From Polynucleobacter alcilacus (GTDB lineage: Bacteria; Pseudomonadota; Gammaproteobacteria; Burkholderiales; Burkholderiaceae): a stretch of 64,000 nucleotides of DNA. A program made the position numbers and the translations under genes. The notes beneath the pieces were generated by a model. It ran no database searches. It was not told the DNA's origin and saw nothing but the letters and a program-made list of their open reading frames with translations. The stretch lies in the NCBI RefSeq assembly GCF_018881545.1, contig NZ_JACVQD010000001.1:1766776-1830775 (forward strand), written 5' to 3'. The first letter of the stretch is position 1; each line of letters opens with the position of its first letter. This document shows, piece by piece, positions 1 through 64,000 of this stretch.

Positions 1-650
1 TGGTTATCAAACCTTTGGGCGAATTATTAAGAGATCTATCCAAGTTTGCGGGAGCAACCATTATGGGTAATGGTGATGTGGCTCTGATTCTCGATGTCGA
101 TGGTATTGCGCGGCAATCTGGTTTGGTGGAGCGCCTCGATTTGAACCCAATTAGGCAGGATGAAAAATATATCCCCGTTGTTGAGGAAATGGTTTCCATT
201 CTGTTATTTGAGATTCCGGGGCTTCATAGGATTGCGCTTCCCTTGGATGCTATCGATCACATTGTTAAATTAGACGCTGCTCAAATACAGAAAAATGGAA
301 ATCGGGAGGTGGTTTACTTCAATGATCAGTTAATGAATTTAGTCCGCCTGAATAATTACGTTAGTGGGGGCGCTAAAGGAGGAGATCAGGGCACAGCGCG
401 AGTGCCGGTGTTGATTTGTCGCTACCGAAACGGTTTATACGGCCTTATAGTCAAACAAGTGACTGATATTATTGAGGCTCCAGCCAAGTTACATGAGTTG
501 GCAACGCCGCAAAAAGGTTTGAGTGGATCTATTGTTTACAAAGATCAAGTTATCAATGTTTTAGACTTAGAAGAGGTGCTCATCATGCATAACATTCAGG
601 AAGAATCTGGCGAGTACCCTCAAGTCATTGACGTGTATTTACCGCATTAA
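1..650 (+). CDS. cheA: Chemotaxis histidine kinase CheA, C-terminal part (5' truncated by window)
   Basis: The reading frame is open from base 3, so the gene begins before the window and only about 216 residues are visible. The first residues (VIKPLGELL, then GATIMGNGDVALILDV) are the end of the CheA ATPase domain with its last glycine-rich segment. They are followed by a CheW-like P5 domain (about residues 60-200) that docks CheW and receptors. In the family, CheA autophosphorylates on His and passes phosphate to CheY. The protein ends soon after the P5 domain, with no fused receiver domain, which argues against a ChpA-type pilus kinase. A cheW-like gene follows after 2 bases. Confidence 0.85.
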   Translation, partial: VIKPLGELLRDLSKFAGATIMGNGDVALILDVDGIARQSGLVERLDLNPIRQDEKYIPVVEEMVSILLFEIPGLHRIALPLDAIDHIVKLDAAQIQKNGNREVVYFNDQLMNLVRLNNYVSGGAKGGDQGTARVPVLICRYRNGLYGLIVKQVTDIIEAPAKLHELATPQKGLSGSIVYKDQVINVLDLEEVLIMHNIQEESGEYPQVIDVYLPH

Positions 651-652
651 TC

Positions 653-1123
653 ATGGAACGTCCTTTTCTTACCTTTGGTGTCGGCTCTTATTTGCTTGGC
701 GTACCTGCAGATGAGTTGATTGAAGTCAATCGAAACTTAAAGTGCACCAAGGTTCCAGGTAGCCCAAAAATGATCCGCGGTATTTTGAATTTACGCGGCT
801 TACTTATGCCTGCAATTGATGTTGGGGCTTACTTAGATATTCTGGATGCAAAATCAGAATCATTTTGCATTATCTTGAACGTTCAAGGAAATCATATCGC
901 CCTTATGGTGGATTCGATTGGGGATATTAATACGTTCAATCCTAGTGAGTTGGTCTTACCGCCAGCCCATTTATTTGGCCAGAGCCAAGAGGCGATTCTG
1001 GGGGCTTACCGATTATCTGAAGGCCTCTTAATTATTTTAGATACCCCGGCTATTTCTCGTAATGCACAAAGTCACAATGGGGCTAAACCCATTGGATTTC
1101 AGTCTTTACCAGTCTTGAATTAG
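653..1123 (+). CDS. cheW: CheW-like chemotaxis coupling protein
   Basis: A 156-residue single-domain CheW-like protein, close to the usual CheW length. It carries typical features: GVPADELIEV near the start, then a VPGSPKMIRGILNLRG segment (residues about 35-50), and IALMVDSIGDI. Members couple CheA to chemoreceptors. The ATG lies 2 bases after the cheA stop, so the pair is co-transcribed. Its stop overlaps tail to tail with the stop of cysN on the other strand. No receptor gene or cheY is visible in the window. It could be a specialised CheW paralogue rather than the main one. Confidence 0.8.
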   Translation: MERPFLTFGVGSYLLGVPADELIEVNRNLKCTKVPGSPKMIRGILNLRGLLMPAIDVGAYLDILDAKSESFCIILNVQGNHIALMVDSIGDINTFNPSELVLPPAHLFGQSQEAILGAYRLSEGLLIILDTPAISRNAQSHNGAKPIGFQSLPVLN

Positions 1124-2448
1124 GCAATCGCCTCTCTAATCATTCCCGCTGCAACCGTATGATTAGTCGCTTCGTCAATCAAGATAAATGCGCCGGTGTG
1201 TTGGGATTGAGAAAATAAATCGGCGGCAATAGGCTTTTGTAGAACAAAGTCAACACGTCCAATGGCATTGCTGGTAAGTGCATGCGTATCGCTTGTGTGT
1301 GAAAGCGTTTCCACATCTAATACTCTTTGAATCACTTTGACTTTTGCGCTCACGGTATTACTGGTATGACGTAAAGCATATTTATGACTAAAAGAAAGTG
1401 GTTCACTATCTAACCAGCACAGATCTGCAGAGATGTGTTTACTTAGTGTTGGCGTGCGACTATCATCAGCACCAATAAATAGAGAGCCACGAGAAATATC
1501 GAGGTCTTCAGTGAGGCGGATGGCTACAGCATCACCCGTATGCGCTGATTCAACGGCATTATTACTCCCTGCTTTAAAGTGATTTCCCAGATAGATTTCC
1601 GCTACAGTTGCCTCAGCATTACTCGGTAATACTTTGATTTTTTGTCCCTTACGAATGCTGCCAGATTCGATCTGACCGAGGTAGCCACGGAAGTCATCAG
1701 AGGCACTACCATCTTGGCGGGCAACGTATTGCACCGGAAGACGTAAGGATAATTTTTCAGACTGCGGGCTAGTGTCAAGGCTTTCTAGCCACTCTAATAG
1801 CGTTGGACCGGTATACCAAGGAGTCTCTTTGCTTGCGCTTACTACGTTGGCACCCAATAAGGCAGAAATGGGGATTAAGGTCGGCTTTGGAAGACCTATT
1901 TTTTGAGTCAAGTCTTCAATGGATTGGGTAATGGTGTTGAAGATCGGTTCATCAAAGTGAAACAAATCCATTTTGTTCACAGCAAACACGACGTGGCGCA
2001 GCCCCAGTAAATGAACCATTGCAGCATGACGCTTAGTTTGTGCCAATAAAGTAGCGGGGGATGTTTTTAGATCTACGCGCGTAGCATCCACCAAGATTAC
2101 CGCTACATCCGATTGGGAGGCGCCAGTCACTAAGTTGCGGGTGTATTGCTCATGTCCAGGGGCATCTGCAACAATGAACTTGCGTTTAGGGGTTGAGAAA
2201 TATCGATAGGCCACATCAATGGTGATCCCTTGTTCACGCTCAGCTTCGAGTCCATCCGTCAGTAGGGCTAAGTCAACCCCAGCATCAGAAGAAGTAACGC
2301 GCGCATGTTTGGTTTTGGATAAAGACTCTAATTGATCAACCAAAATCGATTTGGTGTCATATAACAAGCGACCAATCAAGGTGCTCTTGCCATCATCAAC
2401 ACTACCTGCAGTGATGAAGCGAACGACATTTTGATGGGGGGATGACAT
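1120..2448 (-). CDS. cysN: Sulfate adenylyltransferase subunit 1, GTPase CysN
   Basis: 442 residues, the length of a stand-alone CysN without a fused CysC kinase. GTPase motifs are clear: P-loop AGSVDDGKST (residues 14-23), DAPGH (about 95) and NKMD (about 158), followed by EF-Tu-like beta-barrel domains. With CysD it makes APS from sulfate and ATP, driven by GTP hydrolysis, in the cytoplasm. The start ATG overlaps the cysD stop by one base (TAATG), so translation is probably coupled. It is the last gene of the sulfate operon. The lack of CysC fits the APS-type reductase encoded upstream. Confidence 0.95.
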   Translation of the reverse strand: MSSPHQNVVRFITAGSVDDGKSTLIGRLLYDTKSILVDQLESLSKTKHARVTSSDAGVDLALLTDGLEAEREQGITIDVAYRYFSTPKRKFIVADAPGHEQYTRNLVTGASQSDVAVILVDATRVDLKTSPATLLAQTKRHAAMVHLLGLRHVVFAVNKMDLFHFDEPIFNTITQSIEDLTQKIGLPKPTLIPISALLGANVVSASKETPWYTGPTLLEWLESLDTSPQSEKLSLRLPVQYVARQDGSASDDFRGYLGQIESGSIRKGQKIKVLPSNAEATVAEIYLGNHFKAGSNNAVESAHTGDAVAIRLTEDLDISRGSLFIGADDSRTPTLSKHISADLCWLDSEPLSFSHKYALRHTSNTVSAKVKVIQRVLDVETLSHTSDTHALTSNAIGRVDFVLQKPIAADLFSQSQHTGAFILIDEATNHTVAAGMIREAIA

Positions 2449-3371
2449 TAGAAGTAACCTTCTTTCTTGCGGCGCTCCATAGAGGCCTCATTGGTTTGAT
2501 CGTCCATGCGGGTTGCGCCGCGTTCGGTGATTTCAGTAATGGCGGTTTCAGCAATGATCTCCATTGGGGTAGCGGCAGTACTAAGTACCGGGCAGGTGCA
2601 GCTAATATCGCCGACAGTACGAAAGCGCACACTGAGGATTTCGCTGAGATCGCCTGGCGCCTTAGGCGTTACATTGGTGACAGGAACCAGGAGGGTATTT
2701 TTCTTCACTACTTCACGTTGGTGGGTGTAGTAAATGCTAGGCAACTCTAATTTCTCGCGAGCAATGTATTGCCAGATATCGAGCTCTGTCCAGTTGGAAA
2801 TGGGGAACACACGCATGTTCTCGCCTTTAGCGATGCGGGCGTTATAGAGATTCCAAAGTTCAGGGCGTTGCGCCTTGGGGTCCCACTGGCCAAACTCATC
2901 ACGGAAGGAAAAAATGCGCTCTTTGGCTCTGGCCTTCTCTTCATCACGGCGTGCGCCACCCATCAGGGCATCGAATTCATATTCAGCAATAGTCTCTAGC
3001 AAAGTAACGGCTTGCGCAGCGTTGCGAGAATCAGTTTCTTTGCGCAAACGCACAGTCCCTTTTTTGATCGAGTCTTCTACGTGGCCGATGATCAGCTTCA
3101 CCCCAGTGTTTTCAACTACTGCATCACGATAGGCAATCACTTCAGGATAGTTATGGCCGGTATCAATATGCAAGATCGGGAAAGGTAATTTGACAGTGCG
3201 ATCGCCAAACTGAAATGCCTTGCGTGCTAAGTGGAACATCACAATAGAGTCTTTACCGCCAGAAAACAGCATGGCAGGATTAGCGCATTGCGCAACGACT
3301 TCACGAATGATGTAGATTGATTCGGCTTCGAGCCAATCTAAATGGTCATCCAGCAATTTTTGTTCATGCAT
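2448..3371 (-). CDS. cysD: Sulfate adenylyltransferase subunit 2 CysD
   Basis: 307 residues, full length. The PP-loop ATP pyrophosphatase motif FSGGKDS is at about residues 36-42, and the typical C-terminal run RMDDQTNEASMERRKKEGYF is complete. The protein binds ATP and sulfate and forms APS together with the GTPase CysN. It lies 46 bases downstream of cysH on the same strand and overlaps cysN by one base. Nothing is unusual in the sequence. Confidence 0.96.
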   Translation of the reverse strand: MHEQKLLDDHLDWLEAESIYIIREVVAQCANPAMLFSGGKDSIVMFHLARKAFQFGDRTVKLPFPILHIDTGHNYPEVIAYRDAVVENTGVKLIIGHVEDSIKKGTVRLRKETDSRNAAQAVTLLETIAEYEFDALMGGARRDEEKARAKERIFSFRDEFGQWDPKAQRPELWNLYNARIAKGENMRVFPISNWTELDIWQYIAREKLELPSIYYTHQREVVKKNTLLVPVTNVTPKAPGDLSEILSVRFRTVGDISCTCPVLSTAATPMEIIAETAITEITERGATRMDDQTNEASMERRKKEGYF

Positions 3372-3417
3372 TCTGTAATTCGCTTCCAGTTTCTACTAGT
3401 TTGTACTGATGAATGGA

Positions 3418-4146
3418 TTATTGATTCACGTGCAAACCACATTCTTTGCTATCGCTTTGCAGCCACCACCAGCGACCAGCACGAACATCCTCACCCTTCT
3501 TAACCTGACGGGTGCAGGGTTCGCAGCCTATGCTGGGATAACCTTTCAGGTGTAGCGGATGAATTGGCACGTTTTCTTGTTTGATGTAAGTCCAAATGTC
3601 GGCTTCAGTCCAATCAAACAGGGGATTGAATTTAGCAATACCTCTGGCATCATCTAATTCTTCAAAATTGAGTTCGGTACGCGTAGTCGATTGCTCACGA
3701 CGTTGACCAGTAAGCCAGGCATCAGCACCCAGTAATGCTGCATTGAGTGGCTTGATCTTGCGGGCACCACAGCAGGCCTTTTTAGGCTCTTCGCCATCAT
3801 AAAAACCATTCATGCCGTACTGATCTACAAAAGTTTGTACATCAGAATCTTGCGGGTAGATCTTTGCAATGGACACGCCATAGTGATTTTCAGTGGTCTT
3901 CACCATATCAACCGTCTCTTGATGCAGGCGACCCGTTGCAAGGGTAAAGAGCTTGATCTTGGTTTTGGACTTCGCAATGGCATCTGTGATCACCATGTCC
4001 TCTGCAGCCAAGCTAGTTGCAAAGCGCACATCAGAGAAGCGATTGGAGATATCGATCAAGCGCTGTTTCAGGACTGCAGATTTATCAGCAAGCCCATCGG
4101 GCGTGAGGGTGCTTAGCGGGATAGACCACAATTCAGGCTGAATCAT
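3418..4146 (-). CDS. cysH: Assimilatory adenylyl-sulfate (APS) reductase CysH
   Basis: 242 residues of the CysH family. It has the catalytic C-terminal ECGLH (Cys236) and two cysteine pairs, Cys125-Cys126 and Cys208/Cys211. From family knowledge these pairs ligate a 4Fe-4S cluster and mark APS reductases rather than PAPS reductases of the E. coli type. APS is reduced to sulfite, so no APS kinase is needed, in keeping with the missing cysC. The start ATG overlaps the stop of the upstream permease (ATGA). Sulfite reductase (cysI) is not in this window. Confidence 0.93.
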   Translation of the reverse strand: MIQPELWSIPLSTLTPDGLADKSAVLKQRLIDISNRFSDVRFATSLAAEDMVITDAIAKSKTKIKLFTLATGRLHQETVDMVKTTENHYGVSIAKIYPQDSDVQTFVDQYGMNGFYDGEEPKKACCGARKIKPLNAALLGADAWLTGQRREQSTTRTELNFEELDDARGIAKFNPLFDWTEADIWTYIKQENVPIHPLHLKGYPSIGCEPCTRQVKKGEDVRAGRWWWLQSDSKECGLHVNQ

Positions 4147-4937
4147 GACGAAACTAATTTAATGCCAACCAGAAATAAAGTTCCCGCAAGCGTGGTTCTA
4201 GTGGCCTTTTCTGAAAGGGTACTAGACAATCTTGCGCCCAACCAAATCGCTGGTACAGAGCCAATTAATAATCCAAACAGCAAGTCAAAGTGAACGTTCC
4301 CCAGCCACCAGTGGCCTAGGCCCGCCAGTGCGGTCAGGGGAACGGCATAGGCAATATCAGTGCCAGCTACTTCCGCAGCTTTCAGGTGTGGATACAGCAG
4401 TAGGATTAAGGTTGCACCAATGGCGCCTGCGCCAATCGAGGAAACAGTAACTAGAATGCCGATTACCGCCCCAACAAAGATAGTTGCAAACTTCAGGGAG
4501 TTGCCTTTTGGGAGATAACTTGGATTAGCTTGGACCCACTTCAAAATCTTTGCTCTAAATAAAAGCGATGCCGCTGTGAGCAATACGGAAATCCCAATTG
4601 AAAAACTAATGAGATGGTTAAAGTCTTTTGAGACAGGACCTATGTGCTTTAGGACAAGAATAGAGCCAACAGCTGTAGTGAGGCTGCCGATGCAGAGCAG
4701 TTTGACAACTTCCCAACGCACATTACCGTGAAGTCGATGCGCTGCAGTACCAAAGCCTTTGGTGATGGCAGCAAACGCTAAGTCCGTACCTACGGCAGTC
4801 GTTGGTGCCACGCCAAAAATAATGGTAAGCAGAGGAGTCATTAACGAACCACCACCAACACCGGTCATGCCGACCAAGAGTCCAACAAGTGCGCCAGAGA
4901 TAATGAATTGAGATGAATCTAGAAAGAATTGCAGCAT
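4143..4937 (-). CDS. TauE/SafE-family permease of the sulfate operon
   Basis: 264 residues with about eight hydrophobic segments. It has the two glycine-rich TauE/SafE repeat starts (GALVGLLVGMTGVGGGSLMT near residue 15 and FVGAVIGILVTVSSIGAGAIG near residue 153). The family moves sulfite, sulfoacetate, sulfate or other organic acids. It sits between a 54-codon ORF and cysH, overlapping cysH by 4 bases. This suggests a sulfur oxyanion as substrate. By analogy with CysZ in the Corynebacterium cys cluster it could be a sulfate importer, but direction and substrate are inferred. No clear Shine-Dalgarno precedes its ATG. Confidence 0.85.
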   Translation of the reverse strand: MLQFFLDSSQFIISGALVGLLVGMTGVGGGSLMTPLLTIIFGVAPTTAVGTDLAFAAITKGFGTAAHRLHGNVRWEVVKLLCIGSLTTAVGSILVLKHIGPVSKDFNHLISFSIGISVLLTAASLLFRAKILKWVQANPSYLPKGNSLKFATIFVGAVIGILVTVSSIGAGAIGATLILLLYPHLKAAEVAGTDIAYAVPLTALAGLGHWWLGNVHFDLLFGLLIGSVPAIWLGARLSSTLSEKATRTTLAGTLFLVGIKLVSS

Positions 4938-4955
4938 TGTGTGTTTTCAGTAGAC

Positions 4956-5120
4956 TTAATTAAATGACTGCTCAAACTCTTCCAGTTTGATGGCGTTCAT
5001 TAGGAAAAGGATTTGACGTTGAAAGGTTTTGCGCTCTGCGATCTTGTCGTGAGACAGACGATCATGTTCGCGTAATAGCTGGGTAATGACGGGGTTGTAA
5101 TGCTCGCGAACGGGGGACAT
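4956..5120 (-). CDS. Small uncharacterised ORF (54 aa) at the head of the cys operon
   Basis: An ATG at 5118-5120 opens 54 codons ending in TAA at 4956-4958. A good Shine-Dalgarno (AAGGA) lies 6-7 bases upstream. The product starts MSPVREHYNPVITQLLRE and ends LEEFEQSFN. It is highly charged, looks helical and has no cysteine, so it is not a ferredoxin-like CysX. It ends 18 bases before the TauE-type permease gene, on the same strand, and is the first gene after the operon leader. I do not recognise the family. It may be a small regulator or partner, or mainly a translated leader that couples to the permease gene. Confidence 0.6.
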   Translation of the reverse strand: MSPVREHYNPVITQLLREHDRLSHDKIAERKTFQRQILFLMNAIKLEEFEQSFN

Positions 5121-5127
5121 CAAATTT

Positions 5128-5164
5128 CCTTGGTAAATTTCTCGTTAAGGAGAATGTACCAAGG
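5128..5164 (-). promoter_or_regulatory. Leader hairpin that covers the ribosome binding site of the cys operon
   Basis: Read on the minus strand, CCTTGGTA (5164-5157) is the exact complement of TACCAAGG (5135-5128). Inside it TTCTC and GAGAA form a second 5-bp stem closed by a 6-base loop. The 3' arm contains the AAGG of the Shine-Dalgarno of the 54-codon ORF. The folded form should therefore block ribosome loading. It could respond to a ligand, protein, temperature or antisense RNA. The pairing is seen directly; any regulatory role is inferred. Confidence 0.5.
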
Positions 5165-5171
5165 GGTTTAT

Positions 5172-5201
5172 ATATCTACAAGGAATATATAGCGATATCT
5201 A
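5172..5201 (-). promoter_or_regulatory. Direct repeats upstream of the cys operon, possible activator site
   Basis: On the minus strand TAGATAT occurs twice, at 5201-5195 and 5178-5172. The copies are 23 bases apart (about two helical turns). Each is followed by AT-rich sequence and a CCTTG. The repeats lie just upstream of the leader hairpin, where a LysR-type regulator such as CysB would be expected to bind. TATATT and TATATA stretches here could serve as -10 elements, but no good -35 is seen. Assignment to CysB is inference. Confidence 0.3.
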
Positions 5202-5242
5202 AATTACTTTTAGGTATAAAGAAATAGTCTAATGCGGTCTAA

Positions 5243-6019
5243 TTACTTTTCAACGAAAGCGCGTTCGAAGACGTAATCGCCTAATTGACCAAGGCTTGGA
5301 GAAACCTTAAAGCCCTTGGTGTCCAGCATCTCGGCGGTCTCTTTCAGCATAGAGGGGCTACCGCAGATCATGGCTCTATCTACTGCTGGATCCAGTGGCG
5401 GCAAGCCAATATCTTTAAAGAGTTGACCAGACTCGATGGCAGTTGTGAGACGACCAGTGTGCTTGAATGCTTCGCGTGTCACCGTTGGGTAATAGATGAG
5501 TTTTTCACGAATGATTTCCCCGATGTATTCATCTTGAGTGAGTTCATTCTTGATGTAATCGCCATAAGCGAGTTCGCTAACCAAACGTACACCATGAATT
5601 AATACGACTTTTTCAAATTTCTCATAAGTGTCTGGGTCGCGAATGATGCTCATAAATGGCGCCAAGCCAGTGCCAGTGCTAAACAGGTAAAGATGCTTTC
5701 CTGGATTTAAGTCATCGATGACTAAAGTACCAACAGACTTCTCACTTACTAAAATGGGATCGCCCACTTGAATTTTCTGCAAACGCGATGTTAGTGGACC
5801 ATCTTGAACCTTAATGCTTAAGAACTCGAGATGTTCTTCATAATTTGGGCTGGCAACACTGTAGGCTCTCACCAAGGGTTTGCCTTCCACCTCAAGGCCA
5901 ATCATTAAGAAGTGACCACTACGAAAGCGCAGGCCCTTATTACGAGTGGTGGTGAAGCTAAAAAGCGTGTCGTTCCAGTGGTGAACGGTGAGAACAGTTT
6001 CGGTGTGATATGCGGCCAT
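5243..6019 (-). CDS. fpr: Ferredoxin/flavodoxin-NADP+ reductase Fpr
   Basis: 258 residues, the length of bacterial subclass I ferredoxin-NADP reductases. It has the FAD-binding RAYSVASPNYEEHLEFL (about residues 50-67), the NADP-binding GTGLAPFMSI (about 115-125), CGSPSMLKE, and the C-terminal YVFERAFVEK characteristic of the Azotobacter/Pseudomonas FPR group. It exchanges electrons between NADPH and ferredoxin or flavodoxin. It lies directly upstream of the cys operon on the same strand, with 122 bases between its stop and the small ORF. It may therefore serve sulfite reduction, oxidative stress, or both. It is divergent from dsbB. Confidence 0.93.
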   Translation of the reverse strand: MAAYHTETVLTVHHWNDTLFSFTTTRNKGLRFRSGHFLMIGLEVEGKPLVRAYSVASPNYEEHLEFLSIKVQDGPLTSRLQKIQVGDPILVSEKSVGTLVIDDLNPGKHLYLFSTGTGLAPFMSIIRDPDTYEKFEKVVLIHGVRLVSELAYGDYIKNELTQDEYIGEIIREKLIYYPTVTREAFKHTGRLTTAIESGQLFKDIGLPPLDPAVDRAMICGSPSMLKETAEMLDTKGFKVSPSLGQLGDYVFERAFVEK

Positions 6020-6118
6020 AAATGCTTGTAAATAACAGATTTCGTTTTTAAGAATCGTTGATTATCCCATTCCTGAAGGCTAATTTCTTGGCAAATGCTC
6101 TATAAATAGGACTAAGTA

Positions 6119-6132
6119 GTGATATACATCAA
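6119..6132. promoter_or_regulatory. FNR/Anr-like box between fpr and dsbB
   Basis: GTGAT-ATAC-ATCAA matches the FNR/CRP-family half sites TTGAT-N4-ATCAA at nine of ten defined positions. It lies in the 171-base divergent region, about 59 bases before the dsbB start and 100 bases before the fpr start. An oxygen- or NO-responsive regulator acting on fpr or dsbB would make sense for redox genes. A single near-consensus match can occur by chance, so confidence is moderate to low. Confidence 0.35.
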
Positions 6133-6190
6133 ATTTTTGGTAATAAGACCAAACCTTTATTGCCATGTGCTGGGGCGCTATGATGTCTAA

Positions 6191-6670
6191 ATGAGCTCAA
6201 CCCGCTATTTATACCTTTCCTTATTCAGTCTTGGCTTAGTTATTTTTGCTGTCATTCTTCAGCAGGTGGGGTACCAAGGAGTAAGTTTCTTGCCTTGCCC
6301 CTTGTGTATTTTGCAAAGAGTAGGTTATCTCGGAATTGCGATTTTCTGCTTTTTGGCGGTTGGCTTTACTCCATTGAGAAAACTATTTCATGGCCTTGCT
6401 ACCTTGTTTGCAGCATACGGCTTATTTGTAGCGGCAAGGCAGGTTTGGCTGCTATCTCATCCAGAAACCTCATGTGGTATCGACCCACTCGAGACTTGGA
6501 TTAATCAGTTTCAGTTGGCGCAGGGATTACCTTGGTTATTTAAAGCAGATGGACTTTGCTCAGCAAAGTTACCAGCTATTTTGGGATTACAAGTTCCCGA
6601 GTGGTCTTTATTCTGGTTTGCAGTACTCTTTCTGATCTTGGCAGTCACTTTCTTCAAAAAGCAAAAGTGA
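6191..6670 (+). CDS. dsbB: Disulfide bond formation protein DsbB
   Basis: 159 residues with four membrane segments. It has the two periplasmic cysteine pairs of DsbB: Cys36/Cys39 in LPCPLCILQR and Cys95/Cys123 in the second loop (SCGIDPLETW, GLCSAK). DsbB re-oxidises periplasmic DsbA and passes electrons to quinone. The ATG at 6191 is preceded by an earlier ATG that hits a stop at once, so this start is secure. It is a single-gene unit ending before two terminator-like hairpins. Confidence 0.93.
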   Translation: MSSTRYLYLSLFSLGLVIFAVILQQVGYQGVSFLPCPLCILQRVGYLGIAIFCFLAVGFTPLRKLFHGLATLFAAYGLFVAARQVWLLSHPETSCGIDPLETWINQFQLAQGLPWLFKADGLCSAKLPAILGLQVPEWSLFWFAVLFLILAVTFFKKQK

Positions 6671-6719
6671 TGTTAGTTGAGTTTGCCCAATGGGTTTGCC
6701 TAATGAGTCAGTCCAATAA

Positions 6720-6741
6720 AAAAGCACCCTAGGGTGCTTTT
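6720..6741. terminator. Bidirectional rho-independent terminator between dsbB and lysS
   Basis: A perfect 22-base palindrome with a GCACCC/GGGTGC core is flanked by A-runs on the left and T-runs on the right. It can end transcription of dsbB on the plus strand and of lysS on the minus strand. Confidence 0.8.
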
Positions 6742-6753
6742 CTTCTGCTTTTT

Positions 6754-6784
6754 GCATCTTCGCATTAATTTGAAGATGCTTTTG
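6754..6784 (+). terminator. Second terminator-like hairpin after dsbB
   Basis: GCATCTTC and GAAGATGC form an 8-bp stem with a 10-base loop, followed by TTTT on the plus strand. It backs up the stronger palindrome just upstream. On the minus strand the trailing sequence is A-rich, so it would act on plus-strand readthrough only. Confidence 0.5.
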
Positions 6785-6792
6785 ATTCTGAA

Positions 6793-8349
6793 TTACTCTT
6801 CTTCACGACGCAGGTGAGGGAACAGAATCACATCACGAATGTTTGGTACGTCTGCGAGGAGCATCACCAAGCGGTCAATACCAATCCCGCAACCACCAGT
6901 CGGAGGCATGCCGTACTCAAGAGCGCGAATGAAGTCGTGGTCAAAGTACATTGCCTCTTCATCGCCCGCTTCTTTTTGTTCTACTTGCTTGCGGAAGCGG
7001 TTAGCCTGATCTTCAGCATCATTTAACTCGGAGAAGCCATTAGCAATTTCACGTCCAGTAATAAATAATTCAAAGCGCTCAGTAATCCCTGGGCGGGTAT
7101 CAGATTCTCTAGCGAGTGGGCTGACTTCAATAGGGTAATCAATGATGTAGGTTGGCTCCCACAGGTGCTCTTCAGCAACCAATTCAAACAAAGCTAACTG
7201 AAGAGCACCAATACCTGCGTTCTTGAGGCTTGGGGAATCTGGATTCTCACCACCCTTTTTCAATTCAGTACGAATGAAATCAATGTCATCCAGTTGGACT
7301 GCTTCATAGCTCTTACCTGATTGACTGCAGTATTTCAGAATCGCTGCAGTAATAGTGAGGCGTTGGAATGGCTTACTCAGATCGAGCTCACGACCTTGGT
7401 GTGTCAATACGGCAGTACCTTGAGCATCCATTGCAGCGGCACGGATCAAGCCTTCCGTAAAATCCATCAGCCAACGGTAATCCGTATAGGCTGCATAGAA
7501 CTCCATCATCGTAAATTCAGGATTGTGACGCGGGCTGACGCCTTCGTTACGGAAGTTGCGGTTGATCTCAAAGACCCGTTCAAAGCCACCTACTACTAAA
7601 CGCTTGAGATACAGTTCTGGCGCAATCCGCAAGAACATTTGCATGTCCAAAGCATTGTGATGGGTGATGAAGGGCTTAGCTGTAGCGCCACCAGGAATCG
7701 GGTGGAGCATGGGTGTTTCGACTTCCATAAAGTCAGCATCGAGCATATGGCGACGTAGCGACGCAATCGCATTGCTACGTGTTTTAAAAGTATTGCGACT
7801 TTCTGGATTCACGATCAAATCGACATAGCGCTGACGATATTTGGTCTCCTGATCTGATAGTCCATGGAACTTATCTGGCAATGGGCGTAGGGACTTACTG
7901 AGTAAACGCAAGTTGCTACATTCAACTGATAACTCGCCTTTATTGGTCTTAAAGAGATTGCCTTCGGCTGAAATGAAGTCCCCCATATCCCAGTGCTTAA
8001 AAGCGCCATGGGTTTCAGCACCACTGAGTTCATCGCTGATATAGAACTGAATTTGACCGCTACGATCCTGAATGGTTGCAAAGCTGGCTTTACCCATGAC
8101 CCGTTTCAGAACCATGCGACCAGCAACTTTCACATGAACTTTCTTAGCCGCAAGTTCTTCTTTGCTGAGGCTATCGTAGTGAGTATGCAGATCTGCTGCT
8201 AAGTGGGTGGGGACAAAATCATTTGGAAAGGCAATGCCACCTTCGCGCAGCTTGGCCAGTTTTTCACGGCGCTCCGCGATGATGTGGTTCTCATCCACTG
8301 CTTCAGTAGCTGGTGCTGGCGTATTGCCTGAGTTGGTTTTATCGTTCAT
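6793..8349 (-). CDS. lysS: Lysyl-tRNA synthetase, class II
   Basis: 518 residues, slightly longer than E. coli LysS (about 505). It has an N-terminal OB-fold anticodon-binding domain (about residues 75-190) and a class II catalytic core. Motif 2 is present ([11 protein letters not shown]), as is motif 3 near the C-terminus ([13 protein letters not shown]). It charges tRNA-Lys, whose gene is at 41962-42037. It starts 12 bases after the prfB stop, an arrangement (prfB-lysS) conserved in many proteobacteria. It ends at a strong terminator. Confidence 0.96.
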
Positions 8350-8361
8350 ATTTGTGGGTAA

Positions 8362-9466
8362 TTAAACGCCTTGCTTCAGGCTGGCTTCAATAAAGGCATC
8401 TAGATCACCATCTAATACTTTTTGGGTATTGGAGATCTCGACATTGGTACGTAAATCTTTAATACGGCTTTGGTCTAAGACATAGGAGCGAATCTGATGA
8501 CCCCAGCCTACATCAGTTTTACTAGCCTCTAACTTATCTTGTTCTATACGACGCTTTTGCATTTCATGTTCGTAGAGACGGGACTTCAACATCGTCATTG
8601 CTTCGGCACGGTTACGGTGTTGACTGCGATCGTTTTGACACTGCACCACAATACCTGTAGGTAAGTGGGTTAGACGCACCGCAGAGTCGGTTTTATTAAT
8701 ATGCTGACCACCCGCACCAGAGGCGCGATAGGTATCAGTACGAATATCTGCGGGATTCACGTCGATCTCAATCGAGTCATCAATTTCTGGATAGACATAG
8801 ATGCTAGCAAAGGAGGTATGGCGACCATTAGATGAATCAAATGGGGACTTACGAACCAAACGATGCACACCAGTTTCTGAGCGGAGGTGTCCGTAAGCGT
8901 ATTCGCCATCGACTTTGATCGTGGCGCTCTTAATCCCAGCAACGTCGCCATCAGACTCTTCAAGGATTTCTGTTTTGTAGCCTTTGCGTTCGCAATACTT
9001 TAGGTATTGACGATAGAGCATGCTGGCCCAGTCACACGCTTCAGTGCCGCCAGCGCCTGCTTGGATATCAATAAAGCAACTACACGGATCCATCTCATTA
9101 TGAAACATGCGGCGGAATTCTAAATCGCCCACAATCTTACTATAGCCTTCTACATCAGATTCGATAGCGGCAATCGTATCGAAATCACTTTCCTCTTTTG
9201 CCATATCAAAGAGTTCGATGGCGCCAGTGATGTTGGTATTTAAATCGGTCAGGGTGGCAACAACGCCGTCGAGCAATTTCTTTTCTTTGCCCAGGGCTTG
9301 CGCTTTCTTTTGATCATCCCAAATAGTGGGATCTTCCAGAATAGAGTTAACTTCAGTAAGGCGTCGTGACTTTACTTCGAAGTCAAAGATACCCCCGAAG
9401 AGCTTGCTCACGGGTGAGCAGGTCAGACAGAGTATTTGAAATCGTATTTAATTGTTCAGCTTCCAT
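8362..9466 (-). CDS. prfB: Peptide chain release factor 2, with programmed +1 frameshift
   Basis: The ATG at 9466 opens 27 codons (MEAEQLNTI...ALRGYL) ending at an in-frame TGA at 9385-9383. The context CTT-TGA-C preceded by CGGGGGTAT is the classical RF2 autoregulatory site, where ribosomes slip +1 after CTT and continue as DFEVKSRRL. The joined product is 367 residues, the normal RF2 length. SPF (stop-codon recognition) and GGQ (peptidyl hydrolysis) motifs are present ([21 protein letters not shown]). A reading frame beginning at 9411 misses the true N-terminus. RF2 recognises UGA/UAA; low RF2 favours the shift. A TATAAT lies only 6 bases before the ATG, so a nearly leaderless transcript is possible in addition to readthrough from recJ. 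Confidence 0.94.
9382..9400 (-). other. Programmed +1 ribosomal frameshift site of prfB
   Basis: Minus-strand sequence CTTCGGGGGTATCTTTGAC. It contains a Shine-Dalgarno-like GGGGG three bases before the slip codon CTT, then the in-frame UGA and a C. This is the arrangement known from E. coli prfB. The upstream and downstream frames join exactly at conserved RF2 residues RGYL-DFE. Confidence 0.93.
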
Positions 9467-9500
9467 CCCCTAATTATAAGGGGGTTATTGCTCCCGCCCT

Positions 9501-11261
9501 TTAGGATCCAGTACTTTCATCATGGGCCTCTATCATGAGCTGGACGCGGGCTTGACCCTGATAGCGATCGGTGACTAGGCGGTAGGCGAGCTTGGCTTTA
9601 GGCGGCAGAGTTTGGGTGCGGTTAAACCAAACGGCAGTGAGTGGTTTGCTCGTAGATTGTCCCTCGGCTGAGCCTAGGGGGCGAACCAGAAGACGTAAAT
9701 GTTTTTCTTTCATGAGACTTTGTTGGGTAATCTCAAACTCGCCATAAAAGATGGGTTGCGGAAAGCCTTGACCCCAGATTTCCTCAGCGAGGAGGTCGCC
9801 AATCTCTGGAGTAAACTCCGCTGCCTCAAGAGCGCCATCATGGGTATGGCGTCGCTCCAATAATTCATCGCTTAATAAGCCGCTTGCCACTTCCTGAAAA
9901 CAGGCATCAAACTTGTCAAAATCCTGTTTGCGGATAGTTAAGCCTGCAGCCATAGCATGGCCGCCAAACTTTAATATGAGTCCAGGCTCTCGCTTAGAAA
10001 CTAAATCGAGCGCATCCCTGAGATGAAAGCCGGTCAATGATCGGCCAGATCCACGCAGTTCTTCACCGGTACTGCCATCGGCAGGAGCAAAAACAATGGT
10101 GGGGCGATTAAAGCGCTCTTTCAGTCGTGAGGCTACGATTCCAACAACCCCTTGATGCCACTCAGGATTCCAAAGACAGATGCTGGTTCTTTGCGCCATG
10201 GTCCCGGCCAATTGATCTTCTGCTAGATGAGCAAGAGCTGCTTCTTGCATGCCAGTCTCAATGACACGGCGTTCGCGATTAATGCGATCGAGTTCATGTG
10301 CCAGTGTGATTGCCTCATCAGTCTTATCAGTTAGCAATAACCGAATACCCAAAGTCATATCGGCTAAGCGTCCAGCAGCATTTAATCGCGGGCCAATCGC
10401 AAACCCCAGATCGAAAGTATTTGCTTTGCGTGGGTCACGGACGGCTGCCTGAAACAGGGCCTGAATTCCTGCTTGAGTTACACCAGCCCGAATACGCTTT
10501 AGACCATTCGAAACAAGTATCCGATTATTGCGATCCAGTTGCGCTACATCAGCCACGGTACCTAATGCTACTAAATCTAATAAGTTCTCAATCTTCGGTT
10601 GATTCTCATTGGTAAATTTACCGCGCTTACGCAGTTCTGCACGTAAAGCCACTAATAAATAGAACATGACACCAACTCCAGCAAGCGCTTTACTGGGGAA
10701 GTTGCAACCCGGTTGGTTGGGATTGACGATGGCAGTAGCGTTCGGCAGTCGATCGCCGGGTAAGTGGTGATCAGTCACAATGACTTCCATACCGAGTTCA
10801 CGGGCACGATCCACCCCTGCTTCACTAGCAATGCCGTTATCCACAGTGATCAAGTATTTGGGTTTGGGTATTTGTTGGGCAGCAAGCTCGACTACTTCTG
10901 GCGTGAGGCCGTAACCCATGGTGAAGCGATTTGGTACTAGAAACTGAATAGGGGTATCAGGACCCCCTAGCATTCGCAGCCCACGCAGGCCAACAGCACA
11001 AGCGGTCGCACCATCGCAGTCATAGTCTGCAACGATGAGCATAGGTTCTTTTTGTTCAAGAATATCGGCTAGTAAAGATGCTGTACTGATGCAATTCTTG
11101 AGCTCTACTGGCGATAGTAATTGTTTCAAATCCAGTGAGAGTTCTTCGGGGGACTCAAGACCACGTGCAGCATACAGTCTCGCTAACAACGGATGAAGAC
11201 CACTTTGATGCAACCAGGTAGCAGTCCGCTCAGAGAAGGGGCGCTGTGAAAATAATCCCAT
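9501..11261 (-). CDS. recJ: Single-stranded-DNA-specific exonuclease RecJ
   Basis: 586 residues from the ATG at 11261 (MGLFSQRPFSERT). A longer frame from a TTG at 11315 would run into the upstream gene, while this ATG forms TAATG with its stop. DHH-family motifs are present: VADYDCDGATA (about residue 77), VTDHHLPGD, and the DHHA1-type GGHAMAAGLTI near residue 430. RecJ degrades ssDNA 5' to 3' in recombination and mismatch repair. Length agrees with E. coli RecJ (577). It is co-transcribed with the RpfE-like gene, prfB and lysS. Confidence 0.95.
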   Translation of the reverse strand: MGLFSQRPFSERTATWLHQSGLHPLLARLYAARGLESPEELSLDLKQLLSPVELKNCISTASLLADILEQKEPMLIVADYDCDGATACAVGLRGLRMLGGPDTPIQFLVPNRFTMGYGLTPEVVELAAQQIPKPKYLITVDNGIASEAGVDRARELGMEVIVTDHHLPGDRLPNATAIVNPNQPGCNFPSKALAGVGVMFYLLVALRAELRKRGKFTNENQPKIENLLDLVALGTVADVAQLDRNNRILVSNGLKRIRAGVTQAGIQALFQAAVRDPRKANTFDLGFAIGPRLNAAGRLADMTLGIRLLLTDKTDEAITLAHELDRINRERRVIETGMQEAALAHLAEDQLAGTMAQRTSICLWNPEWHQGVVGIVASRLKERFNRPTIVFAPADGSTGEELRGSGRSLTGFHLRDALDLVSKREPGLILKFGGHAMAAGLTIRKQDFDKFDACFQEVASGLLSDELLERRHTHDGALEAAEFTPEIGDLLAEEIWGQGFPQPIFYGEFEITQQSLMKEKHLRLLVRPLGSAEGQSTSKPLTAVWFNRTQTLPPKAKLAYRLVTDRYQGQARVQLMIEAHDESTGS

Positions 11262-12247
11262 TAAAGAATGATTTCTTTCCAAGTACGTGGGTCTGATTTT
11301 TTCCAGAAGGCCCAAGACTTTTTGTAAAGGTCCTTTCTGGTCAGAACTCGTTCACGCACTTTCCCTTTAGGAAAGTCGATGAGAAGAACTTCATCTAGCT
11401 CTTTGTTCAGAAGTGCTTGGCTCAGTTCTGGCCAAATGCGTTCGGGTTGATCTAGCCAAGCAAAAGACCCAGGCGCCATCTGTATATGAAATTCTGTTTC
11501 GTAGGAGAGCTTAAGTAGCTTTGCCAATCCTGCGAGGATGGGGTGTGAGCCATAAAGACTGTGTACTTGTTGCAATATCCCTGGTGCCTTTACATCATGC
11601 AGTTTGCCAATGCCGCTAATCCACACGGAGTTGATGCTAGGCATACCCACTTGTTCGCGCGCTTGATTTACGGGATCAATATGCCAAAGCATTTGAATCT
11701 CGTTTTGTAATTTACGCCACTGTTTTGCAATTCCTTCTACATTGCTATCTCGTGGCATCCACCACTCAATATTTCTACCATGCGCCTGATCCACGCTGTA
11801 ACTATCTAAACTGGCGAACGGGCCTGCAGGGATAAACCAATAGCGAGAATCTTGATAAAGGATGTTTGACTGAAAGTCCTCTTCGATAAAGGGTAGTGCT
11901 GCTTTAAGAAGTTCAGTTGATTCAGCTTCTGTCAGATCGATCTGATTTTGCCCCATCAGAATTAAATGGTCTCGGGTGGCATGAAGATGAACTGGTTGAA
12001 GGCAAGCGATGACTTCTGAGGGGTTTACTACTTGAGACGTTTGTCCCAAAAGCAGGACTGGTGCTAAGGGCAGCAGATCTCCCAACAAAAAACGTTCGTG
12101 AGGCAGTCCTTTCAGAGGGCGGTCTCCAATGGCCTGCTCTTCATCGGCGTCATAGGCATCCTCCCCTGCAAGCATGAGGGTGAAGCGCTTTTGGGCGCCT
12201 TGTGGAGAATTGAAATTTGCGGTCATTCCCCTGATTTTAGGTGGCAT
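11261..12247 (-). CDS. RpfE-like conserved protein upstream of recJ
   Basis: 328 residues, probably cytoplasmic, no signal peptide. It resembles the family annotated as RpfE or phosphoglycerate-mutase-like regulatory protein, which lies beside recJ in xanthomonads and many betaproteobacteria. The family usually shows an NSxWxxGxG segment, here NSVWISGIGKL near residue 205. It overlaps recJ by one base. Two starts are possible: ATG at 12247, or ATG at 12226 (MTANFNSPQG), the latter with AGGGG very close upstream. No catalytic residues could be assigned. The function is unknown; the assignment rests on recall plus the recJ neighbourhood. Confidence 0.6.
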   Translation of the reverse strand: MPPKIRGMTANFNSPQGAQKRFTLMLAGEDAYDADEEQAIGDRPLKGLPHERFLLGDLLPLAPVLLLGQTSQVVNPSEVIACLQPVHLHATRDHLILMGQNQIDLTEAESTELLKAALPFIEEDFQSNILYQDSRYWFIPAGPFASLDSYSVDQAHGRNIEWWMPRDSNVEGIAKQWRKLQNEIQMLWHIDPVNQAREQVGMPSINSVWISGIGKLHDVKAPGILQQVHSLYGSHPILAGLAKLLKLSYETEFHIQMAPGSFAWLDQPERIWPELSQALLNKELDEVLLIDFPKGKVRERVLTRKDLYKKSWAFWKKSDPRTWKEIIL

Positions 12248-12293
12248 TTAGGTATTCCATCAGTTTGTCCTTGCAATTGTCTAAACTGTGGCT

Positions 12294-13556
12294 ATGTTGA
12301 GACTTCCTATTGAGCTAGAAATTGGCCTACGCTATACCCGATCTAAGCGTCGCAAGACGGTGGGTAAGCGCGACGGCTTCCTCTCCTTTATTTCCGGAAT
12401 CTCTACCGCGGGTATCGCTTTGGGTGTGGCTTCTTTGATTGTTGTTCTATCAGTCATGAACGGTTTTCAGAAAGAAGTGCGCGATCGCATGCTGTCTGTT
12501 CTATCCCACGTGGAAATTACTACACCAGAAGGATTGGCAAATTGGGAGCCTCTTGCCCTTAAAGTAGCCGCACAACCGCATGTAGTTGGTGTTGCACCAA
12601 TGGTCAGCTCACAGGGCTTGCTCAGTCGTGAAAATATCATGCGTGGTGTTGCTATACGGGGTATCTCTCCAGCTGATGAGGGTAAGGTTTCCGATTTACC
12701 AAAACAATTCGTTGCGGGCAATATTGACGATCTGAAACCGGGCGGGTTTGGTGTCGCTTTGGGCGCACAACTGGCTGCCATGGTTGGGGCACATGTTGGT
12801 GATCGTATTAATCTGATTGTTCCAGAGAGCGATTTAACACCAGCTGGTGCAATGCCCCGAATGCGTACGCTTCAAGTAGTTGGTATTGTGGATAGCGGCC
12901 ATTATGAATACGACAGCTCCTTAGCCATCATGCATTGGAAGGACGCCGCTGCCTTATTACGCTTACATGACCCTTCTGGATTGCGCATCAAAGTAGATGA
13001 TATGCAGCGTGCGCCAGAGATTGCTAATGAATTGGCTGGCATTGTTCCACAAGCACTTTGGGTGACTGACTGGTCACGCTCGAATCGCAACTGGTTTGCT
13101 GCTGTTCAAACCGAAAAGAAAATGATGTTCATCATTCTGACTTTAATTATTGCTGTGGCTGCATTTAATCTGGTTTCGACTTTAGTGATGACTGTGAATG
13201 AGAAGCAAGCAGACATTGCTATTTTAAGAACGATGGGTGCAAGTCCAGGATTAATTCAACGCATCTTTTTGATTCAGGGTCTAGCGATTGGCATACTCGG
13301 CTCTCTATCAGGGGTGGGTTTAGGTTTACTCATTGCGCTTAATATCGATGTTATTGTTCCAGCTATTGAAGCGATCTTCCGCGTTCGCTTCTTGCCGCGT
13401 GAGGTTTACTTTATTAGTGAGCTACCTTCTGATGTCAGATTGAGCGACGTGGTCACAGTGGGACTGATGGCATTTGGTCTTTCTGTTCTAGCTACCCTCT
13501 ACCCAAGTCGTCGTGCCGCTAAGGTGCAGCCTGCGGAGGCCTTACGCTATGAATAA
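12294..13556 (+). CDS. lolC: Lipoprotein-releasing ABC transporter permease LolC/LolE family
   Basis: About 420 residues with the LolC/MacB topology: one N-terminal membrane helix (about residues 25-50), a large periplasmic domain, then three C-terminal helices (about 270-410). The family signature [23 protein letters not shown] is intact in the first third. The ATG at 12294 ([11 protein letters not shown]) matches the usual start of betaproteobacterial homologues; a GTG two codons earlier is possible. It extracts outer-membrane lipoproteins from the inner membrane together with LolD. Only one permease gene is present here, so it may form a homodimer as in LolDF systems. Confidence 0.93.
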
Positions 13557-14235
13557 CTCAGTAATAATGGCGCGAGGACTGGCAAAGACTTACGGTCAGG
13601 GGCCGACTGCTGTTGAAATTCTCAAGGATATTGACTTAGAGGTGGTGCCTTCTGAGAAGGTGGCTATTGTTGGGGCATCAGGCTCGGGCAAAAGCACTTT
13701 ATTGCACCTTCTGGGCGGCTTAGACACTCCTAGTGCTGGCTCAATCGTATTAGTGGGCTCAAATCTTAATCAATTGGCAGTGAAAAAATTAGATCAACTA
13801 CGCAATCATAGTCTTGGTTTCATTTATCAATTTCATCATCTCTTAGATGAATTTAGTGCCGTTGAAAATGTTGCATTACCGTTACGTATTCGTGGTCTAG
13901 GTAATGATGAGTCGATGGAGCGTGCCAGTAAGATGCTGAAAGCTGTTGGGCTAGCTGCCCGCGAGTTACACACTCCAGGTGAGTTGTCTGGTGGTGAACG
14001 GCAACGGGTTGCAGTCGCAAGAGCCTTAGTTGGGAATCCTGCTTGTGTATTGGCTGATGAGCCAACAGGAAATCTGGATACGGAAACTGCCGATGGTGTG
14101 TTTGACTTGATGTTAGATATTGCTCGCGAGCAGGGCACTGCTTTTGTGATCGTGACCCATGACCCCATTCGCGCAAAACGGTGTGACCGAATTTTGCATT
14201 TAGAGCGCGGAGTATTAAAGACGTTTTCTCAATGA
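13549..14235 (+). CDS. lolD: Lipoprotein-releasing system ATP-binding protein LolD
   Basis: 228 residues from the ATG at 13549, which overlaps the lolC stop (ATGAATAA). A longer frame from 13513 lies inside lolC and is unlikely. ABC ATPase motifs: Walker [10 protein letters not shown] (about residue 40), signature [14 protein letters not shown], Walker [10 protein letters not shown]. It powers transfer of lipoproteins to LolA. It overlaps the next gene by 4 bases (ATGA). Confidence 0.95.
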
Positions 14236-15092
14236 GTGAGAAGCTAAAGTTGCCAATGTGGATAGATACCCATTGCCATCTGGACGCCCCTGAATTTGCA
14301 GACGATTTGCCTGCAGTCATACAGGCCGCTCTAGATAACAATGTCCAGGCTATTTTGTTGCCTGCTGTGAAGGCAGGAGATTGCAAACAGGTTCGTGAGC
14401 TTGCTAATCAATATGGCCAGCAGATTCCAGGTTTGGTCTATACCCTCGGGATTCATCCCTTGTATACCAATCAAGCACAAGAGAGTGACATTAGCTTTCT
14501 TGAGCAAGAAATCCGTCAAGCGCTTTCTGATCCTCGGTTTGTTGGTGTAGGCGAGATTGGCTTGGATTATTTTGTTGAGGGTCTAGATCCCCACAAACAG
14601 GAATATTTCTTTCATGCGCAATTGGATTTGGCGCAACAGTATCAGTTGCCAGTGATCCTTCATGTGCGTCGGTCACAAGATGCCATTCTCAAAGCCTTAC
14701 GTCGTCGCAAGGTGCCTAGTGGCATAGCGCATGCATTTAATGGGAGCTTTCAGCAGGCCGAACAATTTATTGAGCTGGGCTTTAAGTTAGGTTTTGGTGG
14801 CGCGGCCACGTATGAGCGAGCATTGCAAATTCGCCGGCTTCTTCAAGAGTTACCTCTTGAATCAATTGTTACTGAAACCGATGCGCCTGATATTCCACCA
14901 GCTTGGTTAAGAGTAGAAGGACTCGCCTTTAATCAGTCTGCATTTTTACCGCGTATAGCTAAAGAGCTTGCAGCCATTCGTGGAGTAAGCGAAGTGGAAT
15001 TTGCATCAACAACATGGCGCAATGCCATGCAGGTATTGCCTCGTTGGTCAGCGCTGTGTGCTGATCTTTTTATCCCCAATTTAGCTCCTTAA
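14232..15092 (+). CDS. TatD-family metal-dependent deoxyribonuclease (YcfH type)
   Basis: 286 residues of the TatD family. It has the N-terminal metal-binding [15 protein letters not shown] at about residue 107, HVRRSQ and HAFNGS in the middle, and [10 protein letters not shown] (about 220). These are the expected His, Glu and Asp ligands of a TIM-barrel hydrolase. Family members are 3'-5' exonucleases or D-aminoacyl-tRNA-type hydrolases. It overlaps lolD by 4 bases and is followed 4 bases later by comEC, so all four genes appear to form one operon. Confidence 0.9.
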
Positions 15093-15096
15093 GCCT

Positions 15097-17574
15097 TTGC
15101 GTTTGGCTATTACGGCGTTCATCGCCGGGGGTTCGCTTCTTCTATTTCTGCCGCAAGTGCCCCTCTATTGGGTGCAGAGCTGTCTAATGAGCAGTATTTT
15201 TTGCATGGTGCTCTGGCTACTGAATCGCCAATCCAAAGTTTATGGAAGGGTGGCTTTAGTCATCCTGGTGTTTATTCTAGGTTTTGCTTGGAATGCGCGT
15301 TATGCCGAAAATCGCCTGAATCATATGCTTGCCTCAGATCTAGAGGGTATCGATTTAATGATTGAGGGTCGAGTAGTCGCTTTACCTCAGGGCAACACAT
15401 CCGGTGCTAAGTTTGCATTTGAGGTTGATGATGCTATTTCTCATGGGGAGTTAATAGGTCATTTTCCACAACAGATTTATTTGAGCTGGCAGCCTCCCTG
15501 GAGAAATCCTCAAGATATCCCCGCAGTGATTCCAGGGCAGCGCTGGAAGTTCAAAGTCAAACTCAAGAGGCCTTATGGCTCACTAAATCCCCATACCTTT
15601 GATTTTGAGCGCTGGTCTTTTCATCAAGCTTTTGGCGCTAGTGGCTCGGTCAGATCTGGCGAATTATTAATAGAGAAAGATATTGGCCTTACTGAATTTG
15701 CCTTAGCGATGGAGTATCAGCGCTGGAAGTTGCGCAACAAAATAAAACGCTTACTGCCAGTAGATGCGCGTTATGGTGGTGTGATCGCTGCATTAGTGAT
15801 GGGAGATCAAAATGCGATTGATCAAGCAGATTGGCGCGTATTTAACATTACTGGCATTGGGCACCTAATCTCCATTTCCGGTTTACATGTAACCATGCTG
15901 GCTGGTCTTGGTGCTGGGGTGGCAAGTTTTCTATGGCGTCGTAAAACTCTCCCTCTCATTATTCCGGTAAGTAAAGTAGCTGCCGTAGCTGGTTTTCTGA
16001 CGGCATTTATCTACGCGTGGTTAGCGGGCTTTCAAATACCTGCACAAAGAACGATGTATATGGTGGGGGTGGTCGCGTTTGCTTTATGGTCTGGCAGAAA
16101 TCCCCGCTCGTTTGATATCTGGTGGTGGGCTTTAGCTTTTGTTTTACTCATTGATCCCATGGCCGCTTATACCCCTGGATTCTGGCTATCATTTGGCGCA
16201 GTCGCAGCCATTTTGTATGCGATGAAGGATTCTGGTGGTCTCTTAGGTATACCTACTGGTATAGAGCTGGAGATGCGCTGGACAGACAGAATTAAACAAG
16301 CCCTACTTGAAGCCTGCCGTGTTCAGGCCGTCGTCACGATTGCACTACTACCACTCACGCTGTATTGGTTTTATCAGGTCTCAATTGTGTCTCCGCTTGC
16401 TAATGCGTTTGCCATTCCATTAGTGAGTTACGTTGTAACACCGTTAGCTATTAGCGGGGCACTCTTACCCGAGTTTATTGGTAAATACTGCTTACTGATC
16501 GCCCATGTCTCGATAGAGTATTTAGCAGCTGCACTCAGTGGGATGGCCGATTGGCCATGGTCTGTTGCACTATCTCATCAGCCCCATTGGTGGGCACTTG
16601 CCATCGCAGTGATCGGAGTCGTGATAGCGATTCGACCGGGCTCTATTATCGATTCCTGGAAATCCAGACTGCTGGGCTTGGCTTTAACAAGCGCCTTATT
16701 GATCAACCCCTTTGAAACTAGTATTACTCCAGGGAGCTTCAGGGCTAGCGTTCTAGATATTGGCCAAGGCACTGCTGTATTGATTGAAACTACGCATAAG
16801 AAATTACTGTATGACACAGGACCTACACAAGGAAAGAAGGATAATGCCGGTCAACGAATCATCCTACCATTTTTGAGAGGCAGGGGGATTGATCAAGTTG
16901 ATCGAATGGTAATTAGTCATAGCGATAGCGACCATATTGGTGGTGCAGCGACTTTACTGAAAGAGATCCGTTTTGAGTCGATGATCGGCTCCCTTCCTAG
17001 TACCAATCCCTTACTAACGAATTTAAGCTCCAGAAAAATACCTAGTATTCCCTGTCGCTATGGCCAGTACTGGGTTTGGGATGAGGTGGAGTTTTATATA
17101 TGGCATCCACATGCAGAAACACTTTTTACCCCAATTCAAGACGGCAAACCCAATGAGATGAGTTGCGTCTTAGAGGTCAGAACTCAGACTACCTCGTTCT
17201 GGTTGACGGGCGATGTAGAAAAGCAAGGTGAGGCAGATATTTCTTCTAGGCTGACTCAGGAAAATCTAAGCGCACTGCAGAATAAAGAGTTGATCTTCAT
17301 GGCGCCCCATCATGGGAGCAAGACATCGTCATCTATAGAACTGCTTAACAAACTCAAACCAGATCAAGCATTTGCACAAAATGGCTATCGTAATCGTTAT
17401 GGGCATCCCCATCCCACAGTAACGGCGCGTTATGAGGGCTTAGGAATTCCGTTTTATCAAACGCCTCAAACGGGTGCACAAATATGGACTTTTCATACGC
17501 AGGGTGGGAAAGTAGTGGATCCAGTCTTCTGGAGGTACAGCGGCAAAAGACTGTGGCATCGCTTCCCAGATTAG
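15097..17574 (+). CDS. comEC: ComEC/Rec2-family DNA uptake channel
   Basis: 825 residues, a full-length three-part ComEC. An N-terminal DUF4131-like region with membrane segments comes first. The Competence membrane domain follows (SISGLHVTMLAG near residue 262, about ten helices to residue 520). The C-terminal metallo-beta-lactamase domain has the HSDSDHIGG metal-binding motif (about 608). It carries one DNA strand across the inner membrane during transformation, and the beta-lactamase domain may degrade the other strand. The TTG start has only a weak ribosome site. The host could be naturally competent if pilus and comEA genes exist elsewhere. Confidence 0.93.
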   Translation: MRLAITAFIAGGSLLLFLPQVPLYWVQSCLMSSIFCMVLWLLNRQSKVYGRVALVILVFILGFAWNARYAENRLNHMLASDLEGIDLMIEGRVVALPQGNTSGAKFAFEVDDAISHGELIGHFPQQIYLSWQPPWRNPQDIPAVIPGQRWKFKVKLKRPYGSLNPHTFDFERWSFHQAFGASGSVRSGELLIEKDIGLTEFALAMEYQRWKLRNKIKRLLPVDARYGGVIAALVMGDQNAIDQADWRVFNITGIGHLISISGLHVTMLAGLGAGVASFLWRRKTLPLIIPVSKVAAVAGFLTAFIYAWLAGFQIPAQRTMYMVGVVAFALWSGRNPRSFDIWWWALAFVLLIDPMAAYTPGFWLSFGAVAAILYAMKDSGGLLGIPTGIELEMRWTDRIKQALLEACRVQAVVTIALLPLTLYWFYQVSIVSPLANAFAIPLVSYVVTPLAISGALLPEFIGKYCLLIAHVSIEYLAAALSGMADWPWSVALSHQPHWWALAIAVIGVVIAIRPGSIIDSWKSRLLGLALTSALLINPFETSITPGSFRASVLDIGQGTAVLIETTHKKLLYDTGPTQGKKDNAGQRIILPFLRGRGIDQVDRMVISHSDSDHIGGAATLLKEIRFESMIGSLPSTNPLLTNLSSRKIPSIPCRYGQYWVWDEVEFYIWHPHAETLFTPIQDGKPNEMSCVLEVRTQTTSFWLTGDVEKQGEADISSRLTQENLSALQNKELIFMAPHHGSKTSSSIELLNKLKPDQAFAQNGYRNRYGHPHPTVTARYEGLGIPFYQTPQTGAQIWTFHTQGGKVVDPVFWRYSGKRLWHRFPD

Positions 17575-17676
17575 GTAAGGAGCGGGGCTATCTTAGCTAA
17601 TAAATATGGTGGAATTACTAATTCATCGTAATGATTTACTATATGAGCACTATCTTTTCACAATGGAAAAGTACCC

Positions 17677-17994
17677 ATGTCCCAGCTTGACTCCCATGAA
17701 GTAGAACGAGAGATCCACTCTTTAAAAGAGACAATTAATGCGCTCAGAGATGCGCTAGAGTCTAAGGAATTAGAGGGAGAAAGGCTATTGCAAGAATTAC
17801 GCCAAGCTTCACAGGACCATACTAAACAACTGGAAAGTACTGTTGATCGGATGAGGACTCGTTTGGAAGAAGAAAGTCAGGCTCGAGATTCTCAAATCCA
17901 ACAGGAGACGCAGTTTCTCAAAGATCAACTCGAGCAGTCTCGCCAGACGATTGTTGCTTTAAGGAATCAGCTAGAGGCCAAAAAACATGAGTAA
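17677..17994 (+). CDS. Small coiled-coil protein preceding the adenylate cyclase
   Basis: 105 residues, almost wholly charged heptad-type helix (HEVEREIHSLKETINALRD onward), no signal peptide, no membrane segment, no cysteine. I recognise no named family. Its last 8 bases (ATGAGTAA) contain the start of the cyclase gene, so the two are translationally coupled. This suggests a stoichiometric partner, perhaps a clamp on the cyclase's own helical linkers. That role is inferred from overlap alone. A promoter probably lies in 17575-17676, but no convincing -35/-10 pair was found. Confidence 0.8.
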   Translation: MSQLDSHEVEREIHSLKETINALRDALESKELEGERLLQELRQASQDHTKQLESTVDRMRTRLEEESQARDSQIQQETQFLKDQLEQSRQTIVALRNQLEAKKHE

Positions 17995-20281
17995 AGCCAA
18001 TCCACCATTGCAAGTGAAAAAGTCACGCTTATCTAGTATTCGTGATGAAGGTATGTTGCGCCTTTTAATTGCTATTTCTGAAGATCTGGCTGCTTTTGAT
18101 GATCTTGATGAGGCCCTGCGATACCTGGTTGAAGAATCCTCCAAGGCCGTTCAGGCAGATCGCGCATCATTATTTTTAAATGATCCTGTCACTAAGGAGC
18201 TCTACACTAAATTTGCTCAAGGTAATCTTGCTCAAGAAATTCGCATCATGAATGATTCAGGGATATCTGGGGCTGTATTTCAGAGTGGTCAAGCGATTAT
18301 TGTTGACAATCCCTATGCTGATGCGCGTTTTAATCAACGGATTGACGAGCAAACAGGATATCAAACAAAAAATATTATTGCCGTTCCAGTAAAAACGGTA
18401 CGTGGTGAGATTATTGGTGTTTTACAAGCCCTGAATAAGCAAAAGGGTCGATTCACCAAAAAAGATTTAACACTACTGGAATTAATTACCACTCAGGCAT
18501 CGCAATTTCTCAGTGGAATGATTGAGCTGAAAAGGGTAGAGAAATTACGCAAGCATGAAATTGAGTTCCTCGAAGTGATTTCAGAAATGACTTCAGATAT
18601 CAATATAGAATCTTTGTTGCAAAAAGTGATGGCTGAGGCGACGCGCATGTTAGGCGCTGAGAGATCAACCTTATTTTTGAATGATAAAAAAACAAATCAG
18701 CTATGGTCTCAGGTGGGTCAGGGCTTGGGCGCCATGCAAATTCGTTTGCCAAACCATATGGGAATTGCTGGCACCGTTTTTACTAGCGGCAAGACAGTCA
18801 ACATTCCTCATGCTTATGCAGATCTTCGTTTTAATCCCACTTTTGATCGAAAATCGGGGTTTTTTACCCGCTCTATTCTCTGCGTACCGATTAACAATAA
18901 AGCGGGTGAAGTGATTGGGGTTACCCAAGTTCTCAATAAGAAAAATGGGAGTTTTACGACAGAAGATGAATCGCGTTTAAAGACCTTTACTGCTCAAATA
19001 GCCATTTCTCTCGAAAATGCTAGCTTATTTGCAGATGTGCAAAATATGAAAAATTACAACGAAGGTATTTTGCTTTCGATGACCAATGCTGTATTGACGT
19101 TTGATGAAGAGGGCAAACTCAAAACCTGTAATAAAACAGGTGAGAAGATTTTTAATCAGGAAGAGGCTGGGTTGTTAGGTAAAACGGCCGATCAAATATT
19201 TGCCGACACAAATAGTTGGATGGTTGAAAAAATTGCCCGTGTTTTGGAGAGTAAGCAAAGTGATGTCACCATCGACGGTAATTTGCTAATAGGCGAGGAG
19301 AATTTATCTGCCAATATCACGATCATGCCATTGTTAAGTATTGAAGGTAAATCAATGGGCTATATGATCATGATTGAGGATATCTCTTCTGAGAAGCGGA
19401 TGAAATCAACCATGTCCCGCTATATTGATCCATCGATTGCAGATCAACTACTCGCAAATAAATCCGATATTTTTGAAGGGCAAAATATTCATGCGACGGT
19501 TTTGTTCAGTGATATTCGAGGCTTTACAACGCTGACAGAGCAATTGGGACCTCAGGGCACAGTCCATCTTTTAAATGAGTATTTTGAGATTATGGTTGAC
19601 TGCATTTCACAAGAGGGCGGGATCCTTGATAAATTTATTGGGGATGCCATCATGGCGGGCTTTGGCATACCCCAATCGCTGGGGGATAACGAAGATCGTG
19701 GACTAAGAGCGGCTTTGGCGATGATTCAGTCGTTGGAAAGCTGGAATGCAACACGTGAATCTGAGGGTAAGTTACCGGTACATATTGGCATCGGTTTAAA
19801 TTCTGACAACATTGTGTCCGGAAATATTGGCTCTAAGAAGCGCATGGACTTTACGATGATTGGGGATGGGGTTAATTTAGCAGCGCGCCTTGAGTCTGCC
19901 TGCAAGCAATACAGTGCCAAAATTTTAATTAGCGAGTTCACGAAAGCGAGATTAAAAGGTACCTATCGAATGCGTGAGATTGATTTGGTGGTAGTCAAAG
20001 GGAAGACAGTGCCCATAGCGGTGTATGAAGTGCTTGACTACCATACCCAAGATTCTTTCCCCCACCTGATGGAAGTGCTCAGTCTATTTAAAGATGGTTT
20101 ATTAAAATATCGTGAAATGAATTGGGATGGTGCTCAAGCCCAGTTTGAGAAATGCCTAGAGCTTAATCCAAAAGATGCAGTTTCTCAGATGTATCTTGAG
20201 CGCTGTGAGCTGCTCCGCCAATCTCCACCAACCTTAGTTGATGGTCAGTGGGATGGCGTTTGGATAATGGATGAAAAGTGA
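17987..20281 (+). CDS. GAF-GAF-PAS class III adenylate cyclase
   Basis: 764 residues. Two GAF domains (about 25-175 and 205-345) share the repeated pattern GISGAVFQSG / GIAGTVFTSG with DNPYADARFNQ / PHAYADLRFNP. A PAS-like region follows (about 360-465), then a class III cyclase domain (about 490-680) and a TPR-like tail ending in WDGVWIMDEK. Catalytic residues are intact: metal-binding Asp in FSDIRGFT and in GDAIMAGFG, the Lys of LDKFIGD and the Asp of RMDFT that favour ATP, and Asn/Arg in VNLAARLE. It should make cAMP in the cytoplasm under control of small ligands or redox signals. It resembles cyanobacterial-type cyclases. Its start overlaps a small coiled-coil gene. Confidence 0.92.
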   Translation: MSKANPPLQVKKSRLSSIRDEGMLRLLIAISEDLAAFDDLDEALRYLVEESSKAVQADRASLFLNDPVTKELYTKFAQGNLAQEIRIMNDSGISGAVFQSGQAIIVDNPYADARFNQRIDEQTGYQTKNIIAVPVKTVRGEIIGVLQALNKQKGRFTKKDLTLLELITTQASQFLSGMIELKRVEKLRKHEIEFLEVISEMTSDINIESLLQKVMAEATRMLGAERSTLFLNDKKTNQLWSQVGQGLGAMQIRLPNHMGIAGTVFTSGKTVNIPHAYADLRFNPTFDRKSGFFTRSILCVPINNKAGEVIGVTQVLNKKNGSFTTEDESRLKTFTAQIAISLENASLFADVQNMKNYNEGILLSMTNAVLTFDEEGKLKTCNKTGEKIFNQEEAGLLGKTADQIFADTNSWMVEKIARVLESKQSDVTIDGNLLIGEENLSANITIMPLLSIEGKSMGYMIMIEDISSEKRMKSTMSRYIDPSIADQLLANKSDIFEGQNIHATVLFSDIRGFTTLTEQLGPQGTVHLLNEYFEIMVDCISQEGGILDKFIGDAIMAGFGIPQSLGDNEDRGLRAALAMIQSLESWNATRESEGKLPVHIGIGLNSDNIVSGNIGSKKRMDFTMIGDGVNLAARLESACKQYSAKILISEFTKARLKGTYRMREIDLVVVKGKTVPIAVYEVLDYHTQDSFPHLMEVLSLFKDGLLKYREMNWDGAQAQFEKCLELNPKDAVSQMYLERCELLRQSPPTLVDGQWDGVWIMDEK

Positions 20282-20471
20282 TGAGCTTGAATGTCAGGCT
20301 CGGGACTATCTGCGCTAGGTATTCTTTAGTGTTCTAGGAAAAAAATACCAGAAGAGCCTTAGCCAAAGTATCGATTTGTTAGAAAAGAGTGACACCGAAT
20401 TTGGCATTAGCATCCTGATTCAATAGGGATACATTGTTTATAGTGTTGCGAATGAATTTAAAAGAGCTCCT

Positions 20472-20843
20472 ATGTCTAAGTTATTTACAGTGTCTTGCAT
20501 TACCTTAGTGAGCTTGCTGGGATGTGCAGGTGCTGATGTGCGCCCACTTGTGGATATGAAAGGCGTAAATCAGTCTGCCTACGAGAATGATTTAAAAGAA
20601 TGCCAAGCCTATGCAAAGGATCAATCTGGTATGGGTGAAACCGCAGCGAAAGGTGCCGGTGCTGGCGCAGTAGTTGGGGGCTTGCTTGGCCTTGTTACTG
20701 GTGGTAATAAAACGGGAATTGTTCAAACTGCAGGGGCTGGTGCTGTGATTGGTGGAGCAGGTGGTGCATTTAGCGGAAATCAAGCGCAAGAGGCTGTGGT
20801 TAAAAGATGTTTGAGTGGCAGGGGCTATAAGGTATTGAACTAA
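20472..20843 (+). CDS. Glycine-zipper outer-membrane lipoprotein
   Basis: 123 residues. A lipoprotein signal peptide ends at LVSLLGC (lipobox, Cys18). After a short charged region come two glycine-zipper stretches (GAGAGAVVGGLLGLVTGG at about 62-79 and GAGAVIGGAGGAFSG), which in this family form membrane-inserting helices. Two further cysteines lie outside the signal. Such proteins are common envelope lipoproteins of unknown role, often near OmpA or SlyB-type proteins. It stands alone with 190 bases upstream in which I see no further gene. Confidence 0.82.
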   Translation: MSKLFTVSCITLVSLLGCAGADVRPLVDMKGVNQSAYENDLKECQAYAKDQSGMGETAAKGAGAGAVVGGLLGLVTGGNKTGIVQTAGAGAVIGGAGGAFSGNQAQEAVVKRCLSGRGYKVLN

Positions 20844-20901
20844 TTTTGAATTTAATCCAAGCTCAAATCATTAGAGATTTCAGCAATAAATGAATGCTTA
20901 A

Positions 20902-21732
20902 ATGTTAAATATATTTTACATCAATTTAGACGAAGCTAATGAAAGGCGGATTGTATTAGAGGAATGTCTAAATCAGTTTTCATCGTCAGATATTCAATGC
21001 CATCGGATAAGTGCATACAACAAAGACTATGTTGAGAAAAATAAAATTCCGGGAAAGATTAGGAGTGGTGAGAAGGGCTGCTTTCTAAGCCACAAGAAAG
21101 CTATCCAAGAGGCTTTAGAGTACCCAGGAAACGCGTTGATATTAGAAGACGACGCATTGCTTGGCATGGAGACGATTAATGTTTTAAAAAATTATCTACC
21201 TGCCATCCAGCAGAAAATAGATATTTTATATACTGATTTATGCGTATCTGACGTTAATTCAATGTTGCAGCTATTTAAGCTACGTAGATCTATGCTGAGG
21301 GATGGGTTACTTGAGGTGCTGGAGACAAAGCGCATCGATTTCTGTGGTGCGACGGCTTACATACTGAATAACGGCTCCAAGCAGAAGCTTTTGAATATCC
21401 TAGATACCTATAGTTCCTTAGATTTACCTTATGACTTAGTGCTAAAGAGTCTGATACTCCAAGACCAGCTTGATTCAGGTTTTATTTTCCCATTTATCAC
21501 AAGACTATCTCCGCTATCATCCAAAACGCAGTTGCAGTTGGATTCTGATAGGCTAAATAATATAGCTTGGGATGCCTTTAGAAAGTTGATGTTCTTTGAA
21601 TCAAAAGTCCCTGAGGATATCCTAAGAGATCTAGAGCAAATTCCCAATAATTTTTATGACGCTCAGGCTGAGGTGTTTTCAAAAATTCTTCGACTGATGT
21701 TATCTGAGAACTTTAAAACAGATTTATATTAG
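20902..21732 (+). CDS. Glycosyltransferase family 25 (LPS-type)
   Basis: 276 residues of GT25. It has the N-terminal FYINLDEANERR, GEKGCFLSHKKAIQEAL at about residue 55, and ILEDDALLG (about 80), the acidic metal-binding motif. It lacks a signal peptide and would act on the cytoplasmic face of the membrane, adding a sugar, often galactose, to an LPS or surface glycan. Composition is more AT-rich, with more AGA/AGG and ATA codons than the neighbours, and it stands alone next to a tRNA gene. Both suggest recent acquisition. Donor and acceptor cannot be told from sequence. Confidence 0.85.
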   Translation: MLNIFYINLDEANERRIVLEECLNQFSSSDIQCHRISAYNKDYVEKNKIPGKIRSGEKGCFLSHKKAIQEALEYPGNALILEDDALLGMETINVLKNYLPAIQQKIDILYTDLCVSDVNSMLQLFKLRRSMLRDGLLEVLETKRIDFCGATAYILNNGSKQKLLNILDTYSSLDLPYDLVLKSLILQDQLDSGFIFPFITRLSPLSSKTQLQLDSDRLNNIAWDAFRKLMFFESKVPEDILRDLEQIPNNFYDAQAEVFSKILRLMLSENFKTDLY

Positions 21733-21759
21733 TCGTCCAACGAAGCTAAAAAAGCAAAA

Positions 21760-21780
21760 AGCCCTTAAAGATTAAGGGCT
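21760..21780 (-). terminator. Terminator of tRNA-fMet
   Basis: A 9-bp stem (AGCCCTTAA/TTAAGGGCT) with a 3-base loop is followed, reading on the minus strand, by a T-rich run (TTTTTGCTTTTTT). It lies 15 bases beyond the tRNA 3' end. Weaker action on the opposing GT25 transcript is possible. Confidence 0.75.
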
Positions 21781-21794
21781 TAGTACTGAATTAC

Positions 21795-21871
<77 letters not shown>

Positions 21872-21883
21872 TCTGAAGCTGAA

Positions 21884-21913
21884 ATTCTACCATTTTTTGG
21901 GGGTCTCTGTCGA
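21884..21913 (-). promoter_or_regulatory. Promoter of tRNA-fMet
   Basis: On the minus strand TCGACA (21913-21908), an 18-base spacer and TAGAAT (21889-21884) match a sigma-70 promoter. Transcription would begin a few bases before the tRNA 5' end at 21871. Confidence 0.6.
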
Positions 21914-22026
21914 GGTATTCCTGTAAATGACGCATAAATAAGCGGTTTTTTGGAGGAAATTCTGAATTTGATGTGCCCTTATAAGGAGTAATATATTGCC
22001 ACGCAACAACACGCTAAGGTTTAAGA

Positions 22027-23970
22027 ATGTCAGTTAGCAATCCTGAATTTTCGGAATCATCTTTGTTAAGGCCGGTGGAGATCTCACGAGAAGATCATCC
22101 CCACAAAAAAGGCGCTTCAATTTCCTTAATGTTTGCTGCAATCGGCGTAGTGTTTGGCGATATTGGTACCAGCCCTTTATACGCATTGAAAGAATGTTTT
22201 AGTCCTGAGCATGGCATTCCATTTTCTACAGATGCAGTGTATGGCGTGATCTCCATGGTGTTCTGGGCTTTCGCAGTTGTAGTTTCTTTGAAATATGTTT
22301 TGTTTGTGATGCGCGCAAATAATCATGGCGAGGGTGGAATTTTGGCTCTCATGGCCTTGGCCTTAAGAACTGCACCGTCTGGATCTAAGCGCTCTCTTCT
22401 TATCATCATGGCCGGTGTATTTGGGGCATGCATGTTTTATGGAGACGCAATCATTACTCCCGCAATCTCAGTTCTCTCTGCAGTAGAGGGTCTTGAGGTG
22501 ATTTCAAGTGATCTCACGCGGTATGTCATGCCCATCACCATTTTTATTTTGGTGGTGCTGTTTGTGATTCAAAAAACAGGTACTGATGTTGTGGGTAAAC
22601 TTTTCGGTCCGATCATGATGATCTGGTTTATTACGATTGGATTGATGGGACTTCACCAAGTTATCCAGAACCCCGCGATTTTTGCCGCCATTAATCCATT
22701 ATTTGCGATTCGCTTCTTGATTGAGCATTCATTGCAAGGCTTCATTGTGCTCGGAGCGGTATTTTTGGTTCTGACTGGAGCCGAGGCTTTATATGCTGAT
22801 ATGGGGCACTTTGGACTGAAGCCTATTCGGATGGGTTGGTTCTTTATAGTCATGCCTTGCTTGCTCCTGAATTACTTTGGCCAAGGCGCCATGTTTTTAG
22901 GCAATCCAGAAACCATTAGCAATCCATTTTTCTTAATGGTTCCTGAAGGGCTTGTATTTCCATTAGTGATCTTGGCAACACTTGCTACGGTAATTGCATC
23001 CCAGGCTGTTATTTCAGGGGCTTTCTCAATGACAAGTCAGGCTATCTTGCTTGGTTTTGTACCCCGCATGAAAGTACGTCATACGTCTGATAGAGAGATC
23101 GGGCAAATCTATATGCCTTTAGTCAATTGGGTCTTATTGGTGCTCGTTATTGCTGTAGTACTGGCATTTAAGAAATCGGAGAATTTAGCAGCTGCATACG
23201 GCATTGCCGTAACAACCACCATGATCGTGACAACATTCCTCGCAGCAATTGTGATGCGCGTCGTATGGCGCTGGAATACCTTACTAGTGACTTTAGTTAT
23301 TAGCGCTTTTTTAATTGTGGATCTTGCTTTCTTAACTGCAAATCTACTCAAGATCATGGAGGGCGGTTGGTTTCCTCTACTTTTGGGTGCTGTTTGCTTT
23401 GTATTCTTGATGACCTGGTATCAAGGGCGCAGGATCTTGCGTCATAACGCGACGAATAATGGTATTGCCTTGAAGGGTTTTATAGATGTCTTGATGCAGC
23501 ATCCGCCGCACCGTGTTGATGGCACTGCTATCTTTCTAACGGCGCACGTTGACTACGTACCTGTTTCTTTCTTGCATAACCTCAAACACAATCATGTATT
23601 GCATGAAAGAGTCCTTTTCTTAAAAGTCAGCATTTGGGATGTACCCTATGTTAAAGATAGTGAGCGGATTACTTTGCGCGATCTGGGTAATGGCATCTAT
23701 GTAGCTCGTGCGGTGTATGGATTTAATGAAACTCCAGATATGGGACAAATTATTGGACTGATTGAAAAATCATCTGATCTCAAATTTGAGCTTATGGATA
23801 CCTCATTCTTCTTATCAAGAGATACGATTGTTTCTACTGAAATACCTGGAATGGCAATCTGGCGCGAGAAATTATTTTGCTGGATGTACCAAAATGCTGG
23901 ACGACAATCTGACTTCTTCAAAATTCCTGCGAACCGCTTGGTTGAATTGGGCGCAAAGGTGGAAATTTGA
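22027..23970 (+). CDS. kup: Potassium uptake protein Kup
   Basis: 647 residues with about twelve membrane segments in the first 450 residues and a cytoplasmic C-terminal domain. The family signature [17 protein letters not shown] lies near residue 42, and [11 protein letters not shown] follows at about 100. Kup is a K+/H+ symporter of the inner membrane. Length matches E. coli Kup (622) with a slightly longer N-terminus. An AAGG ribosome site precedes the ATG. Its stop overlaps the TTG start of the next gene (TTGA). Confidence 0.95.
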
Positions 23971-24473
23971 GAAGATTGATCTTGCGCTCAAAACTATTCC
24001 TTGGATTTTTTTTGCTAGTTTGCTCTTTGAGTGGTTTAGTTTTAGCAACGCCTGCTGAAGAGGCTGAGCTTGAGCAGTTGGATAAGATTGAACAGGAGCT
24101 GGAGACGCAACGCGACTGGGCAAAATATCGCTGGGGCAAAGCGTCATCAGAGTGCTACCAGAATTATTGGGTTAACTATTGCATCAGTAATGCGAGAGCC
24201 CAATATCGCAAAGAGATTGACCCTATTACCCAGCAAGAGATTGCTTTACATGAAGTGCAGCGTAAATTGCGTAAGAGTTTAAAAGATCAAGATGATCAGA
24301 AACGTGCTGCTGAGCGTGCCTCACCAGAGAAAGCGGCCGAACGCGCTGATAACCAACGTGAGTTTACTGAGAAGCAAAAAGATGCAGCTCAAAGGGCTGC
24401 GGATTTAGAGCAGCGCCGTAAAGATGCACCTAAGCGTGCTCAAGAAAATAAAGCCGGTACTCAGCTGGATTAA
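23967..24473 (+). CDS. Secreted Ala/Arg/Lys-rich hypothetical protein
   Basis: 168 residues with an N-terminal signal peptide ([18 protein letters not shown], cleavage near residue 27). A charged domain with two cysteines follows ([15 protein letters not shown]), then a long Lys/Arg/Glu/Ala helix likely to form a coiled coil. It should be periplasmic, and the cysteines may form a disulfide. The TTG start overlaps the kup stop, so it is translated with kup. I do not recognise a named family. A link with potassium uptake is suggested only by the overlap. Confidence 0.72.
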
Positions 24474-24521
24474 TTTCTACCCATTATTTTTTAATTGCTC
24501 ATTTAATTACTAGGTACACAC

Positions 24522-25886
24522 TTGGCTAAAGTCAAAACCGTTTATATCTGCCAGTCTTGTGGCGGAACTTCTGCTAAGTGGCAGGGACAGTGTCCATCTT
24601 GTCAGGCATGGAATACCTTGGAAGAAGGCTTGCCTGAAGTGAGTTCCAATTCTCGATTTCAGGGGCTGGCTCAATCATTACCAAGGCAAAAGCTTTCTGC
24701 CATTACTGCTGAGGACTTGCCCAGATTTAGTACCGGTGTAGAGGAGTTTGATCGTGTATTAGGAGGTGGCTTGGTGCCCGGTGGGGTAGTACTTTTGGGC
24801 GGCGATCCGGGTATTGGTAAATCCACCTTACTACTGCAAGCTTGTGCTGAGATGAGTGCTGCTGGTATGGACGTGCTTTACAGCAGTGGAGAAGAATCTG
24901 CTGCACAAATCGCCTTACGTGCAAAACGTATTGCACTTGATGCACCCCAACTGGAAGTCTTGGCAGAGATCCAGCTAGAGAAACTCATTTCGATTATGGA
25001 TACCGTGAAGCCTCAAGTCTTGGTGGTGGACTCGATTCAGACCTTGTATTCAGAAGTGCTGAGTTCTGCACCAGGTTCTGTAGCGCAAGTACGAGAGTGT
25101 GCCGCTCAACTTACTAGAGCAGCTAAATCTAGCGGTATCTGTGTATTGATGGTTGGACACGTCACAAAAGATGGTCATTTAGCTGGCCCTCGAGTTTTAG
25201 AACATATCGTAGACACCGTCTTGTATTTTGAAGGCGATACCCATTCTTCATTTCGCCTAGTGCGCTCGATTAAGAATCGCTTTGGCGCAGTCAATGAGCT
25301 CGGTGTCTTTGCAATGACTGAAAAGGGCCTGCGGGGCGTAACCAATCCTTCAGCCATTTTCTTGTCGCAACATGAGCAGATGGTCCCAGGTGCTTGTGTA
25401 TTAGTGACACAAGAGGGAAGCAGACCGCTTTTAGTAGAAATACAGGCACTAGTAGATACTGCGCATGTACCAAACCCTCGCCGCCTGGCAGTTGGACTTG
25501 AGCAGGCGCGTTTAGCAATGCTCTTAGCAGTCTTGCATCGTCATGCTGGAATCGCTTGCTTTGATCAAGATGTCTTCTTAAATGCGGTAGGGGGCGTCAA
25601 AATCTCTGAGCCCGCTGCCGACTTAGCAGTTCTGCTAGCGATCCAATCCTCGATTCGTAATCGTGCATTACCCAAAGAGCTGATTGTATTTGGTGAGGTT
25701 GGCTTGGCTGGGGAGATTCGTCCTTGTCCGCGAGGCCAAGAGCGCTTAAAAGAGGCCGCAAAATTAGGCTTTACTGTAGCTATCATTCCAAAAGCCAATA
25801 TGCCTAAGACAAAAATCCCGGGACTCAAGCTCATTCCAGTAGAGCGCATAGACCAAGCAATTACGGCAGCAGCAGAATTGGCTTAA
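24522..25886 (+). CDS. radA: DNA repair protein RadA
   Basis: 454 residues, full length. Architecture: N-terminal C4 zinc finger (CQSCGG...CPSC, residues 10-30), RecA-like ATPase with Walker A GGDPGIGKST (about 91), the diagnostic RadA motif KNRFG (about 252), and a C-terminal Lon-protease-like domain. RadA is a helicase that drives branch migration in recombination and in natural transformation, the latter of interest given comEC nearby. It starts with TTG, preceded by AGG at suitable spacing. It converges on prmB with 16 bases between. Confidence 0.95.
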   Translation: MAKVKTVYICQSCGGTSAKWQGQCPSCQAWNTLEEGLPEVSSNSRFQGLAQSLPRQKLSAITAEDLPRFSTGVEEFDRVLGGGLVPGGVVLLGGDPGIGKSTLLLQACAEMSAAGMDVLYSSGEESAAQIALRAKRIALDAPQLEVLAEIQLEKLISIMDTVKPQVLVVDSIQTLYSEVLSSAPGSVAQVRECAAQLTRAAKSSGICVLMVGHVTKDGHLAGPRVLEHIVDTVLYFEGDTHSSFRLVRSIKNRFGAVNELGVFAMTEKGLRGVTNPSAIFLSQHEQMVPGACVLVTQEGSRPLLVEIQALVDTAHVPNPRRLAVGLEQARLAMLLAVLHRHAGIACFDQDVFLNAVGGVKISEPAADLAVLLAIQSSIRNRALPKELIVFGEVGLAGEIRPCPRGQERLKEAAKLGFTVAIIPKANMPKTKIPGLKLIPVERIDQAITAAAELA

Positions 25887-25902
25887 TTACTGCGCAAGGT
25901 AT

Positions 25903-26799
25903 TTAATGCAGATCTTCTGCCTGAATGAGTAATACCTGTTCTTCGCCTGCAGACACTTCCATCCAGATTGCTGGAATTTGTGGGAAGACTCTTTTGAAGT
26001 TCTCATACTCATTGCCAATCTCAATCAGAATGGCGCCTCGCTCCGATAGGTATTCGGGGGCTAAAGCAATAATGCGGCGAATGACATCCATACCATCAGC
26101 ACCACCAGCTAAAGCTAAAGCTGGCTCAGCATGGTATTCAGGGGGTAGTGCATTCATTGAATTTGCATTTACATAGGGTGGATTGCAAATAATCAGATCA
26201 AATAGATTCTCTTCATTGGGCTCGGGTAATGCATCCCATAAATCACCGCTAAATAACTCTACTTGTGAATTCAGCCCATGACGGTCTACATTACGTGCCG
26301 CTACCGATAGGGCGGGCATACTAATATCGCAAGCACTCACATGAATATCCGGGCAAGATAGGGCTAATAAGATGGCTAATGAGCCGTTACCCGTGCATAG
26401 GTCAAGCGCTTTACCATCTGCAGGCAACCAAGGTTCCAGTGTGCCATCGACAATCAACTCTGCTATCCATGAGCGGGGAACAATACTTTGCTCGCTACAG
26501 AAAAAAGGGAGCCCCATTAACCAAGCTTCACCCAGGAGATATGCCAGCGGCTTACGTGTGGAAATTCGTTCATCTGCAATAGCAAGGGCTGCGATGAGTT
26601 GTTCACTCGTCAAAGATGCCTCTAAGTGATCTAAAGCTTCTGTGGGGCTGAGACCCAATTGTTTGCTAACGATCCACAAGGCTTCGCTATGCGCATCAAC
26701 GGCGCCATGGCCATAGTGCAATATTGCAGTCTCTAGTTTTTGTGCAATTTGATCAATGATCTGATTTACTGTGAGAGATGGCTGAGGCTCAGGGTCCAT
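25903..26799 (-). CDS. prmB: Ribosomal protein L3 glutamine methyltransferase PrmB
   Basis: 298 residues. An N-terminal helical domain precedes a Rossmann methyltransferase with ALDLCTGNGSLAI (SAM-binding, about residue 135) and the NPPY catalytic motif (ICNPPYVNANS, about 210). These are followed by LPPEYHAEPALALAGGADG, a segment typical of PrmB rather than PrmC. It methylates a glutamine of ribosomal protein L3. It is the last gene of the dapD-dapE-prmB run, 36 bases after dapE. Confidence 0.9.
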   Translation of the reverse strand: MDPEPQPSLTVNQIIDQIAQKLETAILHYGHGAVDAHSEALWIVSKQLGLSPTEALDHLEASLTSEQLIAALAIADERISTRKPLAYLLGEAWLMGLPFFCSEQSIVPRSWIAELIVDGTLEPWLPADGKALDLCTGNGSLAILLALSCPDIHVSACDISMPALSVAARNVDRHGLNSQVELFSGDLWDALPEPNEENLFDLIICNPPYVNANSMNALPPEYHAEPALALAGGADGMDVIRRIIALAPEYLSERGAILIEIGNEYENFKRVFPQIPAIWMEVSAGEEQVLLIQAEDLH

Positions 26800-26835
26800 G
26801 ATGGAGTGTAGTTATTGAAATGGATATTGCAGCAC

Positions 26836-27987
26836 TTAAGCGATTAGATGCTCAAGTGTTTTGCGATAAATATTTTTGAGGGGCTCTACGTTATCGATGA
26901 TGACGCATTCATTAATCTTGTGACTCGTTGCATTCAAGGGGCCAAACTCCACAACCTCTTTACAAATCTTAGCGATAAATCGACCATCACTGGTTCCACC
27001 AGTAGTAGATAGTTCAGTTTCAATTTGGGTTTCTGCTTTGATGGCTTTTCGCATTGCAGCTGCTAACTCAGCGTCACCAGTAATAAACGGACTGCCACCT
27101 AAGTGCCAATCAATTTCAAAATCGAGTCCAATATCTTTGAGAATTTTTTCAAGTCGCTCACGAAGTTGTTCTGGCTTACTCTCAGTGGAGAAGCGAAAGT
27201 TAAATTCAATAGTTAATTCACCGGGAATGATGTTGTTTGCCCCAGTTCCAGAATGAATATTGGATATTTGAAAACTAGTAGGCTGAAAATATTCATTCCC
27301 TTTGTCCCACTCGGTCGCCACTAAAGCAGAAATCGCTGGTGCAGTCAGGTGAATCGGATTTTCGCCTAAATGAGGGTAAGCAATATGCGCTTGGATACCC
27401 TTAACCTTCAACTTCCCAGACAGGGATCCGCGACGACCATTTTTAATCATATCGCCAAGTCGATTGACGGAGGTTGGTTCACCAATCACGCAGTAGTCCA
27501 AACGTTGACCCTGTTTTAGTAAGCGCTCACACATGATGACGGTGCCATCTTTGGCGGGACCTTCTTCATCACTAGTAATGAGGAAGGCAATTGAGCCTTG
27601 GTGATCTGGGTGTTGAGCGACAAATTCTTCTGTTGCCACTACAAAACCTGCCAGAGAGGTTTTCATATCCGCCGCGCCACGACCATAGAGCATGCCATCG
27701 CGGATGGTTGGCGTAAAAGGATTGCTAGCCCATTTTTCTAGTGGACCTGTCGGTACCACATCGGTATGTCCAGCAAACATGAATACTTTGCCTTGATCGC
27801 CAGCCTTCCCTTTTTTGATAGCCCATAAGTTACTTACCTGAAAATTTTCAGGACCACTGACTACGCTCTCAGTCTCAAAGCCAATCGCTTGCAGTCGTTT
27901 CGCAATTAAGTCTTGGCAGCCACCATCGGCTGGCGTTACTGAATTGCAGGCAATGAGAGCTTCGGTAAGCTCAAGCGTAGCGCTCAT
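26836..27987 (-). CDS. dapE: Succinyl-diaminopimelate desuccinylase DapE
   Basis: 383 residues of the M20 peptidase fold. Metal ligands are visible in [12 protein letters not shown] (His, about 71), RGAADMKTS (Asp, about 103), [10 protein letters not shown] (Glu-Glu, about 137) and SHKINE near the C-terminus. It removes succinate from N-succinyl-LL-diaminopimelate on the way to lysine and peptidoglycan. It lies 18 bases after dapD, so substrate and product steps are encoded together. Confidence 0.95.
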
Positions 27988-28005
27988 AGATTAGATATTC
28001 TTTAT

Positions 28006-28833
28006 TTAGTCGCGCAGCAATTCGTTAATAGCAGTTTTGGCTCTAGTTTGGGCATCCACTTTCTTCACAATGATTGCAGCATACAAACTATATTTGCCGC
28101 AAGCAGAAGGAAGCGAGCCAGGAACCACAACGGAACCTGCTGGTACCCGGCCGTAATGAACCTCACCGGTTTCGCGGTCGTAAATCTTGGTGCTTTGGCC
28201 AATATAGACGCCCATAGAGAGAACTGCATTCTCTTCAATCACCACACCCTCAACTACTTCGGAGCGGGCTCCAATAAAGCAGTTATCTTCAATGATGACG
28301 GGTCCAGCTTGAATCGGCTCCAAAACACCGCCAATACCTACGCCCCCAGAAAGATGCACGTTTTTGCCGATTTGAGCGCAAGAACCCACTGTTGCCCAAG
28401 TGTCTACCATCGTGCCTTCGCCTACATAAGCACCAATATTGACGTAAGAAGGCATTAAAACGACATTTTTGCCAATGAATGAACCGCGGCGAGCTATGGC
28501 AGGGGGAACAACCCGAAAACCACCGGCGGCAAAGTCAGCTGCGGTGTAGTCTTGGAACTTACTGGGAACCTTATCGTAGAACTGGGTGTATCCACCAGCG
28601 CTCATGGGAATGTTATCTTCCAAGCGGAAAGAAAGCAGAACCGCCTTCTTGACCCATTGATTTACCTCCCACTGACCAACACTGCGGCGTTCAGCCACGC
28701 GAATAGTGCCTGCGTTCAGGCCTTCCAAGACGGCATTTACCGCATTACGGACATCTCCCGGAGCGCTATCTGGAGAGAGGTTTGCGCGGTTTTCCCAGGC
28801 TTGTTCAATGATGTTTTGTGGTGATTGGCTCAT
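28006..28833 (-). CDS. dapD: Tetrahydrodipicolinate N-succinyltransferase DapD
   Basis: 275 residues, standard length. An N-terminal helical domain is followed by a left-handed beta-helix of hexapeptide repeats (for example [14 protein letters not shown] and [13 protein letters not shown], about residues 130-200). It transfers succinate from succinyl-CoA to tetrahydrodipicolinate. It is the first gene of a minus-strand run with dapE and prmB and is divergent from smc across about 174 bases that hold both promoters. Confidence 0.96.
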
Positions 28834-28932
28834 GCTTTTTAGTTAACTATCAGATTGTTAAGGGATTTTGTCCCTGAAGGTAGATTAATCATTATATAGA
28901 TGGGACAAAAACGCGTCCAAGCCCCCCAAGCT

Positions 28933-28941
28933 TGCTATCAT
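28933..28941 (+). promoter_or_regulatory. Possible extended -10 element of smc
   Basis: TGCTATCAT fits an extended -10 (TGn plus TATCAT) about 67 bases before the smc start, in the dapD-smc divergent region. No good -35 is visible, as is common with extended -10 promoters. Confidence 0.3.
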
Positions 28942-29007
28942 CTTCCCACTCCCGCTTTAATTTTTTATCCCTTTATTTGAACCTCTTTTTTCCCTGCAAA
29001 GTACGCC

Positions 29008-32000
29008 GTGCAACTGAAATCTATCAAACTTTCCGGCTTTAAGTCTTTCGTAGACCCAACCCATTTTGAACTGCCTGGCCAATTAATTGGTGTTGTGGGC
29101 CCTAACGGTTGCGGAAAGTCAAACATCATTGATGCCGTTCGTTGGGTTTTAGGTGAATCCCGCGCTAGCGAGTTGCGTGGCGAATCCATGCAAGACGTCA
29201 TTTTTAATGGCTCAGGCTTACGCAAGCCTTCTGGTCGTGCCAGTGTAGAACTCATTTTTGATAATGCAGATGGACGCGCACAAGGCCAATGGAGTGCTTT
29301 TACTGAATTGGGTGTGAAACGGGTTTTGACGCGTGACGGTAACTCGAGCTATTACGTCAATAACCAAGTAGTGCGTCGTAAAGATATTCAAGATATTTTC
29401 TTGGGCACCGGTATGGGTCCAAGAGGTTACGCCATTATTGGGCAGGGCACGATCAATCGCATCTTGGAGGCGAAGCCAGAAGAACTCCGTGTATTTTTGG
29501 AAGAAGCTGCCGGTGTTTCCAAATACAAAGAGCGTCGCAAAGAAACTGCTTCACGCTTAGAAGATACTGTTGAAAACTTAACTCGCGTGGAAGATATCTT
29601 GCGTGAGCTTGATCAACAGTTAACCCGTTTAGAAAAACAAGCAACCGTAGCAGAGCGTCATGCAGAACTCTCTACGCAAATGAAATCGCAGCAACAGTTG
29701 CTCTGGTTTGTGCGTCAAACTGAAGCCGGCAAAGAGCAGGAGCGCCATGCGAATGGTATCCGTGATACCCAGGTGAGTTTAGAAGAGCAAACCGCCAAAT
29801 TACGGCATGCTGAAGCCGAGCTAGAGACCATGCGTACTCAACAGTACGCCTTACAGGATAAGGTTTCTCAGGCGCAGGGTGATTTATATCAAACCAACTC
29901 TGATGTGAGTCAAGTGGAGTCACAGATTCATTATGTTCAAGAAGCGCGCCAGCGTTTACAACAACAAACACAGGATTTACAAGCGCAGTTACAGCGTTGG
30001 ACTGTTCAAGAAACAGATGCAGCACAAGCACAACGCACAACTGAGCATGAGCTTTCATTAGCGGCTGAAAAAGAGCAAACCCTACTAGCAGATTTAAGTG
30101 GTTTACAAGAGCAAATGCCAAGTCGCGAAGAGGTATATCAAGCCTCAGCCCGTGAACTCAACCTGGCTCGCGAGAGTCTAGCCACTATCGAGCAGCGTTT
30201 AGCCAGTTTAGGCGAACGCATTCGGGCAATGTCTGCACAATCAGATGAGTTAAAGGGTCGTGAGACGCGTTTGACGAGTGAGTTAGATGGAATGCGTAGG
30301 CCAGATGCAGAAGCATTAAAAACGGCGATTGATCGTCAAGTGATGGCTCAGCGTAAGGTTGATGAGGTGAAACAGCGTGCTACTGAGACGCAACAGCGTG
30401 TTCCGGCTGCTGATGAGGCTCGAAATGCTGCACAACAAAAGATTCAAGCCGCAAACCAAGACCTTGCTCAGACTGAAGCGAAGTTAACAGCTCTAACCGC
30501 TTTACAAGCAAGCGTTCAAGCACAAGGCAAGATTGGCCCATGGTTGGAGAGTAAAGGCCTGAAAGAAAGTAAGCGTCTTTGGCAGGAACTGAAGGTGGAG
30601 AGTGGCTGGGAAGCGGCTTTAGAGTCAGTATTACGTGAGCGCTTGGCAGCAGTAAGTGCAAAGAGCGTTCAAGAAACCTTAGCCTTAGCTAATGATGCCC
30701 CTCCAAGCCGTTTAGCTATCTTACTAACTGAGGACATTACCCCGGCGCATACATCAGCACCAGCAGACTTCACCCCATTGTTAAGTCGGGTTCAAAGTGC
30801 GGGCGCCCCCAGATTAACTTCAGTTTTACAAGAGTGGTTAGACAATATCTATATTGCTAGCAGTCTTGAGGATGCATTGCATCGTCGGGAAAAATTACCA
30901 GCTGGTGGTGCTTTTGTAACTCAACATGGTCATTTAGTGAGCCGTGTGGGTGTGCAGTTGTATGCGGCCGACTCAGAGCAAGCAGGGATGTTGGCTCGCG
31001 CTCAAGAAATGGAAAGTCTGGAGAAGCAACTACGCGCACAACAACTCATGCAAAGCGAGTTGAAGAGTGAGCTAGACCAGTGCGTAGCTAACTACCAAGC
31101 AGCGCATCAAGCGGCAGAGCAAGCGCGCCAAAATGCGGAGCATGCAGTACAAGAGTCGCATGGTTTTGAAGTTGAAAGAATGCAGTTGACCCAAGCTGAA
31201 GAGCAATATAGTCAACGTGCCGCACAGATTCAGAGTGAGCTAAGTGAGCTGCGCCAGCAAATGGAGCAAGCTAACTTAAATCAAGAGCAGTCCGCTGCAG
31301 AACTCTTGCAGTCTGAAGAGACTAAGCAAGGTCTGCAAGAAGCATTGCAAGTTTCTCAAGAGAAGTTAGAGATTGCCGCTCAGGCGCGCGATCGTTTACG
31401 TGACTCTCTTCGTACTGCCGAGATGGCTGCCCAAGAAGCTGCATTTGCGACTCGTTCATTACAGCAGCGTATTGCAGATTTACAGCGCGATCAGAGTACC
31501 GCACGTACTCAGATTATGGAGATTCAGGATAAGCATGATTCCGCTACTCAGGAGTTAGAGACTTTAAGTGACGAAGAAGCACAAGATAAATTGCAGGGCT
31601 TATTACTCGCGCGTAGTGCTCGTGAGGCTTCCTTAGCAAATGCGCGTACCGAACAGGACGCTTTATTACATCAGTTGCGCGAGGCCGATGAGGCGCGTAT
31701 GCAACTTGAGCGTAGTTTGCAACCCCTGCGCGACAAAGTGGTTGACTTACAGTTGCGTGAACAGGCTGCCCGTTTGAATTATGAGCAATTTGCGACATTG
31801 TTGACTGATGCCGAAGCGGACTTGATTTCCCTAGAGGCGAATTTCAGTACTGATCTGAAGGTTGGCGCATTGCAAAGTGAAGTCAATAGCTTGAATACCG
31901 AGATTCAATCTTTAGGCCCAGTCAATATGGCTGCGCTTGATGAGTTATCAAGTTCACGTGAGCGCAAACAGTTCTTGGATGCGCAATCTGCCGACTTGAA

Positions 32001-32529
32001 CGAAGCGATGCAGACATTGACTGATGCGATTGCGAAGATTGATACAGAAACACGTGATTTACTGCAGGGCACTTTTGATCAAGTCAATATCCATTTTGGA
32101 AAACTATTCCCAGAACTTTTTGGCGGCGGTCATGCTGAGCTAGTAATGACGGGCGAAGAGATTTTGGATGCGGGCGTGCAGGTAATGGCTCAGCCCCCAG
32201 GCAAGAAAAATACCTCTATCTACCTCCTCTCAGGCGGTGAGAAAGCCCTCACTGCGATTGCTTTGGTGTTCTCACTCTTCCTTCTCAATCCAGCACCGTT
32301 TTGCTTGCTCGATGAGGTTGACGCACCATTGGATGATGCTAATACCTTGCGCTATTCCAAGATGGTTGCCAAAATGTCAGATAAGACACAGTTCGTATTT
32401 ATCTCTCATAACAAGATCACCATGGAAATTGCCCATCAGCTCATTGGCGTCACTATGCAGGAGCAGGGAGTATCCCGTATTGTTGCGGTGGATATTACTT
32501 CAGCTGTTTCGATGGTGGAGGCCGCTTAA
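29008..32529 (+). CDS. smc: Chromosome segregation ATPase SMC
   Basis: 1173 residues, full length. Head domain N-half with Walker A GPNGCGKSN (about residue 32), long coiled coils (about 170-500 and 670-1000) around a hinge (about 510-650), then the C-half head with signature LSGGEKALTAIALVFSLF and Walker B/D-loop LLDEVDAPLDDANT. SMC compacts and separates chromosomes with ScpA and ScpB, not seen here. The start is GTG. Abundant Gln and Ala in the arms reflect the coiled coils. zipA follows with no gap. Confidence 0.96.
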   Translation: MQLKSIKLSGFKSFVDPTHFELPGQLIGVVGPNGCGKSNIIDAVRWVLGESRASELRGESMQDVIFNGSGLRKPSGRASVELIFDNADGRAQGQWSAFTELGVKRVLTRDGNSSYYVNNQVVRRKDIQDIFLGTGMGPRGYAIIGQGTINRILEAKPEELRVFLEEAAGVSKYKERRKETASRLEDTVENLTRVEDILRELDQQLTRLEKQATVAERHAELSTQMKSQQQLLWFVRQTEAGKEQERHANGIRDTQVSLEEQTAKLRHAEAELETMRTQQYALQDKVSQAQGDLYQTNSDVSQVESQIHYVQEARQRLQQQTQDLQAQLQRWTVQETDAAQAQRTTEHELSLAAEKEQTLLADLSGLQEQMPSREEVYQASARELNLARESLATIEQRLASLGERIRAMSAQSDELKGRETRLTSELDGMRRPDAEALKTAIDRQVMAQRKVDEVKQRATETQQRVPAADEARNAAQQKIQAANQDLAQTEAKLTALTALQASVQAQGKIGPWLESKGLKESKRLWQELKVESGWEAALESVLRERLAAVSAKSVQETLALANDAPPSRLAILLTEDITPAHTSAPADFTPLLSRVQSAGAPRLTSVLQEWLDNIYIASSLEDALHRREKLPAGGAFVTQHGHLVSRVGVQLYAADSEQAGMLARAQEMESLEKQLRAQQLMQSELKSELDQCVANYQAAHQAAEQARQNAEHAVQESHGFEVERMQLTQAEEQYSQRAAQIQSELSELRQQMEQANLNQEQSAAELLQSEETKQGLQEALQVSQEKLEIAAQARDRLRDSLRTAEMAAQEAAFATRSLQQRIADLQRDQSTARTQIMEIQDKHDSATQELETLSDEEAQDKLQGLLLARSAREASLANARTEQDALLHQLREADEARMQLERSLQPLRDKVVDLQLREQAARLNYEQFATLLTDAEADLISLEANFSTDLKVGALQSEVNSLNTEIQSLGPVNMAALDELSSSRERKQFLDAQSADLNEAMQTLTDAIAKIDTETRDLLQGTFDQVNIHFGKLFPELFGGGHAELVMTGEEILDAGVQVMAQPPGKKNTSIYLLSGGEKALTAIALVFSLFLLNPAPFCLLDEVDAPLDDANTLRYSKMVAKMSDKTQFVFISHNKITMEIAHQLIGVTMQEQGVSRIVAVDITSAVSMVEAA

Positions 32530-33600
32530 GTGTACGTAGAACAAATCATGACGATGTTGGGCTTGTCTGATTTGCAGTTCGCTTTGGCTGTAATTGGGTT
32601 ACTCATTTTGATATTAGTTGCTGTTCTGAATTTCAAATACGCTCGTGCGCGTCGTAAAGCAAGAGCGCAAGGGCAATTTGCTGATGACCGCTTTGGGCGT
32701 GAACCCAGTTTTGCTCAAGGCCTTACTGATCCCGATATCTCCGAACGCGCTGAGCCGAGTTTTGGGGACATCCCAGTAACATATTCACCATCAGAGAAGT
32801 TTGTGATTGATCCCCGGATTGATTGCGTGATTGCACTACGCTTTGATCAAAGTATCTCTGGAGCAGAAATCCTCGAAGAAATGAATGATTGGACAGCTTC
32901 TCAGGTGCAATCAACTGCTAGATGGATGTGCGAAGGTTTAAATGCGGATATTGATGCGGCTGAAGATTGGGAAGAGTTAAGGTCTGATTCGGACTACACA
33001 GAGTTGCAATTAGCGATTCAATTGGCTAGTCGGCGGGGACCTATAGGCGTCCTGGAGTTGTCTGACTTTTGTTCGCGTGCCCAAGCATTAGCTGAAACCT
33101 TGGGCTCTCAAATTGATATGCCAAGCGTCAATACCATGTTGGAGAGCGCTAAAGAGTTAGATGTCATGGCAGCCGATAGCGATATTCAGTTAAGCATTAA
33201 TGTTCTATTTGATGAGCCATGTCCCTGGGGTAATTTTGATGCCCTGATGCGTCAGCGCAGTTTCAAGTTGGCAAGCAATGGCCGGCAATATGAGTTTTAT
33301 AACAATGGCACACTCATCTTTAATACCGCTGACCTAGATCCCAATAAGCCAGTGAAGCAATTTACCTTATTACTTGAAGTTCCTTTACTAGCTCAGGAGG
33401 AACGTGCTTTTGAAAGAATGCTGGATGAAGGTGTTGAGATTGCTCAAGCAGCACATGGGCGCTTGGTTGATGATAATGGCATTAATTTGAGTGGAGCTGC
33501 CGTAATTAGTATTCGGCAGCATCTTGATGTTCTCTATGCCAACCTTGAGAAGTCTGGCGTTCCTGCTGGATCTTCTACAGCTAGCAGACTATTTAGCTAG
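32530..33600 (+). CDS. zipA: Cell division protein ZipA homologue
   Basis: 356 residues. An N-terminal membrane helix (about residues 16-34) is followed by a basic patch (RARRKARAQ), a short linker and a ZipA C-terminal FtsZ-binding domain (about 200-340). ZipA tethers FtsZ to the membrane. The GTG start directly abuts the smc stop and has a GGAGG eight bases upstream inside smc, which supports it over the ATG at 32548. The smc-zipA-ligA order is usual in betaproteobacteria. Confidence 0.88.
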   Translation: MYVEQIMTMLGLSDLQFALAVIGLLILILVAVLNFKYARARRKARAQGQFADDRFGREPSFAQGLTDPDISERAEPSFGDIPVTYSPSEKFVIDPRIDCVIALRFDQSISGAEILEEMNDWTASQVQSTARWMCEGLNADIDAAEDWEELRSDSDYTELQLAIQLASRRGPIGVLELSDFCSRAQALAETLGSQIDMPSVNTMLESAKELDVMAADSDIQLSINVLFDEPCPWGNFDALMRQRSFKLASNGRQYEFYNNGTLIFNTADLDPNKPVKQFTLLLEVPLLAQEERAFERMLDEGVEIAQAAHGRLVDDNGINLSGAAVISIRQHLDVLYANLEKSGVPAGSSTASRLFS

Positions 33601-35622
<2,022 letters not shown>

Positions 35623-35729
35623 TTGGATTTACTCTCCTATTAGGTCTGTTGTAAGTAATTTCTTACTATAGAATCAGGTGGGAAAATAAAGATCCTCTCA
35701 TTATCATTTTTTGTTTGAGAGTATTTTCA

Positions 35730-36263
35730 ATGCAAAACCCCCATAATTTCTTTAACTCAATTATTGATCCTGCGCGATATAAAAATATCGATGACCTTAC
35801 CTTAATTTTCGGCGATAGAGTAAGCCGGATTATGGAGTCGGATAATCCCTATCAAAGATCAAATATGTTGGGGCATATTACCGCTAGCGGGCTGGTGATA
35901 AATAATGGGAAAGTATTGTTAATTTGGCATCCCCACATCAGGTGTTGGCTTCAACCAGGCGGCCATATTGACGAGGGAGAATCACCAGTTCATGCAGCCA
36001 TTAGGGAAGTATATGAGGAGACGGGTCTTGTTTGTACTTTAGACTCCACTAACCTCGATCCGATTGATATTGATATTCATGAAATACGCGAGAACCCAAA
36101 AAAACATGAGGGCGCCCATCTTCATATCGACCTTTTATACCAACTAAACGTTGTAGAGATAGAAAAATCCTCAGAAGATATTCTATGTAATTGGTTTGCG
36201 TTCGAAGAGGTCAGTTGCGCTCGTATTCTCCGAGCCTTATCCAAACTACATTTCACGGCTTAA
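35730..36263 (+). CDS. NUDIX hydrolase
   Basis: About 177 residues from the ATG at 35730; a TTG five codons earlier is possible. The NUDIX box is complete: GGHIDEGE, seven residues, then REVYEETGL (about residues 77-100). A short N-terminal helical region precedes it. NUDIX enzymes cleave nucleoside diphosphates linked to another moiety; the substrate is not predictable here. It lies 100 bases after ligA, and a weak hairpin (CTCTCA/TGAGAG) separates them. It marks the left edge of the accessory region. Confidence 0.87.
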   Translation: MQNPHNFFNSIIDPARYKNIDDLTLIFGDRVSRIMESDNPYQRSNMLGHITASGLVINNGKVLLIWHPHIRCWLQPGGHIDEGESPVHAAIREVYEETGLVCTLDSTNLDPIDIDIHEIRENPKKHEGAHLHIDLLYQLNVVEIEKSSEDILCNWFAFEEVSCARILRALSKLHFTA

Positions 36264-36301
36264 AATACGTTTAGACGATATAGCTATTGAGAATCTAAAT
36301 A

Positions 36302-36910
36302 ATGAAACCCATTTTGTATTCATACCGGAGATGCCCCTATGCTATGAGGGCGCGCATGGCTTTGAAATACGCGGGTATTGAGCTTGAACATCGGGAGATA
36401 GACTTAAGAAATAAGCCCCAATCGATGTTGTTAGCTTCACCCAAGGGGACTGTACCCGTGTTGTGCGTCGATGGAATCGTCTTAGAACAAAGTCTGGAAA
36501 TTATGCAGTGGGCATTAGGAAAGTCTGATCCAGATGGTTGGGGTCTGGTAGATCACTCCATCGCACAGACATGGATAGAAAAAAATGATGGTCCATTTAA
36601 GATCTTATTGGACCAATACAAATATCCAAACAGATACCTAGATCTTCAGTCAGAAAAAGTTTTGAGCGCCGTAAATGACTTGATGCTCATCCCCATGGAG
36701 ACTTCCTTACAGGATAGTCAGTATTTATTGGGCAGCAAAATGACTTGGGTAGATGTCGCTATTTTTCCCTTCATTAGGCAGTTTGCGATGGTTCAACCCG
36801 AAACATTTAATACATTGCCATTTCCATTGACTAAAAAATGGTTAGATAAACAGATTGAATCAGCATTATTTCTTTCGGTGATGGATAAATACCCGACCTG
36901 GAGTGATTGA
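36302..36910 (+). CDS. Glutathione S-transferase-like protein
   Basis: 202 residues. A thioredoxin-fold N-terminal domain begins MKPILYSYRRCPYAMRARMA, with a single Cys11 followed by Pro-Tyr as in glutaredoxin-2/GST-type proteins. The cis-Pro segment KGTVPVL and the glutathione-contacting LEQSLEI come next, then an all-helical C-terminal domain. Function is probably glutathione-dependent conjugation or reduction. It starts 38 bases after the NUDIX gene and converges on the FAD oxidase gene. Confidence 0.85.
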   Translation: MKPILYSYRRCPYAMRARMALKYAGIELEHREIDLRNKPQSMLLASPKGTVPVLCVDGIVLEQSLEIMQWALGKSDPDGWGLVDHSIAQTWIEKNDGPFKILLDQYKYPNRYLDLQSEKVLSAVNDLMLIPMETSLQDSQYLLGSKMTWVDVAIFPFIRQFAMVQPETFNTLPFPLTKKWLDKQIESALFLSVMDKYPTWSD

Positions 36911-36947
36911 GTAAGGTAATTAGAGTGGATTCAGCCTTTTTGCTAGT

Positions 36948-38048
36948 TTATTTAAGGCCAAAAAATGCATTTGCTTCATCAATCATTGAATCGTATTCGT
37001 TCAGGTTGGGCTTATCGGGGCTACCGCCTTCAATAAAGGTGCCCCCAATGACCCCAATATCCTGTGGTGCAGAATCCGGTAAATGCTTAGGGAAAATATA
37101 AAAAGACCGTTTTACTTTTTGATGTGCTTCTGTTTTACCTTCACCAAAGTAAACCAAAATCATGTAGTTCATATTTTCGGGAACTTGATTTTTAAGCATG
37201 ATCAGATGGCCCTGAACGGGAACAAGGGTGGTGTCATTGGCTAATTCAACAGCACCAAGCCCGCTACAGTTAAAAATAAACTGTTGTTCTAGCTGATCAA
37301 ATGAGGTAATTTTCCCGAGGATAATTTTGATGTGATGCGCGTTGATGAATTCATGTAATTCAGCCATGAGTAAGGCCGTATTCATAAAGATACCATCGTC
37401 ATATACCACCATCATGCGGCTGGTACCATTACCAAAATCCAAAATCACTTCTTTGGCTGGATTCATAACCTTACCAACATAGGCCTCCAGCCCAGAATCT
37501 TCTCGACTATTGAAGTAGCTAGGAACTAAGCGAGCCCCTTGCTTGAAGTCATCATTTTTGTTTCTGGCTACACCATCATAAAAGCGATAAGCATCAATCC
37601 CAATTTGATCAATGATGGGCTGCATAGCGTGATCGTTATCCATCGAGACAGGTGCCAATAAGCCGCCAGCATAGTGAGAGGCTAAGCAGTCTATTTTTTC
37701 AGCATAGATAGTGATATTGCTATAGCCTCGTTTAACTAAATCATAGGCAGTAAATAGTCCGACTAAGCCGGCTCCAATAATGGCAATGGGAGTAGATTGA
37801 TCGGATAACTCTTTTGCAAGTGGTGAATCAATTAATAATGAATTGACATACTTGGTAGATCCTGGTCCAAGGGTCCAGCCACCGCCACCATGACCATAAT
37901 TATGTGCAATCACTTTGCTATTTTTTTGCTCAATACTTAGGTTTGGCATGCCGTGCTTCATGGGGCGATAGCATAGAATTTTCTCACCCAGATTTGCCTG
38001 CTCAAATACTGGTGGAATAATGTTTCTGACTTCGGTCGGTTCGGTCAT
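36948..38048 (-). CDS. FAD-dependent D-amino-acid-oxidase-like protein with permuted domain order
   Basis: 366 residues. The Rossmann FAD motif (IAIIGAGLVGLFTAYDL, Gly92-Gly97) comes unusually late. Before it, residues 25-64 carry CYRPM...HNYGHGGGGWTLGPG, which in D-amino-acid oxidases is the C-terminal segment with the substrate-binding Arg (here Arg28) and the GHGGxG FAD helix. The middle follows DAO order: ASHYAGGLLAP, FNCSGLGA (about 259-266), PVQGHLIML (277-285), and IGVIGGTFIEGG (331-342). The chain then stops just where the RPxR segment would normally follow. It probably oxidises a D-amino acid or related amine in the cytoplasm. The permutation is read from motif order. Confidence 0.85.
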   Translation of the reverse strand: MTEPTEVRNIIPPVFEQANLGEKILCYRPMKHGMPNLSIEQKNSKVIAHNYGHGGGGWTLGPGSTKYVNSLLIDSPLAKELSDQSTPIAIIGAGLVGLFTAYDLVKRGYSNITIYAEKIDCLASHYAGGLLAPVSMDNDHAMQPIIDQIGIDAYRFYDGVARNKNDDFKQGARLVPSYFNSREDSGLEAYVGKVMNPAKEVILDFGNGTSRMMVVYDDGIFMNTALLMAELHEFINAHHIKIILGKITSFDQLEQQFIFNCSGLGAVELANDTTLVPVQGHLIMLKNQVPENMNYMILVYFGEGKTEAHQKVKRSFYIFPKHLPDSAPQDIGVIGGTFIEGGSPDKPNLNEYDSMIDEANAFFGLK

Positions 38049-38089
38049 ATGGGGCCCTGGTTTTTTATGGCAACTACTTTAATTAGAAA

Positions 38090-38965
38090 ATGATCTTATT
38101 ATTGAATGACATCGCTATGACGGTGTCTCTTCAAGGCTGCAAAAGCATTATGCCTTCTCAGCTTTACGTATATCTGCTATATTTCTTAAAGCCCATGTTC
38201 ACTATTCCATTCACTCTCCTACTAGTTCTGGCAACATTTCTTGCTGGCGCGCTGATTATATTTTTCCTAGTTCAAAAATACCTTTCATTTTTAACTATTG
38301 AAGACACTAGTCACGCGACGATTTTTTCATTTGCTATAGGAACTGTTTTTGGACTGACCTTAGCATTTATTACTGTATCGACCTGGCAGAACTACAACCG
38401 CCTCAATTCAATAGTGATGCAGGAGGCTACAAATCTGACTACCATCTATAGATCCTTAGATGCTTTTCAGCCCGCACTCAGAGATCAAGGCACTCAACTA
38501 ATAACAAGTTATGTTGAGAAAGTCATTACAAAAGAATGGCCGCTGATGGCTAAAAGCCAATTTAACGATCAATACTTCGCTGATTTTCATCAATTCCAGT
38601 TATTGATGCTGCGTCATAATCCTGCGAATAACGCCGAGTTAATTGCCCAGCAGGAGGAGCTGAGGTTGATATCTGAATACTATAAGCTCCGTATAGAACG
38701 AATCACTACCTCAAAAGCAGCTTTAGATTATTCGATGACTCTGACTTTGTGCTTGGGTGCATTTATCTTTATTTTGTATCATTCTTTATATGCGATGCCT
38801 AAACGGCGAGATCATATACTGATGATCTCATTGCTGGCAATCTCGCTAGGCTTGATTTATTTTCTTATAGTGTGCCACAACACTCCATTCTCTGGTCCCA
38901 ATGCTATTCAACCAGATGAGTTAAACAGAATCCTAGAATTATGGAAGATCGATTCACTAAAGTAA
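38090..38965 (+). CDS. DUF4239-type (bestrophin-like) membrane protein
   Basis: Up to 291 residues. Two hydrophobic helices lie near residues 40-65 and 76-100, and two near 215-235 and 243-262. A soluble region between them (about 105-205) holds charged helices (EATNLTTIYRSLDAFQPALRD). This four-helix pattern is typical of DUF4239 proteins, which are annotated as bestrophin-like and may be anion channels; function is unproven. The start is uncertain: ATGs at 38090, 38150 (MPSQLYVYL) and 38195 (MFTIPFTLLL) are all possible. The gene is divergent from the FAD oxidase. Confidence 0.72.
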   Translation: MILLLNDIAMTVSLQGCKSIMPSQLYVYLLYFLKPMFTIPFTLLLVLATFLAGALIIFFLVQKYLSFLTIEDTSHATIFSFAIGTVFGLTLAFITVSTWQNYNRLNSIVMQEATNLTTIYRSLDAFQPALRDQGTQLITSYVEKVITKEWPLMAKSQFNDQYFADFHQFQLLMLRHNPANNAELIAQQEELRLISEYYKLRIERITTSKAALDYSMTLTLCLGAFIFILYHSLYAMPKRRDHILMISLLAISLGLIYFLIVCHNTPFSGPNAIQPDELNRILELWKIDSLK

Positions 38966-39055
38966 TCTCAATAAGGTAATCTCATTAGGGGCTTAATATT
39001 GAGCATTGTTTTAGTAAGTTATTTAACCATCAAATCATTTATTTGAAAGGCTTGT

Positions 39056-39607
39056 ATGGAAAAGATGCATTTCACTAGCATGGACGAAGGAACTGTTACC
39101 GATTTTGAGGTAATGAAAAAGGTTCACGAGCACACATTAGCAAATTTACCTGATCAACTCTTCGCCCTTCTAGAAAATCTTTCTAAAGATACGGCCTACA
39201 ACATTACTCGCAAAGAGCATTGTCTTCAGGCTGCTACTAGGGCATTGCGCGACGGAAAAGATGAAGAATATCTTGTCGTGACTCTATTTCATGATATTGC
39301 TGAGCCTTTAGGACCATTTAACCATGGGGAGGTGATTGCATCGATCTTGCATCCATTCATATCCAGGAATAATTATTGGATGTTGATCCAGCATGGTTTA
39401 TTTCAGACCTATTTTTATGGCGATAAGTTAGGTCTAGATCCGAATGCACGTGATCAGTACAAGTCTGACCCTGCATATGAGCAAACAGTAGAGTTCTGCG
39501 CCAAATATGATGAAATCTCTTTCGATCCCAATTACAAAAGCGAACCTTTATCGACATTTGATCCTATGGTCAGACGGGTTTTAAAGAAGAAATGGGTTGC
39601 ACCCTAA
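39056..39607 (+). CDS. HD-domain protein, MIOX/PhnZ-like diiron oxygenase candidate
   Basis: 183 residues. An HD fold shows His55, His79-Asp80 (TLFHDIAE), His90 (FNHGEV), His113 (IQHGLF) and Asp152 (KYDEISFD). This His/His-Asp/His/His/Asp series is the ligand set of mixed-valent diiron oxygenases such as inositol oxygenase and PhnZ. Plain phosphohydrolases of the HD family share part of it. A GAAAGG ribosome site precedes the ATG. It sits 21 bases upstream of a glycerophosphodiesterase, so its substrate may be a polyol or a phosphorus compound; that is inference. Confidence 0.7.
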   Translation: MEKMHFTSMDEGTVTDFEVMKKVHEHTLANLPDQLFALLENLSKDTAYNITRKEHCLQAATRALRDGKDEEYLVVTLFHDIAEPLGPFNHGEVIASILHPFISRNNYWMLIQHGLFQTYFYGDKLGLDPNARDQYKSDPAYEQTVEFCAKYDEISFDPNYKSEPLSTFDPMVRRVLKKKWVAP

Positions 39608-39628
39608 ATTGCACTGAGTACGAGCAAA

Positions 39629-40852
39629 ATGCGATCATCTATAGAGCTAGGCCCATTCGTTTTAGTGCTCTTGCTTTTAGCCAGCATGCCCGCATTTGCG
39701 CAAAGCATTCAGTTTGGGGTAAGGCCATATTATCTAATCGATGTTATGAAGGAGGGACCCTTAAAAAGTAAGTTAAAAAGTTGTATCGGCATTACTCCTC
39801 ATCAATCTTCATTTTCAATAGCCCATCGTGGCGCTCCATTAGAGTTTCCCGAGCATACAGTGCAGTCCAATAAAGCAGCCGCTTTAATGGGGGCTGGTAT
39901 TTTTGAGTGTGATGTTACTTTTACTAAAGATAAGCAGTTGGTTTGCCGTCACGCGCAGAATGATTTACAGGAAACAACCAATATTTTGCTAACTAACTTG
40001 CAAGAGAAGTGCACCATACCCTTTACTCCAGCAAATGCTACAGCGTCTGCAGTAGCAGAGTGCCGTACAAGCGATATCACTCTAGAGGAATTTAAAACCC
40101 TACGTGGCAAGATGGATGGGTTTAATAAAAATGCGAAGGATATCCCGTCATATATGGCAGGTACACCTTCATGGAGAACTGAACTGTATTCCCAGGCTGG
40201 TGGCACTTTATTAACGCATCAGGAATCGATCGCCTTATTTAAACAATTTAGCGGTAAATTTACTCCTGAATTAAAAGCAGCAGTTGTGTCGATGCCTTAT
40301 TTAGGCTTCACCCAAGAGCAATATGCACAATCCCTGATTAATGACTATAAGAATGCTGGCGTATCTCCTAAGGAGGTTTTTCCGCAGTCATTTAATTTGA
40401 ATGATGTGATTTACTGGATCCAGAATGAACCAGAGTTTGGTAAGCAGGCCATTTATTTGGATGGTAGATACGAGCAGAAGGGGTTTAATGCTGCTGAGCC
40501 TGAAATGTTGAGTCCCACTATGCAAGAGCTCTATGCCAAAGGGGTGCGGTATATCGCTCCTCCGATCTGGGTTTTGTTAACAACTGATAGCGCTGGCGCA
40601 ATTATTCCATCTGCTTATGCTAAAGCGGCAAAAGATGCGAGCTTGAATATCATTACATGGTCTCTAGAGCGTGATGGACCCATGAATCAAGGTGGTGGTT
40701 GGTATCACCAATCCATTAAATCGGCTATTCGCTCAGATGGGCAAATTTATGAGGTTTTAGATGTGCTAGCTAAGCAAGTTGGTGTGAGGGGAGTATTTTC
40801 AGACTGGCCTGCCACCGTTACGTATTACGCAAACTGCATGGGATTAAATTAG
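39629..40852 (+). CDS. Periplasmic glycerophosphodiester phosphodiesterase
   Basis: 407 residues. A signal peptide (LVLLLLASMPAFA, cleaved near residue 24) precedes a GDPD TIM barrel. Catalytic residues are seen: His66-Arg67 in SIAHRGAP, the Glu/Asp metal pair in FECDVTF (93-95) and His108 in CRHAQ. It hydrolyses glycerophosphodiesters to glycerol-3-phosphate and an alcohol in the periplasm. It is larger than E. coli GlpQ (358), with extra sequence between residues 120 and 190. It lies 21 bases after the HD-domain gene and ends at a strong terminator. Confidence 0.88.
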   Translation: MRSSIELGPFVLVLLLLASMPAFAQSIQFGVRPYYLIDVMKEGPLKSKLKSCIGITPHQSSFSIAHRGAPLEFPEHTVQSNKAAALMGAGIFECDVTFTKDKQLVCRHAQNDLQETTNILLTNLQEKCTIPFTPANATASAVAECRTSDITLEEFKTLRGKMDGFNKNAKDIPSYMAGTPSWRTELYSQAGGTLLTHQESIALFKQFSGKFTPELKAAVVSMPYLGFTQEQYAQSLINDYKNAGVSPKEVFPQSFNLNDVIYWIQNEPEFGKQAIYLDGRYEQKGFNAAEPEMLSPTMQELYAKGVRYIAPPIWVLLTTDSAGAIIPSAYAKAAKDASLNIITWSLERDGPMNQGGGWYHQSIKSAIRSDGQIYEVLDVLAKQVGVRGVFSDWPATVTYYANCMGLN

Positions 40853-40944
40853 GCCTTGAAAGATATCAATTCGACAGCATTCATTGATTTTTTTCAGGGT
40901 TGAATTGGATGGTAGATAGGCTTTGGATTTACCGAGGAAAAGAA

Positions 40945-40974
40945 AAAGCCCCCGAATTTTCATTTAGGGGCTTT
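40945..40974. terminator. Terminator after the glycerophosphodiesterase; probably the original tRNA-Lys terminator
   Basis: AAAGCCCC and GGGGCTTT form an 8-bp stem, with A-runs on the left and T-runs on the right, so it can work in both directions. It sits only 6 bases from the displaced tRNA-Lys 3' fragment, in the same position as the terminator of the intact tRNA-Lys gene. Confidence 0.75.
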
Positions 40975-40979
40975 ATTTT

Positions 40980-41023
40980 TGGTGGGTCGGGCGAGATTCG
41001 AACTCGCGACCAATGGATTAAAA
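40980..41023 (-). repeat. Displaced 3' fragment of tRNA-Lys (left attachment-like repeat)
   Basis: 34 bases identical to the 3' end of the tRNA-Lys at 41962-42037, then one mismatch, then 9 more identical bases up to the anticodon loop. Beyond this the tRNA sequence is lost, so it is not a functional tRNA. It contains the T arm, acceptor 3' strand and CCA. Confidence 0.85.
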
Positions 41024-41063
41024 AGATCCAATTGGCCCAGACGGGTCGGTAAATTGCTTAAAC

Positions 41064-41657
41064 CTAGTCGCTGCTCTGCAAACGTTCCAGAATCAGATTG
41101 GCAAGAATGAGTTCATCGCCATTAAAGGCTAGTTCCATTGCTCGATAAATTTGCTCCTGCTCCAGGTCGGAGTAGTCGAGTTGATAGCCAGCTGATTGAC
41201 TAAGTTGGGAGATGAATATGCGTTGTACGCGACCATTCCCCTCTCGAAAAGGGTGTAGGGCGTTGATCTCTGATAGGTAGTGAGCCAGTCTTTTTGACAG
41301 GGTGTCAGCATCCAACCCTCTGAGCCAGTTTTCACGAGCCAGTTTGTTAAAGATGTCGTTTGCCGCAGATTCGATAAAGCGCACATTAGCAAAACGACTA
41401 TTGCCACGGCTAATATCTACTGTGCGAATCTTTCCGGCCCAGTCATATACATCCTGAAAGAGGGCCAAATGAATGCGCTGAAGATGAGCAAGATCAAATT
41501 GACCTGCAATGGGGTTCTCTAGAATTTCAATCGAGCGCAAAGTAGATAGCTCACCTTCATAAGCGTCTAAATCTTCAGCGTTAGTTATTTCTGCTTTGTT
41601 TCGAAGTACGTCTGTACCTGGGTAGCAGTAAGTGTCATCCGCGTCGTAGCGTGACAT
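41064..41657 (-). CDS. Fic-family AMP-transferase toxin
   Basis: 197 residues from the ATG at 41657 (MSRYDADDTYCYPG); a TTG 11 codons earlier is less likely. The Fic motif HPFREGNGRVQR (residues 135-146) is fully canonical, with catalytic His and the GNGR anion-binding residues, so it is predicted active. Fic enzymes move AMP from ATP to hydroxyl groups of target proteins such as gyrase. It has no inhibitory motif of its own N-terminal to the core. That fits class I Fic toxins whose inhibitor is a separate small protein, here encoded just upstream and overlapping by 23 bases. No secretion signal is seen. Confidence 0.92.
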   Translation of the reverse strand: MSRYDADDTYCYPGTDVLRNKAEITNAEDLDAYEGELSTLRSIEILENPIAGQFDLAHLQRIHLALFQDVYDWAGKIRTVDISRGNSRFANVRFIESAANDIFNKLARENWLRGLDADTLSKRLAHYLSEINALHPFREGNGRVQRIFISQLSQSAGYQLDYSDLEQEQIYRAMELAFNGDELILANLILERLQSSD

Positions 41658-41832
41658 AACGTTGTTTGGTTTCTTCCAATATTTGCGCAATACTTTTTTT
41701 GCCGGAAACGTAATCAGTGAGGTTTTGCTCTAACTGCTTGGTTGGAACAATGCCTTCAATCCGAGCGGAAGCCACAGCATTAGAAACGTTGTATTGGCGG
41801 GCTTGAGATTGGGTGGCAAACTTAGTTGGCAT
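41635..41832 (-). CDS. VbhA-type antitoxin of the Fic toxin
   Basis: 65 residues. The motif SARIEG (Ser22 to Gly27) matches the [S/T]xxxE[G/N] inhibitory sequence, whose Glu (here Glu26) blocks ATP binding in the Fic active site. A helical region with TKQLEQNLTDYVSGK follows, as in VbhA/FicA antitoxins. It precedes and overlaps the toxin gene by 23 bases, so antitoxin is made first. An inverted repeat lies upstream that could be its operator. Confidence 0.85.
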   Translation of the reverse strand: MPTKFATQSQARQYNVSNAVASARIEGIVPTKQLEQNLTDYVSGKKSIAQILEETKQRYVTLRRG

Positions 41833-41850
41833 AAATCTATTTTAGTGGAT

Positions 41851-41885
41851 TTAGGGCTGATTTCCTAGTCAAAAAATAGCCCTAA
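41851..41885. promoter_or_regulatory. Inverted repeat upstream of the Fic antitoxin gene
   Basis: TTAGGGCT (41851-41858) and AGCCCTAA (41878-41885) are exact complements 19 bases apart, centred 36 bases before the antitoxin ATG. On the minus strand a TTGACT between the arms could be a -35, but no -10 at good spacing follows. It may be an autoregulatory operator, or a leader hairpin. Confidence 0.35.
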
Positions 41886-41932
41886 AACAGGGTTTAAAGA
41901 GCTATTTAGAAAGATGATGCAGTCAATAAAAA

Positions 41933-41952
41933 AGCCCCGCAAAAGCGAGGCT
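41933..41952 (-). terminator. Terminator of tRNA-Lys
   Basis: On the minus strand AGCCTCGC, loop TTTT, GCGGGGCT (one G-U pair) is followed by a T-run. It lies 9 bases beyond the tRNA 3' end, inside the islet. Confidence 0.7.
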
Positions 41953-41961
41953 TAGTATTGC

Positions 41962-42037
41962 TGGTGGGTCGGGCGAGATTCGAACTCGCGACCAACGGAT
42001 TAAAAGTCCGCTGCTCTACCGACTGAGCTACCGACCC
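41962..42037 (-). tRNA. tRNA-Lys (anticodon TTT)
   Basis: A 76-base cloverleaf beginning GGGTCGGTAGCTCAG, with anticodon loop CTTTTAA, T loop GTTCGAATC and acceptor end CCGACCCACCA. All stems pair. The 3' half is duplicated 982 bases away as the boundary of the Fic islet. Confidence 0.97.
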
Positions 42038-42049
42038 GGTAAAACAAAG

Positions 42050-42058
42050 ATTATAGCA
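42050..42058 (-). promoter_or_regulatory. Extended -10 promoter of tRNA-Lys
   Basis: Minus-strand TGCTATAAT is a perfect extended -10, placed 12 bases before the tRNA 5' end. No clear -35 is seen 17 bases upstream. Confidence 0.6.
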
Positions 42059-42123
42059 AGAAGTTTATGGCTATTCCTGAGGTCTGGGCCGTTTGCCCGT
42101 AAGCCCTTGTACTTACAAGTAGC

Positions 42124-43461
42124 TTATGAGCTTACTCTTCTTGCAACAGGAGGATTTTTGGAAAAATACTCCTTAATTCCTCTCAAAATGGCTTCCGCAA
42201 TTCGGTCTTGATAGCCATCATCATTCAATCTAGCCTCTTCCTGAGGGTTACTAATAAAAGCAGTCTCTACCAAGATCGAAGGGATGTCTGGAGCCTTCAG
42301 AACAGCAAAGCTGGCTTGCTCTACTTTGCCTTTATGCAGAGCCGCAAACTCACCAATTTGCTTTAGAACAGAGTTAGCTACCTGCATGGAGTCTTTAATT
42401 TGGGCAGTAGTTGACATGTCTAGGAGTAGGTTAGCTACTTGTCGATCTTGCGTCTTGATATTAATGCCACCAATCAGATCTGAAGCATTTTCTTTATTAG
42501 CCATCCACCGCGCCATCGAACTACTAGCACCCATTTGTGAGAGGGCAAATACAGAAGCACCTTTCGCTCTTGGCTCAATAAAGGCATCCGCATGAATAGA
42601 AATAAATAGATCTGCTTCAACACGCCTTGCTTTTTGTACTCTGACATGTAAGGGCACGAAGTAATCACCATCTCTGGTAAGGTAGGGACGCATATAGGCT
42701 TCGCCCTCAATCTTTTCTTTGAGTCGCTTAGCAATCGAGAGCACGACATTCTTCTCTTTAGAGCCTAGTGCACCAATAGCGCCTGGGTCTTCACCTCCAT
42801 GTCCAGGATCAATGGCAATCGTAATCAAGCGTTTGTATTTAGCGGGTGCCGGAGTATCTTTGATCTCTGGGATGGCTTGTGCTACTGGAGTTTTGGGTGC
42901 ATCCTTTTCTTTTTTGGTTGCGAACTGCGCAATTAAGTCGACCTCTTCATTGGACTTTGCCAGAGCACTTTCTTTTTTTGCACTACTCTTCACTAACTCC
43001 ATCAGTGGATCGGGTGGGGTAGTGGGATACAGGTCGAATACCATACGAAAGTTGTATTCGCCAACGGGCTCTAGCGTAAAGAGTTGTGGCTTGATGGGTT
43101 CTTTTAAATCAAATACCAAACGCACAATCCCTGGCTGAAATTGGCCAACCCGGATTTGCGATACATAGGGATCATTTGGTTTTACCTTAGCCACTAAATC
43201 TTTTAGTGTGGGATTAAGTTCTAAGCCTTGTACATCAACGACCAAGCGATCTGGATTGGTGAGAATCTGCTGAGTGATGGGTAGTGGCGTATCAGACTCT
43301 AAGGTGATGCGGGTGTAGTCTTCGGAGGGCCAAATCCGTACCCCTAATATTTTGGCACCCCAAGCAATATCCACCTCGCTGAGCAATAGGGCAAAACTAA
43401 AGAGCTTCACTGAAGTCTTGAGATGCGTTCTTCTAGAGAGATTCACTTTCTTGCTAGTCAT
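42124..43461 (-). CDS. amiC: N-acetylmuramoyl-L-alanine amidase AmiC
   Basis: 445 residues. A Tat-type signal (SRRTHLK at residues 9-15 then a hydrophobic stretch), an AMIN septal-targeting domain (about 40-150), a linker rich in Lys/Ala, and an Amidase_3 catalytic domain (about 210-435). Zinc-binding motifs are DPGHGGEDPG, a Glu in GSKEKN, SIHADAF and VETAFISNP. It splits daughter-cell peptidoglycan at division and is usually activated by EnvC/NlpD-type proteins. Start overlaps the tsaE stop by 4 bases (ATGA), the common tsaE-amiC pair. Confidence 0.94.
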   Translation of the reverse strand: MTSKKVNLSRRTHLKTSVKLFSFALLLSEVDIAWGAKILGVRIWPSEDYTRITLESDTPLPITQQILTNPDRLVVDVQGLELNPTLKDLVAKVKPNDPYVSQIRVGQFQPGIVRLVFDLKEPIKPQLFTLEPVGEYNFRMVFDLYPTTPPDPLMELVKSSAKKESALAKSNEEVDLIAQFATKKEKDAPKTPVAQAIPEIKDTPAPAKYKRLITIAIDPGHGGEDPGAIGALGSKEKNVVLSIAKRLKEKIEGEAYMRPYLTRDGDYFVPLHVRVQKARRVEADLFISIHADAFIEPRAKGASVFALSQMGASSSMARWMANKENASDLIGGINIKTQDRQVANLLLDMSTTAQIKDSMQVANSVLKQIGEFAALHKGKVEQASFAVLKAPDIPSILVETAFISNPQEEARLNDDGYQDRIAEAILRGIKEYFSKNPPVARRVSS

Positions 43462-44000
43462 GTATTTACTTGAAGCGCTACTACTATTTTTTTGCCTTGC
43501 TCAGACAAAGCATTGATTGCAATAGTGCGTTCATTTTCTTCTGCGCCTGGAGTAAGCTGAATCTCAATATCAAATGCAGGAAGGGTGCCCTCAGCCTTTT
43601 CTGGCCACTCTATTACACAAAATCCAGGTACATCAAAGAGTTCTGCAAAACCGGCTTCTTGCCACTCTAGGGGATCGCGCATGCGGTAAAGATCAAAGTG
43701 ATGGGCTGTGTAGGCGTGTTGAGTACTTTGTAATAGATAAGGCTCGCATAAGGTGTAGGTAGGGCTTTTTACTTTTCCTTCGTAACCTAGAGTTTGGATT
43801 AAATCTCTAGCAAAGGTTGTTTTGCCAGCCCCCAGATCGCCCTGGAGAGCAATATTGAAGTGAGCCTCTGGGTTTTGTCCCAGGAATTGCGCAATACTGG
43901 CGGCAAGGCGCTTAGCTAAGGATGCCGTTTCTGCTTCCTGCCTACAATGTTGCTTAAACGATATGTTTGGAGATGCCTGAGGCGTCTGATTTCCGGTCAT
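43458..44000 (-). CDS. tsaE: tRNA threonylcarbamoyladenosine biosynthesis ATPase TsaE
   Basis: 180 residues with Walker A GDLGAGKTTFARDLI (about residue 49), SPTYTLCEPY, HFDLYR and VIEWPEKAEG, all typical of TsaE (YjeE). With TsaB and TsaD it forms t6A37 on ANN-decoding tRNAs, including the tRNA-Lys nearby. The N-terminus is about 25 residues longer than in E. coli (153). It is divergent from queG over about 40 bases and coupled to amiC. Confidence 0.93.
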   Translation of the reverse strand: MTGNQTPQASPNISFKQHCRQEAETASLAKRLAASIAQFLGQNPEAHFNIALQGDLGAGKTTFARDLIQTLGYEGKVKSPTYTLCEPYLLQSTQHAYTAHHFDLYRMRDPLEWQEAGFAELFDVPGFCVIEWPEKAEGTLPAFDIEIQLTPGAEENERTIAINALSEQGKKIVVALQVNT

Positions 44001-44043
44001 TGTCCTAGTTTATTCAATTATTGCGCTACATTCTGTATTGCCT

Positions 44044-45156
44044 ATGTCTTTATCTATACCTCAACCTACTGACACCACCCCCCTCGATCAGCCAGAGCTG
44101 CGCGCTTGGCTTGGGAAGCAGGCTGTCTTATTGGGTTTTGATGATTTACGGATTACGGATACCCATTTAGGTCCCGCTAGTGAACGCTTGCAAGCATGGC
44201 TTGCCGAAGGGCGTCACGGCCATATGGAATATATGCAGCGCCATGCGGAGTTACGTTCCAACCCCCAGTTATTAGTCCCAGGAACGGTCAGAGTGATTTG
44301 CGTCTCGATGAACTATCTTTCTCCCGAGAGTGATTTCGATGCTGAATGGCAGCGCCTAGAAAATCCCTCTCAAGCAGTGATCTCTCTGTATGCTCGCGGG
44401 CGTGATTATCACAAGGTGCTACGTAATCGTTTGCAAGAATTTGCCAAAGCGATTGAAGCAAAAATTGGTGCTTTTGGGTATCGCGTCTTTACTGACTCTG
44501 CTCCCTTAATGGAGGTTGAGCTAGCTCGTAAAGCAGGGCTGGGTTGGCGCGGTAAACATACACTCTTGCTCAATCGAGAATCGGGCTCGACTTTTTTCTT
44601 GGGTGAGATTTTGGTAGACGTACCATTACCGCTTGATTACGAGGAGGCTGAGCATTGTGGCAGCTGTCAATCCTGTATTGATATCTGCCCAACGAAGGCA
44701 ATCACTGCGCCGTATCAATTAGATGCTCGGCGTTGCATTTCTTATCTGACCATTGAGAACCCAGAAGCGATTCCGGTGGAGTTTAGAAGCGCGATGGGTA
44801 ATCGAGTGTATGGCTGTGACGATTGTCAATTAATCTGTCCTTGGAATAAATTTGCTCAGCGTACGCAACTACCCGACTTTGCGCAGCGCCATGGCCTAGG
44901 GCAAGCAAGTCTTTTACATCTATGGTCTTGGACAGAAGCAGAGTTCGAGCAGCGCCATGAGGGGAGCGCGATTCGTCGCATTGGATATAGTCGCTGGCGC
45001 CGAAATTTAGCGGTAGCCATGGGCAACGCCCTTGCTAGTGCTAGCCTTAGCATTGCAGTCAAGGAAGAAATTCACAGGGTATTGACTGAAGGTCTGGCTG
45101 ACGCTGATGCATTGGTGGCGGAGCACATTGAGTGGGCTCTAAACGCTTACAATTGA
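44044..45156 (+). CDS. queG: Epoxyqueuosine reductase QueG
   Basis: About 370 residues from the ATG at 44044; a TTG two codons earlier is possible. A cobalamin-binding reductase domain carries two 4Fe-4S motifs, CGSCQSCIDICPTKAI (about 202-217) and CDDCQLICPWNKF (about 258-270), then HEAT-like helices. It reduces epoxyqueuosine to queuosine in tRNA. It needs a B12 cofactor, so the host must make or import cobalamin. azlC follows after 3 bases. Confidence 0.94.
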   Translation: MSLSIPQPTDTTPLDQPELRAWLGKQAVLLGFDDLRITDTHLGPASERLQAWLAEGRHGHMEYMQRHAELRSNPQLLVPGTVRVICVSMNYLSPESDFDAEWQRLENPSQAVISLYARGRDYHKVLRNRLQEFAKAIEAKIGAFGYRVFTDSAPLMEVELARKAGLGWRGKHTLLLNRESGSTFFLGEILVDVPLPLDYEEAEHCGSCQSCIDICPTKAITAPYQLDARRCISYLTIENPEAIPVEFRSAMGNRVYGCDDCQLICPWNKFAQRTQLPDFAQRHGLGQASLLHLWSWTEAEFEQRHEGSAIRRIGYSRWRRNLAVAMGNALASASLSIAVKEEIHRVLTEGLADADALVAEHIEWALNAYN

Positions 45157-45159
45157 TGC

Positions 45160-45945
45160 ATGTCATCCAATGAGCAACCTTATATTGACCCCAGCGAGAT
45201 AACGTTAGAGGAGTCAGTAACTCAACGCTTTCAGAGTCCTAGCGACGCATTTTGGTCGGGCATCCGGGATGCTGCTGGTGCTCCCGCTATGGTTCTGTTT
45301 GCGGGTATGGTAGGCTTTGGTGCGATGGGAAAGACCAATGGCTTTGATGTTTGGTTCACTACCTTCACCTCTTTCTTTATGTTTGCCTTGCCAGGACAAG
45401 TCGTCTTACTAGAGATGGCGATTACGGGTTCATCTGTTTTAGCCATCGCTTTGGCAGTAACCTTGACCTCCACCCGTTTCATCACTATGACGGTGACACT
45501 CTTTCCGCAGTTTCACAATAAAGACCGCAATCGCAGTTTGTATGCTTCAGTACATTTATTAGCGATGACCGCTTGGGCAATCTCGATGCGCGAGTTTCAT
45601 GCAATTGAGACTAAGCATCGCTTAAGTTATTTCGTGGGCTTAGGTTTACTCTGCTGGTTGATCTCCGTACCCGGAACAATCTTAGGTTATTTCTTAGCGG
45701 GTATGGTGCCTGCGCCAGTGACTTTAGGTCTCGTCTTTATTAATCCTTTGTTCTTCTTGCTCACCTTTACTGAGGTAAAACCTTGGATTAATCGTATTGC
45801 AATCTTCTTAGGCTGTATTTTCGGTCCGATTTTCTTCATCATGGATCGTGATACTAGCTTGCTCACAGCAGGGCTTGTTGCAGGGACACTGGCTTACTTT
45901 ATTGATCGCAAGTTCTTGCGCAAAAAAGCCGGGGTGATCGGTTGA
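45160..45945 (+). CDS. azlC: AzlC-family branched-chain amino acid exporter, large subunit
   Basis: 261 residues with about seven membrane helices and the AzlC domain (GIRDAAGAPAMVLFAGMVGFGAMG split by position, about residues 28-50). With AzlD it exports valine, leucine, isoleucine or analogues across the inner membrane. It starts 3 bases after queG and its stop overlaps the azlD start (TGATG). Confidence 0.88.
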   Translation: MSSNEQPYIDPSEITLEESVTQRFQSPSDAFWSGIRDAAGAPAMVLFAGMVGFGAMGKTNGFDVWFTTFTSFFMFALPGQVVLLEMAITGSSVLAIALAVTLTSTRFITMTVTLFPQFHNKDRNRSLYASVHLLAMTAWAISMREFHAIETKHRLSYFVGLGLLCWLISVPGTILGYFLAGMVPAPVTLGLVFINPLFFLLTFTEVKPWINRIAIFLGCIFGPIFFIMDRDTSLLTAGLVAGTLAYFIDRKFLRKKAGVIG

Positions 45946-46304
45946 TGAATGCAATGGATACTATGACCAATGCACTCTCGGGCTTGGGTTTATGGATTGC
46001 CTTGGTTGGCGCTTGCCTAGGCACCTACTTTTGCCGCGCTATTGGTGTCTTTCTATCGAAGAGCATTAACCAAGATAGCGAAATCTTTCGTTGGTTAGCA
46101 GCAGTGACCTATGCAATGGTTGCGGCCTTAACAGTGCGACTGATCGTCATGCCACTAGGCTTAATGTCAACAGTACCTTTATGGATACGCATTCTGGTTT
46201 GCGCCTTAGCTATTGGCGTGATGGTATCCAAACCCACCAAACGCCTAGTTCCCGCTTTGTTGACTGGGACTTTGTTGATAGTAGGCTACGGCGTAATACG
46301 TTAA
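45945..46304 (+). CDS. azlD: AzlD-family exporter small subunit
   Basis: 119 residues with three to four hydrophobic helices (LGLWIALVGACLGTYFCRA near residue 13, and two in the C-terminal half). This is the usual small partner of AzlC. The ATG at 45945 overlaps the azlC stop; a TTG one codon earlier is less likely. It converges on a large flavoprotein gene with 33 bases between and no clear terminator. Confidence 0.85.
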   Translation: MNAMDTMTNALSGLGLWIALVGACLGTYFCRAIGVFLSKSINQDSEIFRWLAAVTYAMVAALTVRLIVMPLGLMSTVPLWIRILVCALAIGVMVSKPTKRLVPALLTGTLLIVGYGVIR

Positions 46305-46337
46305 GGTATTACATAAAAATATTCTAGTCTTCCGCCT

Positions 46338-49300
46338 CTAAAGATGCGCCGCCAGAATTCTGGCGATATGTACCGCCTCTCTTTGGGTGCCATCAGCAAT
46401 CTGATGGCGACAACTCGTTCCATCAGCCACTACCCAACTATTGGGTGATTTACGAATACTGGGTAAAAGACTCAGTTCAGCCATTTGCATGGAGACTTCA
46501 ATATGTTCCGCTTCATACCCAAAACTACCGGCCATACCGCAGCAAGAAGATTCAATTAACTTTGGTTCTGCTTTGGGAATGAGTTTGAGTAATTCCATTG
46601 CAGGAGTAACCGCAGCAAAAGACTTTTGATGGCAGTGCCCATGAAAGAGTACTGGCTTGCTCGCATCTTTGAGCTTGAGTGTGAGTGTTCCAGCCTTGAC
46701 TTCACTCGCTAAAAACTCTTCCAATAGTTGTGCTTGCAGAGAAACCGTGATTGCGCGCTCATCAAAGCCCATCACTAAAGCTTCATCCTTCAAAGTAAAG
46801 AGACATGAAGGCTCTAAACCAATGATGGGAATATTCTGTTGTGCATAGGGTGCGAGGTGATCGACTAATTCACCAAGAGTTTCTTTAGCCTTATCCACCA
46901 TGCCAGCAGCAAGATAGGTTCTGCCACAGCAAAACTCTTTTGAGCAGGTGGTCGCTGCTTTTTCTACAGACTTTCCAACTTTGCTTCCACTCTTCTGCGG
47001 AATATGGACGCGATAGCCCGCAGCTTTGAGAACTTTCAGGGCGGCAATCAGATTTTCATCTTCAAAATAAGCATTAAAGGTATCGGCCAACAAAACAACT
47101 CCCTTACCATCAGTATCCTGTGCTAACTGCTCTGGTGTGAACTGATGGCTTTGCGCTACTTTCTGATTCCAGAAAGTGTTACTTCTCCAGATTGGTAAAC
47201 TTCTCTGTGCAGAGATGCCCATGAGCCATTCTTGTAACTTGGCAATGGGTGTAATGTGATTACGCAAATTGAGTAAGGCTGGCAAGAAGGGAGCATTACT
47301 AATGATGGCAGCATATTTTGGTAAGTAGGCTACTGCCAGATCTCTTAAGGAGTGCCCAACCCGCTTTTTGTATGCTGACAAGAACTCAATCTTCATCTTA
47401 GCCATGTCTACGCCGGTAGGGCACTCACGACGGCAGGCTTTACAGCTGACGCAAAGCTCCATCACTTCTTTAATCGCATCGCTAGCTAGTGGTGAAGAGT
47501 TTGCTGTTGAATCACTCTTGAGATTTAGTTGGTTCGAAAGCGCCAAGCGCAAGGTATTGGCTCGACCTCTCGTGAGGTGTTTCTCATCCCGAGTGACGCG
47601 GTAGCTTGGGCACATGACTTCAGCATCAAACTTGCGGCAGTGGCCATTGTTATTACACATGTCTACGGCTTTTGCTAAGCCCATTGCTGGGTCACCACCA
47701 GTACCTGGAGTAGTGGTTTCTTCGGTAACAGGGTTATTCTGGACATTCCAGGCCGACCAATCTAAGGCTGGCTGCAATGGAATGACTTTGTAATTTGGTG
47801 GAAACCGAAAGTTGCTGGAGTCATCCATCTTGGGAGGGTTGACAATCTTGCCCGGATTAAACAGCCCCTGCGGATCAAAAGCGTATTTGATTTCTGCGAG
47901 GGCTTCAGTGATCTTGGGTCCAAATTGCCAAGAGATCCACTCGCCACGACAAAGGCCATCGCCATGTTCGCCGCTATAAGCCCCTTTATACTTACGTACC
48001 AATGCAGAAGCTTCTTCTGCCACGGCACGCATCTTCTGTGCCCCATCTCTTCGCATATCCAGAATAGGGCGGACATGTAATGTACCTACGGAGGCATGGG
48101 CATACCAAGTTCCGCGTGAACCATACTTAGAAAATACCTCCGTTAATGCTTGGGTGTAGTCAGCCAAACTCTCCAAGGGAACCGCGCAGTCTTCAATAAA
48201 ACTCACTGGTTTACCATCACCCTTAAGGCTCATCATGATGTTCAAGCCTGCCTTACGCACTTCCCACAAATTCTTTTGTGGGGAAGCGTCAGACATCAGT
48301 ACGACTGAGTCAGGTAAACCCAAGTCACTCATGAGTTCTTGAAGCGCCTTGAGTTTATCGAGTAGTGGCGCATGCACCTCACCAGAAAACTCAACTAAGA
48401 GAATCGCTTCTGGAGTTGATGCAGTGTGATCGATTAAGGCTGTTTCAATAGTTTTCTTAAAGCTTGGATTACTGCGTGCCAAATCAATCATGGTGCGATC
48501 AACTAACTCAACTGCAGTAGGACCTAGCTTCACAATATGTTGGGCGCTATCCATGGCTTTATAAAAACTAGCAAAGTTCACGACGCCAAGTACTTTGTGT
48601 TGAGGCAAGGGCGCTAATTTGAGTGTGAGGGATTTAAAGTAGGCGAGGGTGCCTTCGCTCCCTACGAGGAGATGCGCTAGATTGACGCCACCATCTTGCG
48701 TGTAAGGCAATTCGCTTTGGGGGTGGAAGATATCGAGGTTGTAACCCGCAACTCTTCTCAATACTTTCGGAAAATGCGCCTCAATCTCTGGTTGAAGAGT
48801 AGTGGCCAAGTCTTTAACAAAATCACCAAGCTCCTTAGCAACTCCAGAGCTATTTGCGTAGTTACCAAATTGGGCAACTCTGCCATCAGCAAGCCAAGCA
48901 TCCATTCTCAAGACGTTATGCACCATATTGCCGTAAGCAATCGAACGGCTACCGCAAGAGTTATTGCCGGCCATGCCACCAATTGTTGCTTGTCCTGCGG
49001 TAGAAACATCTACTGGGAACCAAAGACCATGTTGTTTGAGTAAGCCATTGAGGTGATCTAGCACCATACCCGGCTCTACTTCTACAGTGCCTTGATCTAA
49101 GTTGAGATCAAGGATATTACGAAAGTATTTAGTGTTATCGATCACTAATGCTGCGCCAGTGGTTTGACCGCACTGACTGGTACCACCACCACGAGGTAAT
49201 ACGGGCACCCCGAGTTCTGCTGCAATTTGTAGGGCGCTAGCAATATCTTGTGCCGTCTTAGGTACAAAGACGGCGACTGGCATAGCTTGATAGATAGAGG

Positions 49301-49427
49301 CATCCGTCGCGTAACGCCCACGACTAGCGCTGTCAGTCATCACTTTGCCAGAGGTTTCTTGACGCAGGCGTTTGGCTAATTCCGCCTGATCAATCATCAG
49401 TTCTTTGAGATCAAGGGGTTTATTCAT
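46338..49427 (-). CDS. FAD/4Fe-4S D-2-hydroxyacid dehydrogenase (YdiJ type)
   Basis: 1029 residues. Architecture matches YdiJ: PCMH-type FAD-binding domain (PRGGGTSQCGQTTGAAL, about residue 79), FAD-oxidase C-terminal domain (to about 540), a 4Fe-4S domain with CVSCKACRRECP (about 665), and CCG cysteine domains (GHCHQKSF; SCCGMAGSFG, about 945-980). Such proteins oxidise D-2-hydroxyglutarate, D-lactate or glycolate and pass electrons to the quinone pool. The substrate cannot be fixed from sequence. Its ATG overlaps the stop of a GntR regulator gene (ATGA), and it faces an aminotransferase that uses glyoxylate. Confidence 0.88.
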   Translation of the reverse strand: MNKPLDLKELMIDQAELAKRLRQETSGKVMTDSASRGRYATDASIYQAMPVAVFVPKTAQDIASALQIAAELGVPVLPRGGGTSQCGQTTGAALVIDNTKYFRNILDLNLDQGTVEVEPGMVLDHLNGLLKQHGLWFPVDVSTAGQATIGGMAGNNSCGSRSIAYGNMVHNVLRMDAWLADGRVAQFGNYANSSGVAKELGDFVKDLATTLQPEIEAHFPKVLRRVAGYNLDIFHPQSELPYTQDGGVNLAHLLVGSEGTLAYFKSLTLKLAPLPQHKVLGVVNFASFYKAMDSAQHIVKLGPTAVELVDRTMIDLARSNPSFKKTIETALIDHTASTPEAILLVEFSGEVHAPLLDKLKALQELMSDLGLPDSVVLMSDASPQKNLWEVRKAGLNIMMSLKGDGKPVSFIEDCAVPLESLADYTQALTEVFSKYGSRGTWYAHASVGTLHVRPILDMRRDGAQKMRAVAEEASALVRKYKGAYSGEHGDGLCRGEWISWQFGPKITEALAEIKYAFDPQGLFNPGKIVNPPKMDDSSNFRFPPNYKVIPLQPALDWSAWNVQNNPVTEETTTPGTGGDPAMGLAKAVDMCNNNGHCRKFDAEVMCPSYRVTRDEKHLTRGRANTLRLALSNQLNLKSDSTANSSPLASDAIKEVMELCVSCKACRRECPTGVDMAKMKIEFLSAYKKRVGHSLRDLAVAYLPKYAAIISNAPFLPALLNLRNHITPIAKLQEWLMGISAQRSLPIWRSNTFWNQKVAQSHQFTPEQLAQDTDGKGVVLLADTFNAYFEDENLIAALKVLKAAGYRVHIPQKSGSKVGKSVEKAATTCSKEFCCGRTYLAAGMVDKAKETLGELVDHLAPYAQQNIPIIGLEPSCLFTLKDEALVMGFDERAITVSLQAQLLEEFLASEVKAGTLTLKLKDASKPVLFHGHCHQKSFAAVTPAMELLKLIPKAEPKLIESSCCGMAGSFGYEAEHIEVSMQMAELSLLPSIRKSPNSWVVADGTSCRHQIADGTQREAVHIARILAAHL

Positions 49428-50116
49428 TTGACTGTCTCCGCTTTTGTGGCTGCGTTCTCAGCTTTGAGTAGTTGCACCACCACATCACGTTTATTTCTGA
49501 CATGCTGAATCATGATCTTGCGCATGCGTATGCTATCTCGTGCTCTCAGAGCATCAAGCATCTCTTGATGTTCTTCAACAGCTTTTTCCCATTTCACGCC
49601 ATCTTGATTCGATCTGAAGCGTAAAGCTTCAATGCGGGCATTCACTTGGGAAAAGAGTTGGGTTAGTACAGGATTATTTGCTGCTTGATTAATCAGATGA
49701 TGAATGCGTAGATTAAGTTTGTAATAGCTGGATAAATCCCGACGCGCATAAGACGCCATCATTTCGTACTGCAGGGCCTCTAATTCAGAGAGGGCAGTAT
49801 CACTAATATTGTTTGCTGCCAATTCCCCTGAGAATCCTTCCAGATCGGCAATGACATCAAATGTATGAATGACATCCTCCGGACTGAGTTGAACTGCAAT
49901 CGCACCACGGTTCGTAATTAATTCAACCAAGCCATCTGCAGCTAGTCGACGTATCGCCTCCCGAATTGGGGTACGAGAAACATGGAGGCTTTCTGCAAGC
50001 TCGCGTTCATTCAGCTTGCTTCCGGGTGCAATCTTCCCTTCCACCAAAAGCAGTCTGAGCTTTTGGAAAATAGCTTCATGCAAATTTTGTGAATTGGGCT
50101 GTTCAATTACCGTCAT
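49424..50116 (-). CDS. GntR-family transcription regulator, FCD subgroup
   Basis: 230 residues. An N-terminal winged helix-turn-helix (KLNERELAESLHVSRTPIRE, about residues 37-56) is followed by a helical FCD ligand-binding domain with its metal-binding Asp/His residues (IADLEGF, LRIHHLI). FCD regulators sense small carboxylic acids and usually repress neighbouring catabolic genes. It is coupled to the downstream dehydrogenase gene and divergent from the aminotransferase gene. Two TTTGTATACAAA-like palindromes lie in the divergent region. Confidence 0.9.
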   Translation of the reverse strand: MTVIEQPNSQNLHEAIFQKLRLLLVEGKIAPGSKLNERELAESLHVSRTPIREAIRRLAADGLVELITNRGAIAVQLSPEDVIHTFDVIADLEGFSGELAANNISDTALSELEALQYEMMASYARRDLSSYYKLNLRIHHLINQAANNPVLTQLFSQVNARIEALRFRSNQDGVKWEKAVEEHQEMLDALRARDSIRMRKIMIQHVRNKRDVVVQLLKAENAATKAETVK

Positions 50117-50139
50117 GCTGCAACCCCTTTGTCTCTAAA

Positions 50140-50151
50140 TTTGTATACAAA
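50140..50151. promoter_or_regulatory. Palindromic operator candidate for the FCD regulator, site 1
   Basis: TTTGTATACAAA is a perfect 12-base palindrome 24 bases upstream of the gntR start. FCD-type GntR proteins commonly bind TNGTNNNACNA-type palindromes. A near copy occurs 94 bases away. Confidence 0.55.
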
Positions 50152-50233
50152 AATGTCAATAAGCAATCATAAAGCATAAATATAGCCTTTAATAACTAAA
50201 TAAAGCCTATATTTTGATACTTATAAAAAATAA

Positions 50234-50245
50234 TTTGTATGCAAA
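50234..50245. promoter_or_regulatory. Palindromic operator candidate for the FCD regulator, site 2
   Basis: TTTGTATGCAAA differs at one position from site 1 and lies 68 bases before the aminotransferase start. A weaker TTGTCATACA (50264-50273) follows. Paired sites would allow control of both divergent transcripts. Confidence 0.5.
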
Positions 50246-50312
50246 ACAGATAATTGCCAAAAATTGTCATACACTAAGGGGATTATCCAACCTAAAACCA
50301 GTGAGACTACAG

Positions 50313-51497
50313 ATGCTAAAACTTGATAACCACCTATCTGGACGCCATTTCTTACATATTCCCGGCCCAAGTCCGGTTCCTTCTCGCATTTTGCGTGCTA
50401 TTAGTTATCAAACTATTGACCACCGTGGTCCTGAGTTTGGTGAGTTTGGCTTGAAGGTCTTAGATGGCATTCAAAAGATTTTTAAGACCAAGCATCCGGT
50501 CATCATTTATTCCGCCTCGGGCACGGGTTCATGGGAAGGCGCCTTAGTCAACGTGCTCAATCCTGGTGACAAAGTGCTTTTTTACGAGACTGGTCAATTT
50601 GCGAACTTATGGTGGGCGCTTGCAGACAAAATTGGTTTACAGGCTGAGGTGATTGGTAAGGCTGGTAAAGATACTTGGCGTTGGGGTGTTGACGCTTCAG
50701 TCATTGAAGAGCGCTTGCGTAAGGATACCCAACACGAAATTAAAGCAGTGTGCGTAGTGCATAACGAAACCTCGACTGGTATGACCTCTGATATCGCTGC
50801 CGTTCGTAAGGCAATGGATGCAGCAAAGCATCCAGCGCTACTTTTGGTGGACAGTGTGTCTGGCTTGGGTTCAGCAGACTATCGCCATGATGAGTGGGGT
50901 GTTGATGTCACGGTTTCAGGATCGCAAAAAGGCTTGATGTTGCCACCGGGGATTGGCTTTAATGCACTCTCACCAAAAGCAATTGAAGCTAGCAAGCACA
51001 GCAAGATTCCTAAAGCGTATTTAGCTTGGGATGAAATTCTGGAAGCGAATAAAACGGGTTACTGGCCAACTACACCCAGTACCAATTTAATGTATGGTTT
51101 GCACGAAGCAATAGACATGATGATGGCTGAAGGATTGGATACGATTTTTGCTCGTCACCAACGTTTGGCGGAAGCGTGTCGTCGCGCAGTAACAGCCTGG
51201 GGTCTTGAGAATCAGTGCCAAGATGCCACTGCGTATTCTCCAGTCTTAACTGCTGCAGTAGTTCCAGATGGAATGGATGCGGATGTCTTGCGCAAACATG
51301 CTTTACAGAAGTTCAACCTCTCACTGGGAACTGGACTTGGTAAGCTCAAAGGTAAGATCTTCCGTATCGGCCATTTGGGTGAATGCAATGAGTTGAGCTT
51401 GATGGCAGCGCTCAGTGGGACTGAAATGAGTCTGGGAGCAATGGGCTACAAACCCAAAGAAAGCGGTGTTGTTGCAGCCCAAGAGTTCTTGAAGTAA
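50313..51497 (+). CDS. sgaA: Serine-glyoxylate-type aminotransferase, class V
   Basis: 394 residues from the ATG at 50313 (MLKLDNHLSGRHF). An open frame back to 50214 lacks a ribosome site and would cover the operator. The N-terminal HIPGPSPVP and the PLP lysine in VSGSQKGLMLPPG (about residue 200) place it in the alanine/serine-glyoxylate aminotransferase group. It would convert glyoxylate plus an amino acid such as serine into glycine and a keto acid. The FCD regulator and the hydroxyacid dehydrogenase beside it suggest a C2/C3 acid pathway. Confidence 0.87.
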   Translation: MLKLDNHLSGRHFLHIPGPSPVPSRILRAISYQTIDHRGPEFGEFGLKVLDGIQKIFKTKHPVIIYSASGTGSWEGALVNVLNPGDKVLFYETGQFANLWWALADKIGLQAEVIGKAGKDTWRWGVDASVIEERLRKDTQHEIKAVCVVHNETSTGMTSDIAAVRKAMDAAKHPALLLVDSVSGLGSADYRHDEWGVDVTVSGSQKGLMLPPGIGFNALSPKAIEASKHSKIPKAYLAWDEILEANKTGYWPTTPSTNLMYGLHEAIDMMMAEGLDTIFARHQRLAEACRRAVTAWGLENQCQDATAYSPVLTAAVVPDGMDADVLRKHALQKFNLSLGTGLGKLKGKIFRIGHLGECNELSLMAALSGTEMSLGAMGYKPKESGVVAAQEFLK

Positions 51498-51527
51498 TCA
51501 GAAAACGGCATTCAGGGTGGGGTGGAG

Positions 51528-51539
51528 TAGGGATCCCTA
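51528..51539. promoter_or_regulatory. Palindrome upstream of the GlcG-like gene
   Basis: TAGGGATCCCTA is a perfect 12-base palindrome, nested between GGGGTG (51519-51524 area) and CACCCC (51555-51560), which can also pair. A TATAAT at 51562-51567 may be the -10 of the downstream gene. It could be an operator or part of a terminator of the aminotransferase gene, though no T-run follows. Confidence 0.35.
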
Positions 51540-51627
51540 GGGTTATCCAGGCTACACCCCTTATAATTCAGGTACTTATAGAATTGCATTAACTAGATAC
51601 ACCCCATTCGAAACGGAAAGAAAAAAC

Positions 51628-52035
51628 ATGTTCGCTACTAAACCGTATTTAACTCAGGTTGATGTTCAAAAGATTTTGGATGCAGCCAACAAGCATGCTA
51701 CTGAAAATAATTTCGCAGTGACCATTGCTGTATGTGATGACGGCGGTCATTTGTTGGGTTTAATTCGTCGTGATGGTTGTGCGCCCTTATCGGCCTATAT
51801 TGCAGAAGAGAAGGCACGTACGGCTGCAATGGGTATGCGCGAAACACGTATTTACGAAGAAATTATTAATGACGGTCGCCATGCTTTCTTATCTGCCCCG
51901 CATGTTTCGGGCATGTTAGAAGGTGGCGTCAATATCGTGGTAAATGGACTTACCATCGGCGCAGTCGGCGTTTCCGGCGTTAAATCGGCGGAGGATGCTG
52001 AAACTGCGAAGGCCGGCATCAAAGCCATTCTGTAA
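51628..52035 (+). CDS. GlcG/HbpS-family protein
   Basis: 135 residues, one small alpha/beta GlcG (DUF336) domain with VAVCDDGGHLLG-type core (here ITIAVCDDGGHLLGL spanned at about 33-46), LIRRDGCAPLSAYIAEEKARTA and the glycine-rich GVNIVVNGLTIGAVGVSG near the end. Members occur in glycolate and other acid-utilisation operons and can bind haem or cobalamin-like ligands. Exact role is unknown. Its position after a glyoxylate aminotransferase fits the glc connection. No signal peptide. Confidence 0.83.
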   Translation: MFATKPYLTQVDVQKILDAANKHATENNFAVTIAVCDDGGHLLGLIRRDGCAPLSAYIAEEKARTAAMGMRETRIYEEIINDGRHAFLSAPHVSGMLEGGVNIVVNGLTIGAVGVSGVKSAEDAETAKAGIKAIL

Positions 52036-52041
52036 GTTACC

Positions 52042-53535
52042 TTGACTAATACTGATACTGAAATAATTTCTACTACAGGGGCTGACAACACAGTCGCCCC
52101 TAATACTCCTAGTGCTCCAAATGTTACTAGCGCTACTTCCCCGGCAACGATCACTTTTGCTGATTTTGGTTTAGATCCGAAGATTCAGAAGGCGGTATCC
52201 GAGCAGGGCTATACCATCCCTACGCCGATTCAAGCGCAAGCTATTCCGCATGTATTAGCCGGCAGAGATCTCATGGGCGCCGCACAGACTGGCACCGGTA
52301 AGACTGCAGCATTTGTATTGCCTATCATTCAACAGATTTTGCGTCATGCAAGCAATAGTGCTTCACCTGCGCGCCACCCCATTCGGGCCTTGGTCCTCAC
52401 GCCTACTCGAGAGTTGGCGGTACAAGTTTCTGAAAATGCGGCGAACTATTCGAAACATACTGATTTACGCGCTGCGGTTGTGTATGGTGGCGTAGATATG
52501 AAAGAGCAAGTTGCCACTTTGCGCAACGGCGTGGAGATTTTGATAGCTACTCCAGGGCGCCTGTTAGATCACATTGGTTCCAAAGTGGCCAATTTATCTC
52601 AAGTAGAAATTCTGGTTCTAGATGAAGCAGATCGCATGCTTGACATGGGTTTCTTGCCAGACCTGCAGCGCATCATCAATTTAATACCCTCACAAAGACA
52701 AACCTTATTGTTCTCTGCAACCTTCTCTCCAGAGATTAAGAAACTGGCGCAAAGTTATTTGCGCACACCCGTGACGGTTGAGGTGGCACGTCAAAACGCC
52801 GCAGCAGATACTGTTAAGCAGGTAGTGCATATGGTGTCCTCTGCTGATAAGCAGCGTGCCATTGTCAAAGTGTTAGAAGAGCGTACCCGTCAGGGTTTAT
52901 CGCGCCAATGCATTATCTTTACCAATAGCCGTTTGGGCTGTGCCAGGTTATCTCGTGCCCTTGAGCGGGATGGTATTAAGGCGGGCGCGATTCATGGAGA
53001 TAAGAGCCAAGGCGAGCGGACCTTAACTTTAGATGCATTTAAATCCGGTGCAATTGAAGCTTTGGTGGCAACCGATGTCGCAGCGCGTGGTTTAGATATT
53101 CCAGACATGCCCTGCGTTATCAACCACGAGTTGCCTTATAGTGCGGAAGACTTTATTCACCGAATCGGCCGTACGGGTCGCGCTGGTAGCACAGGTGATG
53201 CGATTGCTTTAGTGGATGCAAGTGAAAAGCGCTTACTCGACGATATCGAAAGACTCATGAAGCGCAAATTAGATGTTCTGCCTTTGCCTGAAGGAGTTCC
53301 TTCGCAAAGTAGAGCACCTTCAAGCAGTTCTTCATCCAGCAGATCGTCATCTAGCAGTAGTACACAGAGTAATGCGCCAGCAAAAATGGCTAATCCCTTT
53401 TTCTATAAGCCCTATGAACCTAGTGCTACAGCTCTATCATCCGCAGACACCGCAAAGCCGGAAGAGAAAAAAGTCGGCATTGTGGCTGCCAAGCCCACTG
53501 TTGGTGCTTTGCTGGGCGGCTTTAAAAAGAAATAA
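52042..53535 (+). CDS. rhlE: DEAD-box RNA helicase RhlE
   Basis: 497 residues. An N-terminal low-complexity tail (about 1-40, Thr/Ser/Pro-rich) leads into the Q motif (FADFGLDPKIQKAV), motif I AQTGTGKT, motif II DEAD, motif III SAT, and motif VI HRIGRTGRAG. A Ser-rich linker (about 415-440) and a basic C-terminus follow. It unwinds RNA during ribosome assembly or decay. The TTG start lies 6 bases after the GlcG-like gene and has a weak ribosome site. Confidence 0.93.
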   Translation: MTNTDTEIISTTGADNTVAPNTPSAPNVTSATSPATITFADFGLDPKIQKAVSEQGYTIPTPIQAQAIPHVLAGRDLMGAAQTGTGKTAAFVLPIIQQILRHASNSASPARHPIRALVLTPTRELAVQVSENAANYSKHTDLRAAVVYGGVDMKEQVATLRNGVEILIATPGRLLDHIGSKVANLSQVEILVLDEADRMLDMGFLPDLQRIINLIPSQRQTLLFSATFSPEIKKLAQSYLRTPVTVEVARQNAAADTVKQVVHMVSSADKQRAIVKVLEERTRQGLSRQCIIFTNSRLGCARLSRALERDGIKAGAIHGDKSQGERTLTLDAFKSGAIEALVATDVAARGLDIPDMPCVINHELPYSAEDFIHRIGRTGRAGSTGDAIALVDASEKRLLDDIERLMKRKLDVLPLPEGVPSQSRAPSSSSSSSRSSSSSSTQSNAPAKMANPFFYKPYEPSATALSSADTAKPEEKKVGIVAAKPTVGALLGGFKKK

Positions 53536-53570
53536 AGAACGAAAAAATTTAAGAATTTAAGAACTAAAGC

Positions 53571-54515
53571 TTACCAAGCACGAGTGGCAGATAGTAGCCA
53601 CTCTGCAATGGTGATGTTCTCGCTATCCGGTAGGTCCTTCAATCCCAAATGATTTGCAGCTTTACGTAATTCAGTAAGGGCATGTTTCTTATCTTGAGTA
53701 TGAATTTGCGTTGCCAACGTTTGTTTACTGAGTTTTTCTCCATGCTCATCAAGCACGAGTGGTAGATGCCGGTAGTGCGGCGTGCAATATCCCAACACCT
53801 GTTGTAGATGGATTTGGCGTGCAGTGTTACTGAGTAAATCTTCCCCTCGCACAATGTGAGTAATACTTTGTTCGGTATCATCTACAACCACTGCGAGTTG
53901 ATAGGTAAATAGACTGTCACTTCTACGCAATACAAAGTCACCCACTTCCGTATTGAGGTCTTGACTTTGCTGCCCCAGCGCTAAATCTGTATACCCAATA
54001 TGGCAATTTGGGGGCAGTGCTATGCGCCATGCAGTTTTGGGTGTTTCTGAAAATTCAAGCGGGTTCATCCTCAATTGATCTGGTAGGCATGTCCCTGGAT
54101 AGACCATCTCTTGATTGCGGGGGGTTTCTATTCCTCGCTTTGCTAGGGTATTGGCAATCGTCTGCCTGGAGCAACTGCAGGGATATATTAATTTGAGCGT
54201 ATTTAGGCGTTCCAGAGCCCTTTGGTAGAGATCTTGGCGTTTGGATTGATAGGTGACCTCACCATCCCAATGAAGGCCGCAGGCAAGCAGTTGAGCTTGA
54301 ATGAGTTGGTCAGCCCCCGGAATGCATCTGGGGGTGTCTAAATCCTCCATCCTGAGTAGCCATTGACCCCCATTTTTACGGGCATCTAACCAGCTTCCGA
54401 GGGCGGCAACTAGCGATCCCGCATGCATTGGGCCCGTAGGCGAAGGGGCAAATCGCCCACGGTAGCCGTCGGCTGGGGAAGGAAGGTTTTGGGATAGGGA
54501 CACAGCTAAAATCAT
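53571..54515 (-). CDS. gluQ: Glutamyl-Q tRNA(Asp) synthetase
   Basis: 314 residues, a truncated GluRS lacking the anticodon-binding domain. RFAPSPTGPMHAGSL (about residue 21) is the HIGH-type motif. Cysteines of the zinc site lie in CSCSRQ and YPGTC, and KLSKQ (about 258) is the KMSKS-type motif. It attaches glutamate to queuosine of tRNA-Asp, so it works downstream of QueG, encoded 9 kb away. Its ATG is only 3 bases from the dnaE ATG on the other strand; a GTG four codons in is an alternative start. Confidence 0.93.
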   Translation of the reverse strand: MILAVSLSQNLPSPADGYRGRFAPSPTGPMHAGSLVAALGSWLDARKNGGQWLLRMEDLDTPRCIPGADQLIQAQLLACGLHWDGEVTYQSKRQDLYQRALERLNTLKLIYPCSCSRQTIANTLAKRGIETPRNQEMVYPGTCLPDQLRMNPLEFSETPKTAWRIALPPNCHIGYTDLALGQQSQDLNTEVGDFVLRRSDSLFTYQLAVVVDDTEQSITHIVRGEDLLSNTARQIHLQQVLGYCTPHYRHLPLVLDEHGEKLSKQTLATQIHTQDKKHALTELRKAANHLGLKDLPDSENITIAEWLLSATRAW

Positions 54516-54518
54516 CTC

Positions 54519-57500
54519 ATGGCTTTACCCCGTTTTATACATCTTCGCCTTCATTCCGAGTTTTCAATTACGGATGGAGTTGTTCGCATTGATGATGCGG
54601 TAGCTGCGGCTGCTAAAGATGATATGGGTGCCTTGGCTCTGACCGATTTAAGCAACTTATTCGGTTTAGTGCGTTTTTATACTGCTGCCCGAGCTGGTGG
54701 TATCAAACCCATTGCTGGTGCTGATGTTTGGGTGACTAATCCCCTAGACCCAGACCAACCGCATCGCTTATTGCTGCTGGTACAGAACCATTCTGGTTAT
54801 CTCAATCTTTGCGAGTTACTCAGTCGCGCTTCTTTGGATAATCAAACACGCGGTCGTGCCGAGATAGACTCCACATGGTTTAGTGAGCCTGCTGCAAAAG
54901 CGGAAGACAAGAAAGATAAAAGAACTCTCACTTATGGTTTGATTGCACTGTCAGGTGCGCGCATGGGTGAGCTTGGTACTGCTTTATTGGCGGGGCAAGA
55001 GGATCAAGCCAAGATTGCTGCAAGACGTTATGAGCAGTTATTCCCCAAGTCCTTTTATATTGAAGTGCAACGGGGTGGCAATCCGCAAGATGAGAAGCAA
55101 CTCCAACTGGCTTGTCACTTAGCTAGCGAATTGGATCTGCCGGTAGTGGCAACCCACCCAGTACAGTTCATGAAAAAGAGTGATTTCATAGCACATGAGG
55201 CCAGAGTATGTATTGCTGAAGGGGAGCTACTGGGCAATCCGCGTCGCGCAAAGAAATTCAATGACGAGCAGTACTTCTTAAGCCAAGCAGAAATGGAACA
55301 GCGCTTCACAGATTTGCCCGCTGCTTTAGCCAACTCGGTGGAGATTGCCAAGCGTTGTAACTTATCTTTGGTTCTCGGTCAGCCACGTTTACCCGATTTT
55401 CCGACGCCACCAGGTATTACCTTAGATGAATATCTTTTAGCCCTGTCCGAAATTGGTTTAGAGCGCCACATGGAGCGGAACTTTCCGAACGCAGAAGAAC
55501 GTGCCAAAGAAATGCCGCGTTATCACGAGCGCTTAGTATTTGAGGTGAAGACGATCTCACAAATGGGTTTCCCTGGCTACTTCTTGATTGTGTCAGACTT
55601 TATTAATTGGGCTAAAAATAATGGCGTGCCAGTAGGCCCAGGTCGTGGATCGGGTGCAGGCTCCTTGGTAGCCTACTCATTAGGAATCACGGATCTAGAT
55701 CCGCTGCGCTACAACTTGCTCTTTGAGCGCTTTTTAAATCCAGAGCGGGTATCCATGCCTGACTTCGACATCGACTTTTGTCAGCACGGCCGCGACCGGG
55801 TGATTCAGTACGTAAAAGACAAGTACGGCAAAGATGCCGTCAGTCAGATCGCTACCTTTGGCACGATGGCTGCAAGAGCTGCGATTCGGGATGTGGGGCG
55901 CGTATTAGAGCAGGGTTATAACTTCGTCGACGGTATTGCTAAGTTAGTTCCGAATAAGCCTGGTCAATATATGACTATTGAAATGGCTAAAAAGGAAGAG
56001 AAGCAATTAGCCGAGCGTGAAAAGAATGAGGATGAGGTGCGTCAACTTCTCTCTCTCGCACAACAATTAGAGGGTATGACGCGTAATGTGGGCATGCATG
56101 CGGGTGGTGTCTTGATTGCCCCGGGGCGCCTCACCGACTTTTGTCCACTCTACACCCAAGAATCAAAAGATCAAGATAGCAGCTCTGTTATCAGTCAATT
56201 TGATAAGGATGATGTAGAGGCAATCGGCTTAGTCAAGTTCGACTTCTTGGGTTTGACCACACTTACCATTTTGGCTGCAGCAGAACGCTGGATTAAAACC
56301 TTACATGCTGAGCGTAAGGATTGGAGCATCAGCGATATATCGCTCGATGATGAAAAAGCATTTGACGTTTTAAAGAAAGCAAACACCGTTGCCGTGTTTC
56401 AGCTAGAAAGCCGCGGCATGCAAGGCATGCTGCGTGAGGCTAAGCCTGACCGTTTTGAGGACATCATTGCGCTCGTGGCTTTATATCGCCCAGGCCCTAT
56501 GGATTTGATCCCAGACTTTATTGAACGGAAACATGGTCGTCAAAAAGTAGAATATCCAGATCCGCGAATTGAGCCGGTTCTTCGTGAGACCTACGGCATC
56601 ATGGTTTACCAGGAGCAGGTGATGCAGATGGCCCAGATGATTGGTGGCTACTCTCTAGGTGGTGCTGATATGTTGCGCCGAGCAATGGGTAAGAAAAAAC
56701 CAGAAGAAATGGCACAGCATCGCAAGATCTTTAGTGAAGGTGCAAAAGCGGGCGGTATTACTGAGGCTAAAGCAAACGAGATCTATGACTTAATGGAGCG
56801 TTTTGCTGGATATGGATTTAATAAATCGCATGCTGCTGCCTATGCACTCTTAGCCTATCAAACGGCTTGGCTCAAAGCCTACTACCCTGCCGAATTTATG
56901 GCAGCTAACTTATCGCTTGCAATGGATGACACCGATAAGGTGAAGATTTTGTATGACGATTGCTTGGCTAATCAAATACGGGTCTTCTCCCCCGATATCA
57001 ATACTGGAGTACATGAGTTCACACCGCTACGTGCACCAGACGCTGCCCCTGATGTACCAATCAGTCACATCCGTTATGGATTGGGAGCAGTTAGGGGAAC
57101 AGGTGAGGCAGCGATTGAAGCGATTGTCAAAGCCCGTGAAACGGGTGGGCCATTTAAGGACTTGTTTGACTTCTGCGCACGCGTAGACCGCCGGCAAGTA
57201 AATCGTCGTGCGATTGAAGCCTTGATGCGTGCCGGTGCATTTGACAGTCTGTATCGTGACTCAGTCGCACCGGGTGGTAACTTGTATGACATTCGCTCTA
57301 CTTTACTTGCGTCTTTAGCAAGGGCAATCGAGGCTGCAGAACAAGCTGAGGCCTCGATTCATCAGGTCAGTTTATTTGATATTGCTGGTGAGGAGAATCG
57401 CCATTTACCGGAGTTAGTGCGTGAACCGGTTTGGTCTGAGAAAAAACGCCTGCAAGAAGAGAAGACCTCGCTCGGTCTTTGCTTAACAGGCCATCTATTT

Positions 57501-58136
57501 GATGCCTATCGCGATGAGACGACGCATTTTATTCGCCAGTCCTTAGCGAAGGTTGCTGAAGGCAAGGATCAATTGATCGCTGGCATTATTACTTCAGCAC
57601 GTATGCTGACTGGGCAACGCGGTCGTATGATGATTGCTACTATCGATGATGGTAGCGCTGCAATCGAGGTAACTCTGTATAGCGAAGTGTATGAACCCAA
57701 TCGTTCATGGCTGAAAGAAGATGAGCTCTTAGTTGCTAAGGTCAATGTGACGCCTGATAAGTTCTCTGGTGGGATGAGGGTGGTATCTGAGGCTGTGATG
57801 GATATTACTGGCGCACGGATGCGTTTTGCGCGAAATATCCATGTTTGTATTGATGCTGCAATTGATTTGAACATGCTGCGTAGTCAGATTGGGCCTTATC
57901 TCATGGCTAATCGTGTTCGCGATCCTAAATTAGGTGCTGCATCTCCTGCTCTGGCAGGATCCAATGAGGGCGTGAAGGGATTGATGTTGACAGCTGCTGT
58001 GACTACTAGTGGTGGAGCATGTTTGATGCAGTTTCCTGAAGAGCTCAGAATTTATCCGGATGATGCTTGTCTGCACAGCTTGAACCAACTGCTGGCCTCA
58101 AAGCAAAAAGACCCGGTTCAAGTTCAGTACCACTAA
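54519..58136 (+). CDS. dnaE: DNA polymerase III alpha subunit DnaE
   Basis: 1205 residues, somewhat longer than E. coli DnaE (1160). N-terminal PHP domain (FIHLRLHSEFSITDG), polymerase core with the catalytic aspartates in MPDFDIDFC (about residue 415), GGVLIAPG, helix-hairpin-helix region, an OB fold (about 1010-1110) and the C-terminal tau-binding part. It is the replicative polymerase. Promoter and ribosome site must lie within the 5' part of gluQ on the other strand; an AGGGA lies about 17 bases upstream. A 25-residue insert after residue 120 (KAEDKKDK region) accounts for part of the extra length. Confidence 0.96.
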   Translation: MALPRFIHLRLHSEFSITDGVVRIDDAVAAAAKDDMGALALTDLSNLFGLVRFYTAARAGGIKPIAGADVWVTNPLDPDQPHRLLLLVQNHSGYLNLCELLSRASLDNQTRGRAEIDSTWFSEPAAKAEDKKDKRTLTYGLIALSGARMGELGTALLAGQEDQAKIAARRYEQLFPKSFYIEVQRGGNPQDEKQLQLACHLASELDLPVVATHPVQFMKKSDFIAHEARVCIAEGELLGNPRRAKKFNDEQYFLSQAEMEQRFTDLPAALANSVEIAKRCNLSLVLGQPRLPDFPTPPGITLDEYLLALSEIGLERHMERNFPNAEERAKEMPRYHERLVFEVKTISQMGFPGYFLIVSDFINWAKNNGVPVGPGRGSGAGSLVAYSLGITDLDPLRYNLLFERFLNPERVSMPDFDIDFCQHGRDRVIQYVKDKYGKDAVSQIATFGTMAARAAIRDVGRVLEQGYNFVDGIAKLVPNKPGQYMTIEMAKKEEKQLAEREKNEDEVRQLLSLAQQLEGMTRNVGMHAGGVLIAPGRLTDFCPLYTQESKDQDSSSVISQFDKDDVEAIGLVKFDFLGLTTLTILAAAERWIKTLHAERKDWSISDISLDDEKAFDVLKKANTVAVFQLESRGMQGMLREAKPDRFEDIIALVALYRPGPMDLIPDFIERKHGRQKVEYPDPRIEPVLRETYGIMVYQEQVMQMAQMIGGYSLGGADMLRRAMGKKKPEEMAQHRKIFSEGAKAGGITEAKANEIYDLMERFAGYGFNKSHAAAYALLAYQTAWLKAYYPAEFMAANLSLAMDDTDKVKILYDDCLANQIRVFSPDINTGVHEFTPLRAPDAAPDVPISHIRYGLGAVRGTGEAAIEAIVKARETGGPFKDLFDFCARVDRRQVNRRAIEALMRAGAFDSLYRDSVAPGGNLYDIRSTLLASLARAIEAAEQAEASIHQVSLFDIAGEENRHLPELVREPVWSEKKRLQEEKTSLGLCLTGHLFDAYRDETTHFIRQSLAKVAEGKDQLIAGIITSARMLTGQRGRMMIATIDDGSAAIEVTLYSEVYEPNRSWLKEDELLVAKVNVTPDKFSGGMRVVSEAVMDITGARMRFARNIHVCIDAAIDLNMLRSQIGPYLMANRVRDPKLGAASPALAGSNEGVKGLMLTAAVTTSGGACLMQFPEELRIYPDDACLHSLNQLLASKQKDPVQVQYH

Positions 58137-58137
58137 G

Positions 58138-59310
58138 TTATTGTTGTAGCGTTTGCTCAATTGCGGTAATGACTTGATTAGGCTCCAATAAGTCTAAGCA
58201 CTCACTATAACTATCAGCACGATCCAGGCAGCCTGCTTTGCGGCAAGGAACGCATTCACCGGGTCCTTGCAGGATAGTGACATTACCGACGGTCTGTGTG
58301 CGGGCGCGCAGTTGATACGGTTGCGCACCACTGAAGCCATTAGGCCATGGCCCAAAGTTTGTTGGTGGAGTCGCCCCAAATAGGGTGATGGTAGGAGTAT
58401 TGCAGGCAGCGGCTAAGTGGGTGATGGAGGTATCAACACCGATGTAGAGAGCGGCGCCCCTTAGCAAAGATCCTGCCTGCGGAATGGTGAGCGTACCAGC
58501 TGCATTGATTGCCTTAGCACGGGTTTCATCATCCAATAAAGAGAAGATGTCATGGTTGAGTTGGACATCTTGTTTAGCAGGTGAGGCACTTAAGATCACT
58601 TGGTAACCCCGTTCTACGAGCCAAGTAATTAGGGTTTTCCAATGCCCTAAAGGCCAACGCTTATAGGCAGTCAGCGGACCAGGATGTACGACAACATAAG
58701 CTTGTTTAATCTCGCTAGCAATGCTCGGGGGTAATGGTTCACCAGCGGGTGGAGTTACAGTGATTGGCCCGTCGAAGATTTCACGGGGATTTCTGAAAAA
58801 TACTTCCAGTAAGCGGAGTTTCTCTGCAATGACGTGTTGATTAAAGTAATCGACATCCACCGTATGCATACAGATCCATTTTTTCCAGGTATTTTGTTTT
58901 TCTGCCTTACTGCGTTTGGATATATCTTTAACATCCATACCTTGAGGGTGCCCACCTAAGACACCCACCCGACTGAAGGCAGCCACTAAGCCATATATAT
59001 AAGCGCGATCGCTAGGTTGAGTGATGATAGCCAAGTCATAACGTTGGAATAGACGCTTAAAGAGGGAAAGGTATTCACCAAAACCAGGGCGATCAGAGGT
59101 TTCAATGATTTTTGTAATATCCGGATTGCCATGTAGCATATCGAGCTTGCCGCGATAGCCTAGAAAATGAAATTCTGCATCGGGCCATAGTGTTCTTGCT
59201 TTGCTGATGAGCGGAGTCGTAACCAGTACATCCCCAATTTGCCTAGTGGCTATAAATAACACTTTTTTGGGTTTAAGTTTAGAGAAAGAGCCTATATTGG
59301 GTACGCTCAT
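58138..59310 (-). CDS. Glycosyltransferase family 9 (heptosyltransferase-like)
   Basis: 390 residues. The GT9 fold shows IATRQIGDVLVTTPLI near the N-terminus and VDTSITHLAAACNTPTITLFG at about residue 290, the nucleotide-sugar site. A cysteine-rich segment near the end (GECVPCRKAGCLD) is common in inner-core heptosyltransferases of this type. It likely adds a heptose to the LPS inner core. It abuts the preceding GT2 gene with no gap and converges with dnaE, one base apart. Confidence 0.88.
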   Translation of the reverse strand: MSVPNIGSFSKLKPKKVLFIATRQIGDVLVTTPLISKARTLWPDAEFHFLGYRGKLDMLHGNPDITKIIETSDRPGFGEYLSLFKRLFQRYDLAIITQPSDRAYIYGLVAAFSRVGVLGGHPQGMDVKDISKRSKAEKQNTWKKWICMHTVDVDYFNQHVIAEKLRLLEVFFRNPREIFDGPITVTPPAGEPLPPSIASEIKQAYVVVHPGPLTAYKRWPLGHWKTLITWLVERGYQVILSASPAKQDVQLNHDIFSLLDDETRAKAINAAGTLTIPQAGSLLRGAALYIGVDTSITHLAAACNTPTITLFGATPPTNFGPWPNGFSGAQPYQLRARTQTVGNVTILQGPGECVPCRKAGCLDRADSYSECLDLLEPNQVITAIEQTLQQ

Positions 59311-60090
59311 TTACATTGCCTTTGCCATTATCTTTTCACGCACACGACGTGCATTCTCAGCAGCATTACTTTGATCGTTTATTTTGTGAAAGAGATGGAG
59401 TACTTCAGTAGCCCATGATCCCGATTTACGAGTAATGTGATGACGCTGTAAGCGGAATACAAAATCGGCATCCTCATGCCCCCAGCCAGTGAGGGTCTCA
59501 TCAAAGCCATTAATGGCTTCTGCATCTGCTTTCCAACAAGCCATATTGCAGCCTTTAATCCGACGCCATACAAACTTTTTGTATGCCCGCCATGATCCAT
59601 CGCCCAGCTTGATCTTAAAAGGGAGGCATTTATTGATTCCACCACTGAGACGCTCGCTAATGAGATGTGAGCAAAAGCGCTCGAAGTCCCATGTTGGCCA
59701 AGTTAATAATTGCCGAGTGAACTTTTCATTCAGCAGTACGCGACTGCCAGTAACTAGATATCCCTTTTGGGCTAATGCGCGATGACGGGCTATAAAGTCG
59801 GGTTGCACGATGCAATCACCGTCCAAAAATACCAAGTAGTCACCGTGCGCTGCAGTAATGGCTTGATTTAGAATTTTGCTTTTACGAAAACCATGATCAT
59901 CCTGCCAAAGATGGGTAACCGCTATTGAGAAAGTTGACTTAATTTGATCAATGACTTGCTTGGTACTCTCGGTAGAGCCATCATCGGCAATGATGATTTC
60001 AAAATCACAATCCGTTTGTGTGGCCAATGATTCTAGGCACAACTTGAGTGCTTGCGGCCAGTTATAAGTAGCCAACAAAATCGAAATCAT
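59311..60090 (-). CDS. Glycosyltransferase family 2 of the LPS cluster
   Basis: 259 residues. A GT-A fold with ISILLATYNWPQAL, IADDGSTEST and the metal-binding VFLDGDCIV (about residues 95-103). The C-terminal part (GCNMACWKADAEAINGFDE...GWGHEDADF) has the galactosyltransferase-like acceptor site. It would transfer a hexose to the LPS core in the cytoplasm. It overlaps the upstream WaaE-like gene by 4 bases. Confidence 0.87.
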   Translation of the reverse strand: MISILLATYNWPQALKLCLESLATQTDCDFEIIIADDGSTESTKQVIDQIKSTFSIAVTHLWQDDHGFRKSKILNQAITAAHGDYLVFLDGDCIVQPDFIARHRALAQKGYLVTGSRVLLNEKFTRQLLTWPTWDFERFCSHLISERLSGGINKCLPFKIKLGDGSWRAYKKFVWRRIKGCNMACWKADAEAINGFDETLTGWGHEDADFVFRLQRHHITRKSGSWATEVLHLFHKINDQSNAAENARRVREKIMAKAM

Positions 60091-60848
60091 TTACTGGCAT
60101 CCTGATTTAATTGCCATAACTTGAGGTAGCGGTAGTAGGTCCCTTGCCCATTAGAAATTGCTAGAGCAAAACCTTGCGCGCCGTCTAAAAATCCAGCGCG
60201 AATAATGTAAGTGCGAATAAAGGCCCAGAAACCATGCAGAATTGCTTTCAAGGGATTGCTAGTCTTGCCTTTAGCAAAAGCCTGCTCTGCAGAAGCAGTG
60301 GAGTAGCGATCGAGTTTTTGTAAAACTTGGGAATAGTTCATAAAACTGTAGTGCAACATGGGGTTCTTAAGCTTGGCGACTTGACCATTGGGAATGAGTC
60401 GCTCATGGACTAAGTCATCTGAAAAGCGGGCTGTTCCCCGCTTAAAGAGCCGATCCACATAATCCGGACTCCAACCAGAATGGCGAATAAATCTGCCGCA
60501 ATACCAAGACAGGCGGGGAATGGCAAAACAGTCCACGTGGGCACTATGGTTTACCGCTGTCGCGATTTCCGATCTGAGGGCAGGCGTGAGTCTTTCGTCA
60601 GCATCTAAAGAGAGTACCCAGTCACCCGTGGCAAGGTCCAAGGCACGGTTCTTTTGGGGGCCAAAACCAGGCCAATCTGAGGGCTGAGCTAGGGTTGCCC
60701 CATAGTTTTTTGCGATTTCTAGGGTGCGGTCGGAGCTGGCTGTATCCACCACCACAATCTGTTGGGCTATACCCTCTAGGGAGGCTAGACAATCGTCCAA
60801 ATTGGCCTCTTCATTACGGGTGATGAGTATGACTGATAAGGTGGGCAT
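60087..60848 (-). CDS. WaaE/KdtX-like core glycosyltransferase (GT2)
   Basis: 253 residues with SVILITRNEEANL, VVVDTASSDRT, FGPQKNRAL and the acidic VLSLDADERL (about residue 80). The order and sequence match the WaaE/KdtX group that adds glucose to inner-core heptose. The C-terminus has a hydrophobic stretch (ILHGFWAFIRTYIIRAGFLDG), probably membrane-associated. It is the first gene of the three-gene LPS run and starts 10 bases from msbA on the opposite strand. Confidence 0.88.
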   Translation of the reverse strand: MPTLSVILITRNEEANLDDCLASLEGIAQQIVVVDTASSDRTLEIAKNYGATLAQPSDWPGFGPQKNRALDLATGDWVLSLDADERLTPALRSEIATAVNHSAHVDCFAIPRLSWYCGRFIRHSGWSPDYVDRLFKRGTARFSDDLVHERLIPNGQVAKLKNPMLHYSFMNYSQVLQKLDRYSTASAEQAFAKGKTSNPLKAILHGFWAFIRTYIIRAGFLDGAQGFALAISNGQGTYYRYLKLWQLNQDASK

Positions 60849-60858
60849 AATTCATTAT

Positions 60859-62622
60859 ATGAATGCTCAAGACCGTACTGCCTTAAATCGCATTATTTCC
60901 TACCTCAAGCCCCATATGGGCTTGATTATTGGCTCTTTGGTCGCCATGGCCTTTGTCGCTGGAGCTGAGACCTCAATACCTGCCCTGATGAAGCCTTTGC
61001 TGGATCGAGGCTTTACTGGCGAACTAGATAACAAACTTTGGCAGATACCCGTTTTCTTGGTTGGCTTGGCTTTAGTGCGCAGCATGGCCCAGTTCTTATC
61101 AAACTATCTGTTGACCCGCGTTATTAATTCTGTTCTTCTGAAATTACGTGAGCAGATGTTTCAAACTTTGCTCCATGCAAGCACTACCTTCTTTCAAAAA
61201 AATTCTGCCTCTCAATTGATCAACGCAGTAGTGTTTGAGGTGAACAATGTGCTCTCCATTATGGGTGGCATGCTCATCAGTCTAGTGCGCGATTCATTAA
61301 CAGTCATTGGTTTAATGGGTTACCTCATTTATTTGAATTGGCAACTCACCTTAGTAGTTTTGGTGATTTTCCCCGTCATTGCCTTCATCATGAGTAGGAT
61401 TAATCGACGCCTCAGATCACTCAATCGTGAACAGCAAAATTTAACTAGTGAATTGGCTTATATCGTTGAAGAGGCAGCTGCTGGTTACAAAATAGTAAAA
61501 GTACATGGCGCTGAGCAGTATGAGACTCGCCGCTTTATGGAAAAGGCAGAGCGCTTAAGACAGTTTGCCCTGAAATCCGCTGTGGCAGGCGGCTTGAATC
61601 AACCAATCACTCAGCTCGTCGCATCCATGGCCTTGTCCGTTGTATTGGTGATTGCTCTGATGCAGTCTGCCACTGAAGGCACTACTGTCGGCGGGTTTGC
61701 AGCCTTTGTTACCGCCATGATGTTGGTAATTTCACCCTTGAAACACTTGGCAGATATTAATCAACCTCTACAGCGTGGCTTGACGGCTGCTGAAATGATC
61801 TTTGGCTTAATGGATCAACCTTTTGAGGAAGATGAAGATCGTAAGCTCAACATGAAGTCATTAGATAGAGCAAAAGGCGGAATTCATTTTGAGGATGTTG
61901 GATTCTCTTACGAGCAAGAGGCAGGTCGTAAAGATGCATTAAGTAGCATTAATCTGCTGATTCGTCCTGGCGAGGTAGTCGCATTTGTAGGGCCGTCAGG
62001 CGGTGGTAAATCTAGCTTGGTCAATTTATTGCCACGCTTCTATAAACCGACTAGCGGTCATATTTTCTTAGACGACATTCCACTGGAAGATATCGTGTTG
62101 GCGGATGTCAGAAGGCAAATTGCTTTTGTAAGTCAGGATGTCATTCTATTTAACGACACCATAGCAGCGAACGTGGCTTATGGCGCATTAGGTCAAGAAG
62201 GAATTGACCGCGGACGCGTGATGGAAGCGCTCGAAGCCGCTAATCTGAGCGCCTTGATTCAGGAGTTACCAGAAGGCATTGACTCGATGATTGGCGATAA
62301 CGGCAATCGCCTATCTGGTGGCCAGCGCCAGCGCTTGGCAATCGCGCGGGCAATTTATAAAAATGCCCCAATTCTGATATTGGATGAGGCTACTTCAGCT
62401 TTGGATTCTGAATCAGAGCGTCAGGTTCAGGATGCTTTAGACAAGCTGATGGCTGGCAGGACCACTTTGGTGATTGCACATCGACTATCAACTATTGAAC
62501 ATGCGGATCGCATTGTGGTTCTGGAGCATGGCCAGATCGTTGAAAATGGCTCTCATGAGGATTTAATTCAGCAAGACGGTCTTTATGCGAATCTACATCG
62601 CATTCAGTTCTCAAACGACTAG
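60859..62622 (+). CDS. msbA: Lipid A export ABC transporter MsbA
   Basis: 587 residues from the ATG at 60859 (MNAQDRTALNRI); an open frame back to 60724 lies inside the divergent gene. It has six membrane helices (about 20-310) and a C-terminal ATPase with Walker A GPSGGGKSS (about 380), signature LSGGQRQRLAIARA and Walker B ILILDEATSALD. It flips lipid A-core across the inner membrane, which fits the neighbouring core glycosyltransferases. It converges on rng with 11 bases between. Confidence 0.95.
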   Translation: MNAQDRTALNRIISYLKPHMGLIIGSLVAMAFVAGAETSIPALMKPLLDRGFTGELDNKLWQIPVFLVGLALVRSMAQFLSNYLLTRVINSVLLKLREQMFQTLLHASTTFFQKNSASQLINAVVFEVNNVLSIMGGMLISLVRDSLTVIGLMGYLIYLNWQLTLVVLVIFPVIAFIMSRINRRLRSLNREQQNLTSELAYIVEEAAAGYKIVKVHGAEQYETRRFMEKAERLRQFALKSAVAGGLNQPITQLVASMALSVVLVIALMQSATEGTTVGGFAAFVTAMMLVISPLKHLADINQPLQRGLTAAEMIFGLMDQPFEEDEDRKLNMKSLDRAKGGIHFEDVGFSYEQEAGRKDALSSINLLIRPGEVVAFVGPSGGGKSSLVNLLPRFYKPTSGHIFLDDIPLEDIVLADVRRQIAFVSQDVILFNDTIAANVAYGALGQEGIDRGRVMEALEAANLSALIQELPEGIDSMIGDNGNRLSGGQRQRLAIARAIYKNAPILILDEATSALDSESERQVQDALDKLMAGRTTLVIAHRLSTIEHADRIVVLEHGQIVENGSHEDLIQQDGLYANLHRIQFSND

Positions 62623-62633
62623 GAATATATTCA

Positions 62634-64000
62634 TTAACTAAGAACGATGTCGTATTGCTCTTGGCGAAAACTGCCTTCCGCTTGAAGGGTAATTGGCTTA
62701 CCAATGAAATCCCCCAGCTGGGCTAAGAATTGATTCTCTTCCTCTAGAAATAAATCGATCACATCTGGCGCTGCCACGATTCTGAACTCACGAGGATTAA
62801 ATTGACGATGTTCGCGCACGATTTCACGCAAGATTTCGTAACAAATGGTTTGAGCAGTTTTGATCTCGCCTTTACCCATACAGGTTGCACAGGGTTCGCA
62901 AGTGATGTGGGCTAGGGATTCGCGCGTCCGCTTACGGGTCATTTCTATCAAACCTAAGGCAGAAAACTCACTCAACGAAGTACGGGCGTGATCTCGTTCC
63001 AGGTTGCGCTTTAATTCATGTAAAACCGCTTCTTGATGATCCTTACTAAGCATGTCAATGAAGTCAATAATGATGATGCCGCCCAGATTCCGTAAACGGA
63101 GTTGACGAGCAATCGCTTGAGCTGCTTCTAAATTAGTTTTAAAGACGGTGTCATCTAAATTACGTGCACCAACATAACTACCCGTATTGACATCAATCGT
63201 TGTCATGGATTCGGTCTGGTCAATCATGAGATAACCACCCGACTTTAAGTCCACGCGACGACCTAATGCTTTGTTAATTTCTGCATCAACCTCAAATAGG
63301 TCAAAAAGGGCACGTTCACCTCGGTGTAGGGTGAGTTTGCCGAGGAGATTGGGCATATACAGATTGGTGAAGGCCTTGAGTTTTTCAAAATTCTCTGCAG
63401 AATCCACTCGTATTTGGGTGGTTTCTTCACCAGCAAGATCACGCAATACTCGCTCGGCAAGACTGAGATCTTGATAGAGCAGGCTTGGTGCTGCTTTTTG
63501 CTTCGTAGCTTCACGGATATTTTCCCAGGTAGTTCGCAGATAGCGCATATCGTGTTGCAATTCGGTATCGCTTGCTTCCTGGGCGCTAGTGCGAACAATG
63601 ATTCCGCCTTTTTCATCTACGGCCATGAGGCTGGCAAGACGAGCCTTGATAGCTTCACGTTCTTCTGGTTGATCAATTCTTTGGGAGACGCCAATATATT
63701 TTTCAGTTGCTGCGTCGCTGCCTGCTGGAGGTAGGTAAACCAAATTACGTCCAGCAATACTCAGTTGAGCTGTTAAGCGAGCACCCTTGGTTCCGAGAGG
63801 ATCTTTTAATACTTGGACTAGCAGTGTTTGTCCCTCAAACAGCAATTTTTCAATTTGAGCTTGAGGATTATTTTGGACAATGTCGGCAACATGCATAAAG
63901 GCAGTGCGCTCAAGGCCAATTTCAATAAAGGCAGATTGCATCCCAGGTAAAACACGCACGACTTTGGCTAGATAAATATTGCCTACGATGCCCCGTTGCC
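62634..64000 (-). CDS. rng: Ribonuclease G (5' end beyond window)
   Basis: The frame stays open to base 64000 (GNIYLAKVVRVLPGMQSAFI), so the N-terminus lies outside the window; about 455 residues are visible. It has an S1-like region, the RNase E/G catalytic core with metal aspartates in TTIDVNTGS and IIIDFIDM, and the CEPCATCMGKG zinc-link cysteines. It ends soon after the core, with no long C-terminal scaffold, which identifies RNase G rather than RNase E. It matures 16S rRNA 5' ends and degrades some mRNAs. Confidence 0.93.
   Translation of the reverse strand, partial: QRGIVGNIYLAKVVRVLPGMQSAFIEIGLERTAFMHVADIVQNNPQAQIEKLLFEGQTLLVQVLKDPLGTKGARLTAQLSIAGRNLVYLPPAGSDAATEKYIGVSQRIDQPEEREAIKARLASLMAVDEKGGIIVRTSAQEASDTELQHDMRYLRTTWENIREATKQKAAPSLLYQDLSLAERVLRDLAGEETTQIRVDSAENFEKLKAFTNLYMPNLLGKLTLHRGERALFDLFEVDAEINKALGRRVDLKSGGYLMIDQTESMTTIDVNTGSYVGARNLDDTVFKTNLEAAQAIARQLRLRNLGGIIIIDFIDMLSKDHQEAVLHELKRNLERDHARTSLSEFSALGLIEMTRKRTRESLAHITCEPCATCMGKGEIKTAQTICYEILREIVREHRQFNPREFRIVAAPDVIDLFLEEENQFLAQLGDFIGKPITLQAEGSFRQEQYDIVLS

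Follow-up and report, generated by a model that had tools for sequence, protein, structure and literature searches.

Evidence for a naturally occurring, circularly permuted member of the D-amino acid oxidase family, a probable FAD-dependent amino-acid oxidase or dehydrogenase, in Polynucleobacter alcilacus

Flavoproteins of the glutathione-reductase type are recognised by a Rossmann motif at the N-terminus, and D-amino acid oxidase (DAO) is a textbook member. The canonical order of segments is also general in the remainder of the DAO superfamily. The gene described here comes from Polynucleobacter alcilacus and lies in a window of 64,000 nucleotides, by which the whole stretch of DNA analysed is meant. 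Both halves of its product are homologous to pig and human DAO (DAAO; PDB 1dao, 2du8, and 4qfd), with equivalents of the FAD motif, Arg283, Tyr228, and Gly313 and a core that superposes with a Z of 18.4. In contrast to DAAO, the C-terminal segment comes first in the window protein, identity in the structural alignment is about 22%, and a DAAO-like activity would be a prediction from the sequence. Human D-aspartate oxidase (DASPO; PDB 6rkf) is the top single-sequence PDB match for both the window protein and a relative from Nonomuraea, but the order of segments is swapped in the window protein. The canonical DAO-like proteins of bacteria and archaea (from Burkholderia glumae, Mycobacterium lentiflavum, Vibrio coralliilyticus, Streptomyces plasmids, and others) are homologous to it over most of the length after rotation, whereas theirs is the order with the Rossmann motif first and the GHGG segment last (10 of 10) and they form a separate branch. 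The model for glycine oxidase ThiO (TIGR02352) matches the Rossmann part of the window protein with 55.4 bits, against a cut-off of 250.8, and its best stretch covers residues 88-136 only.

No description of a permuted DAO or D-aspartate oxidase, including among permuted flavoproteins, was found in the literature searched, where subscription journals were thinly covered; an earlier note, made from this DNA alone, had likewise known of none. Specifically, the words 'oxidase', 'flavin', and 'FAD' are absent from the available main text of CIRPIN, a search for circular permutants (PMC12667903), and 'permut' is absent from the accessible part of a report on a search for new DAAOs (PMC9844085).

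The window gene is an uninterrupted ATG open reading frame (ORF) of 366 codons, and its features are the following:

36948..38048, minus strand: ORF of 366 amino acids, probable circularly permuted DAO-family FAD oxidoreductase (ORF; Pfam PF01266, 83.4 bits)
37797..38048, minus strand: residues 1-84, probable relocated segment and linker (profile stretch, i-E 2.5e-9; rotation scan)
37857..37976, minus strand: residues 25-64, RPM ... HNYGHGGGGWTLGPG, equivalent of the DAO carboxylate-arginine and GHGG segment (sequence; pig DAO alignment)
37965..37967, minus strand: codon of Arg28, equivalent of DAO Arg283 (alignment; 44 of 44 permuted, 10 of 10 canonical sequences)
37791..37829, minus strand: residues 74-86, linker from the old C-terminus to the old N-terminus (DSSP of the model)
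37758..37775, minus strand: residues 92-97, Rossmann FAD motif GAGLVG, N-terminal in canonical DAOs (sequence; PF01266)
37098..37100, minus strand: codon of Tyr317, equivalent of DAO Tyr228 (alignment; Tyr in 31 of 44 permuted sequences)
37023..37055, minus strand: residues 332-342, GVIGGTFIEGG, near the new C-terminus (sequence; model alignment)

The earlier note had proposed a DAO-like flavoprotein of permuted order, with the RPM and GHGG segment ahead of the Rossmann motif, both parts in one frame with neither duplicated, and GVIGGTFIEGG close to the end of the chain. All of these elements lie where it had placed them, on the minus strand, which it had left unstated. The RPM motif is R28-P29-M30, H49-NYGHGGGGWTLG reads HNYGHGGGG over residues 49-57, and GHGG occurs once in the protein, with no second copy after the Rossmann motif. 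The own genome contains one copy of the gene, beside three further PF01266 proteins. Its dN/dS (NG86) is 0.055, 0.044, and 0.062 against the relatives L003, L004, and L006, and 0.061-0.108 for residues 1-84 alone against the same three; synonymous sites were saturated overall for L009, L020, and L010. These values indicate strong purifying selection on the gene as a whole, with each of the two segments also being constrained.

Sequence comparison places the two segments of the window protein on DAO in exchanged positions. PF01266 was matched with 83.4 bits, above its cut-off of 27.9, and the best stretch ran from residue 88 to 363 over positions 2-297 of a profile of 353. The NCBIfam models matching at E<=1 numbered 38, and the best 25 all scored below their own cut-offs. 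A phmmer search of PDB sequences with the single protein gave human D-aspartate oxidase as top match (whole-sequence E 1.1e-7), with residues 85-135 on 12-64, 257-286 on 187-216, and 15-64 on 275-326 of that chain; individually these stretches are weak (i-E 5.5, 0.19, and 35, respectively). The Nonomuraea relative gave the same swapped pattern on the same chain with better scores (E 2.9e-22), its residues 84-127 matching 14-59, 205-321 matching 141-255, and 15-75 matching 269-336, the last with an i-E of 6.1e-6. With a profile of ten relatives (A2) compared with pig DAO, each stretch was significant by itself: positions 90-359 matched 2-260 (i-E 3.5e-19) and positions 15-75, corresponding to about residues 12-72 of the window protein and representing the relocated segment, matched 267-330 (i-E 2.5e-9). 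No permuted chain was found among PDB sequences; the 17 profile matches at E<=1e-6 were all D-amino acid or D-aspartate oxidases, in each of which the main stretch opens the chain.

The junction was located by rotation. A family profile of 17 sequences (A3) was rotated at every tenth residue of the window protein, giving 37 cuts, and compared by hhalign with a profile from ten canonical DAO-like proteins (A4). In native order the score was 300.3, over canonical columns 7-280. A single peak of 439.5 stood at the cut at residue 80, where columns 7-344 of 371 were aligned, flanked by 435.8 at residue 70 and 430.0 at residue 90, so that moving the N-terminal segment to the C-terminus, as the earlier note had suggested, raised the score by about 140. 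Additionally, in 398 genomes of the phylum the canonical profile A4 matched as two swapped pieces, its C-terminal part upstream of its N-terminal part, in nine genomes (G520, G656, G736, G747, G553, G573, G600, G675, and G792). In G520, for example, canonical positions 266-322 lie at G520:C5:50655-50825 and are followed by positions 5-263 at 50829-51635. The swapped profile alignments, the maximum of the rotation scan at the expected junction, the split matches of A4, and the order in relatives all support the proposed circular permutation. We assign a probability of roughly 0.77 to the reading that the window gene encodes a natural circular permutant of the DAO/D-aspartate oxidase family that would oxidise a D-amino acid or a close analogue with FAD. 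The window protein has the homology to this family over both segments but lacks its canonical order, and we describe the permuted proteins as a sister branch of the DAO family with permuted order, not as canonical DAOs.

The predicted structure shows the DAO fold of FAD and substrate domains over residues ~79-366. AlphaFold2 (AF2) was run with 11 aligned sequences; its best model had a pLDDT of 80.2 and a pTM of 0.85, while the other four models were poor (mean pLDDT 52.8 to 37.4). By VIA-align, residues 86-366 of the best model superpose on residues 1-271 of human DAAO (4qfd_A; Z 18.4, rmsd 2.8 A, 245 aligned), residue 366 being the last aligned and equivalent to DAAO 271, and residues 79-366 superpose on 1-266 of human DASPO (6rkf_A; Z 18.3, rmsd 3.0, 251 aligned). 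Among the matches listed, no linear alignment of the model starts before residue 74. The part that is covered, about residues 79-366, is just what a linear aligner can reach if residues 1-85 are permuted. A second AF2 model, of the 57%-identical relative L010, was weaker (pLDDT 62.1, pTM 0.70; on DASPO Z 10.9, rmsd 3.8, 212 aligned). In the N-terminal segment of the window protein, strands are predicted at residues 20-31, 36-42, and 45-51 and a helix at 57-73; this order of three strands and a helix presumably fits the C-terminal segment of DAO. The linker (residues 74-86) spans the distance from the end of this helix to the first Rossmann strand and contains a short predicted helix at 76-82. 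We infer from the sequence that residues 1-85 occupy the site of the C-terminal segment in DAO.

Residues of the DAO active site can be traced in the permuted protein, with DAO numbers counted on the printed pig DAO alignment. Arg28, which the earlier note had taken for the substrate-carboxylate arginine, aligns with the Arg of GFRP (Arg283) and is invariant in all 44 permuted and all 10 canonical sequences. Gly55 aligns with the last Gly of GHGG (Gly313) and is conserved in 44 of 44 permuted sequences. Tyr317 aligns with the Tyr of SPYIIP (Tyr228); it is kept in the window protein and in 31 of the 44 but replaced in the other 13, which indicates that the substrate pocket varies. For Tyr224 of DAO no obvious counterpart was seen in the pig DAO alignment. 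In DAO, we take Arg283 and Tyr228 to bind the carboxylate and Gly313 to lie at the flavin, and the same roles are presumed for Arg28, Tyr317, and Gly55. The conserved Arg, Gly, and Tyr support the retention of carboxylate binding and flavin contact, and hence suggest amino-acid oxidation. Most likely, the permuted enzyme works like a DAO; the activity, the substrate, and the electron acceptor are predictions. The old C-terminal segment, consisting of strands and the GHGG helix and carrying the substrate-carboxylate arginine, now stands at the N-terminus, joined through a linker of ~13 residues to the old N-terminal FAD-binding strand, and the new end of the chain falls where the arginine segment would have started. 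The folded enzyme would be expected to rebuild the FAD site and the active site with Arg28, Tyr317, and Gly55, and may convert a D-amino acid or close analogue to the imino acid with transfer of a hydride to FAD.

The permuted order is conserved among relatives, a point that the earlier note had marked for checking. A motif scan was run over 53 homologous loci with no filter for order, and in 51 of them a GHGG-type segment was found only before the Rossmann motif, at a distance of 34-43 residues; most loci had been collected with permuted queries, a bias towards permuted relatives. GHGG after the Rossmann motif, or on both sides of it, was found in 0 of the 51, so that the second C-terminal GHGG segment which, according to the earlier note, would have spoken against a permutation did not appear there. 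The other two loci have no Rossmann match to the scan pattern and appear permuted by eye: the protein of L146 contains HNYGHGG and then AILGGGVMAL, and a short frame of L048 contains HNYGHGG and then IAVLGAGVMG before it breaks. In contrast, the ten canonical comparators (L091-L100), which were picked from tblastn matches and are not an even sample of canonical DAOs, have the Rossmann motif first and GHGG last in every case. Identity of the relatives to the window protein ranges from 92% down to 21-27%, and they include one actinomycete (Nonomuraea) and rhizobial plasmids. In one locus (L159, G826:C62:4000-9000), the full permuted gene has upstream of it a second partial copy (2864-3136, minus strand) with the signal and the Arg/GHGG segment, 65% identical, which represents a partial tandem duplication. 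In L048 of Mesorhizobium pOM4 (5914-6977) and in L148/L149 of G925, the permuted gene is divided between two frames or two annotated CDSs, through either sequencing error or decay.

Within the genus, full-length relatives are present in 13 of 151 genomes, the own one included. Matches at E<=0.001 extend to 18 genomes; of the additional five, two have remnants and three match over the Rossmann region. The remnants, at 1984-2186 of L160 (G062) and 1710-1793 of L161 (G026), are partial and both from Polynucleobacter, which points to loss of the gene within the genus. A second short fragment of a permuted gene occurs in G126 (G126:C90:7151-7273). Among 300 genomes of the order, the own genome and two clear relatives (G252 and G427) were found, and of the 32 genomes matched at E<=0.001 the remainder were weak, mostly over the Rossmann region. 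The phylum sample yielded 20 of 398 genomes at E<=1e-15, including the own, and all 20 (L051-L070) are among the 51 loci above. The family of G712 had the gene in 29 of 119 genomes and that of G553 in 6 of 100, one of these broken into two frames. When the phylum was scanned with A4, 21 genomes matched. In 19 of them, the own one among these, the match fell on the permuted gene, in G600 on a ThiO-like protein as well, and in G784 and G742 on ThiO-like proteins alone; G581, one of the 20 permuted matches above, fell below the threshold with A4. No DAO of canonical order was seen in this 398-genome sample, for which only five candidates per genome were scored. Likewise, phage records gave no relative by tblastn at E<=1e-5, and viral contigs gave none in a pattern scan with the single protein.

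Whether the order changed once was approached by maximum likelihood, with a tree that combined 44 permuted sequences, rotated beforehand, with 10 canonical ones and had no outgroup. For this tree 46 permuted loci had been offered, and L070 and L146 were dropped for want of a motif match. A single branch parts the permuted from the canonical sequences (support 99/95) and is present in 98% of 200 bootstrap trees. With two ThiO-like proteins as outgroup (TIGR02352, 241 and 233 bits, slightly short of the 250.8 required), the root was placed on the window's clade with its long branch. The permuted set was then not one clade and two changes were needed, in a tree for which the program warned of long-branch joining. 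Overall, the trees are compatible with a single permutation event for the whole permuted set, of which the rooting gives no proof. The canonical order is taken as ancestral because it is common to the sampled ThiO-like proteins and the rest of the superfamily.

Many relatives carry candidate export signals. A Tat-like RRxhh motif was matched in the open frame before the GHGG segment in 33 of the 51 loci, 21 of these with a lipobox-like Cys, by a crude pattern on stop-to-stop frames that may give some false matches in GC-rich frames. The starts SRRSFLKTSAAG (L020), SRREWLKLAG (L024), and DRRDFLSSVA (L023) look convincing, and L010 has by eye a hydrophobic, Sec-like stretch at the N-terminus. 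The window protein and the relatives nearest to it (L012-L019 and L004) showed no Tat-like motif in frame. The permuted family was therefore probably exported ancestrally, judging from the Tat-like and Sec-like N-termini; the protein of the window's clade is probably cytoplasmic, and given the missing motif the loss of export there is the simplest reading. Asaia is a relative of Kozakia, one of the genera with the permuted gene. A 'D-amino acid oxidase' (A0A060QKK3) is listed among the Asaia bogorensis proteins identified, with no predicted secretion, in the available part of PMC12502724.

The neighbourhoods of the permuted gene vary by lineage, and that of the window gene, consisting of a glutathione S-transferase gene and a Bestrophin-like gene, gives no pointer to D-amino acids. 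The Bestrophin-like gene (PF14023) adjoins it at 38090-38965, and similar genes stand, perhaps by chance, a few kb from relatives in G048 and G126 (L151 13327-14112; L155 3542-4330). In Polynucleobacter G048, the run around the permuted gene includes genes for an aspartate dehydrogenase (399 bits against 253), a CnbZ-type deaminase (324 against 220), an RraA-like protein, a TctC receptor, and an M20 peptidase. Genes for aspartate dehydrogenase, an RraA-like protein, and TctC are also near the permuted gene in G050, and by sequence likeness judged by eye G126 has the same run and G124 part of it; in L008, on the same contig as that of G126, one C-terminal fragment of aspartate dehydrogenase was scanned with profiles. 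Aspartate dehydrogenase is near four Polynucleobacter relatives, and a search of the window's own genome, run without a positive control, gave no match to it. Four sphingomonad-like genomes have an AAA_2 ATPase gene next to the permuted one (L073 4960-8050, L074 4854-8241, L072 6036-8547, L076 5696-8292), and in two of the four a proteasome-type gene (PF00227) lies on the other side, as we would expect for hslU and hslV.

Two explanations that would remove the permutation itself can be weighed against this evidence. The GHGG-like segment at the N-terminus might be a chance or convergent motif and not the relocated DAO C-terminus, to which the i-E of 35 for this stretch in the single-sequence search and its deduced position in three dimensions would lend some colour. 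The same stretch alone, however, reaches 2.5e-9 with a profile, the gain on rotation is about 140 with its maximum at the expected cut, the C-terminal part of the canonical profile matches the segment in relatives, and there is no other GHGG in the 51 loci. A chance motif is very improbable and was rejected on profile significance, rotation gain, and the single GHGG. Similarly, an assembly error or a decaying gene might have given a false order, and decayed remnants in two Polynucleobacter genomes and the split frames in Mesorhizobium pOM4 and G925 would speak for this. Against this, the same order recurs in independent genomes down to ~21-27% identity, and the window ORF is intact and under purifying selection with a low dN/dS, so that an artefact or pseudogene has a negligible likelihood and was also rejected.

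More plausible, though still unlikely, is a true permutation in an enzyme other than a D-amino acid oxidase: a dehydrogenase with cytochrome c or something else as its electron acceptor, or an oxidase acting on different amino compounds. In Kozakia, a gene for a c-type cytochrome comes next after the permuted gene, and the same run includes serine hydrolases and a DadA-like gene (361 bits, below the model cut-off of 383). On Rhizobium and Bradyrhizobium plasmids, a gene for an FAD-binding oxidoreductase precedes and one for a thiamine-pyrophosphate (ThDP) enzyme follows the permuted gene, and the ThDP gene is downstream in Mesorhizobium pOM4 and Nonomuraea as well, so that the permuted gene comes before a ThDP gene on three rhizobial plasmids and in Nonomuraea. 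The Rhizobium pair consists of a berberine-type oxidase and a ThDP enzyme resembling decarboxylases, the latter below cut-offs among the matches listed. In L049 (4470-8696) and L050 (4357-8684), both from rhizobial plasmids, the FAD-binding (berberine-type in L049), permuted DAO, and ThDP genes are consecutive, and this row is possibly a small biosynthetic cluster. The loss of the Tyr228 equivalent in 13 of 44 relatives would also speak for this reading. Nevertheless, the equivalents of Arg283 and Gly313 are invariant, the window protein retains Tyr317, and among solved structures those of D-aspartate and D-amino acid oxidases come closest in sequence. The cytochrome, ThDP, and aspartate dehydrogenase contexts fit amino or imino acid chemistry without fixing it, and none of them is beside the window gene.

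In conclusion, the window gene is best read as a circularly permuted member of the DAO family, and this permuted family is apparently broad in bacteria and undescribed in the literature searched. A wider scenario can be offered tentatively, and we hold it to be rather doubtful: one ancient permutation would have founded a distinct, mostly exported DAO branch, commoner than canonical DAO in Pseudomonadota, that oxidises D-amino acids in the envelope, feeds a c-type cytochrome in some lineages, and was re-targeted to the cytoplasm in the Polynucleobacter clade of the window. A natural and widespread permutant indicates that such a chain can open at another point without loss of the conserved active-site residues, and permuted DAO is a testable case for the rise and maintenance of circular permutation. 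It is also a warning that with linear profiles, as with PF01266 and its match confined to residues 88-363, and with linear structure aligners, no more than about three quarters of such a protein comes into view. Moreover, a mostly exported DAO-like enzyme in alphaproteobacteria and freshwater betaproteobacteria would bear on the turnover of D-amino acids in the environment.
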